Source: Deltaproteobacteria bacterium (GTDB taxonomy: Bacteria; Desulfobacterota; Desulfomonilia; Desulfomonilales; Desulfomonilaceae). From it: a stretch of 43,471 nucleotides of DNA. Location: assembly GCA_016875095.1 (NCBI GenBank), contig VGSG01000025.1, forward strand, positions 1 through 43,471, given 5' to 3'. Of the stretch, positions 1 through 43,471 are shown in pieces (positions within the stretch are counted from its first letter, which is position 1; every line of letters starts with the position of its first letter). A program made the translations under genes and the position numbers. The notes under the pieces are model-generated. The model was given only the letters and a program-made list of their open reading frames with translations, did no database searches and had not been told where the DNA came from.

Positions 1-219
1 CTGCCGGTGGATGTGTACGTGCCGGGGTGTCCGCCTCGTCCCGAGTCGTTCATGGAGGGCCTGTTGCTCTTGCAAGAGGCTGTGGGGAAAGAGCGCCGTC
101 CATTGAGCTGGGTGGTGGGGAATCAAGAGGTCCGTCGGGCGCCCATGCCCTCTATGCGCGATCTGAAACGGGAACAACGCCGAAAGATAACTGAATTGAA
201 GAGTCCGGACGAGCTTTAG
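1..219 (+). CDS. nuoB: NADH-quinone oxidoreductase subunit B, C-terminal part
   Basis: The window opens inside this gene; only the last 72 codons are present. NuoB lies at the junction of the peripheral and membrane arms of complex I and carries the terminal [4Fe-4S] cluster N2, which hands electrons to quinone. The visible piece begins with the family's C-terminal signature [14 protein letters not shown], whose Cys (residue 10 of the fragment) is the last N2 ligand; the earlier ligands lie outside the window. The tail is charged ([17 protein letters not shown]), as is common. It is followed by an 80-base gap and then nuoCD, so it belongs to the same operon. The identification is firm; the 5' part of the gene cannot be assessed. 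Confidence 0.95.
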
Positions 220-299
220 ACCGACCCGGATTCGATCCGGTTCGCCCATATTTCGGCGACCTTGTGTATCAATAGGCGGAATCGAGGAAGCTTTCCTCC

Positions 300-2048
300 A
301 TGGAAGAAGCCCCGGACATTCAGACGGAGCTGGAAAACAAATTCGGAACAGGTCTTCTCTCCCCACAGGGGACTCGGGACGACATCTCGACTTTTTGGGT
401 TCCCAAGGACCGGATTCTGGAAACGCTCCGGTACCTGAAGCGCGACATTCCCGGCCCGTTTGCCATGCTCTACGACTTGACCGCGATAGACGAGCGCCTA
501 AGAAACCATCGGGATGGGCAACCTGAAAGCGACTTTTCGGTTGTGTACCATCTCCTCTCATTTGACCGAAACCAAGACGTGCGCCTAAAAGTGGCCCTCA
601 AAGGCGATCGTCCGAGACTTCCTTCCTCGGTTTCAGTATGGCCGGCCGCGAACTGGTACGAACGCGAGGTCTATGACATGTTCGGGGTCACCTTCGACGG
701 ACACCCGAATCTGAGGCGGATTCTCATGCCCCCGACATGGAAGGGCCACCCTCTCCGCAAAGAGCATCCTGCCAGAGCCACCGAAATGGGGATTTTTCAG
801 CTTACTGAAGAGAAGGCTGTGGCAGAGGAGGCCGCGGCTCGCTTTCGACCCGAAGAATGGGGCATGAAGCCCGCTGTGGGAGATGTGGACTACATGTTCC
901 TGAACATGGGCCCTCAACATCCCTCAACTCACGGCGTGCTCCGGATTATGCTTGCATTGGACGGCGAACAGATCGTGGACGCGGCTCTGGATATCGGGTA
1001 CCACCACCGCGGCGCGGAAAAGATGGCCGAACGCCAGTCATGGCACACCTTTATTCCGTACACGGACCGGATCGACTACCTGGGCGGGGTGATGAACAAT
1101 CTCCCGTACGTGCTGGCCGTGGAAAAGCTGGCCGGTATCCGGGCGCCCGACAAGGCAAAGGTTATTCGGGTCATGATGGCGGAATTCTTTCGCATAGCCA
1201 GTCACCTTGTCTTCTACGGCACGTTCGGGCAGGACTTGGGGGCTCTTTCGCCGGTGTTCTTCACCTTCAACGACCGTGAGCGGGTGTTCGACGTGGTTGA
1301 AGCAGTCACCGGGGGCCGCATGCATCCTATGTGGTTCAGGATCGGGGGCGTGGCTCAAGATCTACCCAACGGTTGGGAACGCCTGGTAAAAGAATTCGTC
1401 GATTACTTCCCTCCTCGCCTCGCGGAATATGACAAGCTCCTCATGCAAAGCCCAATCCTGAAAGCCCGGGCCAAGGGAGTCGGCAGTTATACTCGTGAAG
1501 ACGCTGTCGAATGGGGCGTGACCGGCCCGGGCCTGCGCGCGTGCGGCTTCGAGTGGGATTTTCGCAAGAAGCGGCCATATTCAGGGTACGAACAATTCCA
1601 GTTCGATATCCCGGTCGGTCAAAACGGGGATTGCTACGATCGCGCGGTCGTGCGTGTGGAAGAGATGCGCCAGAGCCTGCGGATCATCGAGCAGTGTCTC
1701 AAGAATATGCCCGAGGGCCCTTATATGGCCGATCATCCGCTCGCCACACCTCCTTTGAAGAAACGCACAATGCATGACATTGAGACCCTCATAACGCATT
1801 TCCTTGGCGTGAGTTGGGGACCGGTGATTCCCCCGGGAGAAGCCTCTTACGGCATCGAGGCCACCAAGGGGAACAACGGCTATTACCTGATCAGTGACGG
1901 GAATACCGGAGCGTATCGAGCGCGCATCCGAACCCCCTCCTTCGCCCACTTGCAGATGATCCCTTACATCGGCAGGGGCTTGTTGGTCCCCGATCTGGTG
2001 GCCCTTTTGGGCAGTATCGATTATGTTCTTGCGGATGTGGATCGATGA
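300..2048 (+). CDS. nuoCD: NADH-quinone oxidoreductase subunits C and D fused
   Basis: A 582-residue fusion of the complex I peripheral-arm subunits NuoC and NuoD (the E. coli fused protein is about 600). The NuoC part covers roughly residues 30-180 and contains the signature [11 protein letters not shown] (119-129) and [20 protein letters not shown] (135-154). The NuoD part starts near 195 with [15 protein letters not shown] (198-212), the loop that lines the quinone site together with NuoB, and runs to the C terminus ending ADVDR. There is no stop or frameshift between the parts. The ATG at 300 has GAGGAAG nine bases upstream. The stop overlaps the nuoE start (ATGA at 2045-2048). The CD fusion is best known from Gammaproteobacteria and some other groups; many bacteria keep nuoC and nuoD separate. 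Confidence 0.97.
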
Positions 2049-2542
2049 TATTGACTCGGGAAGAGCAGCGTCACTCGACGCTCAGTGAAGAGGTCAGGAG
2101 CGAAATGCTTGCCGCGGTCGCGGCTTGCGAGCGCAAACGCGGCGCGGCTTTGGACGTGCTCCTCATTGCCAAGCGCTACTATGGGTGGATCTCTGACGAG
2201 ATGCTCAGGGAGCTTGCGGTCATCTTGGAAATGAGCCCTGCGGAGCTGGACAGCGTAGCGACCTTTTATAATCAGATCTATCGAAAGCCGATTGGCAGGC
2301 ACGTGATCCTGGTCTGCGACAGCGTCAGTTGTTGGATTATGGGATACGATCTGGTGCGGGTGCGCTTGACCGCTCGACTAGGGATTAACTTGGGCCAAAC
2401 AACACCTGACGGACGATTCACCTTGTTGCCCATCCAGTGCCTTGGCGCGTGCGATCAAGCGCCGGCCATGATGGTGGACGGCGAGCTATTCGTGAATTTG
2501 GACGCGACAACCATAGACGAGATCATCCAGCGATACCCCTAA
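2045..2542 (+). CDS. nuoE: NADH-quinone oxidoreductase subunit E
   Basis: A 165-residue thioredoxin-fold subunit of the NADH dehydrogenase module that holds the [2Fe-2S] cluster N1a. Four ligand cysteines are visible in the family arrangement: C91 and C96 (VCDSVSC) and C132 and C136 ([10 protein letters not shown]). The N-terminal helical region contains [17 protein letters not shown] and VATFYNQIY, typical of NuoE/HoxE proteins. The length matches E. coli NuoE (166). Its ATG overlaps the nuoCD stop by four bases, so translation is probably coupled. NuoF follows after nine bases. Nothing is unusual in the sequence. Confidence 0.97.
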
Positions 2543-2551
2543 GGGCTGAGA

Positions 2552-3826
2552 ATGGAAAAACCGCTCACCGGCAGGATGCGGCTTGGAGAAGGACCGGTCG
2601 ACCTTGACGCGTACGAGAAGGCGGGCGGCTACGCCGCGCTCAGGAAGGCCCTTCTCCGGATGACGCCTGAGGAGCTCATTCAACTGGTGAAAGACGCAAA
2701 CCTTCGAGGCAGGGGTGGCGCGGGTTTCCCAGCCGGAGTCAAGTGGAGCTCGGCGCCGACCGGCGTTGACAGCCCGCGACCCAAGTACGTGGTTGCGGAC
2801 GCGGACGAGATGGAACCGGGGACATTCAAGGATCGCTTCCTCATGGAGGGCGATCCTCATCAGCTCATAGAAGGAGTCATCCTCACATCGTACGCGATTC
2901 AGGCGGAGATCGCGTATGTCTTCATACGGTGGGAATACACCCGCGCCCGCCGCCTGTTGGAGCAGACGATCGCGGAAGCGTACAGAAAGAACTACGCGGG
3001 GTCGAGCATTCTCGGGACCCGGTACAGCCTTGAGGTGCGACTCCACGTGAGCGCGGGCCGCTACATTGCCGGTGAAGCGTCATCAATGCTCAATGCCCTG
3101 GAAGGCGGCCGCGCGGTCCCGCGTCCCCGTGATCCCCTCCCGACCATTTCAGGGCTTTGGGGCAAGCCCACAGTCACCCACAACGTTGAGACGCTCTGCA
3201 ATGTGCCTCACATTGTGAGCAACGGCGCGGCGTGGTTCAAGAGCCTCGGGCGCACCCAGGACGCGGGCACCAAGATCTACGGGGTGAGCGGCAAAGTGAA
3301 GAGGCCCGGGGCGTGGGAGCTTCCCATGGGAGTTACGGTTCGGGAGATTCTGGAAGAGCACGCGGGCGGAATGCGTGATGGCCTCACCCTCAGGGGTTTT
3401 CTCCCCGGCGGCGCATCGACGGATTTCCTGACAGAGCAACATCTGGACACGCCTATGGACTTTGAGTCGATTCAGAAGGCCGGAAGTCGGCTGGGGACTG
3501 GCGGAATCGTGGCGCTCGACGATCGGACCTGCCCTGTGGGCATGGCGCACAATCTCATTACTTTTTTCGCGCGGGAATCTTGCGGATGGTGCACACCATG
3601 CCGCGAGGGACTCCCATGGTCGGCGGAGATTCTCGCCGCCCTCGAAAAAGGGGAGGGCAGTCCCGGGGATCTGGAGATCCTTGAGGATCAATGCCGCTTG
3701 CTCGGGCCCGGGAATACATTTTGTCCACTGGCTCCGGGCGCGGTGGAGCCCTTGCAGAGCGCTCTGAAATACTTCCGAGAAGACTTCGAGCGCCATATCC
3801 GCGAAAAGCGGTGTCCGTGGAAGTGA
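2552..3826 (+). CDS. nuoF: NADH-quinone oxidoreductase subunit F (NADH/FMN-binding)
   Basis: A 424-residue subunit that oxidises NADH through FMN and passes electrons to [4Fe-4S] cluster N3. The glycine-rich NADH/FMN segment GRGGAGFPAGVKW is at 53-65. The acidic loop ADADEMEPGTFKDR (82-95) and GRYIAGEASSMLNALEG (169-185) are family hallmarks. The cluster ligands are C344, C347 and C350 in ESCGWCTPCREG and C391 in TFCPLAPGA. The ATG at 2552 has AAGGG just upstream, overlapping the end of nuoE. The length is slightly short of E. coli NuoF (445) but no domain is missing. Together with NuoE and NuoG it forms the complete NADH-input module, so this complex I should use NADH rather than a ferredoxin-only input. 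Confidence 0.97.
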   Translation: MEKPLTGRMRLGEGPVDLDAYEKAGGYAALRKALLRMTPEELIQLVKDANLRGRGGAGFPAGVKWSSAPTGVDSPRPKYVVADADEMEPGTFKDRFLMEGDPHQLIEGVILTSYAIQAEIAYVFIRWEYTRARRLLEQTIAEAYRKNYAGSSILGTRYSLEVRLHVSAGRYIAGEASSMLNALEGGRAVPRPRDPLPTISGLWGKPTVTHNVETLCNVPHIVSNGAAWFKSLGRTQDAGTKIYGVSGKVKRPGAWELPMGVTVREILEEHAGGMRDGLTLRGFLPGGASTDFLTEQHLDTPMDFESIQKAGSRLGTGGIVALDDRTCPVGMAHNLITFFARESCGWCTPCREGLPWSAEILAALEKGEGSPGDLEILEDQCRLLGPGNTFCPLAPGAVEPLQSALKYFREDFERHIREKRCPWK

Positions 3827-3829
3827 TCC

Positions 3830-6568
3830 GTGGTTACGATCTACGTTGACAACATGCCCTACCAAGTCAGAGAAGGCCAAAATCTACTGGTGGCGTGTCT
3901 CTCTCTGGGGTTCGACATCCCGCATTTCTGTTGGCATCCGGCCTTGCATTCCGTCGGATCGTGCCGTTTGTGCGCGGTGAAGATCTTCAGGGACGAGAAC
4001 GACACCCGCGGCCGTATCTTCATGTCCTGCATGACACCTGCGACGGAAGGCGTCCGCATCTCCATTAACGATCCGGAGGCGCGGCATTTTCGCGCGAGCG
4101 TGATCGAATGGCTGATGCTCAACCATCCCCATGATTGCCCGGTATGCGACGAAGGAGGCGAATGTCACCTGCAGGACATGACCGTCATGACGGGGCACGT
4201 CTATCGAAGGACTCGCAAGAAGAAGCGCACTTATTCGAACCAGAATCTGGGGCCGTTCATCAATCACGAAATGAATCGGTGTATCCAATGCTACCGATGC
4301 GTGCGCTTCTATCGAGATTACGCGGGCGGTCGAGACCTGGATGTGTTCGGCGTTCACTCGCGCGTCTACTTCGGACGACTTGAGGAAGGCGCGCTGGAAA
4401 ACGAATTCAGCGGTAACCTCGTCGAGATCTGTCCCACGGGCGTTTTCACGGACAAGACCTTTAAGAAGCGCTATACGCGAAAATGGGACTTGCAGACGGC
4501 TCCCTCAATCTGCGTGCACTGCGGGCTGGGTTGCAACACCATCGCAGGTGAACGGTACGGGACTCTCCGAAGGATCTTGAATCGGTACAACGGCCAAGTG
4601 AACGGATACTTCCTCTGCGATCGTGGGCGCTTCGGGTACGATTTCCTCAACAGCGACCGTCGCGTTCGCGAACCGCTGGCGAAAACCGGTCAGGGCTCAG
4701 GATCAACTGCTCTGGAGCCGATTAGCGCTGACGAAGCCCTAAGTCGGCTTGTAGACATTGTTCAAAACAGCTCCCGGGTCATCGGCATAGGGTCACCCCG
4801 AACTCCTTTAGAGGCCAATTTTGCATTGAGGGATCTCGTCGGCGAGGAGAACTTCTCGTCGGGAATGGCTCAAGCGGAGCAAGACCTCGTTTCTCTCATT
4901 GTACATATTCTAAGAGAAGGCCCGGCGCCTTCCGCATCTCTGCGCGAGCTGGAGTCAGCCGATGCCGCCCTGATCCTGGGCGAAGACCTGACGAATACCG
5001 CGCCCATGATGGCGCTCTATTTGCGCCAATCGGTGCGCCGGAAGCCTATGGCGGTGGTAAATGAGTTGCGGATTCCCGGGTGGTTGGATGCCGCGGTTCG
5101 CGGGGCCGTGCAAGGAAATAAGGGACCGCTCTTTATCGCCGCGCCGATCGCCGCAGGGCTGGATGACGTTGCAACAGAGACATACCACGCCGCGCCTGAC
5201 GACATAGCTCGGCTCGGATTCGCTGTAGCGCACGAGCTGGACACCCAGGCTCCGGCGGTGGTGGACCTGCCCGCGGACCGACACGCTCTGGCGGTTAGGA
5301 TAGCCGCCGCGCTTCGAGAAGCTGAACGGCCGGTTGTGGTCTCCGGAACAAGCTCCATGAGTCCCGCCGTAATACAGGCAGCGGCCAATGTGGCGTGGGC
5401 TCTGCATTCGCGCGGTAGGCAGGTGACCCTCTCCTTTGTCGCGCCTGAATGCAACAGCCTGGGCGTGGCCCTTATGGAAGGCCGATCCCTAGAGGACGCG
5501 ATCGAAATGGCGGAAAGGGGCCAAGTTGATACGGTGGTTACGCTGGAAAACGACCTCTTCGCGCGTGCGCCCAGGGACCTCGTAGACAGACTAAGAGCCT
5601 CGTGCCGCAACTTCGTGGTGATCGACCATTGCCTCACCGGAACCGCGGAAGTTGCGGATCTGGTCTTGCCTGCAGCCGCGTTCGCGGAATCCCAAGGCAC
5701 GCTGGTGAACAACGAGGGCCGAGCGCAGCGCTCTTATCGAGTTTTCCCGGCGCCCGATCCGATTGGGGAGAGCCGGCGCTGGCTGAGTAAAGCGGTGATG
5801 GCTAGAGCGCGTGGCCGGACGGAAGAATGGGAATCGTTCGATGACCTGGTGACTCGGATGCGCCAGGCGCTGCCCGTCTTTCAACCCGTTTCAAACTTAG
5901 CTCCGAGCGCGGATGCTCGAATCGTAGGCCGGAAGATCGCTCGGCAACCGCATCGGTGCAGCGGCCGCACAGCGATGCTTGCCAATGTGTCGATGCGCGA
6001 GCCTCCGCCTCCACGTGACGCGGATTCCCCTCTTTCGTTCTCAATGGAAGGCTTCCAGGGTATATCGCCTCCTCCACTGAACCCTCGGTACTGGGCGCCT
6101 GGGTGGAATTCGGCGCAGTCGTTAAACAAATTCCAGGAGGAGATCGCGGGCCCGCTCAGAGGCGGAGACCCGGGACAACGCCTCATTGAGCCGAGAGACA
6201 ATGGAGGTCGAGAGTACTTCAACGCTATTCCGGTAGCGTTTTCGCCGAGCGATGATGAGTGGCTCATCCTGCCCTCGTATCACATTTTCGGGTCGGAAGA
6301 GCTTAGCGCGTTGTCGCCGGCAATCGCGGAACGGATTCCGAGCGCATATGTGGCAATCGGCGAAGAGGATGCCGATTTGCTCGGCATGTCCGAAGGAATG
6401 CTCGCGCGCGTGGAAATCGCGGGCGCGGCCGAATCACTTCCGGCGCGCATTGTTGCGGATCTTCCTAGAGGAGTGGCCCTGCTCCCAAAGGGGTTGGAAA
6501 GGCTGAAAGGGCTGGCGATTCCTGTGCGGGCTCGGATAGGCAAGGCTGTACAAGCGGAGAAGAGCTGA
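3830..6568 (+). CDS. nuoG: NADH-quinone oxidoreductase subunit G
   Basis: The 912-residue iron-sulfur subunit that relays electrons from NuoF to NuoI. Cluster ligands can be read in order: [2Fe-2S] C34, C45, C48, C67; the His-ligated [4Fe-4S] H101, C103, C106, C112; a third set C151, C154, C157 with C201; and a fourth set C228, C231, C235, C263 with the spacing CxxCxxxC-x27-C. The fourth set is the off-pathway N7 cluster, which only some bacteria keep. The rest (about 270-900) is the inactive molybdopterin-oxidoreductase-like domain, ending with a molydopterin-dinucleotide-type beta domain. The start is GTG at 3830, four bases after the nuoF stop; the downstream residues [13 protein letters not shown] fit the usual N terminus. 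Length is close to E. coli NuoG (about 908). Confidence 0.96.
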
Positions 6569-6569
6569 C

Positions 6570-7523
6570 ATGTGCGAGGCGGCCAGATCCATTCTCGTCG
6601 TGGTTGGCGTGCTCGCGGGCGCGATCGCCATAGCCGCGGGACTCATCTGGGTGGAGCGCAGGCTCCTCGCGCTGTGGCAGGATCGGCTCGGCCCGAACCG
6701 TGTGGGGCCTTTCGGACTGCTCCAGGTGATGGCGGACATGATCAAGATTATGACCAAGGAGGACTGGGTTCCTCCGTTTGCGGATCGCGCGGTTTTTGTG
6801 CTCGCTCCGGCTATCATTGTGGTGACCGCGCTCCTCTCTTTTGCGATCATTCCTTTTGCGCCCGGTATTGGAGTGGTGGATCTCAACGTGGGGCTTCTCT
6901 TCTTTCTCGCTATGTCTTCCTTGGGCGTGTACAGTGTGGCGTTCGCAGGATGGGCTTCCGGTAACAAGTACTCGCTGCTCGGAGGTCTGCGCGCGGCTGC
7001 GCAGATGCTCAGCTACGAGGTCTTCATGGGTTTGTCGCTCATGGGCGTGGTAATTCTTGCGGGATCATTCAACCTTCGGACGATCGTGGAAGCGCAGGAA
7101 GATATGTGGTTCTGCATCCCGCAATTTCTCGGGTTGGTGATCTTTGTGATTGCCGGCGTCGCGGAGACGCACCGCTTGCCCTTCGATCTTCCTGAAGCTG
7201 AGACCGAACTGGTGGCCGGTTATCACACGGAATACTCAGGCATGAAGTTCGGAATGTTTTTTGTCGGGGAATACATAGGTGTCACGCTTATCTCAGCCCT
7301 CGTGGTAACCCTGTTTTTCGGAGGCTGGAACGGGCCCGTTCTGCCGCCGATTGTTTGGTTTCTCCTGAAGACGAGCCTGTTCATTTGTCTGTTTATCCTC
7401 CTGAGAGCAACCTTTCCCCGACCACGTTTCGACCAGCTCTTAGGGTTCGGATGGAAGGTGATGTTGCCTGTGTCATTGGCCAATTTGCTCGTGACCGGCG
7501 CGGTGACGCTTGCGCGGGGCTGA
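6570..7523 (+). CDS. nuoH: NADH-quinone oxidoreductase subunit H
   Basis: A 317-residue membrane subunit that forms the quinone chamber at the base of the peripheral arm. Multiple hydrophobic helices are visible, starting with residues 8-26. Conserved loops are present: [22 protein letters not shown] near residues 27-48 and [20 protein letters not shown] with the following HTEYSGMKF, which holds the acidic residues linked to quinone and proton coupling. The ATG at 6570 is one base after the nuoG stop and has a GGAGAAGAG ribosome site. The stop shares a base with the likely nuoI start. Length is close to E. coli NuoH (325). Confidence 0.97.
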
Positions 7524-8050
7524 TGGGGAAATCTATGGTATCTTTGATAAGAGCGGCCTGGACCATGTTGACCCACACATTCCGGCGGCGGGTGACGGTT
7601 CAGTACCCTGACGAGAGAATCAGATACTTCCCACGAGCAAAAGGGCGAATTATTCTGTCCCGAGACCCGGATGGAGGCGAACGGTGTGTAGCCTGCTACC
7701 TCTGCGCGGCCGCGTGCCCTGTGGACTGTATTTCGCTGCAGGCAACCGAAGACGAGCACGGGAGGCGCTATCCGGAATTCTTCCGCATCAATTTCTCCCG
7801 GTGCATTCTGTGCGGGTTTTGCGAGGAAGCGTGCCCGACCTACGCGATACAGCTTACGCCGGACTTTGAGATGTGCGAATACCATCGTTGGGCGCTGGTA
7901 TACGAAAAGGAAGACCTGCTCATAAGCGGTCCCGGCAAATACCCTGGGTACAACTTCTACAAGGTGGCGGGTTTGGCTATTTCAGGAAAAGGCAAAGGTG
8001 AGGCTGAGAATGAAGAACCCCCCGTGGATGTGCGCAGCCTGATGCCCTAG
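7523..8050 (+). CDS. nuoI: NADH-quinone oxidoreductase subunit I
   Basis: A 175-residue ferredoxin-like subunit with two [4Fe-4S] clusters (N6a and N6b) that pass electrons to NuoB. The ligands are C55, C58, C61, C65 and C94, C97, C100, C104, both in CxxCxxCxxxCP form. The C-terminal part contains the family sequence [18 protein letters not shown]. An open frame extends 56 codons further upstream inside nuoH, but that part has no NuoI similarity. The ATG at 7523 overlaps the nuoH stop by one base. An ATG at 7535 preceded by GGGGAA is an equally reasonable start, shortening the protein by four residues. Confidence 0.95.
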
Positions 8051-8093
8051 GTGGAGTGGCGCCGGCCAGGGGCTTTTCCATCAAGAAGTGGTT

Positions 8094-8615
8094 ATGAACG
8101 CAGTTTTCTACATATCGTCATTAGTAGCTGTTATTGCCACAGCTTTGGTTGTTACTCGGGTCAACGTGGTTCATGCGCTTCTCTATCTAATCGTGTCACT
8201 GCTGGCGGTTGCTTTGATCTTCTTTGTATTAGGGGCGCCTTTCGTAGCGGCTTTGGAGGTCCTGATCTACGCAGGCGCGATCATGGTGCTCTTTGTGTTC
8301 GTAATCATGATGCTGAATCTCGGCGCGAGGGGTGAACGGCGCCAGAAGGCTTTACTTAATCCCTCGATCTGGATCGGTCCGGGAATCCTCGCGATTGTCC
8401 TCCTGGGAGAGCTTGTCTACGTCCTGATCGGGCAGGAACTGCCCCCGACCAGCGGCAGTGAGGTGTCCCCCAAGCAGGTGAGCCTGGCGCTCTTCGGCCC
8501 ATATGCGCTGGGAGTCGAGCTTGCGTCCGTGCTGCTCCTGGCCGGCCTTGTGGGAGCGTATCATTTGGGGCGACGGGTGGCGCCGCCACGAGCGCCGAGC
8601 AAGGAGGACCCGTAA
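8094..8615 (+). CDS. nuoJ: NADH-quinone oxidoreductase subunit J
   Basis: A 173-residue small membrane subunit of complex I. It has the NuoJ signature [19 protein letters not shown] in the third helix, the segment that carries the pi-bulge important for coupling. About five hydrophobic helices are visible, the last being [17 protein letters not shown] before a basic, proline-rich tail. The ATG at 8094 (preceded by AAGAAG) gives MNAVFYISS; a GTG two codons earlier is possible. The stop TAA overlaps the nuoK ATG by one base. A 43-base gap separates it from nuoI, the longest internal gap in this part of the operon. Confidence 0.95.
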
Positions 8616-8923
8616 TGGCGCAGGTCCCCATGGAGCACGGGCTGTATGTGGCCGGACTCCTCTTCTGCCTGGGACTAGTCGGCGTGCTGGTGCGCCGTGA
8701 CCTTCTCTTCGTGCTCATGTCTATCGAAATCATGCTCAACGCGGCCGGAATGGCTTTTGTTGTAGCGGGGGCCGGTTGGCAGCAGCCGGACGGTCAGATC
8801 ATGTTCATTTTCATTCTCACCATGGCGGCCGCGGAGGTGGCGGTTGGGCTGGCGCTGATTGTCCAGTTCCATCACCATTTCAAAACGTTGGACGCGGATG
8901 CCGCCCGGCGGATGCGAGGCTAA
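8615..8923 (+). CDS. nuoK: NADH-quinone oxidoreductase subunit K
   Basis: A 102-residue membrane subunit with three hydrophobic helices, homologous to MrpC of Na+/H+ antiporters. The two buried glutamates needed for proton transfer are present: E38 in [10 protein letters not shown] and E74 in [12 protein letters not shown] (E36 and E72 in E. coli). The ATG overlaps the nuoJ stop and follows a strong AGGAGG ribosome site at 8602-8607, which fixes the start. The stop is one base before the nuoL ATG. Confidence 0.96.
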
Positions 8924-8924
8924 A

Positions 8925-10817
8925 ATGTTTGAGCTTCTGTGGCTCATTCCCGCGCTGCCTTTAGCCGGATTCCTGGTAATCGCGCTTATGGGCGGGGCGC
9001 TCGCGAGGCGGGCGGTTGCTGTGATAGGGGTAGGGTCGGTGGGAGCAGCCGCGATCGTTTCTGTGGGTGTCGCCGCGCAGTTCATATCAGCGCCTCCTCC
9101 CGGCGACTCTTTAACGCAGGTCTTGTGGGCATGGCTGGAAGTGGGGTTGCTCCGGCCGCACGTCGCCCTGTGCCTCGACGCGCTTTCGGTGACGATGATC
9201 CTCGTGGTCACTGTCGTGGGCTTCTTGATCCTTCTCTATTCCGCGGAGTTCATGGGAGATGATGAGAGCTACGCGTGGTTCTTTGCGTATATGGATCTCT
9301 TTGTGGCTTCCATGCTTATCCTGGCGCTCGCGGACAATCTTTTTTTCTTGTACCTCGGCTGGGAAGGCGTAGGGCTGTGCAGCTACCTGCTCATCGGCTT
9401 CTGGTATAAGGAGCGCGAGAACGCCCGGGCTGCGATGAAAGCGTTTATCGTTACCCGCGTGGGCGACGTGGGCCTGGCGGTGGCTCTACTTCTTATCTTC
9501 ACCAGCCTGGGAACGCTCCAGATCCAGGAGGTCATGCGCCGCGCGGCTCAAGAGTGGGCTGTGGGCTCCAACACAGCAACGCTTGCGGCTGCGCTGTTGC
9601 TCTGCGGCGCAGTGGGGAAGTCTGCGCAGGCGCCCCTCCAGACCTGGTTGCCTGATGCGATGGCCGGCCCCACACCGGTCAGCGCCCTCATCCACGCGGC
9701 AACTATGGTGACCGCGGGTGTGTACCTAATTGCTCGAACCAATGGGCTCTTCTCGCTGGCCCCGGCGGTGCAGAGCGTGGTGGCTATCATCGGCGTCGCG
9801 ACCCTCCTCCTGGGAGGGTTGAGCGCACTGGTTCAGCGTGACATCAAAAGAGTCCTCGCTTATTCCACCATGAGTCAAATCGGTTACATGTTTTTGGCTC
9901 TGGGAGTCGGGGCGTGGTCCGCGGCGATTTTTCACTTTGCCACTCATGCGTTTTTCAAGTCGTTGCTCTTTCTTGGCGCCGGAGCGGTCCTTCTGGCTAC
10001 GGATGAGCAGAGGGACATGTTCAAGCTGGGCGGTCTCCGCGCTGAGATGCCGTACACTTTTTGGACGTTTGTGGCGGGCGCGGCGTCCCTCGCTGCCCTG
10101 CCGCTGGTTACCGGTGGTTTCTACAGTAAGGACATGATGTTGTGGAATGCATGGACTTCTCCGAAGGGGTCACCGTGGCTGTGGCTGGGAGGGGCGCTTG
10201 GAGCCCTGATAACCGCCTTGTACGCGTTCCGCATGGTGTTTCTCACTTTTTTCGGTGAACGCAAGTCGGTTGTGAGTCGGCGCCCCGGACCGATCATGCG
10301 CATTCCAATGGGGATTCTGGCCGTCTTGTCTATCTTCGCAGGATTCCTTGAGACCCCGGGTTGGCTCGGGGGGATGGATTACCTTTCACCGTTTCTCGGG
10401 ACAGCTTTACCGGGCCTTCCACATGCAAAATCGCAGCCTGCGATGGAGCTTTTCCTGCAAGCTCTGACCAGCCTGTTGTGTGTTTCGGGAGTCCTCGTGG
10501 CCTACCTCCTCTTTGTGGCCCATCCGGAAGTCCCCGACAGAATCGCAGCGATCAAGGCCGGCGGTTGGCTCCAAGGCTTTTGGTTCTCCGGCTGGGGATT
10601 TGATCGTGTGTACGAATTCATCGTCGTGAAGCCGTTCGTCCGGATTGCCCTCGCGAACAGAGGCGATGTCGTGGACACTTTGTTCACCGGCCTTGCGCGT
10701 GCCAACGAGGCTTTGCACAGCAGTCTGAGCAGGACGCAGACGGGAAAGCTGAGAGACTACGCGCTCGGCGTGGTGGCAGGCGCGGTTTTGGCGATCGGGA
10801 TCATGGTGCTCCTATGA
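8925..10817 (+). CDS. nuoL: NADH-quinone oxidoreductase subunit L
   Basis: A 630-residue antiporter-like subunit at the distal end of the membrane arm, one of the proton-pumping modules. Seen in order: the N-terminal helix MFELLWLIPALPLAGFLV; the glutamate-bearing helix LGWEGVGLCSYLLIGFWY; TWLPDAMAGPTPVSALIHAA, the broken-helix signature of the family; a lysine in LVQRDIKRVLAYSTMSQIGY; and a long C-terminal amphipathic part ending in a last hydrophobic helix. The frame is open upstream to 8859 inside nuoK, but the ATG at 8925, with GAGG nearby and one base after the nuoK stop, gives the standard N terminus. E. coli NuoL has 613 residues. The end overlaps nuoM by four bases. Confidence 0.96.
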   Translation: MFELLWLIPALPLAGFLVIALMGGALARRAVAVIGVGSVGAAAIVSVGVAAQFISAPPPGDSLTQVLWAWLEVGLLRPHVALCLDALSVTMILVVTVVGFLILLYSAEFMGDDESYAWFFAYMDLFVASMLILALADNLFFLYLGWEGVGLCSYLLIGFWYKERENARAAMKAFIVTRVGDVGLAVALLLIFTSLGTLQIQEVMRRAAQEWAVGSNTATLAAALLLCGAVGKSAQAPLQTWLPDAMAGPTPVSALIHAATMVTAGVYLIARTNGLFSLAPAVQSVVAIIGVATLLLGGLSALVQRDIKRVLAYSTMSQIGYMFLALGVGAWSAAIFHFATHAFFKSLLFLGAGAVLLATDEQRDMFKLGGLRAEMPYTFWTFVAGAASLAALPLVTGGFYSKDMMLWNAWTSPKGSPWLWLGGALGALITALYAFRMVFLTFFGERKSVVSRRPGPIMRIPMGILAVLSIFAGFLETPGWLGGMDYLSPFLGTALPGLPHAKSQPAMELFLQALTSLLCVSGVLVAYLLFVAHPEVPDRIAAIKAGGWLQGFWFSGWGFDRVYEFIVVKPFVRIALANRGDVVDTLFTGLARANEALHSSLSRTQTGKLRDYALGVVAGAVLAIGIMVLL

Positions 10818-12391
10818 TACTGGTTTGGTTGATTGCGCTTCCGTTGCTTGTGGGAATCCTTGCCTGGATCGCGGAGCGGCGGGGAGTGGGATTGTCGCGA
10901 TGGGTCGCGCTGGCGGGGCTGTTTGTGGAGTTCGCCATTGTTCTGCGGCTGTGGGCGGATCACCCCATCCGGATGCTCACTCCCGGGCGCGCGACTTGGC
11001 TTGTAGAGCTGAAACTGGCATGGATTCCGCAGCTAGGGATCAGTTTTCATCTGGCTCTCGACGGCTTAAGCCTTCTCCTGGTGGCGCTGGCTGTGTTTCT
11101 CGCGATTGCCGGCGTACTGTGCTCGTGGACTGAGATCCAGGAACGTGTCGGTTTCTTTCACTTCATTCTCCTTGCGACCGTGACCGGTATCATCGGGATC
11201 TTCCTTGCCGTGGACCTGATACTCTTCTTCGTCTTCTGGGAAGCCATGCTCGTCCCCATGTACATAATGATTGCAACCTGGGGTCACGAGCATCGGCGCT
11301 ACGCCGCGTTGAAGTTCTTCCTTTTCACGCAGGCGGGAGGCCTGCTCATGCTTGCCGCCATCCTGGGGCTATACTTTGTCCACGGTAGGGCTACCGGGAC
11401 CTACACCTTCGACTATGGGCAGCTCATGGCCGCGTCCATACCGGCTGGGACCGCGATGTGGCTCATGCTGGGATTTTTTGCCGCATTCGCGGTCAAGCTG
11501 CCCGCGGCGCCGTTCCATACGTGGTTGCCCGACGCGCATACTGAGGCGCCCACAGCGGGGAGTGTTATTCTCGCGGGGCTACTGCTCAAGACCGGAGGGT
11601 ACGGCCTGATTCGGTTCTTGTTTCCGCTTTTTCCCGGCGCGGCCTCAGCTTTCGCGCCCATTGCGATGACGCTGGCCGTGATCGGGATCTTCTACGGAGC
11701 AATCCTCGCGTTTGCCCAGACCGACCTCAAGCGTCTGGTGGCCTATTCGAGCATTAGTCACATGGGCTTTGTTCTGCTGGGAGTGTTCGTGTGGAACGAA
11801 TTGGCCTTGCAAGGCGCAGTCGTGCAGATGCTTTGTCACGGCATCAGCACCGGCGCGCTCTTTATCATTGTGGGCCAGTTACAGGAGAGGATCCGTACCC
11901 GGCAATTGCCGCGCATGAGAGGCTTTTGGGAAACCGCGCCTCGCATGGGCGCAATGGCGCTCATCTTTGCGCTGGCCTCTCTGGGATTGCCGGGACTTGG
12001 TAACTTCGTGGGGGAGTTCCTCGTCCTGTTCGGAACTTACACGGCGAGCCCGGGAATGGCGATTGCCGCAGCGATTGGGATTGTGCTTGCTACGGTCTAT
12101 TCTCTCTGGATGATATATCGCGTCTTCTTCGGACCGCGCAAAGACGCGGTGAAATTCGACGACCTGGACCCGCGGGAGAGCATACTCCTGGTGGTGATGG
12201 GGGCCGTGATCCTGTGGGTGGGGCTCTTTCCGCAACGGGCGCTGGACACTGCCGGCCCCACCTTGAGGGCGCTGGAGCGCCATGTTGCCGGATCGACGGC
12301 GAGGATGGCCGGAAAACCCGATACGACCGAAACGTCTCTTTCCCGGTGGATGGGGATTGTCCTACCTTCGGGGCGGGACAGGGATAGATGA
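10814..12391 (+). CDS. nuoM: NADH-quinone oxidoreductase subunit M
   Basis: A 525-residue antiporter-like proton-pumping subunit of complex I. The key glutamate is in FVFWEAMLVPMYIMIATWG, and the broken-helix region HTWLPDAHTEAPTAGSVI is followed by LLKTGGYGLIRF, which holds the central lysine. TDLKRLVAYSSISHMGFV gives the second conserved lysine region. The N-terminal region HLALDGLSLLLVAL is also typical. The C-terminal tail after about residue 490 is polar (RHVAGSTARMAGKPDTTETS) and slightly longer than in E. coli (509). The ATG overlaps the nuoL stop and its own stop overlaps the nuoN start, each by ATGA. Confidence 0.96.
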   Translation: MILVWLIALPLLVGILAWIAERRGVGLSRWVALAGLFVEFAIVLRLWADHPIRMLTPGRATWLVELKLAWIPQLGISFHLALDGLSLLLVALAVFLAIAGVLCSWTEIQERVGFFHFILLATVTGIIGIFLAVDLILFFVFWEAMLVPMYIMIATWGHEHRRYAALKFFLFTQAGGLLMLAAILGLYFVHGRATGTYTFDYGQLMAASIPAGTAMWLMLGFFAAFAVKLPAAPFHTWLPDAHTEAPTAGSVILAGLLLKTGGYGLIRFLFPLFPGAASAFAPIAMTLAVIGIFYGAILAFAQTDLKRLVAYSSISHMGFVLLGVFVWNELALQGAVVQMLCHGISTGALFIIVGQLQERIRTRQLPRMRGFWETAPRMGAMALIFALASLGLPGLGNFVGEFLVLFGTYTASPGMAIAAAIGIVLATVYSLWMIYRVFFGPRKDAVKFDDLDPRESILLVVMGAVILWVGLFPQRALDTAGPTLRALERHVAGSTARMAGKPDTTETSLSRWMGIVLPSGRDRDR

Positions 12392-13827
12392 CTTTTATCG
12401 AGCTGTACGCGCTTCTTCCCTTGATATGCCTGGCCGCCACCCCGGTGGCGGCGCTGGCGGCGATAGCCGTATCTCGTGACCATGCCGTCGTGACGCTGGT
12501 AACCCTCATCGGTTTAGGCCTCTCTTTTTTCGGTTTGTGCGCGGTCCGGCCGTTGGTCCCTATGCAAATCACGCCACTGGTAGTGATGGACGGATACACG
12601 TTGTTCTTTGTGGGTCTCATCCTGATTACTACGGCAGCGGTGGCCCTCCTTTCCTACCAATACTTGGAAAGGCGCGAAGGGCATCCGGAGGAATACTACC
12701 CCCTACTGCTCTTCGCGGCTCTGGGCGCCTGCGTTGTGGCCGCGAGCAACCATTTTGCCTCTTTTTTTGTCGGACTGGAGACCCTTGGGGTCTCTCTTTA
12801 CGCGCTGATCGCTTACCAGCGAGCCGCCCCGCGAGGCATTGAGGCGGGAATCAAGTACCTCATCCTTGCCGCCACCGCGGACGCGATTCTCCTCTTCGGC
12901 ATGGCTCTAATCTATGCGAAATCAGGCTCTCTGGAGTTCAGTGAGACCGCGACGTCTCTCGCCGGTGACTATTCGGGCTTGGAAATGGCCGGCTTGGCGC
13001 TCCTGGTAAGCGGAATCGCATTCAAACTCTCGCTTGTGCCTTTCCACATGTGGACTCCGGACGTATATGAGGGCGCGCCTGCGCCGATAACCGGCTTCAT
13101 TTCAACGGTCTCGAAGGGCGCTGTCTTCGCCCTTCTCCTAAGGTATTTCGGCGAGGTTCCGGCTCAGGACTTCAGCTCTGTGGCATTTTGCTTCAGCGCG
13201 ATTGCGCTGGCGTCCATGCTGGCAGGTAATCTCCTGGCGCTGCTCCAAGACAACGTGAAGCGCATGCTGGCCTATTCGTCCATAGCTCATCTCGGATATC
13301 TACTCGTCGCGTTCCTGGCGCAGCGCGAGCTCGCGGTCACCGCAGTCGCCTATTACTTTGTAGCCTATTTTCTGAGCATTCTGGGAGCGTTCGGAGTGGT
13401 GGGAATCCTTTCCGGGAGCGAGGGGGAAGCGGAGGACATCAAGGATTATCAGGGCCTGATCTGGCGCAGGCCGTGGATCGGGGCGGTGTTCGTGACCATG
13501 TTGCTTTCGCTGGCGGGGATACCTCTGACCGCGGGATTTGTCGGCAAATTCTATGTGCTCTGGGCAGGCGTGGATTCATCCCTATGGATGCTCGTGCTGG
13601 TCCTGATCGGCACAAGCGTGATCGGCCTGTTCTACTATTTACGGCTCATTGCCGCGATGTTCGGAAGCCCCGAGGCCCCGCGAGAAGAGTTGCGGGGCAG
13701 GCGTGCGGGCTTCGAAGCCGCGGCCGCGGTTCTCGGCGTGCTCACGATTCTGGTGATCTGGCTGGGAGTCTATCCGTCCCCGCTGATAGAACTCATCCGA
13801 CGCTCTGCGGCTTTGTCCGGGTTCTAG
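12388..13827 (+). CDS. nuoN: NADH-quinone oxidoreductase subunit N
   Basis: A 479-residue antiporter-like subunit, the last gene of the complex I operon. The conserved glutamate helix is FVGLETLGVSLYALIAYQR, and the broken-helix signature is HMWTPDVYEGAPAPITGFI followed by STVSKGAVFALLLRYF, which carries the central lysine. DNVKRMLAYSSIAHLGYLL supplies the second lysine. Length agrees with E. coli NuoN (485). It overlaps nuoM by four bases. After its stop there are 217 bases to the next gene and a promoter-like sequence at 13944, so the nuo transcript may end here, although no clear terminator hairpin with a T run was found. Confidence 0.96.
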   Translation: MTFIELYALLPLICLAATPVAALAAIAVSRDHAVVTLVTLIGLGLSFFGLCAVRPLVPMQITPLVVMDGYTLFFVGLILITTAAVALLSYQYLERREGHPEEYYPLLLFAALGACVVAASNHFASFFVGLETLGVSLYALIAYQRAAPRGIEAGIKYLILAATADAILLFGMALIYAKSGSLEFSETATSLAGDYSGLEMAGLALLVSGIAFKLSLVPFHMWTPDVYEGAPAPITGFISTVSKGAVFALLLRYFGEVPAQDFSSVAFCFSAIALASMLAGNLLALLQDNVKRMLAYSSIAHLGYLLVAFLAQRELAVTAVAYYFVAYFLSILGAFGVVGILSGSEGEAEDIKDYQGLIWRRPWIGAVFVTMLLSLAGIPLTAGFVGKFYVLWAGVDSSLWMLVLVLIGTSVIGLFYYLRLIAAMFGSPEAPREELRGRRAGFEAAAAVLGVLTILVIWLGVYPSPLIELIRRSAALSGF

Positions 13828-13943
13828 AGATCGGGGGGGCATTAGGAGCCGTCACGATTTTAAGTTCGGTAGGGTGTCCGTGGATTTTTTCGCTCCCGGC
13901 GCACGCCGTGGGTCGGGTTCAGCTCGGACTCGCCGGTAGGGGC

Positions 13944-13972
13944 TTGAAATTCCACCGGGATCACGGTATTAG
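13944..13972 (+). promoter_or_regulatory. Candidate sigma-70 promoter for the propeller-ankyrin gene
   Basis: TTGAAA (13944-13949), a 17-base spacer and TATTAG (13967-13972) lie about 70 bases before the ATG at 14045. Hexamer match and spacing are good. It would make the following gene, and probably ispE and the tRNA, independent of the nuo transcript. This is a sequence match only. Confidence 0.55.
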
Positions 13973-14044
13973 ACTCACCCATAGGCTGTTCTCGATGGCA
14001 AGCTATCCAAATACCGGTATCCGATCGCAAGGTGGTGATTGACC

Positions 14045-15025
14045 ATGGGCTCCGGCCTGATTTTTCTTGGGAGCGATGAGGGCCTTTCGGTCCTCGACGC
14101 GCAGACTGGAAAGCCTGTCTGGCAATTCGCGACTCCCGAGCCCGTAGCTTCTACGCCTGTAGTTGCCCATGGGATGGTGTTCTTCGGTTGTCGGGACGGA
14201 CGACTCTACGCAGTGGACCTTGAAGAGAAGCGTCTCTGCTGGACTTTGCGGACCGACGACCGCTCGTGGACCGATCTTGTTTTGTCCGAATCGCTCATTT
14301 GCTTTGGGAGCAGAGATGGACACGTGTATGCCGTAGATCTCCGCAACGGCCTCGTCAGGTGGAAGTTCCGAACGCGCAGCGGAAGACCCTTATCGCCGGT
14401 TATTTATGACGATCTCGTTCTTGTGGGAAGCCTCTTGGGAATGGTGTACGCGATAGATTTGGAGACCGGCCGTAAAAAATGGCACGTGGACACAGGCATG
14501 TGTGGTCCTCGGTCCGTCTCCGTCGTCGAGGCGCCGGCCTTTGGCCCATCTACCGACGCAGAACCGGAGGTAAGTGTATCGGCAACGGAGAGAGCTTTTG
14601 GCGGAGTGGCTGGGCTAGACCGGGCGCTCCTGGTTGCGGTTCAGGAAGGCCGCGCAGCGGATGCGGAGAAACTCCTCGCAAAAGGCGCGGATCCCAACGC
14701 AGCGGACAGTAACGGCAGCACTGCGCTGATGTGGGCTGCCGTGACCGGCCGGGCCGAGTTGCTCGGATCGCTCCTTGAGAAGGGCGTGGATGTGAATGCC
14801 CAAGATGCGGACGGCGAGACGGCGCTGATGTGGGCTGCCTGGGTGGGTGAGCGTGAGTCGGTTGAATCCCTGCTGGCCGCGGGCGCACGCATTGACGCCG
14901 TGGACAATTATGGCGTTAATGCGCTGAAATGGGCCCCTCCGGAGACAAGAAGGCTGTTGACCGATCTCACGGGCCAGGACCTGATCGAGCCCTGGTGCGA
15001 TGAAGGGGGCTTCCCGGATGAGTAA
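14045..15025 (+). CDS. PQQ-type beta-propeller repeat protein fused to ankyrin repeats
   Basis: A 326-residue protein with no signal peptide or membrane helix, so probably cytoplasmic. Residues 1-150 contain four PQQ/BamB-type blades of about 40 residues, each with the pattern GS/C-x-D/L-G-x-(V/L)YAxDL-x-G-x-x-x-W (for example FFGCRDGRLYAVDLEEKRLCW at about 46-66). A linker follows (155-188). Residues 190-310 hold three ankyrin repeats, two of them almost identical (ALMWAA at 228 and 260, spacing 32-33). The ATG at 14045 has AAGGTGG upstream; a stop at 14036-14038 closes the frame, so no further blades exist upstream. Four blades are half of a usual seven- or eight-blade propeller, so dimerisation is one possibility. 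Function is unknown; a binding or scaffold role is an inference from the two repeat types. ispE starts seven bases after the stop. Confidence 0.85.
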   Translation: MGSGLIFLGSDEGLSVLDAQTGKPVWQFATPEPVASTPVVAHGMVFFGCRDGRLYAVDLEEKRLCWTLRTDDRSWTDLVLSESLICFGSRDGHVYAVDLRNGLVRWKFRTRSGRPLSPVIYDDLVLVGSLLGMVYAIDLETGRKKWHVDTGMCGPRSVSVVEAPAFGPSTDAEPEVSVSATERAFGGVAGLDRALLVAVQEGRAADAEKLLAKGADPNAADSNGSTALMWAAVTGRAELLGSLLEKGVDVNAQDADGETALMWAAWVGERESVESLLAAGARIDAVDNYGVNALKWAPPETRRLLTDLTGQDLIEPWCDEGGFPDE

Positions 15026-15031
15026 TGGCGG

Positions 15032-15895
15032 ATGAAGAGCATCAGGGTCCGAGCTCCCGCAAAAATCAATCTCTTCCTTCGAGTGCTCAAACGGCGTGAA
15101 GACGGGTACCACGAGCTGGAAACATTATTCCAAGCAATTGACTTGTGGGATGAACTCGTCGTTCGCAAGGGCGTTTCCCGGTCTCGTCTGGAAGTTCCCG
15201 GGCGCCCCGATCTGGAAAGGGCGGACAACCTGGTCCTAAAGGCCCTCTTGTGGTTAGAGAAGCGCACTGAGGCGCGGCGCCCCGTGGATATCAGGCTCAT
15301 GAAGCGTATCCCTGTGGCCGCAGGGCTGGGAGGAGGCAGCTCAGACGCCGCGGCGACTCTCCTGGCCGTTTGCCGGCTATTCGACCTGCCGCTGACTGAA
15401 CAGGATCTCTTGGATGGCGCCCGTGAACTCGGGGCCGATGTTTCCTTTTTTCTCAAGGGTGGCACGGCTGTGGGTGAAGGAATCGGCGACCGGCTCACGC
15501 CGGCGCAGCTCTCTCTTGACTACGAATTGGTTTTACTCAATCCCGGGTTCGCTGTGTCGACCGCGGCGGTGTACCGTGAGTTTTCCCGGACCTTGACAGA
15601 GGGTGAGCGGCGCAGTACATTGTGGAAGCTGCTTAGAAAGGGTTGCTCCGTTAGTTGTCTGCTTCACAACGACCTCCAGTCGGTGGCTGAAAAGCTATAC
15701 CCGGAGATCGCTCAGGCGCAGGCGTTCGCGCGCGAAGCGGCTTCCGACGCGGTCTTAATGAGCGGGAGCGGACCGACGGTCTTCGGACTTGTCGATCGTG
15801 AAGCCCAGCAGATTAGAGCGGTGCGGAGGCGATTGCCTGCGCAATGGACAATGACCCTCACCAAACCTGTCAACCTGGGCGTTGTGATCGACTGA
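15032..15895 (+). CDS. ispE: 4-diphosphocytidyl-2-C-methyl-D-erythritol kinase
   Basis: A 287-residue GHMP-family kinase that phosphorylates CDP-methylerythritol with ATP, the fourth step of the MEP isoprenoid pathway. The N terminus APAKINLFLRVL with DGYHELETLFQAIDLWDEL is diagnostic. The ATP-binding GHMP motif PVAAGLGGGSSDAAATL is at 94-110. The catalytic pair is likely K11 and D136 (GADVSFF). The C-terminal MSGSGPTVFGL motif is present. The ATG at 15032 lies seven bases after the previous stop with only a weak GGCGG ribosome site, suggesting coupling to the upstream gene. The tRNA-Gln gene begins 35 bases after the stop; ispE next to tRNA-Gln is a gene order also seen in other proteobacteria. 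Confidence 0.96.
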   Translation: MKSIRVRAPAKINLFLRVLKRREDGYHELETLFQAIDLWDELVVRKGVSRSRLEVPGRPDLERADNLVLKALLWLEKRTEARRPVDIRLMKRIPVAAGLGGGSSDAAATLLAVCRLFDLPLTEQDLLDGARELGADVSFFLKGGTAVGEGIGDRLTPAQLSLDYELVLLNPGFAVSTAAVYREFSRTLTEGERRSTLWKLLRKGCSVSCLLHNDLQSVAEKLYPEIAQAQAFAREAASDAVLMSGSGPTVFGLVDREAQQIRAVRRRLPAQWTMTLTKPVNLGVVID

Positions 15896-15930
15896 TAGGC
15901 GTGAGTGTCACTATTAGGGCTCTCTAGCGT

Positions 15931-16005
15931 TGGGGTGTCGCCAAGCGGCAAGGCACGGGTCTTTGGAACCCGCATTCGGAGGTTCGAATCCTCCCGCCCC
16001 AGCCA
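15931..16005 (+). tRNA. tRNA-Gln (anticodon UUG), CCA encoded
   Basis: A cloverleaf can be folded by eye. The acceptor stem TGGGGTG (15931-15937) pairs with CGCCCCA (15995-16001). The D stem is GCC/GGC. The anticodon stem CGGGT/ACCCG encloses the loop CTTTGGA with anticodon TTG at 15963-15965. The T arm contains GGTTCGAATCC. The discriminator G is followed by an encoded CCA (16003-16005). U33 and the purine at 37 are as expected. Confidence 0.96.
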
Positions 16006-16011
16006 GCCCGA

Positions 16012-16153
16012 CCCATTTTGTGTGGCCGATCTCTCGTGAGATCGCTCCGTTCGGTCTGACGGCAGCCGCGATGTTTCTGCTCGCCCTTCTCCATGATCTC
16101 CGCGATCACGTTAGGAGAACTCAGGGATCTCACGAGGGAGGCCGACACATGGG
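16012..16153. repeat. Imperfect inverted repeat downstream of tRNA-Gln
   Basis: CTCGTGAGATC at 16033-16043 has its exact reverse complement GATCTCACGAG at 16126-16136. The similarity extends imperfectly outward to CCCATTTTGTGTGGCC (from 16012) and GGCCGACACATGGG (to 16153). A nested hairpin GATCTC-TCGT-GAGATC is at 16028-16043. There is no T run, so this is not a standard terminator. It lies in the 245-base gap between the tRNA and the next gene; no other gene is seen there. Confidence 0.5.
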
Positions 16154-16250
16154 CGGCTTCGGGCCATGCGTCACGTCGGAGAAACATCTTTGCAGACGAA
16201 GGCCCTCTCGTGTATGTCGTGACAAACGTAATCCGATCATGAGGTGTTAG

Positions 16251-16673
16251 ATGGGATCCAAGCATTTGAATACAAGGGAAGCGCAGAAGACACGATACCT
16301 AGGTTTGCTGGAAAGTCGCCGAAGCGTCCTCCAAGCAAAAGGTCTCCCGGAGAAGGCCATCGGGAGGGACCCGAAGGTCAAGGAGCTCAAGGCCAAGGTG
16401 AAGCAGGTTGAGAAAGCGCTGGCCCGTATCAGCTCCATAGAGGAGCAGACAAAGAAGCTACAAGAGAAGAAAGAGCAGGCGCGGGCCAAAGCCGCGGCCG
16501 CGCGGGCCGCCGAAATCGCCGGAGCGCCGGTAGAAGCTGCTGCAAAGGCTGAAGGCGAGGAGAAAAAGGCAAAGGGCGCTGCCAAAGCAGGCGAAAAGTC
16601 CAAGAAGGGCCAAACGGGCGCAAAGGCCCCCGCTAAAGGCGCGAAGGGCGATCAGAAGGCCAAGAAGAAGTGA
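16251..16673 (+). CDS. Lys/Ala-rich coiled-coil protein of unknown function
   Basis: A 140-residue, highly basic protein that I do not recognise as a named family. Residues 1-75 are helical and charged with heptad-like spacing (VKELKAKVKQVEKALARI, IEEQTKKLQEKKEQ), suggesting a coiled coil. Residues 75-140 are low-complexity Ala/Lys/Gly (AKGAAKAGEKSKKGQTGAKA), resembling the disordered tails of bacterial histone-H1-like proteins. The ATG at 16251 follows GAGGTG at a suitable distance, and the codon usage is like its neighbours. It has no signal peptide. Nucleic-acid or ribosome association is an inference from charge only. It stands alone between the tRNA and the M50 peptidase gene. Confidence 0.7.
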   Translation: MGSKHLNTREAQKTRYLGLLESRRSVLQAKGLPEKAIGRDPKVKELKAKVKQVEKALARISSIEEQTKKLQEKKEQARAKAAAARAAEIAGAPVEAAAKAEGEEKKAKGAAKAGEKSKKGQTGAKAPAKGAKGDQKAKKK

Positions 16674-16689
16674 GCCGGCCCACGAGCTC

Positions 16690-16716
16690 TTGTCATCTCT
16701 CTTCAGATTCTATAAA
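16690..16716 (+). promoter_or_regulatory. Candidate sigma-70 promoter for M50 peptidase-scpA
   Basis: TTGTCA (16690-16695) and TATAAA (16711-16716) are separated by 15 bases, a little short of the optimum. It lies 135 bases before the M50 peptidase start and just after the preceding gene ends. Sequence match only. Confidence 0.4.
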
Positions 16717-16850
16717 CAATCGGCCGGTCCCGAGACTGGAAGAGTCGAATCTGAGCCGGAGCGCGGCTTGTGGCGCCAAGCAATGGTTCACTCAAGCGTA
16801 GGGTGATCCGGATCAGGAGCGCCAGAGAGGTACGTCGAGGACGACAAAGC

Positions 16851-17510
16851 ATGTTTGATTTTGACATCTCTCGGATGATTCAGGAAATTGCTCTTGTGGC
16901 TCCTGGGTTTCTTATCGCTATCACCGTGCACGAGTACATGCATGGATACATTGCGCTGAGGCTCGGTGATCCTACCGCCAAGATGGCAGGTCGGCTCACA
17001 TTCAATCCTATCAGCCACCTGGATCCAATCGGCACGCTCGTGCTGGTGCTCACCCGGATAATCGGATGGGCCAAGCCGGTGCCGGTCGACCCTCGTAACC
17101 TGCGCAACCCTTTGCGTGACATGCTTTGGATCAGCCTGGGAGGGCCTGCAGCTAATCTGATCGCCGCAACGGCGCTGGCGCTGGTGTTCCACGTTGCGCT
17201 CTTTTTCTATTCGAGCGCAGGAGGCGAAACGTTGAGCGCGTTCTTTCTGTGGCCCCTGGTGTTGATGCTCCGTTTCGCCGTCGTAGTTAATGTGGGGCTT
17301 GCAGTTTTCAACATGATTCCGGTGCACCCACTTGACGGATCGAGCGTCTTGGCGGGCTTGCTCCCGCGCCACCTCGCGTATGAGTATCAGAAGCTTGAAC
17401 CGTACGGATTCATCATCCTGCTCGCGCTCCTTTTTACGAGAGTTGTCGACTACATCGTCGTGCCTCCGATTCGATTCATCGCTGGGATACTGCTTCAAGG
17501 CCCGGGCTGA
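16851..17510 (+). CDS. Site-2 protease-like M50 family zinc metallopeptidase
   Basis: A 219-residue integral membrane protein of the short S2P/M50 group. The zinc motif HEYMH is at 27-31 in the first hydrophobic segment, and the third ligand region NMIPVHPLDG is at 154-163. SLGGPAANL (95-103) between them is another family element. About five hydrophobic segments are visible. The frame is open back to 16770, but ATG 16851 has GAGG nine to ten bases upstream and gives the normal N terminus. Many bacteria place such a gene directly before scpA, as here (five-base gap). The substrate is unknown; members cut membrane-anchored proteins within the bilayer. Confidence 0.9.
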   Translation: MFDFDISRMIQEIALVAPGFLIAITVHEYMHGYIALRLGDPTAKMAGRLTFNPISHLDPIGTLVLVLTRIIGWAKPVPVDPRNLRNPLRDMLWISLGGPAANLIAATALALVFHVALFFYSSAGGETLSAFFLWPLVLMLRFAVVVNVGLAVFNMIPVHPLDGSSVLAGLLPRHLAYEYQKLEPYGFIILLALLFTRVVDYIVVPPIRFIAGILLQGPG

Positions 17511-17515
17511 TCGCC

Positions 17516-18292
17516 ATGTCCCATGAAGTGAAGCTGGAACTTTTTGAGGGGCCGCTTGATCTTCTTCTGCACCTGATATACCGCAACGAAGTGAGCATCA
17601 CCGATATCCCCATCGCGCTCATCACGCAGCAGTACCTGGATACCTTGGAATTGATGAAACAACTGAACCTTGATGTGGCGGGAGAATACCTCGTGATGGC
17701 CGCGTATCTCACGCACATCAAGTCGCGGATGCTGTTGCCCTCGGAGCAGGATTCGGGCGGGGAAGCCGAGACCGAAGACCCTCGGGACGAACTGGTGGCT
17801 CATCTGCTGGAATACAAGCGATACAAGGAGGCGGCGGCTGAGCTGGGCAGCATGGACGTCCTGGACGGGAGGGTTTTCGCAAGGGAATGCACGGAGGAAA
17901 GCCAGGGGCTCCCGGTGTCGGAACAGCCGCTCGATGTGAGCCTCTTTGATCTGCTTGAGGCCATGCGGCGTATCATGGAGCGGACAGCGAGGCCGGACCT
18001 CTTGGAGGTGGAACCTGACCGGCTGCATATCAAGGACAAGATCCGTGAGATACTCGCCAAGCTCCGGGAGCGGGAATCCATGACATTCGAGTCCCTCTTC
18101 GAGGAGAACACCTCGCGACTCACCATTCTCACAACGTTTCTCGCGCTTCTGGAAGTGGTTAAGCTGCAACTGGTTCGGATCTATCAGGACACCCCGTTTG
18201 GGACGATCCTCATTTCGCAACGAGCCCATGCGCTCGAAGATGCGGATCTCGCGATGCTCACCGAAGACCCCTCCACCGAAGACAGACCCTGA
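17516..18292 (+). CDS. scpA: Segregation and condensation protein A
   Basis: A 258-residue kleisin that bridges SMC heads in the bacterial condensin SMC-ScpA-ScpB. The N terminus VKLELFEGPLDLLLHLIYRN followed by ITDIPIALITQQYL is the family signature and binds the SMC neck. The region 60-72 (AAYLTHIKSRMLL) is also conserved. The C-terminal winged-helix part contains VTFLALLEVVKLQL-like sequence (TTFLALLEVVKLQLVRIYQ). The length is typical. scpB usually follows scpA but does not here; the next feature is a convergent ferredoxin gene. The start at 17516 has no obvious Shine-Dalgarno sequence, suggesting coupling to the peptidase gene. Confidence 0.95.
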   Translation: MSHEVKLELFEGPLDLLLHLIYRNEVSITDIPIALITQQYLDTLELMKQLNLDVAGEYLVMAAYLTHIKSRMLLPSEQDSGGEAETEDPRDELVAHLLEYKRYKEAAAELGSMDVLDGRVFARECTEESQGLPVSEQPLDVSLFDLLEAMRRIMERTARPDLLEVEPDRLHIKDKIREILAKLRERESMTFESLFEENTSRLTILTTFLALLEVVKLQLVRIYQDTPFGTILISQRAHALEDADLAMLTEDPSTEDRP

Positions 18293-18352
18293 TAGCTTAA
18301 CGATCGAGGGATTATGGAGAGCTTCCCGCTTGGGGCCGCAAACGTCAAGTCA

Positions 18353-18377
18353 GCCAAGCATCGTTGGCGTTCTTTCT
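18353..18377 (+). terminator. Weak candidate terminator after scpA
   Basis: GCCAA (18353-18357), a six-base loop and TTGGC (18364-18368) are followed by GTTCTTTCT. The stem is only five base pairs and the T tract is interrupted, but the position, just past scpA and facing a convergent gene, fits a termination site. Confidence 0.3.
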
Positions 18378-18395
18378 GCCGTGACCTGATCCAAC

Positions 18396-18581
18396 TCAGA
18401 TATCCTGAACCGTAATCGCTTCCCGGGGACAAACGGAGACGCACGATTCGCAGCCAAGGCAGTCTTGAGGGTTGACCACGACCGTAGTATTCGCGTTCTT
18501 TTCGAGCGCCCCAGTGGGGCAGACGTCGATGCACTCGTCACACTGGTCGCATTTCTTTTCGTCAATTTCGGGCATATACAT
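18396..18581 (-). CDS. Small 2[4Fe-4S] ferredoxin
   Basis: A 61-residue bacterial ferredoxin. Two complete cluster motifs are present: C11, C14, C17, C21 (CDQCDECIDVCP) and C41, C44, C47, C51 (CLGCESCVSVCP). It has no insertions, as in low-potential clostridial-type ferredoxins. The frame is open for another 180 codons upstream, but ATG at 18581 is preceded by GAGGAG with seven bases spacing and starts exactly at the domain (MYMPEIDEKKC). The gene is alone on the - strand, convergent with scpA and divergent from the bifunctional-nuclease-family gene. It could serve any ferredoxin-dependent enzyme of an anaerobe; no partner is adjacent. Confidence 0.92.
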   Translation of the reverse strand: MYMPEIDEKKCDQCDECIDVCPTGALEKNANTTVVVNPQDCLGCESCVSVCPREAITVQDI

Positions 18582-18744
18582 CCGCCGGCTCCTCGCTCTG
18601 GGTTGTCCCTTGCCGCGAGGCGCGTAAGCCTCGGGGACCTCCCCAATATACGCGTGACATGCCCAAAGCGCCAGGGGGTCGACATACCCGGATCGCAAAA
18701 GCGCACCGCGCCCCTCCCTCGCGGCGAACCCGCCGGCGGGGCCA

Positions 18745-18773
18745 TTGACAGCAGGGATACGCAATGCTAGGCT
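18745..18773 (+). promoter_or_regulatory. Candidate sigma-70 promoter for the BFN-family gene
   Basis: A perfect TTGACA (18745-18750) is followed after 17 bases by TAGGCT (18768-18773), preceded by TGC, giving an extended -10 pattern (TGnTAnnnT). The ATG at 18861 is about 80 bases from the predicted start of transcription. Confidence 0.55.
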
Positions 18774-18860
18774 GGATTTTGCCGAACGCTGAATGCCGAC
18801 CAATTTGTAGCGTTTCCCCGACCTGTCCGACGCGCCGCATTCACGCCTTGAGAGGTCTCC

Positions 18861-19394
18861 ATGAAAAGCCAGAAGAAATTCCAGGAGATGACCGTGGTGG
18901 GAATCGCCTCGGACAACAGGAACATGCAGCCGGTGGTCATCCTGAAGGAGAAGAGCGGGGGGAGAGAGTTGTACATATGGATTGGCCCCGTCGAGGCCAT
19001 GGCATTGCAGCGAGCGATGAACAAAGAGGTCTTCCAGAGACCGCTCACCCATGAATTGCTTCGCAATATTATGGAAAAATCCGGGCTCACCTTGGAACAT
19101 ATCGAGATCGATGACCTGAGGGACCACACCTATTACGCCACGATCTATCTCAAGACTTCAGAAGCGAAACTGCTGACCGTTGACGCCCGCCCTTCGGACT
19201 CGTTGGTTCTTGCCACGTGGAGTGGAGTGCCCATCTTTGTCAGCGAAAAAGTGATTGACGGCATGACCCAAGGAGCCCAGGAGGAAACCACCCGCCACAA
19301 AGTTATCCTGACCCAGGATGACCTGGAACAAAGCGACGAAGAACTGACCAAAATCCTGGAACGGGTGAATCCCGAAGACGTGGGGAACGCCTAG
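18861..19394 (+). CDS. Bifunctional nuclease (BFN/DUF151) family protein
   Basis: A 177-residue protein of the DUF151/BFN family. Recognisable parts are the opening strand VVGIASDNRNMQPVVILKEK, YIWIGPVEAMAL, and the conserved DARPSDSLVLATWSGVPIFVSE (about residues 108-129), which is close to the family consensus DARPSDALALA. A polar C-terminal tail rich in D/E (QDDLEQSDEELTKILERV) may be a short helix. Plant and some bacterial relatives have been reported with RNase/DNase activity, but the role in most bacteria is not settled. The ATG has GAGAGG upstream, about five bases away. It appears monocistronic. Confidence 0.88.
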   Translation: MKSQKKFQEMTVVGIASDNRNMQPVVILKEKSGGRELYIWIGPVEAMALQRAMNKEVFQRPLTHELLRNIMEKSGLTLEHIEIDDLRDHTYYATIYLKTSEAKLLTVDARPSDSLVLATWSGVPIFVSEKVIDGMTQGAQEETTRHKVILTQDDLEQSDEELTKILERVNPEDVGNA

Positions 19395-19742
19395 TCGATT
19401 TTGCAAGCCCGCACAGCGCGTCAAGAAATCGTATCAGACATTACTAATTCAAATTCTTGCCTCCGCAGACACGACCGCGTCCGAGTTCCGCCACCCGTCA
19501 GCCCGTCGAAGGGCGGGGTCCGGTCCCGCTTGGGACGCGGGATGGAAGAGACCGGATTCCGGCCCCGGTTGAAGCCCGGCGCAGGCTTTCCGCGGGAATG
19601 AAGGAAACGGCGCTGAAATACGAGACCGAATCCAGGAATCGGAGCGCTAAGCGCACACTGCAACGCTCCCCTTTCACTTTACCTCCGGGGATCAAGATGG
19701 TAGATTTCCCGGCGAGTGAAGCGCACTCGACGGGTTGTTGAC
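19395..19742. other. Gene-free interval with a degenerate dispersed-repeat-like segment
   Basis: No convincing gene is seen. The part 19494-19620 contains GC-rich complementary blocks (for example GGTCCGGTCCCGCTTGGGACGCGGGAT broken into GTCCCG/TGGGAC-type arms) and TTTCCGCGGGAATGA at about 19589, which resembles the GGAATGA-ending palindromic repeats scattered in many proteobacterial genomes. A related-looking segment lies at 30340-30560. No clear sigma-70 promoter for the histidine kinase gene was found in this interval. Confidence 0.4.
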
Positions 19743-21170
19743 ATGGCAATACCCAACGCTGCTCCCAGCGCGGTTGGTCCATTCAGGCTCCTGAAATATT
19801 TCATCATATCCGGGTTTGCGGTGATCGCGGTTGTCACATTCCTGCTGGGGGCCTTTCTTTATAACAGGATGCTGGACACGCTCCTCAAAGGCGCGGAGAA
19901 CTATGCACGCTTGTTGGCTGAGAATCTGAATTACAATATATACAACGGGTTTTATGCCCCCCTCAAGGCGAGGGGCGTCCAGATGGACCTGCGCAAATGG
20001 GATCAGTTCGGGTCTCTGGACGCGCTAATCAAAGATGTGACCTACGGCCTGAAGATCGAGCGCATCCGAATCATTGATAGGGATCGCAAGATTGCGTACA
20101 GCACCGAGTATGACCTTATCGGCACGTACGAGCCTGCCGGTTCGCCTTTCGACGAAGCTTTGAACGGTAAGGACGTCACCGTCATCAGCCAGGATGATCG
20201 TCTCAGCCCCTGGTGGCGGCCCAAGTGGTTGACTCGCACGTACTTCCCCTTGAGAGAAATCACGGGAAACTATTGGATGCTTGGGAACATGTACGGAGTG
20301 ATCGAGATCACCCAGGATGTCAAAGAGCAATACTTTGCGGTACAGAAGTCCATTGTGGTGATTATCCTAGTCGCGGCGGGCCTGATGGCTTTTCTATTTG
20401 TAACCCTCACGTTCATCGTCAGGCGAGGTGAAAGGATCCTGTTTCAGAGAGCCCAAGAACAGGAAAGGCTGCAGCAGCAGCTCCAGCAATCGGAGAAACT
20501 TGCTTCAATTGGGCAGATGTTGGCGACGATCGCGCACGAAATACGGAACCCCCTTGGGATCATTCGTTCTTCGGCCGATGTGCTGGCGAAGAAGAGCAAT
20601 CCCGATGCCTCCCGCATAACCAAACTGTCACAGGTGATCGTAGAGGAAGCGACTCGCTTGAGCACGATTCTCACGGACTTTCTCGACTTCGCCAAACCTC
20701 GGTCCCCGCAACTGAGGCCGATGGATCTTCGCGAGGTGGTGGAGCGGGTAAGGAATAATCTGGACCAGCAAATTCGGGCGCGCAAGATACATTGGCGACA
20801 AGACGATGCGGATGACGCTTCAACCGAGATCATGGGCGACCCGGACTTGCTGTACCAGGCTTTTCTTAACATCGCCATAAATGCGTTTGACGCAATGGGG
20901 CACGGCGGCGCTCTGACCGTTCAGATTGACGGGGACGACTCCCATGTGGCCGTGACCTTCCGTGACAACGGTCACGGGATCCGTGATGAGCATATGCCCA
21001 ACATATTCACTCCCTTCTTTACCACGCATGAGATGGGAACCGGCCTGGGATTATCGGTGGTGCATAACATCGTGACCGCGCACGGAGGAGAGATTTCCGT
21101 GGACAGCAAAGAAGGGGAAGGGGCTGTTTTCACCGTGGCGCTTCCCAGGGCGCCTGGAGCGCTGGAGTGA
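19743..21170 (+). CDS. Sensor histidine kinase (NtrB/AtoS-like)
   Basis: A 475-residue membrane histidine kinase. A first membrane helix (about 20-40) and a second (about 204-226) enclose a periplasmic region of about 160 residues of no recognised type. A short coiled linker (232-255, Q/E-rich) leads to the dimerisation domain with the phospho-acceptor H265 in TIAHEIRNPLGIIR. The ATPase domain has the N box NIAINAFDAM (376-385), DNGHGI (408-413) and GTGLGLSVVHNI (432-443). ATG 19743 was chosen; an in-frame GTG at 19716 would add nine residues. There is no strong ribosome site for either. The response regulator gene follows after 28 bases. The signal is unknown. Confidence 0.93.
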   Translation: MAIPNAAPSAVGPFRLLKYFIISGFAVIAVVTFLLGAFLYNRMLDTLLKGAENYARLLAENLNYNIYNGFYAPLKARGVQMDLRKWDQFGSLDALIKDVTYGLKIERIRIIDRDRKIAYSTEYDLIGTYEPAGSPFDEALNGKDVTVISQDDRLSPWWRPKWLTRTYFPLREITGNYWMLGNMYGVIEITQDVKEQYFAVQKSIVVIILVAAGLMAFLFVTLTFIVRRGERILFQRAQEQERLQQQLQQSEKLASIGQMLATIAHEIRNPLGIIRSSADVLAKKSNPDASRITKLSQVIVEEATRLSTILTDFLDFAKPRSPQLRPMDLREVVERVRNNLDQQIRARKIHWRQDDADDASTEIMGDPDLLYQAFLNIAINAFDAMGHGGALTVQIDGDDSHVAVTFRDNGHGIRDEHMPNIFTPFFTTHEMGTGLGLSVVHNIVTAHGGEISVDSKEGEGAVFTVALPRAPGALE

Positions 21171-21198
21171 CGAGAAGCTCACACATGGTTCATACGGC

Positions 21199-22560
21199 AT
21201 GAACACGGTACTTGTTGTGGATGATGAGAAGAACTACTTGGTAGTCCTCGAGGACCTATTGGAGGAAGAGGGCTATAAGGTGCTCACGGCAGCCTCCGGA
21301 AAGGAAGCTATCGACATCATCCACAAGACACCTATTGACACGGTGCTGACCGACATACGGATGCCCACGATGTCGGGGGTCGAGCTATTGGAGCGTCTCC
21401 GTGACTTCGATCCGGATCTGCCGGTGATCCTCATGACCGCCTACGCCGAAGTGGATCAAGCGGTGGCCGCAATGAAGAAAGGCGCCCTCGATCATATTCA
21501 GAAGCCCTTCGATAACAAGGACCTGAAGCGGGCCGTGGCCAGAGGCGTGGAAAAGCGTGCTCTGACTGCGCGGATCAGGCATCTTCAAACAGAGCTGGGG
21601 GCCGCGTGGGGGAACATTATCGGCAAGTCGAAGGCGATGGAGAGCGTGTTCGCTGTTATGAAAAGGGTCGCGGATACGCCTACCACGGTGCTCGTTTCCG
21701 GCGAATCAGGGACGGGCAAGGAGCTGATCGCCCGTGGAATTCACAGAGCTTCGCCCAGGGTGAATGCCCCGTTCGTCTCCATTAATTGCGCCGCAGTCCC
21801 CGAGAGCCTCCTGGAATCCGAGCTTTTCGGGTACGAGAAGGGCGCTTTCACGGGAGCGGTCCAGACGAGGCAGGGGAAGTTCGAATTTGCTGATAGCGGG
21901 TCCCTCTTCCTCGATGAGGTCGGCGAGATGTCTCTTGCGCTCCAAGCCAAGCTCCTGAGAGTGCTTCAAGAGCAGGAATTCCAACGGGTCGGCGGAACCA
22001 AAGACATCAAGGTAAGCGTGAGAATCATCGCGGCCACGAACAAAGATCTGAAAGAAGAAGTTACGGGAGGCCGATTCCGAGAGGACCTGTTTTTCAGGCT
22101 TAACGTGGTTCACCTTCGTGTGCCGCCGTTGAGAGAGCGTCGGGAGGACATCCCGCACCTGGTGGCCCATTTTGTTGAAAAATTCGGCGCAAAGCTGGGA
22201 CGGCCACTATTGGCGGTGGAGCCGGAGGTTATGAGTTCGTTCTACAAGTATTCCTGGCCCGGTAACATTAGGGAGCTTGAGAATGTGATCGAGCGTGCTC
22301 TCGTGCTCTCGCGAGGCTCGTCAATGAGCCTCGAAGACCTCCCGCCCGAAATCCGGGAATCTCCGGAGATCGAGGAAGGAATCAACACTTTGATCTCATG
22401 GGAGAAAGGACTGTCCGAGACTCTTGATGCGATCGAAGAACGGATGATACGTCAGGCGCTCAAAAGAGCTGATAACGTGCAGGCTCAGGCTGCCAAGATG
22501 CTTGCTATCTCTCGGAGCAATCTGCAGTACAAGATGCGGAAGTACGGACTGCTCTCCTGA
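21199..22560 (+). CDS. Sigma-54-dependent response regulator (NtrC family)
   Basis: A 453-residue transcription activator with three parts. The receiver domain (1-120) has the phosphorylated D52 in LTDIRMP and acidic D8/D9. The AAA+ domain (about 138-370) contains Walker A GESGTGKE at 168-175, the sigma-54-contacting loop GAFTGA at 215-220 and the Walker B region LFLDEVGEM. The Fis-type helix-turn-helix is at the C terminus (VQAQAAKMLAISRSNLQYKMRKYG). All residues expected of an active sigma-54 activator are present. It is paired with the kinase 28 bases upstream and probably co-transcribed. Targets are unknown; the adjacent envelope genes (23104-25460) are the nearest candidates, although the promoter in front of them looks like sigma-70. 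Confidence 0.95.
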   Translation: MNTVLVVDDEKNYLVVLEDLLEEEGYKVLTAASGKEAIDIIHKTPIDTVLTDIRMPTMSGVELLERLRDFDPDLPVILMTAYAEVDQAVAAMKKGALDHIQKPFDNKDLKRAVARGVEKRALTARIRHLQTELGAAWGNIIGKSKAMESVFAVMKRVADTPTTVLVSGESGTGKELIARGIHRASPRVNAPFVSINCAAVPESLLESELFGYEKGAFTGAVQTRQGKFEFADSGSLFLDEVGEMSLALQAKLLRVLQEQEFQRVGGTKDIKVSVRIIAATNKDLKEEVTGGRFREDLFFRLNVVHLRVPPLRERREDIPHLVAHFVEKFGAKLGRPLLAVEPEVMSSFYKYSWPGNIRELENVIERALVLSRGSSMSLEDLPPEIRESPEIEEGINTLISWEKGLSETLDAIEERMIRQALKRADNVQAQAAKMLAISRSNLQYKMRKYGLLS

Positions 22561-23013
22561 CCGGGCATGCTGATACTATACAGCCAGGCATTGTGAAACT
22601 GACCCGCTCCCACCCTCTCCTGTCCCCTCCTCTGACGGGAAGGGTTAGGGCAGGGGGCGTAGGGAAAGCCCAAGAGGCTTAGAGTTAATGCGCAGCAATA
22701 GAGCGGGGCATCCGGAGAGGCTGACTCCGCTGCCAAGGTGTGCGGAGCCTTCTTCACGGTGATGAGGGCTGATTGTTGGAACGAACTTCCCGTGAGGGTG
22801 ACTAAAAATGATTATTAATGGTCGCATGCCCTCGATCATTCGGGTAAGGCTCATACGGCGGAAGCTGAGTCGCTCGCTGGCGCACGCGCAACACGCAGGG
22901 TCGTCGGGAGTTGAGAAGACCCCCGCCCTGCGGCCGTTTGCAAAGCGACGTACCCACGCGCGCGGCGGTGTACTCCTTGGCGCAACAACATCCCTCGGGG
23001 TTTCGGCGGATTG
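22561..23013. other. Gene-poor interval with degenerate repeat
   Basis: No gene can be supported. At about 22606-22660 there are CCCTCTCC and GGGTTAGGGCAGGGGG-type blocks that look like a decayed copy of the element at 39321-39399. A six-pair hairpin CTCCGC/GCGGAG (22726-22749 region) is followed by CCTTCTTC and might end the regulator transcript, but it is weak. An open frame of 69 codons starts at 22808 after GAGGGTGAC; its product is Arg-rich without a recognisable pattern, so it is not annotated as a gene. Confidence 0.45.
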
Positions 23014-23042
23014 TTGACAGGCTGGAGAAATTACATTATAGA
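23014..23042 (+). promoter_or_regulatory. Strong sigma-70 promoter for the L,D-transpeptidase gene
   Basis: A perfect TTGACA (23014-23019), exactly 17 bases, then TATAGA (23037-23042). Transcription would start near 23049, leaving a leader of about 55 bases before the ATG at 23104. This is one of the best promoter matches in the window. Confidence 0.75.
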
Positions 23043-23103
23043 TGAACACGCTTGCGAGCAAGTGGTGGATTTTCCCGTAGTTAACCGAGAGAGGGATTCT
23101 AGA

Positions 23104-24111
23104 ATGCGGAATCTGATCCGGTATCTTGGAGTAATAGGCGGGTTGATGCTGCTGGGGACCCCGCTCTCTGCCCAGATGTACTACTATCCTGAACAGGTTC
23201 AGGAAAATGGTTACGAATACTGGCAGAACCAGGATCCCCGGGTTCAGAATGCCCGACAGCGGGAGGCGCCCAGGTCCGCTCGAAGGCAACCTGTGTCCCC
23301 TCCTGCGCCTATAATCCAGTACGAGGATCGCGATGCGGAGACGATTCTGCGAGATCAGGTGAATAGGGGCCTGCAGACTCAGCCGCAGCATTTCCAGCCT
23401 CAGGCCCAGCCGCAGCCGCAGGCTCAACCCCGTCAGGAGATGTATGACGATTACTATGGGCATCGGATTCACGACGAAGGTCAGATTAGGAGTGTGATGG
23501 CCGAGGCCCGGTACGTTGCCACCGCAATAACGAAGAAGAACGGGCGGCCATTCATCGTGATCGACAAGCGGAATTTCCAATTCTACCTCTATAGCGCTAA
23601 CGGCAGGCTCCTGCGTATAGGTCCCGTTGCCATAGGCAAAGGCCGGACCAGGGAAGGGGCCTTTGAGACGCCGGTCGGGGTCTTTCCCATTCGAGCCAAG
23701 ATTCCGATAGATGATTGGATCAGACCCGATTGGTATTTTCGCGAGGAAGGCGAACCGATCCCCGTAAACTGGGAAGATCGTCGAGTCCCGGGCTTTTTCC
23801 GATTCAAGCTTGTGTTTGAAGGAACACGGTACATTCACTACGCCGAAGCAACCGGGGGAAGGCTTACTCATGGGTGCCTCGGACTCGATTGGCAGGATGC
23901 GGAAGCGGTATTCCACACGCTTGACGTAGGCTCATACTGCATCATCATTGACGGACCATTCCTAACCAGACTTGCCAAAGGCGAGTTCCCCGTGAATCAG
24001 CCGAAAAAGCCTGAACCGAAACCGGAACCCGCGGGCGAGGGTCGGGAAACCGCCAAGGCTGAATCCCAACAAAGTGGGAGCTCCATCAAGACCTTCGGGA
24101 GCATGTGGTAG
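23104..24111 (+). CDS. L,D-transpeptidase (YkuD-like) family protein
   Basis: A 335-residue exported protein. Residues 1-23 form a signal peptide (MRNLIRYLGVIGGLMLLGTPLSA, cleavage after SA). A Tyr/Gln-rich region follows (24-45), then a Pro/Gln-rich linker (91-111, repeats of PQPQ/AQPQ), then the catalytic domain (about 135-285) with FIVIDKRNFQFYLY, TPVGVFPI and the active-site stretch H245...THGC (H256, C258). The family normally has Ser/Thr-His-Gly-Cys followed by x-Arg; here that Arg position is Gly260. Such enzymes make 3-3 peptidoglycan cross-links or attach proteins to peptidoglycan. The ATG at 23104 follows GAGAGAGG; the frame is open 31 codons further upstream but without signal features. 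The C-terminal tail is low-complexity Pro/Lys/Glu. Confidence 0.87.
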   Translation: MRNLIRYLGVIGGLMLLGTPLSAQMYYYPEQVQENGYEYWQNQDPRVQNARQREAPRSARRQPVSPPAPIIQYEDRDAETILRDQVNRGLQTQPQHFQPQAQPQPQAQPRQEMYDDYYGHRIHDEGQIRSVMAEARYVATAITKKNGRPFIVIDKRNFQFYLYSANGRLLRIGPVAIGKGRTREGAFETPVGVFPIRAKIPIDDWIRPDWYFREEGEPIPVNWEDRRVPGFFRFKLVFEGTRYIHYAEATGGRLTHGCLGLDWQDAEAVFHTLDVGSYCIIIDGPFLTRLAKGEFPVNQPKKPEPKPEPAGEGRETAKAESQQSGSSIKTFGSMW

Positions 24112-24180
24112 TGAATACCCGTGGGCCGGCGCGGTGACTCGCGGCGCGGAAGTCGGTGTGGACCGGTCGAGGATCGAATT

Positions 24181-24651
24181 ATGTCAGTCATGTTAAGGCG
24201 GCTTGGGGTAGGGCTCATCGTCATTGCGCCCCTTCTGTGCGCCTCGTGCCTTACCATGACTATGCCGAAGAGCGCTCGTTTGGAAAAACCCGGCGCCGAA
24301 GATCAGTCTTCGACTCGCACCCAAACCCCGCCCTCCGACAAGCGTATTGTGGACACGTGGGAACTGATGTTCCAGGAAGACGACAAAGGAACCAAGGAAG
24401 TTCCTCGGGAAAGCACGCGAACACTCCTTGAATTCACCGATAGGGGAAGGATTATCTTCAATCGAGTGGACAAGGATAACACTGATCGGGTCAAGACCAG
24501 GACGGGGAACTTCACCCTTGAAGACGGAGAAATCAAAATAACTGATGACGTCGGGAACTCCGGTCGTTGGCCGTATCAAATCACTGGGGAACAACTGGTC
24601 ATCGTCATGCCGGAGAAAAATAAGAAGTTTCATTGGCGGCGATTTCGTTGA
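24181..24651 (+). CDS. Putative small lipoprotein of unknown function
   Basis: A 156-residue protein. The N terminus MSVMLRRLGVGLIVIAPLL followed by CASC fits a lipoprotein signal, with the modified Cys probably residue 23; the lipobox is imperfect (Cys at -3). A polar linker (about 25-50) leads to a compact domain (55-156) that begins DTWELMF and alternates short strands (LLEFTDRGRIIFNRV, GNFTLEDGEIKITDD, YQITGEQLVIVMPE), resembling a lipocalin-like small beta-barrel. That resemblance is an inference from pattern. ATG 24181 has GAGG nine bases upstream. It follows the transpeptidase gene by 69 bases and may be co-transcribed. Confidence 0.72.
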   Translation: MSVMLRRLGVGLIVIAPLLCASCLTMTMPKSARLEKPGAEDQSSTRTQTPPSDKRIVDTWELMFQEDDKGTKEVPRESTRTLLEFTDRGRIIFNRVDKDNTDRVKTRTGNFTLEDGEIKITDDVGNSGRWPYQITGEQLVIVMPEKNKKFHWRRFR

Positions 24652-24698
24652 GCCGGGCTCTCCGACCGCCGTCCGGCGTGTGAGGCTATAAGCACGGT

Positions 24699-25460
24699 AT
24701 GTTCAGCAGGTTATTCCGCATCAACGGCAAAGGTCCGCTGAGTTTGGCGTTTACTGCGACGGCGTTCGTGTTGCTGGTCGCGTCCTGGACTCTGGCCGCT
24801 CAACCCCTTGAAATCCTACGGTATGAAGTGACGTGGAATGGACAGAAGGCGGGTCACGGCGACATCACCACGGTGCGGGAACCCAATCATCTCAACGTGA
24901 CGGCCCAAGCGGTTTCCGACGGGGTGCTCAAGGCGATCCTGGAGATTTGGAGCAAAGTCCAGGCCAAGTTCACGCCGGGGACATTCGAGCCGCACTGGTA
25001 CCGTTTCCATCTGAAGTCGAATCTCCTCCCCAACGAAGTGGTGGATCTCGCGTTCAACCGTCAGACGCGTCAGGTGACAGTGGACAAGAGCAAAGGGAGA
25101 GAGCGAGAGAACCACAAAGAGAAATACGAGAGCCTATACGACCCGGTGGGCGCGGCGTTCCTTCTGAGGAGCCAGGCCAATCTGAGTAAGCCCATGTACG
25201 TGGACATATACGATGGCAAGGCCAGATGCCGCCTCCTGGTGACACCGGTCGGGAACGGGCCGGGGCCTCTCACGGTGAAGGGTGGCTCGTACACCGCTCA
25301 GGGAGTTGACCTCAAGTTGGTCAAACTCACGGGGGACAAGGAAGAGCTGGCTAAAGGGAGGCTCTGGTTCTCCAGTGATCGCGAGCGCATTCCGCTGCTG
25401 CTCACGGCCTCACCCATTGTAGGTAGCGTGCGCTTCGAACTCGTTCAAGTTCAGCGCTAA
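24699..25460 (+). CDS. DUF3108 domain-containing exported protein
   Basis: A 253-residue protein with a signal peptide (hydrophobic 15-33, LAFTATAFVLLVASWTLAA, cleavage near A34). The mature part matches the DUF3108 pattern: LRYEVTWNGQKAGHGDI at the start, a central YRFHLKSNLLPNEVVDLAFN, ESLYDPVGAAFLLRSQ, YVDIYDGKARCRLLVTPVG, and the ending LWFSSDRERIPLLLTASPIVGSVRFELVQ. It is predicted to be periplasmic and beta-rich. Function is not established; proteins of this family often sit near envelope-biogenesis genes, as here. A gap of 47 bases separates it from the lipoprotein gene. Confidence 0.85.
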   Translation: MFSRLFRINGKGPLSLAFTATAFVLLVASWTLAAQPLEILRYEVTWNGQKAGHGDITTVREPNHLNVTAQAVSDGVLKAILEIWSKVQAKFTPGTFEPHWYRFHLKSNLLPNEVVDLAFNRQTRQVTVDKSKGRERENHKEKYESLYDPVGAAFLLRSQANLSKPMYVDIYDGKARCRLLVTPVGNGPGPLTVKGGSYTAQGVDLKLVKLTGDKEELAKGRLWFSSDRERIPLLLTASPIVGSVRFELVQVQR

Positions 25461-25588
25461 CGGACGTCTACGAGGCAAGGTATCGAGGGCGTCGAACAGC
25501 CAACCGCAGAGCCTTGCGCAAGACCCGGCAGCCCACATCCGATCTCCCGTAACTCGCTTTTCCGGCCGCTACCGGAGCTTCCCGCCGC

Positions 25589-27049
25589 ATGACCCAACCC
25601 TGGGAAAACACGAAAATAAGAGCGCTGCTGGAGCGCCTCTGCACGCTTGAAAACGAGTCGTATCTCGTAGGTGGAGCGATCCGTGATGCGCTCATGGGTC
25701 GGCCGCCCAGGTTGGAAATCGATGTCGCGGCCCGTGGAGACGGATATGAGATCGCGAGGACAGTGGCCGACCACACAGAGGGCGGTCGATTCGTCGGCCT
25801 GGACAAAGAGCGCGGCGCCGGACGCATCGTATTGGTGCATGAGGATTATGCGTCCGTGGATGTTTCGTCGTTCAAGGGTGAGTCGATTCTCGAAGATCTG
25901 ACCTTGCGCGATTTCACGATCAATGCCCTGGCGGTCAAACTGGAGGACCTCTTCGGAGAAGGCTTGCCGTCGATCATCGATCCGACTTGCGGCGCCACCG
26001 ATCTTCGATCCGGAACCATCAGGGCGTGTTCCGCACGAGCGTTCGATGACGACCCGGTCAGGATATTGCGAGCTTTCCGGTTCTCCGCCCAGCTCGGCTT
26101 CGCGATAGACCCGGCGACGATCGAGCTGATTCCCCTGCGGCTTCCAGGGCTCAGCCGAGTGGCCGGAGAACGGATACGGGACGAACTCATGGCAACGCTT
26201 GTGGCGGATCGCGCGTTTCCATCGCTCACGGAGATGGGAAGGGCAGGGGTGTTATCCGCGATCTTCCCGGAGCTGAACCCTATGAAGGGTCAGGAACAGA
26301 AACCGTACCACCACCTGGACGTGTGGGATCACACTTTGGAGACCGTGAACCGGATCGAAGAGATTATGGACTCAGGTGAGTTCCTTTTCGGAAAGTATTG
26401 GCCCAACGTACAGGAGCGCCTCAGTGACGAACTCGTTAGAGACCGCCCCAGAATAGCCCTGCTAAAGCTTGCCGCGCTCTTTCACGACGCGGGCAAGCCT
26501 CACACCGTGAGTTTCGATCCTGACGGCAGAGTCCGTTTCTTTGACCATGAGAAGGTTTCCCGGGAGATCTTCGAGTCCGCTGTTTTTCGCCTGAAACTGG
26601 CCCGCAGAGAGAGCCGCATGATAGCAGACTGGGTTGAAGGGCACATGAGGCCCATGTTTCTCACCAGCGGTTCCATCACTTCACGATCCGTGCGCCGGCT
26701 GTATCGCAAATTCGAGCAGGATACCATTGGCCTGCTTGTGCTCTTCCTCGCGGATCTGCGAGCGACGCAGGGCCCTGCGAGGCGGCCGGACGAAGACCAA
26801 ACAGCCCTTGAGGCAGTGAAGAAGGCTCTTCAGATTTGCATTGATGCCGGCCACACTCCACCGCAACCGCTGCTCAGAGGTCGAGACCTCATAGAGCTTT
26901 TCGGCCTGACTCCAGGACCGCCCTTCGGTCGCATCCTGAAACGAATCGCAGAACTGCAAGACGCCGGGGAGATAACCAGCCGCGAAGAGGCGATTCAAGC
27001 GGCTCAGGAATTATACGAAAAGGGAGAACGAGGCGACGGCTGGACGTGA
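25589..27049 (+). CDS. tRNA nucleotidyltransferase / poly(A) polymerase family protein with HD domain
   Basis: A 486-residue class II nucleotidyltransferase. The nucleotidyltransferase head starts with SYLVGGAIRDALMGRPP (24-40). The metal site normally reads D-x-D; here it is E43-I-D45 (RLEIDVAARGD), a change in the first carboxylate. DLTLRDFTINALAV (RRDFTINA motif with the first R as L) and DDPVRILRAFRFSAQLGF follow, then the RNA-binding neck. An HD domain with LAALFHDAGKPHT and FFDHEKVS lies at about 290-380, as in the CCA-adding/HD phosphohydrolase group. The family either adds CCA to tRNA or poly(A) tails; the tRNA-Gln in this window already encodes CCA, so repair or polyadenylation are both possible. 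No close upstream gene shares the transcript clearly. Confidence 0.88.
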   Translation: MTQPWENTKIRALLERLCTLENESYLVGGAIRDALMGRPPRLEIDVAARGDGYEIARTVADHTEGGRFVGLDKERGAGRIVLVHEDYASVDVSSFKGESILEDLTLRDFTINALAVKLEDLFGEGLPSIIDPTCGATDLRSGTIRACSARAFDDDPVRILRAFRFSAQLGFAIDPATIELIPLRLPGLSRVAGERIRDELMATLVADRAFPSLTEMGRAGVLSAIFPELNPMKGQEQKPYHHLDVWDHTLETVNRIEEIMDSGEFLFGKYWPNVQERLSDELVRDRPRIALLKLAALFHDAGKPHTVSFDPDGRVRFFDHEKVSREIFESAVFRLKLARRESRMIADWVEGHMRPMFLTSGSITSRSVRRLYRKFEQDTIGLLVLFLADLRATQGPARRPDEDQTALEAVKKALQICIDAGHTPPQPLLRGRDLIELFGLTPGPPFGRILKRIAELQDAGEITSREEAIQAAQELYEKGERGDGWT

Positions 27050-27172
27050 CTCGGCCCTCCGGAATACTCGCGCCGGATCATGGCGACTCCTCGCCAGAGA
27101 GATTGCTCTTCCGATTCCAGGACGTTGAGGGCAATCTCATATCCTCTCAAGGCGCATTCCTGCTACTTTCGT

Positions 27173-27204
27173 TTGACCCTGCTTTCAATGCGTAGCAGTA
27201 TACT
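27173..27204 (+). promoter_or_regulatory. Possible sigma-70 promoter for the ABM-like gene
   Basis: TTGACC (27173-27178) and TATACT (27199-27204) are present, but the spacer is 20 bases, longer than optimal. The -10 match is good. It lies 35-65 bases before the TTG start at 27239. Confidence 0.35.
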
Positions 27205-27238
27205 TACACACGTACGAACTCATGAGGGGAGATTAAGC

Positions 27239-27559
27239 TTGATTGTTCGCACTTGGTATGGCCGGGCGGCAAATGCGGCGAATGCGGACGCGTATACGAG
27301 GCATCTGGAGCAATCGGTATTCCCGAAGCTCGGACAAATCGCCGGCCACAGAGGCGCTTACCTGCTGCGGCGTGATTTGGACGGCCATGTTGAGTTCTTA
27401 GTGCTGACCATGTGGGAGTCAATGGACGCGGTCCGCGCGTTCGCAGGGGATAATCCTCGGATCGCTGTGGTGGAGCCCGCGGCGCGAGCGGTCCTGGCCG
27501 AGTACGATACGACCGTAAACCACTACGAGGTGGCGCTCTCGACTGCGCCGTCCCGTTAG
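27239..27559 (+). CDS. Small protein of the antibiotic biosynthesis monooxygenase (ABM) type
   Basis: A 106-residue protein with the ABM dimeric alpha-beta-barrel pattern: IVRTWYGRA (first strand), YTRHLEQSVFPKLGQIAGHRGAYLLRRD (helix and strand), and EFLVLTMWESMDAVRAFAGDNP (strand and helix). The start chosen is TTG at 27239, seven bases after a strong GAGGGGAG ribosome site (27224-27231); a longer frame begins at 27080 or 27188 but lacks similarity. Members act as small oxygenases, heme-degrading enzymes or binding proteins, so the reaction cannot be named. It lies before the MaoC-like gene, 51 bases apart, with no obvious shared function. Confidence 0.75.
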   Translation: MIVRTWYGRAANAANADAYTRHLEQSVFPKLGQIAGHRGAYLLRRDLDGHVEFLVLTMWESMDAVRAFAGDNPRIAVVEPAARAVLAEYDTTVNHYEVALSTAPSR

Positions 27560-27610
27560 AAGCGCTTGCGACGTTTCGCCATGATTTACAAGAGGAGCTT
27601 CACGAGCAAA

Positions 27611-28081
27611 ATGACATTCAAAACTTCGGTTGAAGATCGGTACTTCGAGGATTACCTGGCGGGGGAAGTTCATGAGTGCGGTCCCATTGTCGTTGAGGAA
27701 GCTGAAGTGATCGCGTTTGCGAAGCGCTTTGATCCCCAGCCTTTTCATACGGACCCGGAGGCCGCGAAGGAGTCCATATACGGCGGCTTGATCGCCAGCG
27801 GCTGGCACACCGCGTGCTTAATGATGCGGCTCGTCGTGGACCATTACCTGTCGAGAGTGGCAAGTTTGGGTTCACCCGGTGTGGATGAGCTGCGTTGGCT
27901 CAAGCCGGTTTACCCGGGGGATGAGCTGTCGGCCCGCGTGACAATCTTGGAGGCCACGCGCTCGCGTTCAAAGCCGGATCGGGGGATTATTCGGTCGTAT
28001 ATCGAAGTGCTCAATCAGCGGGGAGAAGCGGTCATGACCATGAAGGGAGTAAACTTCTTGCTCTGCCGTGACGCGGCCTGA
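27611..28081 (+). CDS. MaoC-like (R)-hydratase family protein
   Basis: A 156-residue hot-dog-fold hydratase. The catalytic signature is FDPQPFHTDPEAAKES (40-55) with D41 and H46 as the expected acid/base pair, followed by the conserved GGLIASGWHTACLMMRL (58-74). The C-terminal half LRWLKPVYPGDELSARV and KGVNFLL completes the fold. ATG 27611 follows GAGGAG at 27592-27597 by 13 bases, a little long; ATG 27581 lacks a ribosome site. Such proteins hydrate 2-enoyl-CoA or similar acyl thioesters to (R)-3-hydroxyacyl forms; the actual substrate is not shown. The gene stands at the end of the + strand block. Confidence 0.88.
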   Translation: MTFKTSVEDRYFEDYLAGEVHECGPIVVEEAEVIAFAKRFDPQPFHTDPEAAKESIYGGLIASGWHTACLMMRLVVDHYLSRVASLGSPGVDELRWLKPVYPGDELSARVTILEATRSRSKPDRGIIRSYIEVLNQRGEAVMTMKGVNFLLCRDAA

Positions 28082-28144
28082 CGGGAATCCCTTATCGAAT
28101 GGAGAGGTCGGGGACGCGATTTCGCCTGGAGAGGAGCCTATGGT

Positions 28145-28165
28145 GGGACAGGCGTCCCGCCTGTC
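28145..28165. repeat. Short two-way palindrome (dispersed-repeat type)
   Basis: GACAGGC-GTCCC-GCCTGTC (28147-28165) forms a seven-pair hairpin. The overlapping GGGAC-AGGC-GTCCC (28145-28158) forms an alternative five-pair hairpin, so the two structures exclude each other. This GGGACAGGCGTCCCGCCTGTC layout occurs as a dispersed intergenic repeat in many bacterial genomes. Confidence 0.7.
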
Positions 28166-28216
28166 TATTAGAGCCGGCGACCAAGTTCGGTCCCGCCAAT
28201 TTGCCCAAGTAGGGAG

Positions 28217-28250
28217 ATTGCTTCGTCCCGCGTCTCGCGAGACGCGCAAT
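28217..28250. repeat. Palindromic intergenic repeat ATTGCTTCGTC...GCAAT
   Basis: A perfect 18-base palindrome (28229-28246, centre CTCGCGAG) is flanked by ATTGC (28217-28221) and GCAAT (28246-28250). The ATTGCTTCGTCC head recurs at 32853-32864. It lies between the MaoC-like gene and the convergent end of rpsA; no T run, so not a typical terminator, though it could fold in both transcripts. Confidence 0.7.
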
Positions 28251-28332
28251 GACGTGTTGGGACGCACTCTCGCCTGCGGAACCGAACGATTACCTATACC
28301 TAAGGATGAAAGACGTAGGAGAATCGCTAAGA

Positions 28333-30087
28333 TCAGGTGGAGCTGTCTGAGTTGTCCTTGAGCGAAGCCCCGAGATTTTCCTTGAGCAGATCGCCCAGGT
28401 TGGAGGCTACCACTTCCTGGCTATTCATGTAGCCCTTGACCGTCTCATACTCACCGGTCTTGTCCAGGCCCTTAATGGATAAGGCTATCTTCTTGTCCTT
28501 CTTGTTGACCTTGAGCACCACGGCCGTCAGTTCCTCGCCCTCTTTGGTAAAGTCATGCGGGGAATTCACGCGCTCTTTGGAGAGCTCCGACACGTGGATC
28601 ATGCCTTCCGTGCCTTCTTCCACTTCGAGGAACACTCCGAAATCAGTTACGGACGTAACCTTGCCCGTTACCTTTGTCCCGGGAGGATATCGGTCCGGAA
28701 TGCTTTCCCAAGGGTCTTCGTACATCTGCTTGATGCCCAGGGAAAACCGTTCGTTCTCCTTGTCGATGTTGAGCACCACGGCCTGCACGGTTTGGCCTTT
28801 CTTGAACATTTCGCCGGGATGTTTGATCCGTTGGGTCCATGAGATGTCCGAGATGTGGACCAGGCCGTCAATCCCCTCGTCAATGCCGACAAAGACACCG
28901 AAGTCGGTGACGTTTCTGATCTTGCCTTCGATCTTGGTCCCTTCAGGGTATTTTTCCGCGACCACATCCCAAGGATTGGGCCTGAGCTGCTTCATTCCCA
29001 GTGAGACCCGCTTCTGCTGCTTGTCCACATTCAGAATGGCCACCTCAACTTCTTCGCCCACCTGGACAATTCTGGAGGGGTGTCGAGGCTTCTTGGCCCA
29101 GGTCATCTCGGAAATGTGGACCAGTCCTTCCACGCCGGTTTCCAATTCCACAAACGCGCCGTAATCGGTGATGCTCACCACCTTGCCTGTCCACTTGGAG
29201 CCTATGGGGTAACGCTCTTCCACCCGCGCCCAGGGATCGGGCTGGATTTGTTTCATGCCAAGGGAAACTCGTTCCTTCTCCTGATCGAACTTGAGCACCT
29301 TGACCTGTATCTCCTCGCCCACCTTCAGCACATCCGAAGGGTGGTTCACGCGACCCCAGGACATGTCCGTGATGTGCAGAAGGCCGTCAATTCCTCCCAG
29401 ATCCACGAACGCGCCATAGTCGGTGATGTTTTTCACTCGGCCTACACAAAGGCCGTTCTCTTCGATGGCCTTGAGAATATTCTCTTTTCGCTGTTGCTTA
29501 AGGCGTTCAAGCGCGGGACGTCTGGAGAGGACAATGTTGCCCCGCTTGCGGTTATACTTGATGACGTTAAACTCGTACGTGCGCCCTATATACTTGTCAA
29601 AGTTGCGAACGGGTCTCAGCTCGACCTGCGAACCCGGCAGAAACGCGGCTACGCCGATGTCCACTTGCAAGCCGCCCTTTACCCGCGACAGTACCTTTCC
29701 GCCTATGGTTTTTTGCGTTTCGCAGACTTCCGCGATCTGGTCCCATATTTTGATCTTGTCGGCTTTGGTCTTGGAGATGCGAACTCCGCCGAATGATCCC
29801 TCCGTATCCTCAAGGAAGACCTGGACTTCATCGCCCACGTTCACCGTGAGTTTTCCGCCTTCGTCGATGAACTCGTCAATGGGGATTTGCCCTTCGGACT
29901 TCGAGCCCACGTCTACCATCACGTGCTCGGTCGTAACTTGCACCACAGTGCCTCGGACTACCTCTCCTTCCTGGATACTATGGAAACTGCTTTCAACCAG
30001 CTCACCGAAGTCCTCATCATAAGAGGCTTCGTGTTCTGGTTCTTCCTTCTCAGGTTTTTCGTTGTTTTGGGATTCCAAGTTGTCCAT
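28333..30087 (-). CDS. rpsA: 30S ribosomal protein S1
   Basis: A 584-residue protein with six S1 RNA-binding repeats, the number found in E. coli S1 (557). The repeats run from about residue 34 (GEVVRGTVVQVTTEHVMVDVG) to near 550; the last four share the pattern GTKxxGKVxxVTDFGVFVxLExGxxGLVHISE (for example VTDYGAFVELETGVEGLVH). An acidic N-terminal tail (1-30) and a short variable C-terminal tail follow. The frame is open 82 codons upstream, but ATG 30087 is where S1 similarity begins and is preceded by GGTGG. The product recruits mRNA to the 30S subunit. It lies downstream of cmk, the usual order, but separated by over 600 bases and with its own promoter. Confidence 0.95.
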   Translation of the reverse strand: MDNLESQNNEKPEKEEPEHEASYDEDFGELVESSFHSIQEGEVVRGTVVQVTTEHVMVDVGSKSEGQIPIDEFIDEGGKLTVNVGDEVQVFLEDTEGSFGGVRISKTKADKIKIWDQIAEVCETQKTIGGKVLSRVKGGLQVDIGVAAFLPGSQVELRPVRNFDKYIGRTYEFNVIKYNRKRGNIVLSRRPALERLKQQRKENILKAIEENGLCVGRVKNITDYGAFVDLGGIDGLLHITDMSWGRVNHPSDVLKVGEEIQVKVLKFDQEKERVSLGMKQIQPDPWARVEERYPIGSKWTGKVVSITDYGAFVELETGVEGLVHISEMTWAKKPRHPSRIVQVGEEVEVAILNVDKQQKRVSLGMKQLRPNPWDVVAEKYPEGTKIEGKIRNVTDFGVFVGIDEGIDGLVHISDISWTQRIKHPGEMFKKGQTVQAVVLNIDKENERFSLGIKQMYEDPWESIPDRYPPGTKVTGKVTSVTDFGVFLEVEEGTEGMIHVSELSKERVNSPHDFTKEGEELTAVVLKVNKKDKKIALSIKGLDKTGEYETVKGYMNSQEVVASNLGDLLKENLGASLKDNSDSST

Positions 30088-30110
30088 CCACCGCCACCCC
30101 CAGACTCTTT

Positions 30111-30141
30111 TGCCCGCGCAAGGCGCGCCCGTGCGGGGGCA
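30111..30141 (-). promoter_or_regulatory. Hairpin in the rpsA leader
   Basis: TGCCCGCGCA (30111-30120) and TGCGGGGGCA (30132-30141) pair over ten positions with one mismatch, closing an 11-base loop that itself holds GGCGCGCC. It lies between the rpsA promoter and its start codon, 24 bases from the ATG, so it would be in the mRNA leader. S1 synthesis is known to be controlled through its leader in E. coli; a role here is an inference. Confidence 0.5.
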
Positions 30142-30149
30142 ATCGAGAC

Positions 30150-30178
30150 ATAATAGCTTCTTCCCTGTCTCCTGACAA
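30150..30178 (-). promoter_or_regulatory. Sigma-70 promoter for rpsA
   Basis: Reading the - strand: TTGTCA (30178-30173), exactly 17 bases, TATTAT (30155-30150). Transcription would start near 30143, about 55 bases before the rpsA ATG. A second, weaker pair (TTGTTC/TACTTA) lies further upstream near 30270-30300. Confidence 0.65.
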
Positions 30179-30723
30179 GGAAAAGTTGAAATCAAGCCCT
30201 TTTTTTCAGCTTCCGTGAAAAATGTGCGAGTCACTGGCGCCGGAGCGGCTTTTTTGTGGCGGGGGTCCACAGAATAAGTATCAGATGAGAGGAGGAGAAC
30301 AAACTTAACCAACCGCCATAGCAGAAGAGCCACAACGAATTATGGAAGTCCACGGTTCCGGCATGCGCCCCGGGCCTTCAACGCGGAGAACAACAGCGAG
30401 AGCGCTACGGCACACAATATAGCATTTCCCGCGACTAACCGCCCATTGATTGTCCGTCGCCCCGGCGAACCCCGGATCGCCGTCTGGGGCAGACGCCGAG
30501 GTCCATAACATACTAAAATGGCTGGAGTCATGCTTTCGCAGGAATGACGGGATCAGGCTGCCTCAAATCGGACCAAACTTTCCGCGCCAGGCGTAAGTCT
30601 GGGGGAAGGGTCATTTCCCCTCGGCATACTCAGACCAGGGCAGGAGCGCCCCGTCCCTACGACTCTCATAGGAATGGCAATCTTGCCGACTCAAAAAAGC
30701 AGGTAGCGAGGTTAGGGGCCGCA
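30179..30723. other. Long gene-free interval between cmk and rpsA
   Basis: No gene is supported. An open frame continuous with rpsA extends back to 30333 on the - strand but lacks S1 similarity. TGCTTTCGCAGGAATGACGG (about 30532-30551) and GGGCAGGAGCGCCCCGTCCC (about 30640-30659) look like parts of dispersed intergenic repeats. A second possible promoter of rpsA may lie near 30270-30300. Confidence 0.45.
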
Positions 30724-31443
30724 TCAACGGGTCTCATTGAGGCAGGCAAAGGGCAGCTCTTGGCACACATGGCGCCAAATGGCCTGGATCACTTCCTCAG
30801 GTGTGAGGTGCGTAGTGTCGATGGAAATCGCATCAGGCGCTTGCACGAGAGGTGACTCCTTCCGGGTTGAGTCACGCAAGTCCCTCACGCGCATCTCCGC
30901 TTCAACCGTAGGGAGTTCCGCAGGCTGACCTCTTTCCACAAGCTCTCGGTATCTGCGCCTCGCCCGTTCTTCCGGCTCCGCGCGCAAAAAGAACTTGAGC
31001 TGCGCGTGCGGAAAGACCACGGTTCCCATGTCGCGACCTTCCGCGATAACACCGCCCTTGCTCGCGATTTCGCGCTGAACCGTCAGGAGCGTGGCCCGCA
31101 CTTCCGGCTTCGTGGAAAAGCGAGACGCAATTGAGCCGATCCGTTCACCTCGAATGAGATCGGTGACCTCCTCTCTTGCAAGAAACAGCCTCACGCCCTC
31201 AGCCGCCGTCTCTGCGCGAAGATCCAGGGACTCCAAAGCGCTTTCCGGAACTACCGGGACATCAGGGTCGACGGCCAAACGGTCTAAATGGAGCGCGAGG
31301 GCGCGGTACAGGGCGCCACTGTCCAAGAGCAGAAATTCCAGTCGTTTCGCCAGGATACGAGCAACAGTCGATTTCCCGGAGCCTGCCGGGCCGTCGATGG
31401 CGATGACTACTCCATGAATGGCAGACGTCGCTGCCTCGTCCAT
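30724..31443 (-). CDS. cmk: Cytidylate kinase
   Basis: A 239-residue kinase that phosphorylates CMP/dCMP with ATP. P-loop IDGPAGSGKSTVARILA is at about 16-32 (GPAGSGKST 18-26). LDSGALYRALAL (nucleotide-binding) and VIAEGRDMGTVVFPHAQLKFFL, the monophosphate-binding signature with RDxGT, are present, followed by a lid region with ERARRRYREL and VRDLRDSTRKESPL. The ATG at 31443 has AGGAGG four bases upstream. The gene starts 33 bases after the hisC stop and is followed by rpsA, an order found in many proteobacteria. Length is in the usual range (about 220-240). Confidence 0.95.
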   Translation of the reverse strand: MDEAATSAIHGVVIAIDGPAGSGKSTVARILAKRLEFLLLDSGALYRALALHLDRLAVDPDVPVVPESALESLDLRAETAAEGVRLFLAREEVTDLIRGERIGSIASRFSTKPEVRATLLTVQREIASKGGVIAEGRDMGTVVFPHAQLKFFLRAEPEERARRRYRELVERGQPAELPTVEAEMRVRDLRDSTRKESPLVQAPDAISIDTTHLTPEEVIQAIWRHVCQELPFACLNETR

Positions 31444-31476
31444 TGAACCTCCTCACCATAGGATGGCGCCCGCAAT

Positions 31477-32610
31477 TCAGACCGACAACTTCAGATCGGC
31501 CATCACCTTGCGAAGAGCGCCGAGAAAGCGAGTATTGTCTTCTCTTCGACCTACCGTGACCCTGATACACTTCTCCATGCCGAATGAGGCCAAGTGACGA
31601 ACAATGACACCCTCCCGCAAAAGCCCTTCATAGACCGGCCTCGCATCCTGCTCCAGGCAGAACGTAACGAAGTTGGCCTGGGATGGAATGACCTTCAATC
31701 CGAGACCGGCCAGCTCCTTGTGAATAAAGCTCCGGCCTCCCTCGCACAAGGTCAACGAGGCCGCAAGATGCTCCGCATCTCCGAGTGCCGCGAGCGCAGC
31801 GCTCTGAGCCACCGAATTCACATTAAAGGGAGGTCTCAGCCGGTTAAGAAGCTCCACGAGCCAGGGCTGGGCCAGGCCATACCCCACCCGAAGACCGGCC
31901 AACCCGTGGATTTTGGAGAAGGTGCGCAACACCAGAACAGGAGGCTTTGAAAATATATAATCGACGGCATTGGGGCAATCACGTTCAGTGACGAATTCCC
32001 GGTACGCCTCATCCAAAACAATCAAGAGCCCCTCGGTCGGGAGATCGCGAAGAAAGGATTCGAATTCCTCGCGCGAGACGATCGTCCCTGTGGGGTTATT
32101 GGGAAACGCCAAGAAGATCAACCTGGTAAGATCCGTCACCGCGCGCGCCGTGGCCGCAAGGTCGAACCGGTAATCCTTCATGGGGACGGCCTTTACCGAG
32201 CCCCCGAAAGCTTCAACGCATATGCGATACCAAGAGAACGTGTGAGATCCCACCAGCGCTTCGCATCCGGGACGAATAAAGAGATGGGCCGCAAACTGCA
32301 TGATCTCATCAGAACCGTTCCCAAGGATTACAGACTCGGGAGATAGCCCAAAACGGTCGCCGATGGCACGCCGAAGGTCCGGGGCCGATCCCTCGGGATA
32401 GATATGAGCGTCCCCCGCGACCCTTTGTATGGCTTCCAGCGCTTTTGCGGAGGTTCCAAGTGGGTTCTCGTTCGAGGCCATCTTTACCGCGCCGGAAATC
32501 CCTAGCTCTCTCTTGAGTTCGGCTAATGGCTTGCCCGGAACATAGGCGGGTATCGAAAAGATGTGCTCAGGGACCGCCCGGATTACCCATTCGGGCAATA
32601 TATCGTCCAT
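31477..32610 (-). CDS. hisC: Histidinol-phosphate aminotransferase (or related aromatic aminotransferase)
   Basis: A 377-residue class I/II PLP enzyme. KMASNENPLG (43-52) and the phosphate region YPEGSAPDLRRAI match HisC. The cofactor region includes FLAFPNNPTGTIVS (166-179), LDEAYREF (199-206) and the Schiff-base lysine K233 in LRTFSKIHGLAGLRVGY (228-244). HisC converts imidazole-acetol phosphate to histidinol phosphate using glutamate. In this gene neighbourhood (often hisC-tyrA-aroA-cmk-rpsA in related bacteria) such enzymes can also act on aromatic keto acids; tyrA and aroA are missing here, so the choice stays open. ATG 32610 follows GGAGG by about nine bases; a good promoter lies 70-100 bases upstream. 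Confidence 0.92.
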   Translation of the reverse strand: MDDILPEWVIRAVPEHIFSIPAYVPGKPLAELKRELGISGAVKMASNENPLGTSAKALEAIQRVAGDAHIYPEGSAPDLRRAIGDRFGLSPESVILGNGSDEIMQFAAHLFIRPGCEALVGSHTFSWYRICVEAFGGSVKAVPMKDYRFDLAATARAVTDLTRLIFLAFPNNPTGTIVSREEFESFLRDLPTEGLLIVLDEAYREFVTERDCPNAVDYIFSKPPVLVLRTFSKIHGLAGLRVGYGLAQPWLVELLNRLRPPFNVNSVAQSAALAALGDAEHLAASLTLCEGGRSFIHKELAGLGLKVIPSQANFVTFCLEQDARPVYEGLLREGVIVRHLASFGMEKCIRVTVGRREDNTRFLGALRKVMADLKLSV

Positions 32611-32678
32611 TCGCGGTTTCCTCCGTAGCAGAGCAGAGAAATCGATCGAGCGGCCGCACGAGGCACACTGGTCAGGAT

Positions 32679-32708
32679 TCTATACCCTCATGGACCACGA
32701 AGAGTCAA
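32679..32708 (-). promoter_or_regulatory. Sigma-70 promoter for hisC-cmk
   Basis: On the - strand: TTGACT (32708-32703), an 18-base spacer, TATAGA (32684-32679) continuing as TATAGAAT. The transcript would start near 32672, leaving a leader of about 60 bases before hisC. Confidence 0.65.
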
Positions 32709-32956
32709 CGAAGACAGAGCGCCGAGCGCGGGGAGAGCCAAGAGAACGCCCCCGTGAGCAGACCGTATTGGTCCGGTTACAGGAGCGAACACTCTCATTT
32801 TGAGTTGCGTGGGACCCGCGGCGAAACAGCTTTTCAGCATTCAACAGTGGGCATTGCTTCGTCCTCCGGATCGCGTCCGGGGCCCTGGCGAGGACAGGTG
32901 AGAAATGCTTCGGTCCAGCGCGTAACGGGGGTCTTAAAGGAGACGGGCGAAATGAC
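32709..32956. other. Divergent intergenic region with a repeat fragment
   Basis: This is the middle of the 405-base gap between hisC (-) and the barrel gene (+). It contains ATTGCTTCGTCC (32853-32864), identical to the head of the palindrome at 28217, followed by the small hairpin CCGGA-TCGCG-TCCGG (32866-32880). No gene was seen. Confidence 0.5.
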
Positions 32957-32985
32957 TTGACAAGGGGGATCAAAGATCATAATTT
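32957..32985 (+). promoter_or_regulatory. Candidate sigma-70 promoter for the barrel gene
   Basis: A perfect TTGACA (32957-32962), 17 bases, then TAATTT (32980-32985); CATAAT two bases earlier is an alternative -10. The region after it is AT-rich. The ATG at 33016 would be about 25 bases from the start of transcription. Confidence 0.55.
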
Positions 32986-33015
32986 AATTTCACCATTAAT
33001 TTTCGGGAACTTATT

Positions 33016-34305
33016 ATGATTTATTCAAGTAATAAATTAGATATATATAGCTATCTAGTTGTAATGATAGTAGTCGCGTCACTAATCCCAAGTGCGCCCG
33101 CTCACCCGGCGGATCCGCAGGCTCCCCCTCAACTGGTGAATATCCATTCCGTCAATCTCCCCCTCGATCCGCTCAGGCCCCCTCCGAATCCGTGGCGGTC
33201 CCAGGAAATCGCTTGGCCGGAGCACTACATCACCCCCACCCTCGATTATGGCCTGAATCTCATGCTTTCTCCGGAAATCCGCCAGATCGTGGGTCTGGAA
33301 GCAGGGTACGATCGACTGCACGGGTTACCTACGGGCAAGATCGAGTTCTTTGCGCCAGTAAAGACATGGAAGGACAGGAGCTTCTTCTTTGCGCCCCGAG
33401 TCGCTCTGGAGGGGAATCGAGAAACCTTTTCAGTAGGTTCGGGGTTTCGCAGGAAGGTGAGCGGCCGATCCGTCATGGGACTGCATACGTTTCACGACTG
33501 GGTTAGGCCGAGGGGTTCGCAGGACTCTTTCTTGAGGCAGTCCGGTTTTGGCGTGGAGGTCTCCTCTTTTCCGGGACCTGTTCAATTGACGCTGGGCGCG
33601 AATGTCTATATTCCCGTGAATGAACGGCGCCGGTACATCGGCGTGGGAAGCGACGCCTCAATGGTGCGGGAGGCCTTATCGCACGGCCTGGACGGCCGTC
33701 TTAGCCTGACTCTGCCCGTGACCGACTTTATGGACACCCGGCTTGACGCTCGTGTGCATCGGTTCTTGGGGGAGGAATCCCGAAAGGCCGGGCATGAATT
33801 GGGGATCTCGCTGGCTTTGCGAAACGGTATGTTTTCCGGGTCTTTCCGCCATTTCCGGCAGGGCGCGGACCAGGATGATTTCAGGGTGGAAGGGGCCGTC
33901 ACGCTGGCCTTTGATTGGATGAGCGTCATGAACGGAGCCAATCCGTTTTCTGCCCCTTATCCTTCTCGGCCACGCTTGGAACAGGACGTCGCATACCGTT
34001 TGTATCAAAGGGTAGTCAGAAATCACGACGTGCCGGGCGACCGTAGCGAAAGGAAAATCGCGCTCACTGTCCGCGCTGCGGACGATCTGGTCTCCTTTTC
34101 CGGGGCATTGCCGGAATTGGCGAATAAGCGGCTGACGGTGCAGACTTCGCAGAGTCCTTGGGTGGAGCGCGCAAAAGTGATGACTGACTCACGGGGGTTT
34201 TACTCGGGGCGCCTCAGGCTCCCCTCCGGCCTATACAGACTGAGGCTCATCCACAAATCGAGCGGCAAGACCTCTGAGGTGGCGGTTGTGCGCGTCCTTC
34301 CTTAG
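33016..34305 (+). CDS. Putative inverse-autotransporter-like outer-membrane beta-barrel protein
   Basis: A 429-residue exported protein. Residues 1-31 form a signal-like segment with hydrophobic YLVVMIVVASLI and a cleavable SAPAHPA; the first 25 codons are notably AT-rich compared with the rest. Residues 70-325 show alternating polar/hydrophobic strands with aromatic girdles (KDRSFFFAPRVAL, MGLHTFHDWV, QLTLGANVYIPV, GMFSGSFRHFRQG), consistent with an outer-membrane barrel. LEQDVAYRLYQRVVRNHDV (about 316-334) resembles the segment that follows the barrel in intimin/invasin-type inverse autotransporters. Residues 350-429 form a small beta-sandwich-like domain (RGFYSGRLRLPSGLYRLRLIH). Family assignment is an inference from pattern; no adhesin domains in tandem are present, so the passenger is minimal. 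Adhesion or envelope anchoring is possible. Confidence 0.6.
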   Translation: MIYSSNKLDIYSYLVVMIVVASLIPSAPAHPADPQAPPQLVNIHSVNLPLDPLRPPPNPWRSQEIAWPEHYITPTLDYGLNLMLSPEIRQIVGLEAGYDRLHGLPTGKIEFFAPVKTWKDRSFFFAPRVALEGNRETFSVGSGFRRKVSGRSVMGLHTFHDWVRPRGSQDSFLRQSGFGVEVSSFPGPVQLTLGANVYIPVNERRRYIGVGSDASMVREALSHGLDGRLSLTLPVTDFMDTRLDARVHRFLGEESRKAGHELGISLALRNGMFSGSFRHFRQGADQDDFRVEGAVTLAFDWMSVMNGANPFSAPYPSRPRLEQDVAYRLYQRVVRNHDVPGDRSERKIALTVRAADDLVSFSGALPELANKRLTVQTSQSPWVERAKVMTDSRGFYSGRLRLPSGLYRLRLIHKSSGKTSEVAVVRVLP

Positions 34306-34355
34306 AGGGTTACGCTTCACGGTCGAATTCTTGGGCGCTCGGCGGCGCGAGGCAA

Positions 34356-37300
34356 TCACATATTTCGCCTGTACTGACCTCCCACACTGAAAAGGGCCTG
34401 GGTTATTTCCCCGAGAGAACAGTATCTCACCGTATCCATGAGTTCCGCGAATATGTTTCCTCCGGAAAGCGCTATTTCTACGAGCTTTTCAAGAGCCTTG
34501 GGCGCATTATCCTTGTTGCGCTCTTTGAACTCCTTCAGCCGCCGCAACTGAGATTGCTTTTCCTCTTCGGTCGCGCGTGCGAGCTCTACCCCGCAAAGCT
34601 GGACAGACAAGGCTTCCGGATTGAGGAATGTGTTCACTCCGATAATGGGATACTCGCCGGAGGATTTGAGCATTTCATAGTACAGTGACTCGTCCTGAAT
34701 CTTCGTGCGCTGATATCCGGTCTCCATCGCGCCCAAGACGCCGCCCCTCTGCGAAATCCGGTCGAACTCCGCGAGCACGGCTTCTTCGACCAGGTCAGTG
34801 AGTTCCTCAAGCACGAAGCTACCCTGGTTTACGTTGTCAACCTTGGTCACGCCCCATTCTTTGTTGATAATAAGCTGTATGGCCATGGCGCGGCGCACCG
34901 ATTCCTCACTGGGAGTCGTGATCGCCTCGTCATAAGCGTTTGTGTGGAGCGAATTGCAGTTGTCGTAGATTGCCACCAACGCTTGCAACGTGGTGCGTAT
35001 ATCGTTGAACTGAATCTCCTGAGCGTGGAGGGATCTGCCGCTCGTCTGGATATGATATTTCAACTTCTGAGAGCGTTCGTTGCCGTTATATTTGTCCCTC
35101 ATGGCCACGGCCCAGATCCGTCTCGCCACCCGCCCTATAACGCTGTATTCCGGTTCCAGTCCGTTGGAGAAGAAGAACGATAGGTTCGGAGCGAAATCGT
35201 CAATATGCATGCCCCGGGAGAGATAGTACTCCACATAGGTGAATCCGTTGGCCAGAGTTAGAGCGAGCTGGGTAATCGGATTGGCTCCCGCTTCCGCTAT
35301 GTGGTAACCCGATATGGAGACGGAATAGAAATTCCGCACGTTGTTCTGAATGAAGCACTCCTGGACGTCCCCCATCATCTTCAGCGAGAAGCCTGTGGCG
35401 AAGATGCACGTATTCTGACCCTGGTCCTCTTTGAGAATGTCGGCCTGGACGGTCCCTCGGACGTTGCACAGCACGTCGGCTCTGACGGCCTTGTCCTCTT
35501 CGTACGAGGGCTCGCGCCCCTCTAGCTCTCTGAATTTGTCCAGTTGCTGATCGATGGCCGCATTCAAGAACATGGCGAGCATCATCGGCGCGGGCCCATT
35601 GATGGTCATAGAAACGGATGTGTTGGGTGCCGCGAGGTCGAAACCGGAGTAGAGGATTTTCACATCGTCGAGGGTGCAGATAGAAACGCCGGAAGTGCCG
35701 ACCTTGCCGTAAATGTCCGGCTGTTCTTCGGGATCTCGGCCGTACAGGGTGACCGAGTCGAATGCGGTGGAGAGCCGCTTGGCCTCGCTGTGCCGCGACA
35801 GATACTTGAAGCGCCGATTGGTGCGGTAAGGATCTCCTTCGCCGGCGAACATTCGAGTCGGATCTTCATCCTGACGCTTGAAAGGAAACACGCCCGCGGT
35901 GTAAGGGAACATGCCCGGAAGGTTCTCTCTGAGTCGCCACCGAAGAATGGCTCCCCGATCCTCGAAGGCCGGTAACGTTATGCGGGGTAGAAGCGTTCCA
36001 CTGAGGGTCTTGGTCTTAATCGGAGTGCGGATCTCTCGGCCGCGCACCGAGTACACGAATTCCGCTTGTGAATACTGCTGCTTGAGCTCTTCCCATTCCC
36101 CGACCAATCTCAGGGCGCGGGGGTCCAAGTCCCTTTCCACTTCTTCTTGCAGCTCTTTGATGCTGGTGAGCGCTTCGGAATCTTTGGGAAGCCCCTTTGC
36201 CCAAAGGGCTTGGGCTGTCGCGTCAAGTTGCCAGAGTCGCCTGGTAAGCTCTTCCTGTTGCCGACCCCAGCTATGGTACTTGCGGATGGCTTCCGCGATC
36301 TCGGAGAGATAGCCGGAGCGCTCAGTCGGGATGATGATGGTCTGCGAGGAAGGCTTCTTGTCAGGGCGGGCTTCCAGTCTTGTGGTCCACGACAGGCCGC
36401 ACTTCTCGTTGACTGCGTCGATGATGCCCACGTACAGGGATGTGACGCCGTCATCGTTGAATCGGGATGCGATAGTGCCGTACACGGGGAAGTCTTCGAG
36501 CTTGCGGTCAAATCGCGCTTGGTTGCGCTGGATTTGTTTCCTGACGTCATGAATCGCGTCTTCGGATCCTTTGCGATCGTACTTGTTGACCGCCACCAGG
36601 TCCGCGAAGTCGAGCATGTCGATCTTCTCGAGCTGCGTCTGGGCCCCGAAGTCCGATGTCATGACGTAAAGCGAGACGTCAGCCAGAGGCGCCACAGCCG
36701 CGTCACCCTGGCCGATGCCCGCGGTCTCCACCACTATGAGATCGAATCCGGCTGCCTTGAGCACGCCGATAGCTTCGTTGAGGTGAACGGGAATCTCCTG
36801 GCCCACGTTTCTCGTGGCAAGGGAGCGATAATACACGCGGTCGCTGTATATGGAATTCATCCTGATCCGGTCGCCCAGGAGGGCGCCGCCGGTCTTGCGA
36901 CGGGTGGGATCGACCGAGATGATCCCGACGGTCTTGTCCTTCTGGTCGCCGAGAAACCTCAACACGAGTTCGTCCACAAGGGAGGATTTGCCGGCCCCGC
37001 CGGTTCCGGTGACTCCCAGAACCGGAACTTTACGGCCCCGGGCCTTCTCTTCGAGAATGGACATGATAGCCGGCAGGTTCCCGTTCTCCGATTCCTTAGC
37101 CACTTCCACCGTGGTGATGGTGCGAGCTATGAGATTCCATTGACGAGTGTCGAGGCCGGAGAGGTCTCCATTGAGGCTCCCGTCGGACGCGGGGAAGTCC
37201 GAAGTCTGGAGGAAATGATTAATGATCCCCTGGAGGCCCACTTTCTGGCCGTCTTCCGGGGAGTAGATCTTGGTCACGCCGTAAGTTTCGAGCTCACGTA

Positions 37301-37631
37301 TCTCTTCGGGAACAATGACGCCGCCTCCGCCGCCGTAGACCCCGATGTGTTCCGCTTCGTTCTCGCGCAGCAGGTCCACCAGGTACTTGAAGAACTCGAT
37401 GTGACCGCCCTGGTAGCAGCTCAGCCCGATAGCCTGCACGTCTTCCTGGATAGCTGCGGTCACAATCTCGCGCACTGAGCGATTGTGCCCCAGATGTATG
37501 ACCTCCGCGCCGGAGGACTGCAAGATGCGGCGCATGATGTTTATGGCAGCGTCGTGACCGTCGAAGAGAGAGGCTGCGGTGACCACACGGATTCTATTCA
37601 CCGTCTTATAAGGCTGCGTTGACTGCTGCAT
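34356..37631 (-). CDS. icmF: Fused isobutyryl-CoA mutase (IcmF-type)
   Basis: A 1091-residue adenosylcobalamin enzyme combining three modules in IcmF order and length. Residues 15-135 bind B12: DGHDAAI (24-30, H26 as the lower cobalt ligand), SCYQGGH and [14 protein letters not shown]. Residues 200-415 are the MeaB/MeaI-like GTPase chaperone: P-loop [12 protein letters not shown] (206-217), [13 protein letters not shown], and [12 protein letters not shown]. The remainder (about 540-1091) is the mutase barrel, with [12 protein letters not shown], characteristic of IcmF rather than methylmalonyl-CoA mutase, and [15 protein letters not shown]. It interconverts isobutyryl- and n-butyryl-CoA or related branched acyl-CoAs; the exact substrate cannot be read with certainty. 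ATG 37631 follows GGGAGA. It lies 21 bases after the B12-subunit gene. Confidence 0.93.
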
Positions 37632-37652
37632 TGCAGATCTCCCTTTTCCGTC

Positions 37653-38063
37653 TCAGTTCATTCCGCCCGCGAGACGCTCTCGAATGAATGCTGCCGCCCC
37701 ATCGATGTCCGATCCTCCCGGAAAGACCCGCGAAACACCCATGCTCTCGAGGCGAGGGATATCGCGGCAGGGGATTACGCCCCCGACGAGCACCATGATG
37801 TCTTGAGCGTTGTTTTCTTTGAGGAGTCTCAAGAGCTTCTCACATATGGGAACGTGCGCCCCCGACATGATGGAGAGTCCTATGACGTCCACGTCCTCCT
37901 GAATCGCGGCTTGGACAATCATCTCAACCGTTTGATGGAGGCCGGTGTATATGACTTCGAGTCCTGCGTTCTTGAGCGCATGAGCGACCACTTTCGCGCC
38001 TCGATCATGGCCGTCCAGACCCGGCTTGGCCAGAAGAATTCTGGGAGTCTTTCGTGAAGACAC
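37653..38063 (-). CDS. B12-binding small subunit of an acyl-CoA mutase
   Basis: A 136-residue stand-alone cobalamin-binding domain like the C-terminal part or small subunit of methylmalonyl-CoA mutase. KPGLDGHDRGAKVV (13-26) gives the D-x-H-x-x-G motif (D17, H19, G22); SIMSGAH and VLVGGVIP are the other B12 signatures. The start chosen is GTG at 38063, five bases after GGAGG; an open frame reaches 38150 but its first 29 codons lack similarity and contain the palindrome at 38110. It is first in an apparent two-gene operon with icmF. IcmF already has its own B12 domain, so the protein may serve a separate mutase large subunit elsewhere in the genome. Confidence 0.9.
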   Translation of the reverse strand: MSSRKTPRILLAKPGLDGHDRGAKVVAHALKNAGLEVIYTGLHQTVEMIVQAAIQEDVDVIGLSIMSGAHVPICEKLLRLLKENNAQDIMVLVGGVIPCRDIPRLESMGVSRVFPGGSDIDGAAAFIRERLAGGMN

Positions 38064-38109
38064 ACGAACCTCCGCGCAGCATGGGTAAATTGAATTGGAG
38101 AAAGTCGAA

Positions 38110-38126
38110 ATGCTGCTTATCAGCAT
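38110..38126. promoter_or_regulatory. Operator-like palindrome before the B12-subunit gene
   Basis: ATGCTG-CTTAT-CAGCAT is a perfect inverted repeat with six-base arms. On the - strand a -10-like TATTAT (38130-38125) overlaps its edge; no strong -35 was found at standard spacing. The site lies about 47-63 bases before the GTG start, a place typical for a repressor or regulator site. Function is inferred. Confidence 0.4.
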
Positions 38127-38236
38127 AATATATTCCCTCAGATCATTCAACTGCGTTCACTTACGAATAACCGCGCCGGCAGAATCGCCGGGGGTCTCCG
38201 ACCCGCTTCCTTAGTGGCCTCGATACGAGTAATTCC

Positions 38237-38264
38237 TTGACAGGATCGGCTTTCTTGCTATATG
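38237..38264 (+). promoter_or_regulatory. Sigma-70 promoter for the outer-membrane protein gene
   Basis: TTGACA (38237-38242), 16 bases, then TATATG (38259-38264). The TTG start at 38327 lies about 55 bases from the predicted transcription start. The promoter falls inside an upstream extension of the open frame, supporting the later start. Confidence 0.6.
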
Positions 38265-38326
38265 GTGAACCTCAACTGCAGCATCGTGTGATTGTTTGTC
38301 TTTTGCGTCGCGCTACGAGGTATGGA

Positions 38327-39175
38327 TTGAGGCCCGCCTTCGCCAGATTTCGGTTGTTTTCCTTCGTGTGCGCCCTGTGTCTATCCGGAGCGCTTCTTGC
38401 GCCTGGGGACTCGGTCGCGCAGGGGGTCTTCTCATGGTGGGGCTCCGCGAAGTGGGTTGATTGGTCGGATTGGCGCGGAGAAGTAGCCGGATCTGTATTC
38501 CTACCCAGGTTGGAGTCAGGAAGTCTTACGAGAGGAGGGCAAACCATCGACCTGCTCGATGGCTTGAACTTCAGACCAAGCGCGGAACCTTGGCGGGAGC
38601 TGAGAGGTGTTATCTACCTGGATCGGTTGGGCTTCCGACTTACCTACTCGGATAACGCTTTCTTTCAGTCCAACGATGAAGTGGCGATAGACACCACCCT
38701 CGGGGTCACGATGGATTTGAGAAACGCGCAGCTCGGACTCGATATTGACCTTATACGGTTCCCCTCGTGCAGGATAGGCATCGATTTCGATTACTACGTC
38801 AACATCATCAGAGTGCGATCGAACGTGCGAGACCTGTCCGGTGTGCGCCACTTGGAGGGCGATCAGCCGCGCACTTTCGGCGCTCACGCGTTGGTCGTTC
38901 CCGGACGGCTCAAAGAGGTTCCCATCACTTTCCGGGGCCGCGTCAGGTTTCCTCTGCCGGTCATGGAACGTGTTCGACAGGCTCGTATAACCGAATGGGA
39001 GATCGCCGGAGGCGTAAGGCCTGCCATTTGGGAGACCAGCTCGCTGGGGCACACATCGTTCTCAGTCTTTATTGAGGGCGGTTTCAGACAAACGTTCCTG
39101 ACCATCGAGACCCCGGAGGTGGATCTGAAGGCCCGCTGGCAAGGGGCGTTCGTCGAGTTCGGCATGGCCTTCTAG
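38327..39175 (+). CDS. Putative outer-membrane beta-barrel protein
   Basis: A 282-residue protein of no recognised family. With the TTG start at 38327 (GAGG six bases upstream), residues 1-27 form a signal peptide: basic MRPAFARFR, hydrophobic LFSFVCALCLSGALLA, cleavage near SVAQ. The mature part contains many alternating-hydrophobic strands (LRGVIYLDRLGFRLTY, MDLRNAQLGLDIDLI, CRIGIDFDYYVNIIRV, HTSFSVFIEGGFRQTF) and ends in FVEFGMAF; the terminal Phe is the usual signal for barrel assembly. An earlier TTG at 38237 overlaps the promoter and was rejected. It is divergent from the B12 operon by 260 bases and stands alone. An outer-membrane location is an inference. Confidence 0.72.
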   Translation: MRPAFARFRLFSFVCALCLSGALLAPGDSVAQGVFSWWGSAKWVDWSDWRGEVAGSVFLPRLESGSLTRGGQTIDLLDGLNFRPSAEPWRELRGVIYLDRLGFRLTYSDNAFFQSNDEVAIDTTLGVTMDLRNAQLGLDIDLIRFPSCRIGIDFDYYVNIIRVRSNVRDLSGVRHLEGDQPRTFGAHALVVPGRLKEVPITFRGRVRFPLPVMERVRQARITEWEIAGGVRPAIWETSSLGHTSFSVFIEGGFRQTFLTIETPEVDLKARWQGAFVEFGMAF

Positions 39176-39320
39176 CCGGCAATCAAACCCACGTCTTCTT
39201 CTCCTCCGTCTTCCTGACACGAGATCCAAGATCCTTACTTGCTTCCCTGTGCTAAAGGAGAGGTCCCGCATAGGTGTTCAAATAAGGAACAGGTCTCTGT
39301 GATAACAAGGTCTTATCACC

Positions 39321-39399
39321 CTCCCCCTTCCCCCTCCCATCGAGGGAGGGGGTTCTGGAAACCCTCTCCCCTGGCGGGAGAGGGCAGGGTGAGGGGGAG
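39321..39399. repeat. Three-stem palindromic repeat (GC-rich intergenic element)
   Basis: Outer stem CTCCCCCT (39321-39328)/AGGGGGAG (39392-39399), hairpin one CCCCCTCCC (39330-39338)/GGGAGGGGG (39344-39352), hairpin two CCCTCTCCC (39362-39370)/GGGAGAGGG (39376-39384), all exact. This three-way-junction form, with CCCTCTCCC and GGGAGAGGG, is a common dispersed intergenic repeat type. It lies in the 257-base gap between two convergent genes; no coding sequence is seen there. Confidence 0.8.
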
Positions 39400-39432
39400 C
39401 CCCCTAAATCACTAACCTGCTTACTTTAACGC

Positions 39433-40710
39433 CTATGAGGGGTTGCCCTGAATGCGGTACCCCAACAAGTGTCGGCGCAGCGTATCAAGCGTTTGCATGG
39501 CTGCGAGAGTCCGCACCCACTCACGCTGCCCGGGCAGAAAGAATTCCCTGGTCAGGATTCCCGAGGACGCGGCCAGGCCAACGAAAAAGAGACCCACCGG
39601 CTTTTCCGCCGTGCCGCCATCAGGCCCGGCAATGCCGGTCACAGAGAGCCCCACGTCAGCGTTGCCGGCCTTTCGCGCCCCTACGGCCATTTCCCGCGCA
39701 CACTCGTGCGAAACCGCGCCGTGATCCCGAAGCGTATCTGTCGAAACCCCAAGCAGTTCAGTCTTCATGCGGTTCGAGTAGCTTACGATGGAACCCATAA
39801 AGGTGCGGGAACTCCCGGGAACCCGCGTGATCATCTCGCCGATGAGCCCTCCCGTAATTGACTCGGCCACGGCGAGGGACCGGCCTCGCTCTTCGAGCAG
39901 GCCGAGCGTCACGTGCTCCATCTGTAGTCCATCGTCTGAGATAATATTTTCTTCAATCAGCTCACGTATTGCGTCATGCTTTCGATCGAGCTTGACCTCA
40001 GCCTCGTCCACTGTGGCGGCCATGGCATCCAGTCTGAGCCTGATAATAGGAAATCTGGGCAAGAACGCGAGATGGAAGTCCGGCTCATCCTTGGAGATAT
40101 CGGATAAGATCTCGCCCAGCCTCGATTCCGAGAGTCCGAAAACGTGGAGGGTGCGACTCTTGAAGACGTGCGCGGGGTCCCCGAACCTCGCGGCTATTGC
40201 CGGAAGACCGCGCTCCCTGAGCATTCTTACCAGCTCACGAGGGACTCCGGGAAAGAAGACGGCAATCCGCCCGTTGATTTCTATCAGGAATCCGGGGGCG
40301 GTGCCGTAGTCATTGGGTATGGGAATTGCGCCCCTGGGGAACAGGGCCTGCTTGGCGTTGCTCGGAGACATCGGTCGTCCCCAGGTTCGGAAACGTTCTT
40401 CTATGCGCGCCAGTTGTTCCGGGTCGGACTCCAGAGGGACCGCGAGGAGCTGAGCTATTGATTCTGCCGTCTTGTCGTCTTCGGTGGGGCCCAGGCCCCC
40501 CGAGGCGATAGTAATGGGGGCTCTCTCCATGGCCAGACGAACCGCATCCGCGATCCGACCCGGGTCGTCCCCCACTGACGACATGCCCCTAATCCCAATG
40601 CCGACAGCTCGAAGCCCGCGGGCGATTGCCTCACGGTTTGTGTCCGAAATAACCGCGTTGATGATTTCGTTGCCGATGGTCAGTATCCAGGCTTCTCGTG
40701 TGTTTGACAT
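39433..40710 (-). CDS. cinA: CinA family protein (nicotinamide-nucleotide amidase)
   Basis: A 425-residue two-domain protein. The N-terminal part (about 5-170) is the molybdopterin-binding-like/COG1058 domain with WILTIGNEII (the usual GDE is GNE here), ASGGLGPTEDDKTAESIA and FPGVPREL. The C-terminal part (about 270-420) is the NMN amidase domain with SLAVAESITGGLIGEMITRVPGSS in which the catalytic Ser is expected, YSNRMKTELLGV, and VTGIAGPDGGTAEKPVGLFFVGL. It acts in pyridine nucleotide salvage (NMN to NaMN). Its ATG follows the polA stop directly (TAG at 40713-40711, ATG at 40710-40708), so it is probably translated by coupling. Length is typical of full-size CinA. Confidence 0.94.
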   Translation of the reverse strand: MSNTREAWILTIGNEIINAVISDTNREAIARGLRAVGIGIRGMSSVGDDPGRIADAVRLAMERAPITIASGGLGPTEDDKTAESIAQLLAVPLESDPEQLARIEERFRTWGRPMSPSNAKQALFPRGAIPIPNDYGTAPGFLIEINGRIAVFFPGVPRELVRMLRERGLPAIAARFGDPAHVFKSRTLHVFGLSESRLGEILSDISKDEPDFHLAFLPRFPIIRLRLDAMAATVDEAEVKLDRKHDAIRELIEENIISDDGLQMEHVTLGLLEERGRSLAVAESITGGLIGEMITRVPGSSRTFMGSIVSYSNRMKTELLGVSTDTLRDHGAVSHECAREMAVGARKAGNADVGLSVTGIAGPDGGTAEKPVGLFFVGLAASSGILTREFFLPGQREWVRTLAAMQTLDTLRRHLLGYRIQGNPS

Positions 40711-43377
40711 CTAGTGAACCTCATCCCAATTCTTTCCGATGCCGGTGTCTACAACCAGAGGCACGGTCAGAGGGTAGACTCCTTCCATTTCTTTCTTGAG
40801 GAGGGCTGCCACGTCCTTGGCCGCGTCTTCCCGGACTTCCGCAATCAACTCGTCATGCACCTGAAGTATCATACGAGCCGGCAGCCGTTCCTTCCTTATG
40901 GCGTCATGCACGCGGATCATAGCCAGCTTCATCAGGTCCGCCGCGCTCCCCTGCATCGGTGTGTTGATCGCGATTCGACGGGCAGCCTGTTGCGCGATCT
41001 TGTTGGGATTATTCAAGTCGGGTAAGAAGCGCTTGCGCCCCAGTATGGTTGTGACAAAACCGTGCCGCGCCGCTTTTTGGGGAAGTTCTTCCATGTAGCG
41101 CTTCACCCCCGAATAAGTTTCGTAGTACTCTTCGAGATACTGGCGGGCCATCTTCATCCCCACCCCGATCTGTTGGGCCAGTTTGAATGGACCCATGCCG
41201 TACATAATGCCGAAGTTGATTGCTTTGGCTTTCCTCCTCATTTCCGGCGTCACGTGCGCCGGAGATACCCCAAAGACGCTCGCGGCGGTGATCGCGTGGA
41301 TGTCTTCGTTTCCTCTGAAGGCTTCCACCAGCCGCGCGTCGCCCGATATGTGCGCCATGATCCTCAGTTCAATTTGTGAGTAATCCGCGGCCACGAACAG
41401 GTAGCCCTCATCGGGGATGAATGCCTGACGTATCTTTCGACCTTCAGGGGTGCGCACGGGGATGTTCTGTAGGTTCGGGTCCGACGAAGAGAGTCGGCCG
41501 GTGGCTGCCACCGCCTGATTGTATGACGTATGAATCCGTCCGGTTTTCGGATTGACGAGCTGAGGCAGAGAATCGACGTATGTGGACTTGAGCTTGTAAA
41601 TTGAGCGATATTCCAAGATCTTGCGAGGCAAGTCGTGCGCCAGGGCCAGCTCCTCCAGCACTTCCAATGAGGTGGAGGGGCCGGTCTTGGTCTTCTTCAC
41701 CGGTTTCAGCCCCAATTTATTGAACAGGATATCCCCAAGCTGCTTTGGCGAATTGATATTGAACGTTTCACCCGAGAGGTCGTAGATCTCAGCCTCCATG
41801 GTGAAAAGCTGATCACCGAATTCCTTTGACAATTTGCGAAGATACGCGGAGTCGATCCGGACCCCGGCCATCTCCATCTCGGCAAGAATCGGGATAAGAG
41901 GCAATTCGATCTTGCGAAACAGATCTCCCAAACCCTCCGCTTCCACCCGAGGACAAAGTATGCCGGCAACTCTCAAGGTTACGTCCGCGTCCTCGCACGA
42001 GTACTCGGCTGCGCGTTCTATGTCTACCTCGGAAAAGGAGATCTGGCTCTTGCCGGTTCCAATTAGATCCTTGATCGGTATCATCCGGTGGTTAAGGAAC
42101 ACCTCCGCGAGCACGTCAAGCGAATGACCGCGCCGCGTGGGATCGAGGATGTACGAAGCGAGCATTGTGTCACAGATTATACCTTTAACTTCCACGCTTT
42201 CCTTTTTCAGGACGATCCAGTCGTATTTGATATTCTGCCCAAATTTCTCTATGGATTCGTCTTCCAGCGTCGGCCGTAGGACTGCGAGCGCTTCCTCTTT
42301 CGAGAGTTGTTCCCCGTACGTGTGACCCACAGGGATGTAACAGGGGTCGCCTTCTTGGCAACATAAAGATATTCCAACCAATTCAGCTCTTACAGGATCG
42401 GCTGATGTGGTTTCCGTGTCCACAGCCAACCTGCCTACGCTCCGTATGCGGCTCACTTTTTCTTTGAGGTCCGCCGAAGAGAGGATAGTTCGATATCCCG
42501 AAGGGTCCAGGGTCTTTTCCGGAGGAAGCTCAGAGAGAAGCCTCTGGAATTCCAGCTCCCTAAAAAGCCCTCTCAGAGCCTCCACATTCTGCTCGCCGGG
42601 GATCAAATCCTCCACAGTTTTGTCCAACGGAACCTCGGCATTTAGCTCCACCAGTTCACGGCTCAGAAATGCCTTTTCCTTATTGGCCTCGAGCTTCTCT
42701 CGAAGCTTCTGCTGGGCGACCGCGGGCAGGGAGGCATAGATGCCCTCAAGGCTCCCGAAATCCCGAAGCAATTTCGCCGCCGTCTTCTCGCCCACACCGG
42801 GAACCCCCGGCACGTTATCCGAAGCGTCACCCTGTAGCGCCAACAAATCCCAAATCCGGCCCGGACTCACGCCGAATTTCTTTTCCACCTCCTTAGAATC
42901 GTACACTTTGTCTCGCTGCGGGTCCCACATGACAACCCCTTCGCCCACGAGCTGCATCAAATCTTTGTCCCCGGAGACCACGACCACGTCCCAATCCTTT
43001 TCGCTAGCCGATTTCACGAGCGTGGCGATGATATCGTCAGCCTCAAAGCTTGGGACGGAGAGTGATGGGAGCCGAAAACCATCCACGATCTCGTGGATTT
43101 TGGGAATCTGGAGAGCCAAGTCGTCAGGCATGGGAGGTCGGTTCGCTTTGTACTCAGCGTATCGTTCATGGCGAAGCGTCGGCCCACGAGAATCAAAGAC
43201 CACCGCGATGCGCTCCGGGCGCCTCTCTCTGAGGGTTTTCACGAGCATGTTGGCAAAGCCGAAGACCGCTCCTGTGGGAAAACCTTTGGAGTTCGAAAGC
43301 GCCCCTGTTGTATGGTACGCCCTGTAAATGTATGAACTACCGTCGATGAGGTAGAGTGTTTCCTTCTTCTTTGCCAT
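40711..43377 (-). CDS. polA: DNA polymerase I
   Basis: An 888-residue polymerase with all three domains. The 5'-nuclease domain (1-290) has FEADDIIATL and the helix-hairpin-helix GVPGVGEKTAAKLL. The 3'-5' exonuclease (about 300-500) keeps its carboxylates: D320 and E322 (DTET), D386 (NIKYD) and Y459/D463 (YSCED), so proofreading should be active. The polymerase domain shows motif A ADYSQIELRIMAHISGD with D665, motif B RRKAKAINFGIMYG and motif C QVHDELI with D842. ATG 43377 follows AGAGGA; an in-frame ATG at 43422 would add 15 residues that overlap a possible upstream reading frame. E. coli PolA has 928 residues. Confidence 0.96.
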   Translation of the reverse strand: MAKKKETLYLIDGSSYIYRAYHTTGALSNSKGFPTGAVFGFANMLVKTLRERRPERIAVVFDSRGPTLRHERYAEYKANRPPMPDDLALQIPKIHEIVDGFRLPSLSVPSFEADDIIATLVKSASEKDWDVVVVSGDKDLMQLVGEGVVMWDPQRDKVYDSKEVEKKFGVSPGRIWDLLALQGDASDNVPGVPGVGEKTAAKLLRDFGSLEGIYASLPAVAQQKLREKLEANKEKAFLSRELVELNAEVPLDKTVEDLIPGEQNVEALRGLFRELEFQRLLSELPPEKTLDPSGYRTILSSADLKEKVSRIRSVGRLAVDTETTSADPVRAELVGISLCCQEGDPCYIPVGHTYGEQLSKEEALAVLRPTLEDESIEKFGQNIKYDWIVLKKESVEVKGIICDTMLASYILDPTRRGHSLDVLAEVFLNHRMIPIKDLIGTGKSQISFSEVDIERAAEYSCEDADVTLRVAGILCPRVEAEGLGDLFRKIELPLIPILAEMEMAGVRIDSAYLRKLSKEFGDQLFTMEAEIYDLSGETFNINSPKQLGDILFNKLGLKPVKKTKTGPSTSLEVLEELALAHDLPRKILEYRSIYKLKSTYVDSLPQLVNPKTGRIHTSYNQAVAATGRLSSSDPNLQNIPVRTPEGRKIRQAFIPDEGYLFVAADYSQIELRIMAHISGDARLVEAFRGNEDIHAITAASVFGVSPAHVTPEMRRKAKAINFGIMYGMGPFKLAQQIGVGMKMARQYLEEYYETYSGVKRYMEELPQKAARHGFVTTILGRKRFLPDLNNPNKIAQQAARRIAINTPMQGSAADLMKLAMIRVHDAIRKERLPARMILQVHDELIAEVREDAAKDVAALLKKEMEGVYPLTVPLVVDTGIGKNWDEVH

Positions 43378-43405
43378 GAGTTCCTCTTGCGGCCGGGGCT
43401 CGATT

Positions 43406-43471
43406 TCAGGAATTCGGCTCAATGCGGACTCGTTCCAAACCTTCCAGAAGCGAAGCGAAGAGCGGGTGTTC
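43406..43471 (-). CDS. Possible C-terminal end of an upstream gene
   Basis: A 21-codon open stretch enters from the window's edge and stops at TGA (43408-43406), 28 bases before polA. It reads EHPLFASLLEGLERVRIEPN then S and stop, a helical, protein-like tail. Too short to name. It also supports ATG 43377 as the polA start, since the longer polA start would overlap it. Confidence 0.35.
   Translation of the reverse strand, partial: EHPLFASLLEGLERVRIEPNS

Follow-up and report, generated by a model that had tools for sequence, protein, structure and literature searches.

A propeller-ankyrin gene between nuoN and ispE

The window analysed here is a stretch of 43,471 nucleotides from the 4.7-Mb draft genome of a deltaproteobacterium of the family Desulfomonilaceae. 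At positions 14045-15025 of its forward strand there is a 326-residue open reading frame (ORF) with an ATG start, which is supported by its sequence, by Pfam matches and by codon usage. It is located between nuoN (12388-13827) and ispE (15032-15895), both on the same strand and both scoring above the cut-offs of their respective models (TIGR01770 and TIGR00154). The ORF encodes four PQQ/BamB-type propeller blades (residues 1-151, positions 14045-14497), a linker predicted to be disordered (residues ~160-177, positions 14522-14575) and an ankyrin domain (residues 188-309, positions 14606-14971), and these and all other features of the gene described below are on the forward strand.

A Shine-Dalgarno-like AGGTGG (14030-14035) precedes the ATG with a spacer of 9 nucleotides, and an in-frame TGA (14036-14038) closes the fusion frame 5' of the start codon. 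None of the frames in the 217-bp gap 3' of nuoN contains a recognisable blade remnant, and thus the statement in the initial annotation that the upstream stop excludes missing blades is well founded. The ORF contains neither a frameshift nor an internal stop. Over the full ORF its own frame has the best codon usage, and this support is moderate because another frame scores higher within the ankyrin part alone. GC and GC3 are 0.56 and 0.62 for the propeller part versus 0.64 and 0.74 for the ankyrin part. Misassembly through repeated ankyrin DNA is unlikely, given that the genome's best ankyrin matches are only ~40-53% identical at the protein level. A promoter-like sequence of the gene's own, as initially suggested, is not supported by a consensus scan of positions 13600-15200, which found no sigma-70-like site. 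The distance to ispE had been given as seven bases and is in fact 6 (15026-15031). This close spacing makes it probable that the gene is co-transcribed with ispE, and this would probably not reflect a functional link to either ispE or complex I.

Conservation of the two neighbours had been proposed as a check, and it is not observed in 11 family genomes. The gene directly upstream of ispE in these genomes encodes neither a propeller nor an ankyrin protein and differs among them. There is also no match to the propeller part 5' of the relatives' ispE (up to ~7 kb, less at contig ends), and nuoN is located elsewhere in the relatives. Thus, the position between nuoN and ispE is no evidence of function. 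One relative (G003) has an ankyrin ORF ~4 kb upstream of ispE on the opposite strand, which is unsurprising in an ankyrin-rich genome.

Several other features of this region were recorded. In several relatives, ispE is followed by a small Lys/Ala-rich gene, an M50 protease gene and scpA. The window has a Lys/Ala-rich gene of 140 amino acids (16251-16673) between ispE and the M50 protease gene that is conserved in several family genomes, and its product has no Pfam match at E 1e-5. There are two distinct copies of nuoN, one in the nuoL-nuoN segment of the window (8859-13827) and another elsewhere in the genome (C26:26635-28023). The same is true of several relatives, and both the source genome and those relatives probably have two sets of complex I genes. 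Finally, the reverse strand at 34356-37631 encodes B12-binding, MeaB GTPase and methylmalonyl-CoA mutase-type domains in a single chain of 1091 amino acids, which is the known layout of the fused mutase IcmF.

Domains and predicted fold of the encoded protein

The propeller part is recognized by PQQ_2 (PF13360) with 70.4 bits against a gathering cut-off of 27.6 (E 2.3e-19), and further by Beta-prop matches. With a blade HMM derived from propellers of the family, the count is exactly four blades (residues 5-41, 43-72, 84-112 and 124-151), and all four D-strand tryptophans are retained. Strands B1-C1-D1 come first and are followed by three A-B-C-D blades. Residues 155-162 (PRSVSVVE, positions 14507-14530) align to the inner-strand position of full-length propellers, and they are a candidate inner strand for blade 1 of a partner chain. 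The blade sequence and the 40-residue repeat are common to this protein and to BamB and other PQQ_2 propellers. However, BamB is an exported eight-bladed lipoprotein, whereas the chain described here lacks a signal peptide, has four blades and carries an attached ankyrin domain. It scores 73.8 bits with the BamB equivalog model TIGR03300 (cut-off 285.2) and 43.6 bits with the PQQ-dependent dehydrogenase model TIGR03075 (cut-off 480.05).

The N-terminus, MGSGLIFLGSDEG, has no hydrophobic leader, and hydrophobicity is strongest in a blade strand at residue 119. Judging from its sequence, the protein looks cytoplasmic. The initial annotation was correct about the missing signal peptide and about the number of blades, which both the HMM and AlphaFold support. 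Its hint that missing export is special does not hold, because the bacterial family has many cytoplasmic PQQ-type propellers.

The ankyrin part is matched by Ank_2 (PF12796; 63.9 bits, cut-off 27.3, E 2.1e-17) and by Ank (PF00023; 61.7 bits, cut-off 21.1). Since both domains exceed their Pfam cut-offs with E-values far beyond chance, two repeat families are indeed joined in one gene. Residues 187-309 form four helix pairs in both structural models, and these correspond to three canonical repeats, as previously counted, plus one capping pair. Genome searches give about 20 other ankyrin ORFs in the source genome with ALMWAA-type repeats like those of the fusion protein, a repeat type shared with bacterial ankyrin repeat proteins. 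Unlike the fusion protein, the other ankyrin proteins found here carry no propeller blades. Desulfomonile tiedjei, probably a related organism, is a free-living outlier for which 42 such proteins are reported (PMC3932732).

One AlphaFold model was based on an alignment of 50 sequences and a second on the single sequence alone. The former has four B-C-D strand repeats with short A strands at residues 5-149, and its pLDDT is 92-98 over residues 11-150. The same elements are present in the single-sequence model, where the half-ring has a pLDDT of 73-94. The ankyrin part has a pLDDT of ~64-86 and the linker (residues 160-176) one below 50, and the pTM of 0.52 leaves the relative placement of the domains undefined. 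Residues 155-162 form no strand in the monomer model and have low pLDDT. Thus, the structure prediction of the single chain that had been suggested as a check gives a confident open four-blade half-ring, equal to half the arc of an eight-bladed ring, together with ankyrin helices.

The closest folds to the predicted half-ring are Cake8 (6tjg; Z 21.4, 1.8 Å over 150 residues), nvBagel4 (8prs; Z 21.0, 1.4 Å over 144), BamB chains (Z ~20, with half of the BamB ring superposing at ~1.8-2 Å), the WRAP four-blade fragments of which two make one eight-bladed ring (6r5y; Z 18.7, 2.0 Å over 144) and Cake4 (6tjd; Z 18.6, 1.3 Å over 135), where differences of less than 1 Z unit do not warrant a ranking. 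Foldseek lists agree with these superpositions. Closed four-blade folds are missing from the list of structures, which is no proof on its own. With four blades per chain and a predicted open arc, the protein has the features expected of one chain of a 2x4 propeller. It has the same number of blades per chain and the same arc geometry as Cake4, nvBagel4 and the WRAP fragment. However, those are laboratory constructs, whereas the present gene is natural and adds an ankyrin arm.

Rarity of the fusion and relation to family propellers

Just one representative is known for this architecture. When the whole fusion protein was used as the query, no match to both domains was found in 60 relatives, in 395 genomes of the phylum at a strict E-value or in a single-protein scan of a genome-contig collection, where such single-sequence scans reach close relatives only. 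A scan of the same collection with a propeller alignment gave 79 propeller loci, none of which has fused ankyrins. Viral contigs gave no match, and among plasmids and phages no record has one place covering 80% of the protein. Three phage matches (H16-H18) extend over query residues 6-213 or 6-235 at 24-25% identity, and a match on a Microvirga plasmid over residues 106-294 (H12) turned out to be to an ankyrin protein without a propeller. Judging from titles and abstracts, the papers that mention PQQ, propellers, ankyrins and fusion together are not about a fusion protein of this kind. The fusion is therefore a singleton in these limited searches, seen in one genome only, and the pairing is as unusual as the initial annotation proposed. 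That annotation had also named an ankyrin part missing from all relatives as a point against its view, and the joined architecture is indeed absent from the relatives searched. In another bacterium (AM_0876, L136:2752-4898), an ankyrin gene has a PQQ-type propeller gene directly after it, both exported-looking and unfused.

The blade HMM was also applied to 117 related ORFs from the 79 loci, with the fusion protein excluded. There are 7-9 blades in 110 of these, six in one and 10 in another, and the five with four or fewer all run off the end of their stretch. Thus, the other 112 complete propeller ORFs have 6-10 blades, mostly eight, and the fusion is the only closed four-blade ORF. Nine cytoplasmic family propellers, each with eight blades, can be aligned without gaps over 318 columns. 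At least two cytoplasmic propellers with eight blades are encoded by the source genome itself, and genome searches gave no further four-blade half.

The family's cytoplasmic eight-bladed propellers (C2 and C7 of the source genome and loci L009, L010, L151-L154, L158 and L161) share the blade type and the absence of a signal peptide with the fusion protein. They differ from it in having eight blades and an HTH-like module at the N-terminus, usually with a zinc ribbon. Four-blade windows cut from cytoplasmic family members were used in a leave-one-out register test that included the one-residue gap of blade 1. The true register won 35 of 36 trials of family members, with 258-301 bits among those shown. 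In contrast, the fusion protein scores 141-153 bits in every register, about half of the family values, and has no clear winner. Its blades are also less alike, with a mean identity of 10 of 36 positions (blade 1 being compared without its one-residue gap) compared with 14-19 of 36 in intact family members. The lack of a preferred register indicates that the chain is not a recent half of these paralogues, and a recent truncation of an eight-bladed paralogue is rejected as the most likely origin. An old truncation would still be compatible with these sequence comparisons. A local truncation of full-length propellers had been raised initially as a counter-argument: the homologues are indeed full length, with eight blades, and the register test opposes a recent event.

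The HTH-like module is about 60 residues long and often begins the family propellers together with the zinc ribbon. Its consensus is DIRSGMSDxxLMxKYxLSAxGLQSLFxKLxxAGLI and it belongs to no Pfam or NCBIfam family. There are 37 matches in the source genome (including C2:136387-136662, C7:6207-6398, C7:78148-78402, C18 and C141), 30-101 in each of seven relatives and two in an eighth, and the module is also found at loci L197-L238. It gave no match at E 1e-8 in 246 other sampled genomes of the phylum, few of which are from the family. The module precedes ankyrin repeats at C7:78118-79719 (P0001, which likely has a membrane helix) and, in another genome, at L226. It also precedes PilZ, DUF4388 and kinase domains and sits beside ankyrin genes. 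Its fusion to either propellers or ankyrins indicates that the two are interchangeable partners in the bacterial family, which makes the origin of a propeller-ankyrin fusion less surprising. A second class of cytoplasmic-looking propellers of the family (L162 and L164) has no zinc ribbon, and its conserved N-terminus differs (MRRLTEAERRxIIxLxEREEELPxxYRDLLFP).

A possible dimeric adaptor and its alternatives

The reading that we put forward tentatively, at a probability of roughly four in ten, is that the fusion protein is a cytoplasmic homodimeric 2x4 propeller with two ankyrin arms that acts as an adaptor. Both of its repeat domains are of protein-binding types that commonly occur as separate proteins in the family, and they would have been joined in one chain. 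Its four blades, half of the usual eight, are predicted to fold as an open half-ring, and two copies would most likely close into one eight-bladed propeller. Perhaps residues ~155-162, after the last D strand, complete blade 1 in the partner chain. Flexible linkers would connect one ankyrin arm to each half of the dimer, and a single particle might bind two ankyrin ligands together with one propeller ligand, or grip a single partner bivalently. The protein is not expected to be an enzyme.

A homodimer is supported by the four complete blades, the kept tryptophans, the confident open half-ring and published four-blade dimers. Four-blade WD40 fragments are dimeric in solution, and in the crystal they make up a homodimeric ring of eight blades (PMC6805158). 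Rings of eight or nine blades are also adopted by truncated variants of Cake (PMC7734218). The lack of a signal peptide, the cytoplasmic related propellers and the module swapping in the family support a cytoplasmic adaptor. The homodimer is weakened by the strand at 155-162 that is not predicted, by the single sequence of this architecture and by the rarity of natural oligomeric propellers, which are a minute fraction (PMC9218822). We consider it somewhat unlikely that this is a natural split propeller, in which two chains with four blades each together make up a single PQQ-type ring of eight blades that presents two ankyrin arms.

A substantial chance must be given to the gene being an evolutionary by-product, in which fragments of a propeller and an ankyrin gene were joined in frame, have no settled function and are on the way out. 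The singleton status, the low similarity among blades, the halved family-profile score and the difference in GC and GC3 between the two parts all point in this direction. However, the frame is intact with an in-frame coding signal, the four blades are whole with key residues kept, the fold is confident, and the gene has a Shine-Dalgarno-like site and tight spacing to ispE; the sequence distance reflects age, not decay. Natural four-bladed propellers exist, e.g. hemopexin, and residues 155-162 could shut such a ring within one chain, leaving the ankyrin part as the sole binding arm. This monomeric arrangement is improbable, given that the closing strand is not predicted and that both models superpose on half of eight-bladed rings (1.3-2.0 Å for the alignment-based model) as an open arc. 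Even less probable is that the half-propeller completes or binds another cellular propeller protein: the same genome does encode cytoplasmic propellers, but their rings are complete and no second half was found in it. A link to respiration or isoprenoid supply through a cytoplasmic sensor or scaffold, as first imagined from the location between nuoN and ispE, is the least credible explanation, because neither side is conserved in the 11 family genomes.

Propellers are thought to arise via blade amplification, and an oligomeric stage of half size has been produced in the laboratory, whereas natural examples are said to be very rare. If the split propeller proposed above is true, it is a natural counterpart of the laboratory half-propellers that model propeller evolution. 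The half-size stage could be tested directly with a natural, soluble chain of four blades of the common BamB type. What may matter more is that proteins of this bacterial family combine an unnamed leading domain, found dozens of times per genome, with cytoplasmic propellers, ankyrins, PilZ or kinase domains.
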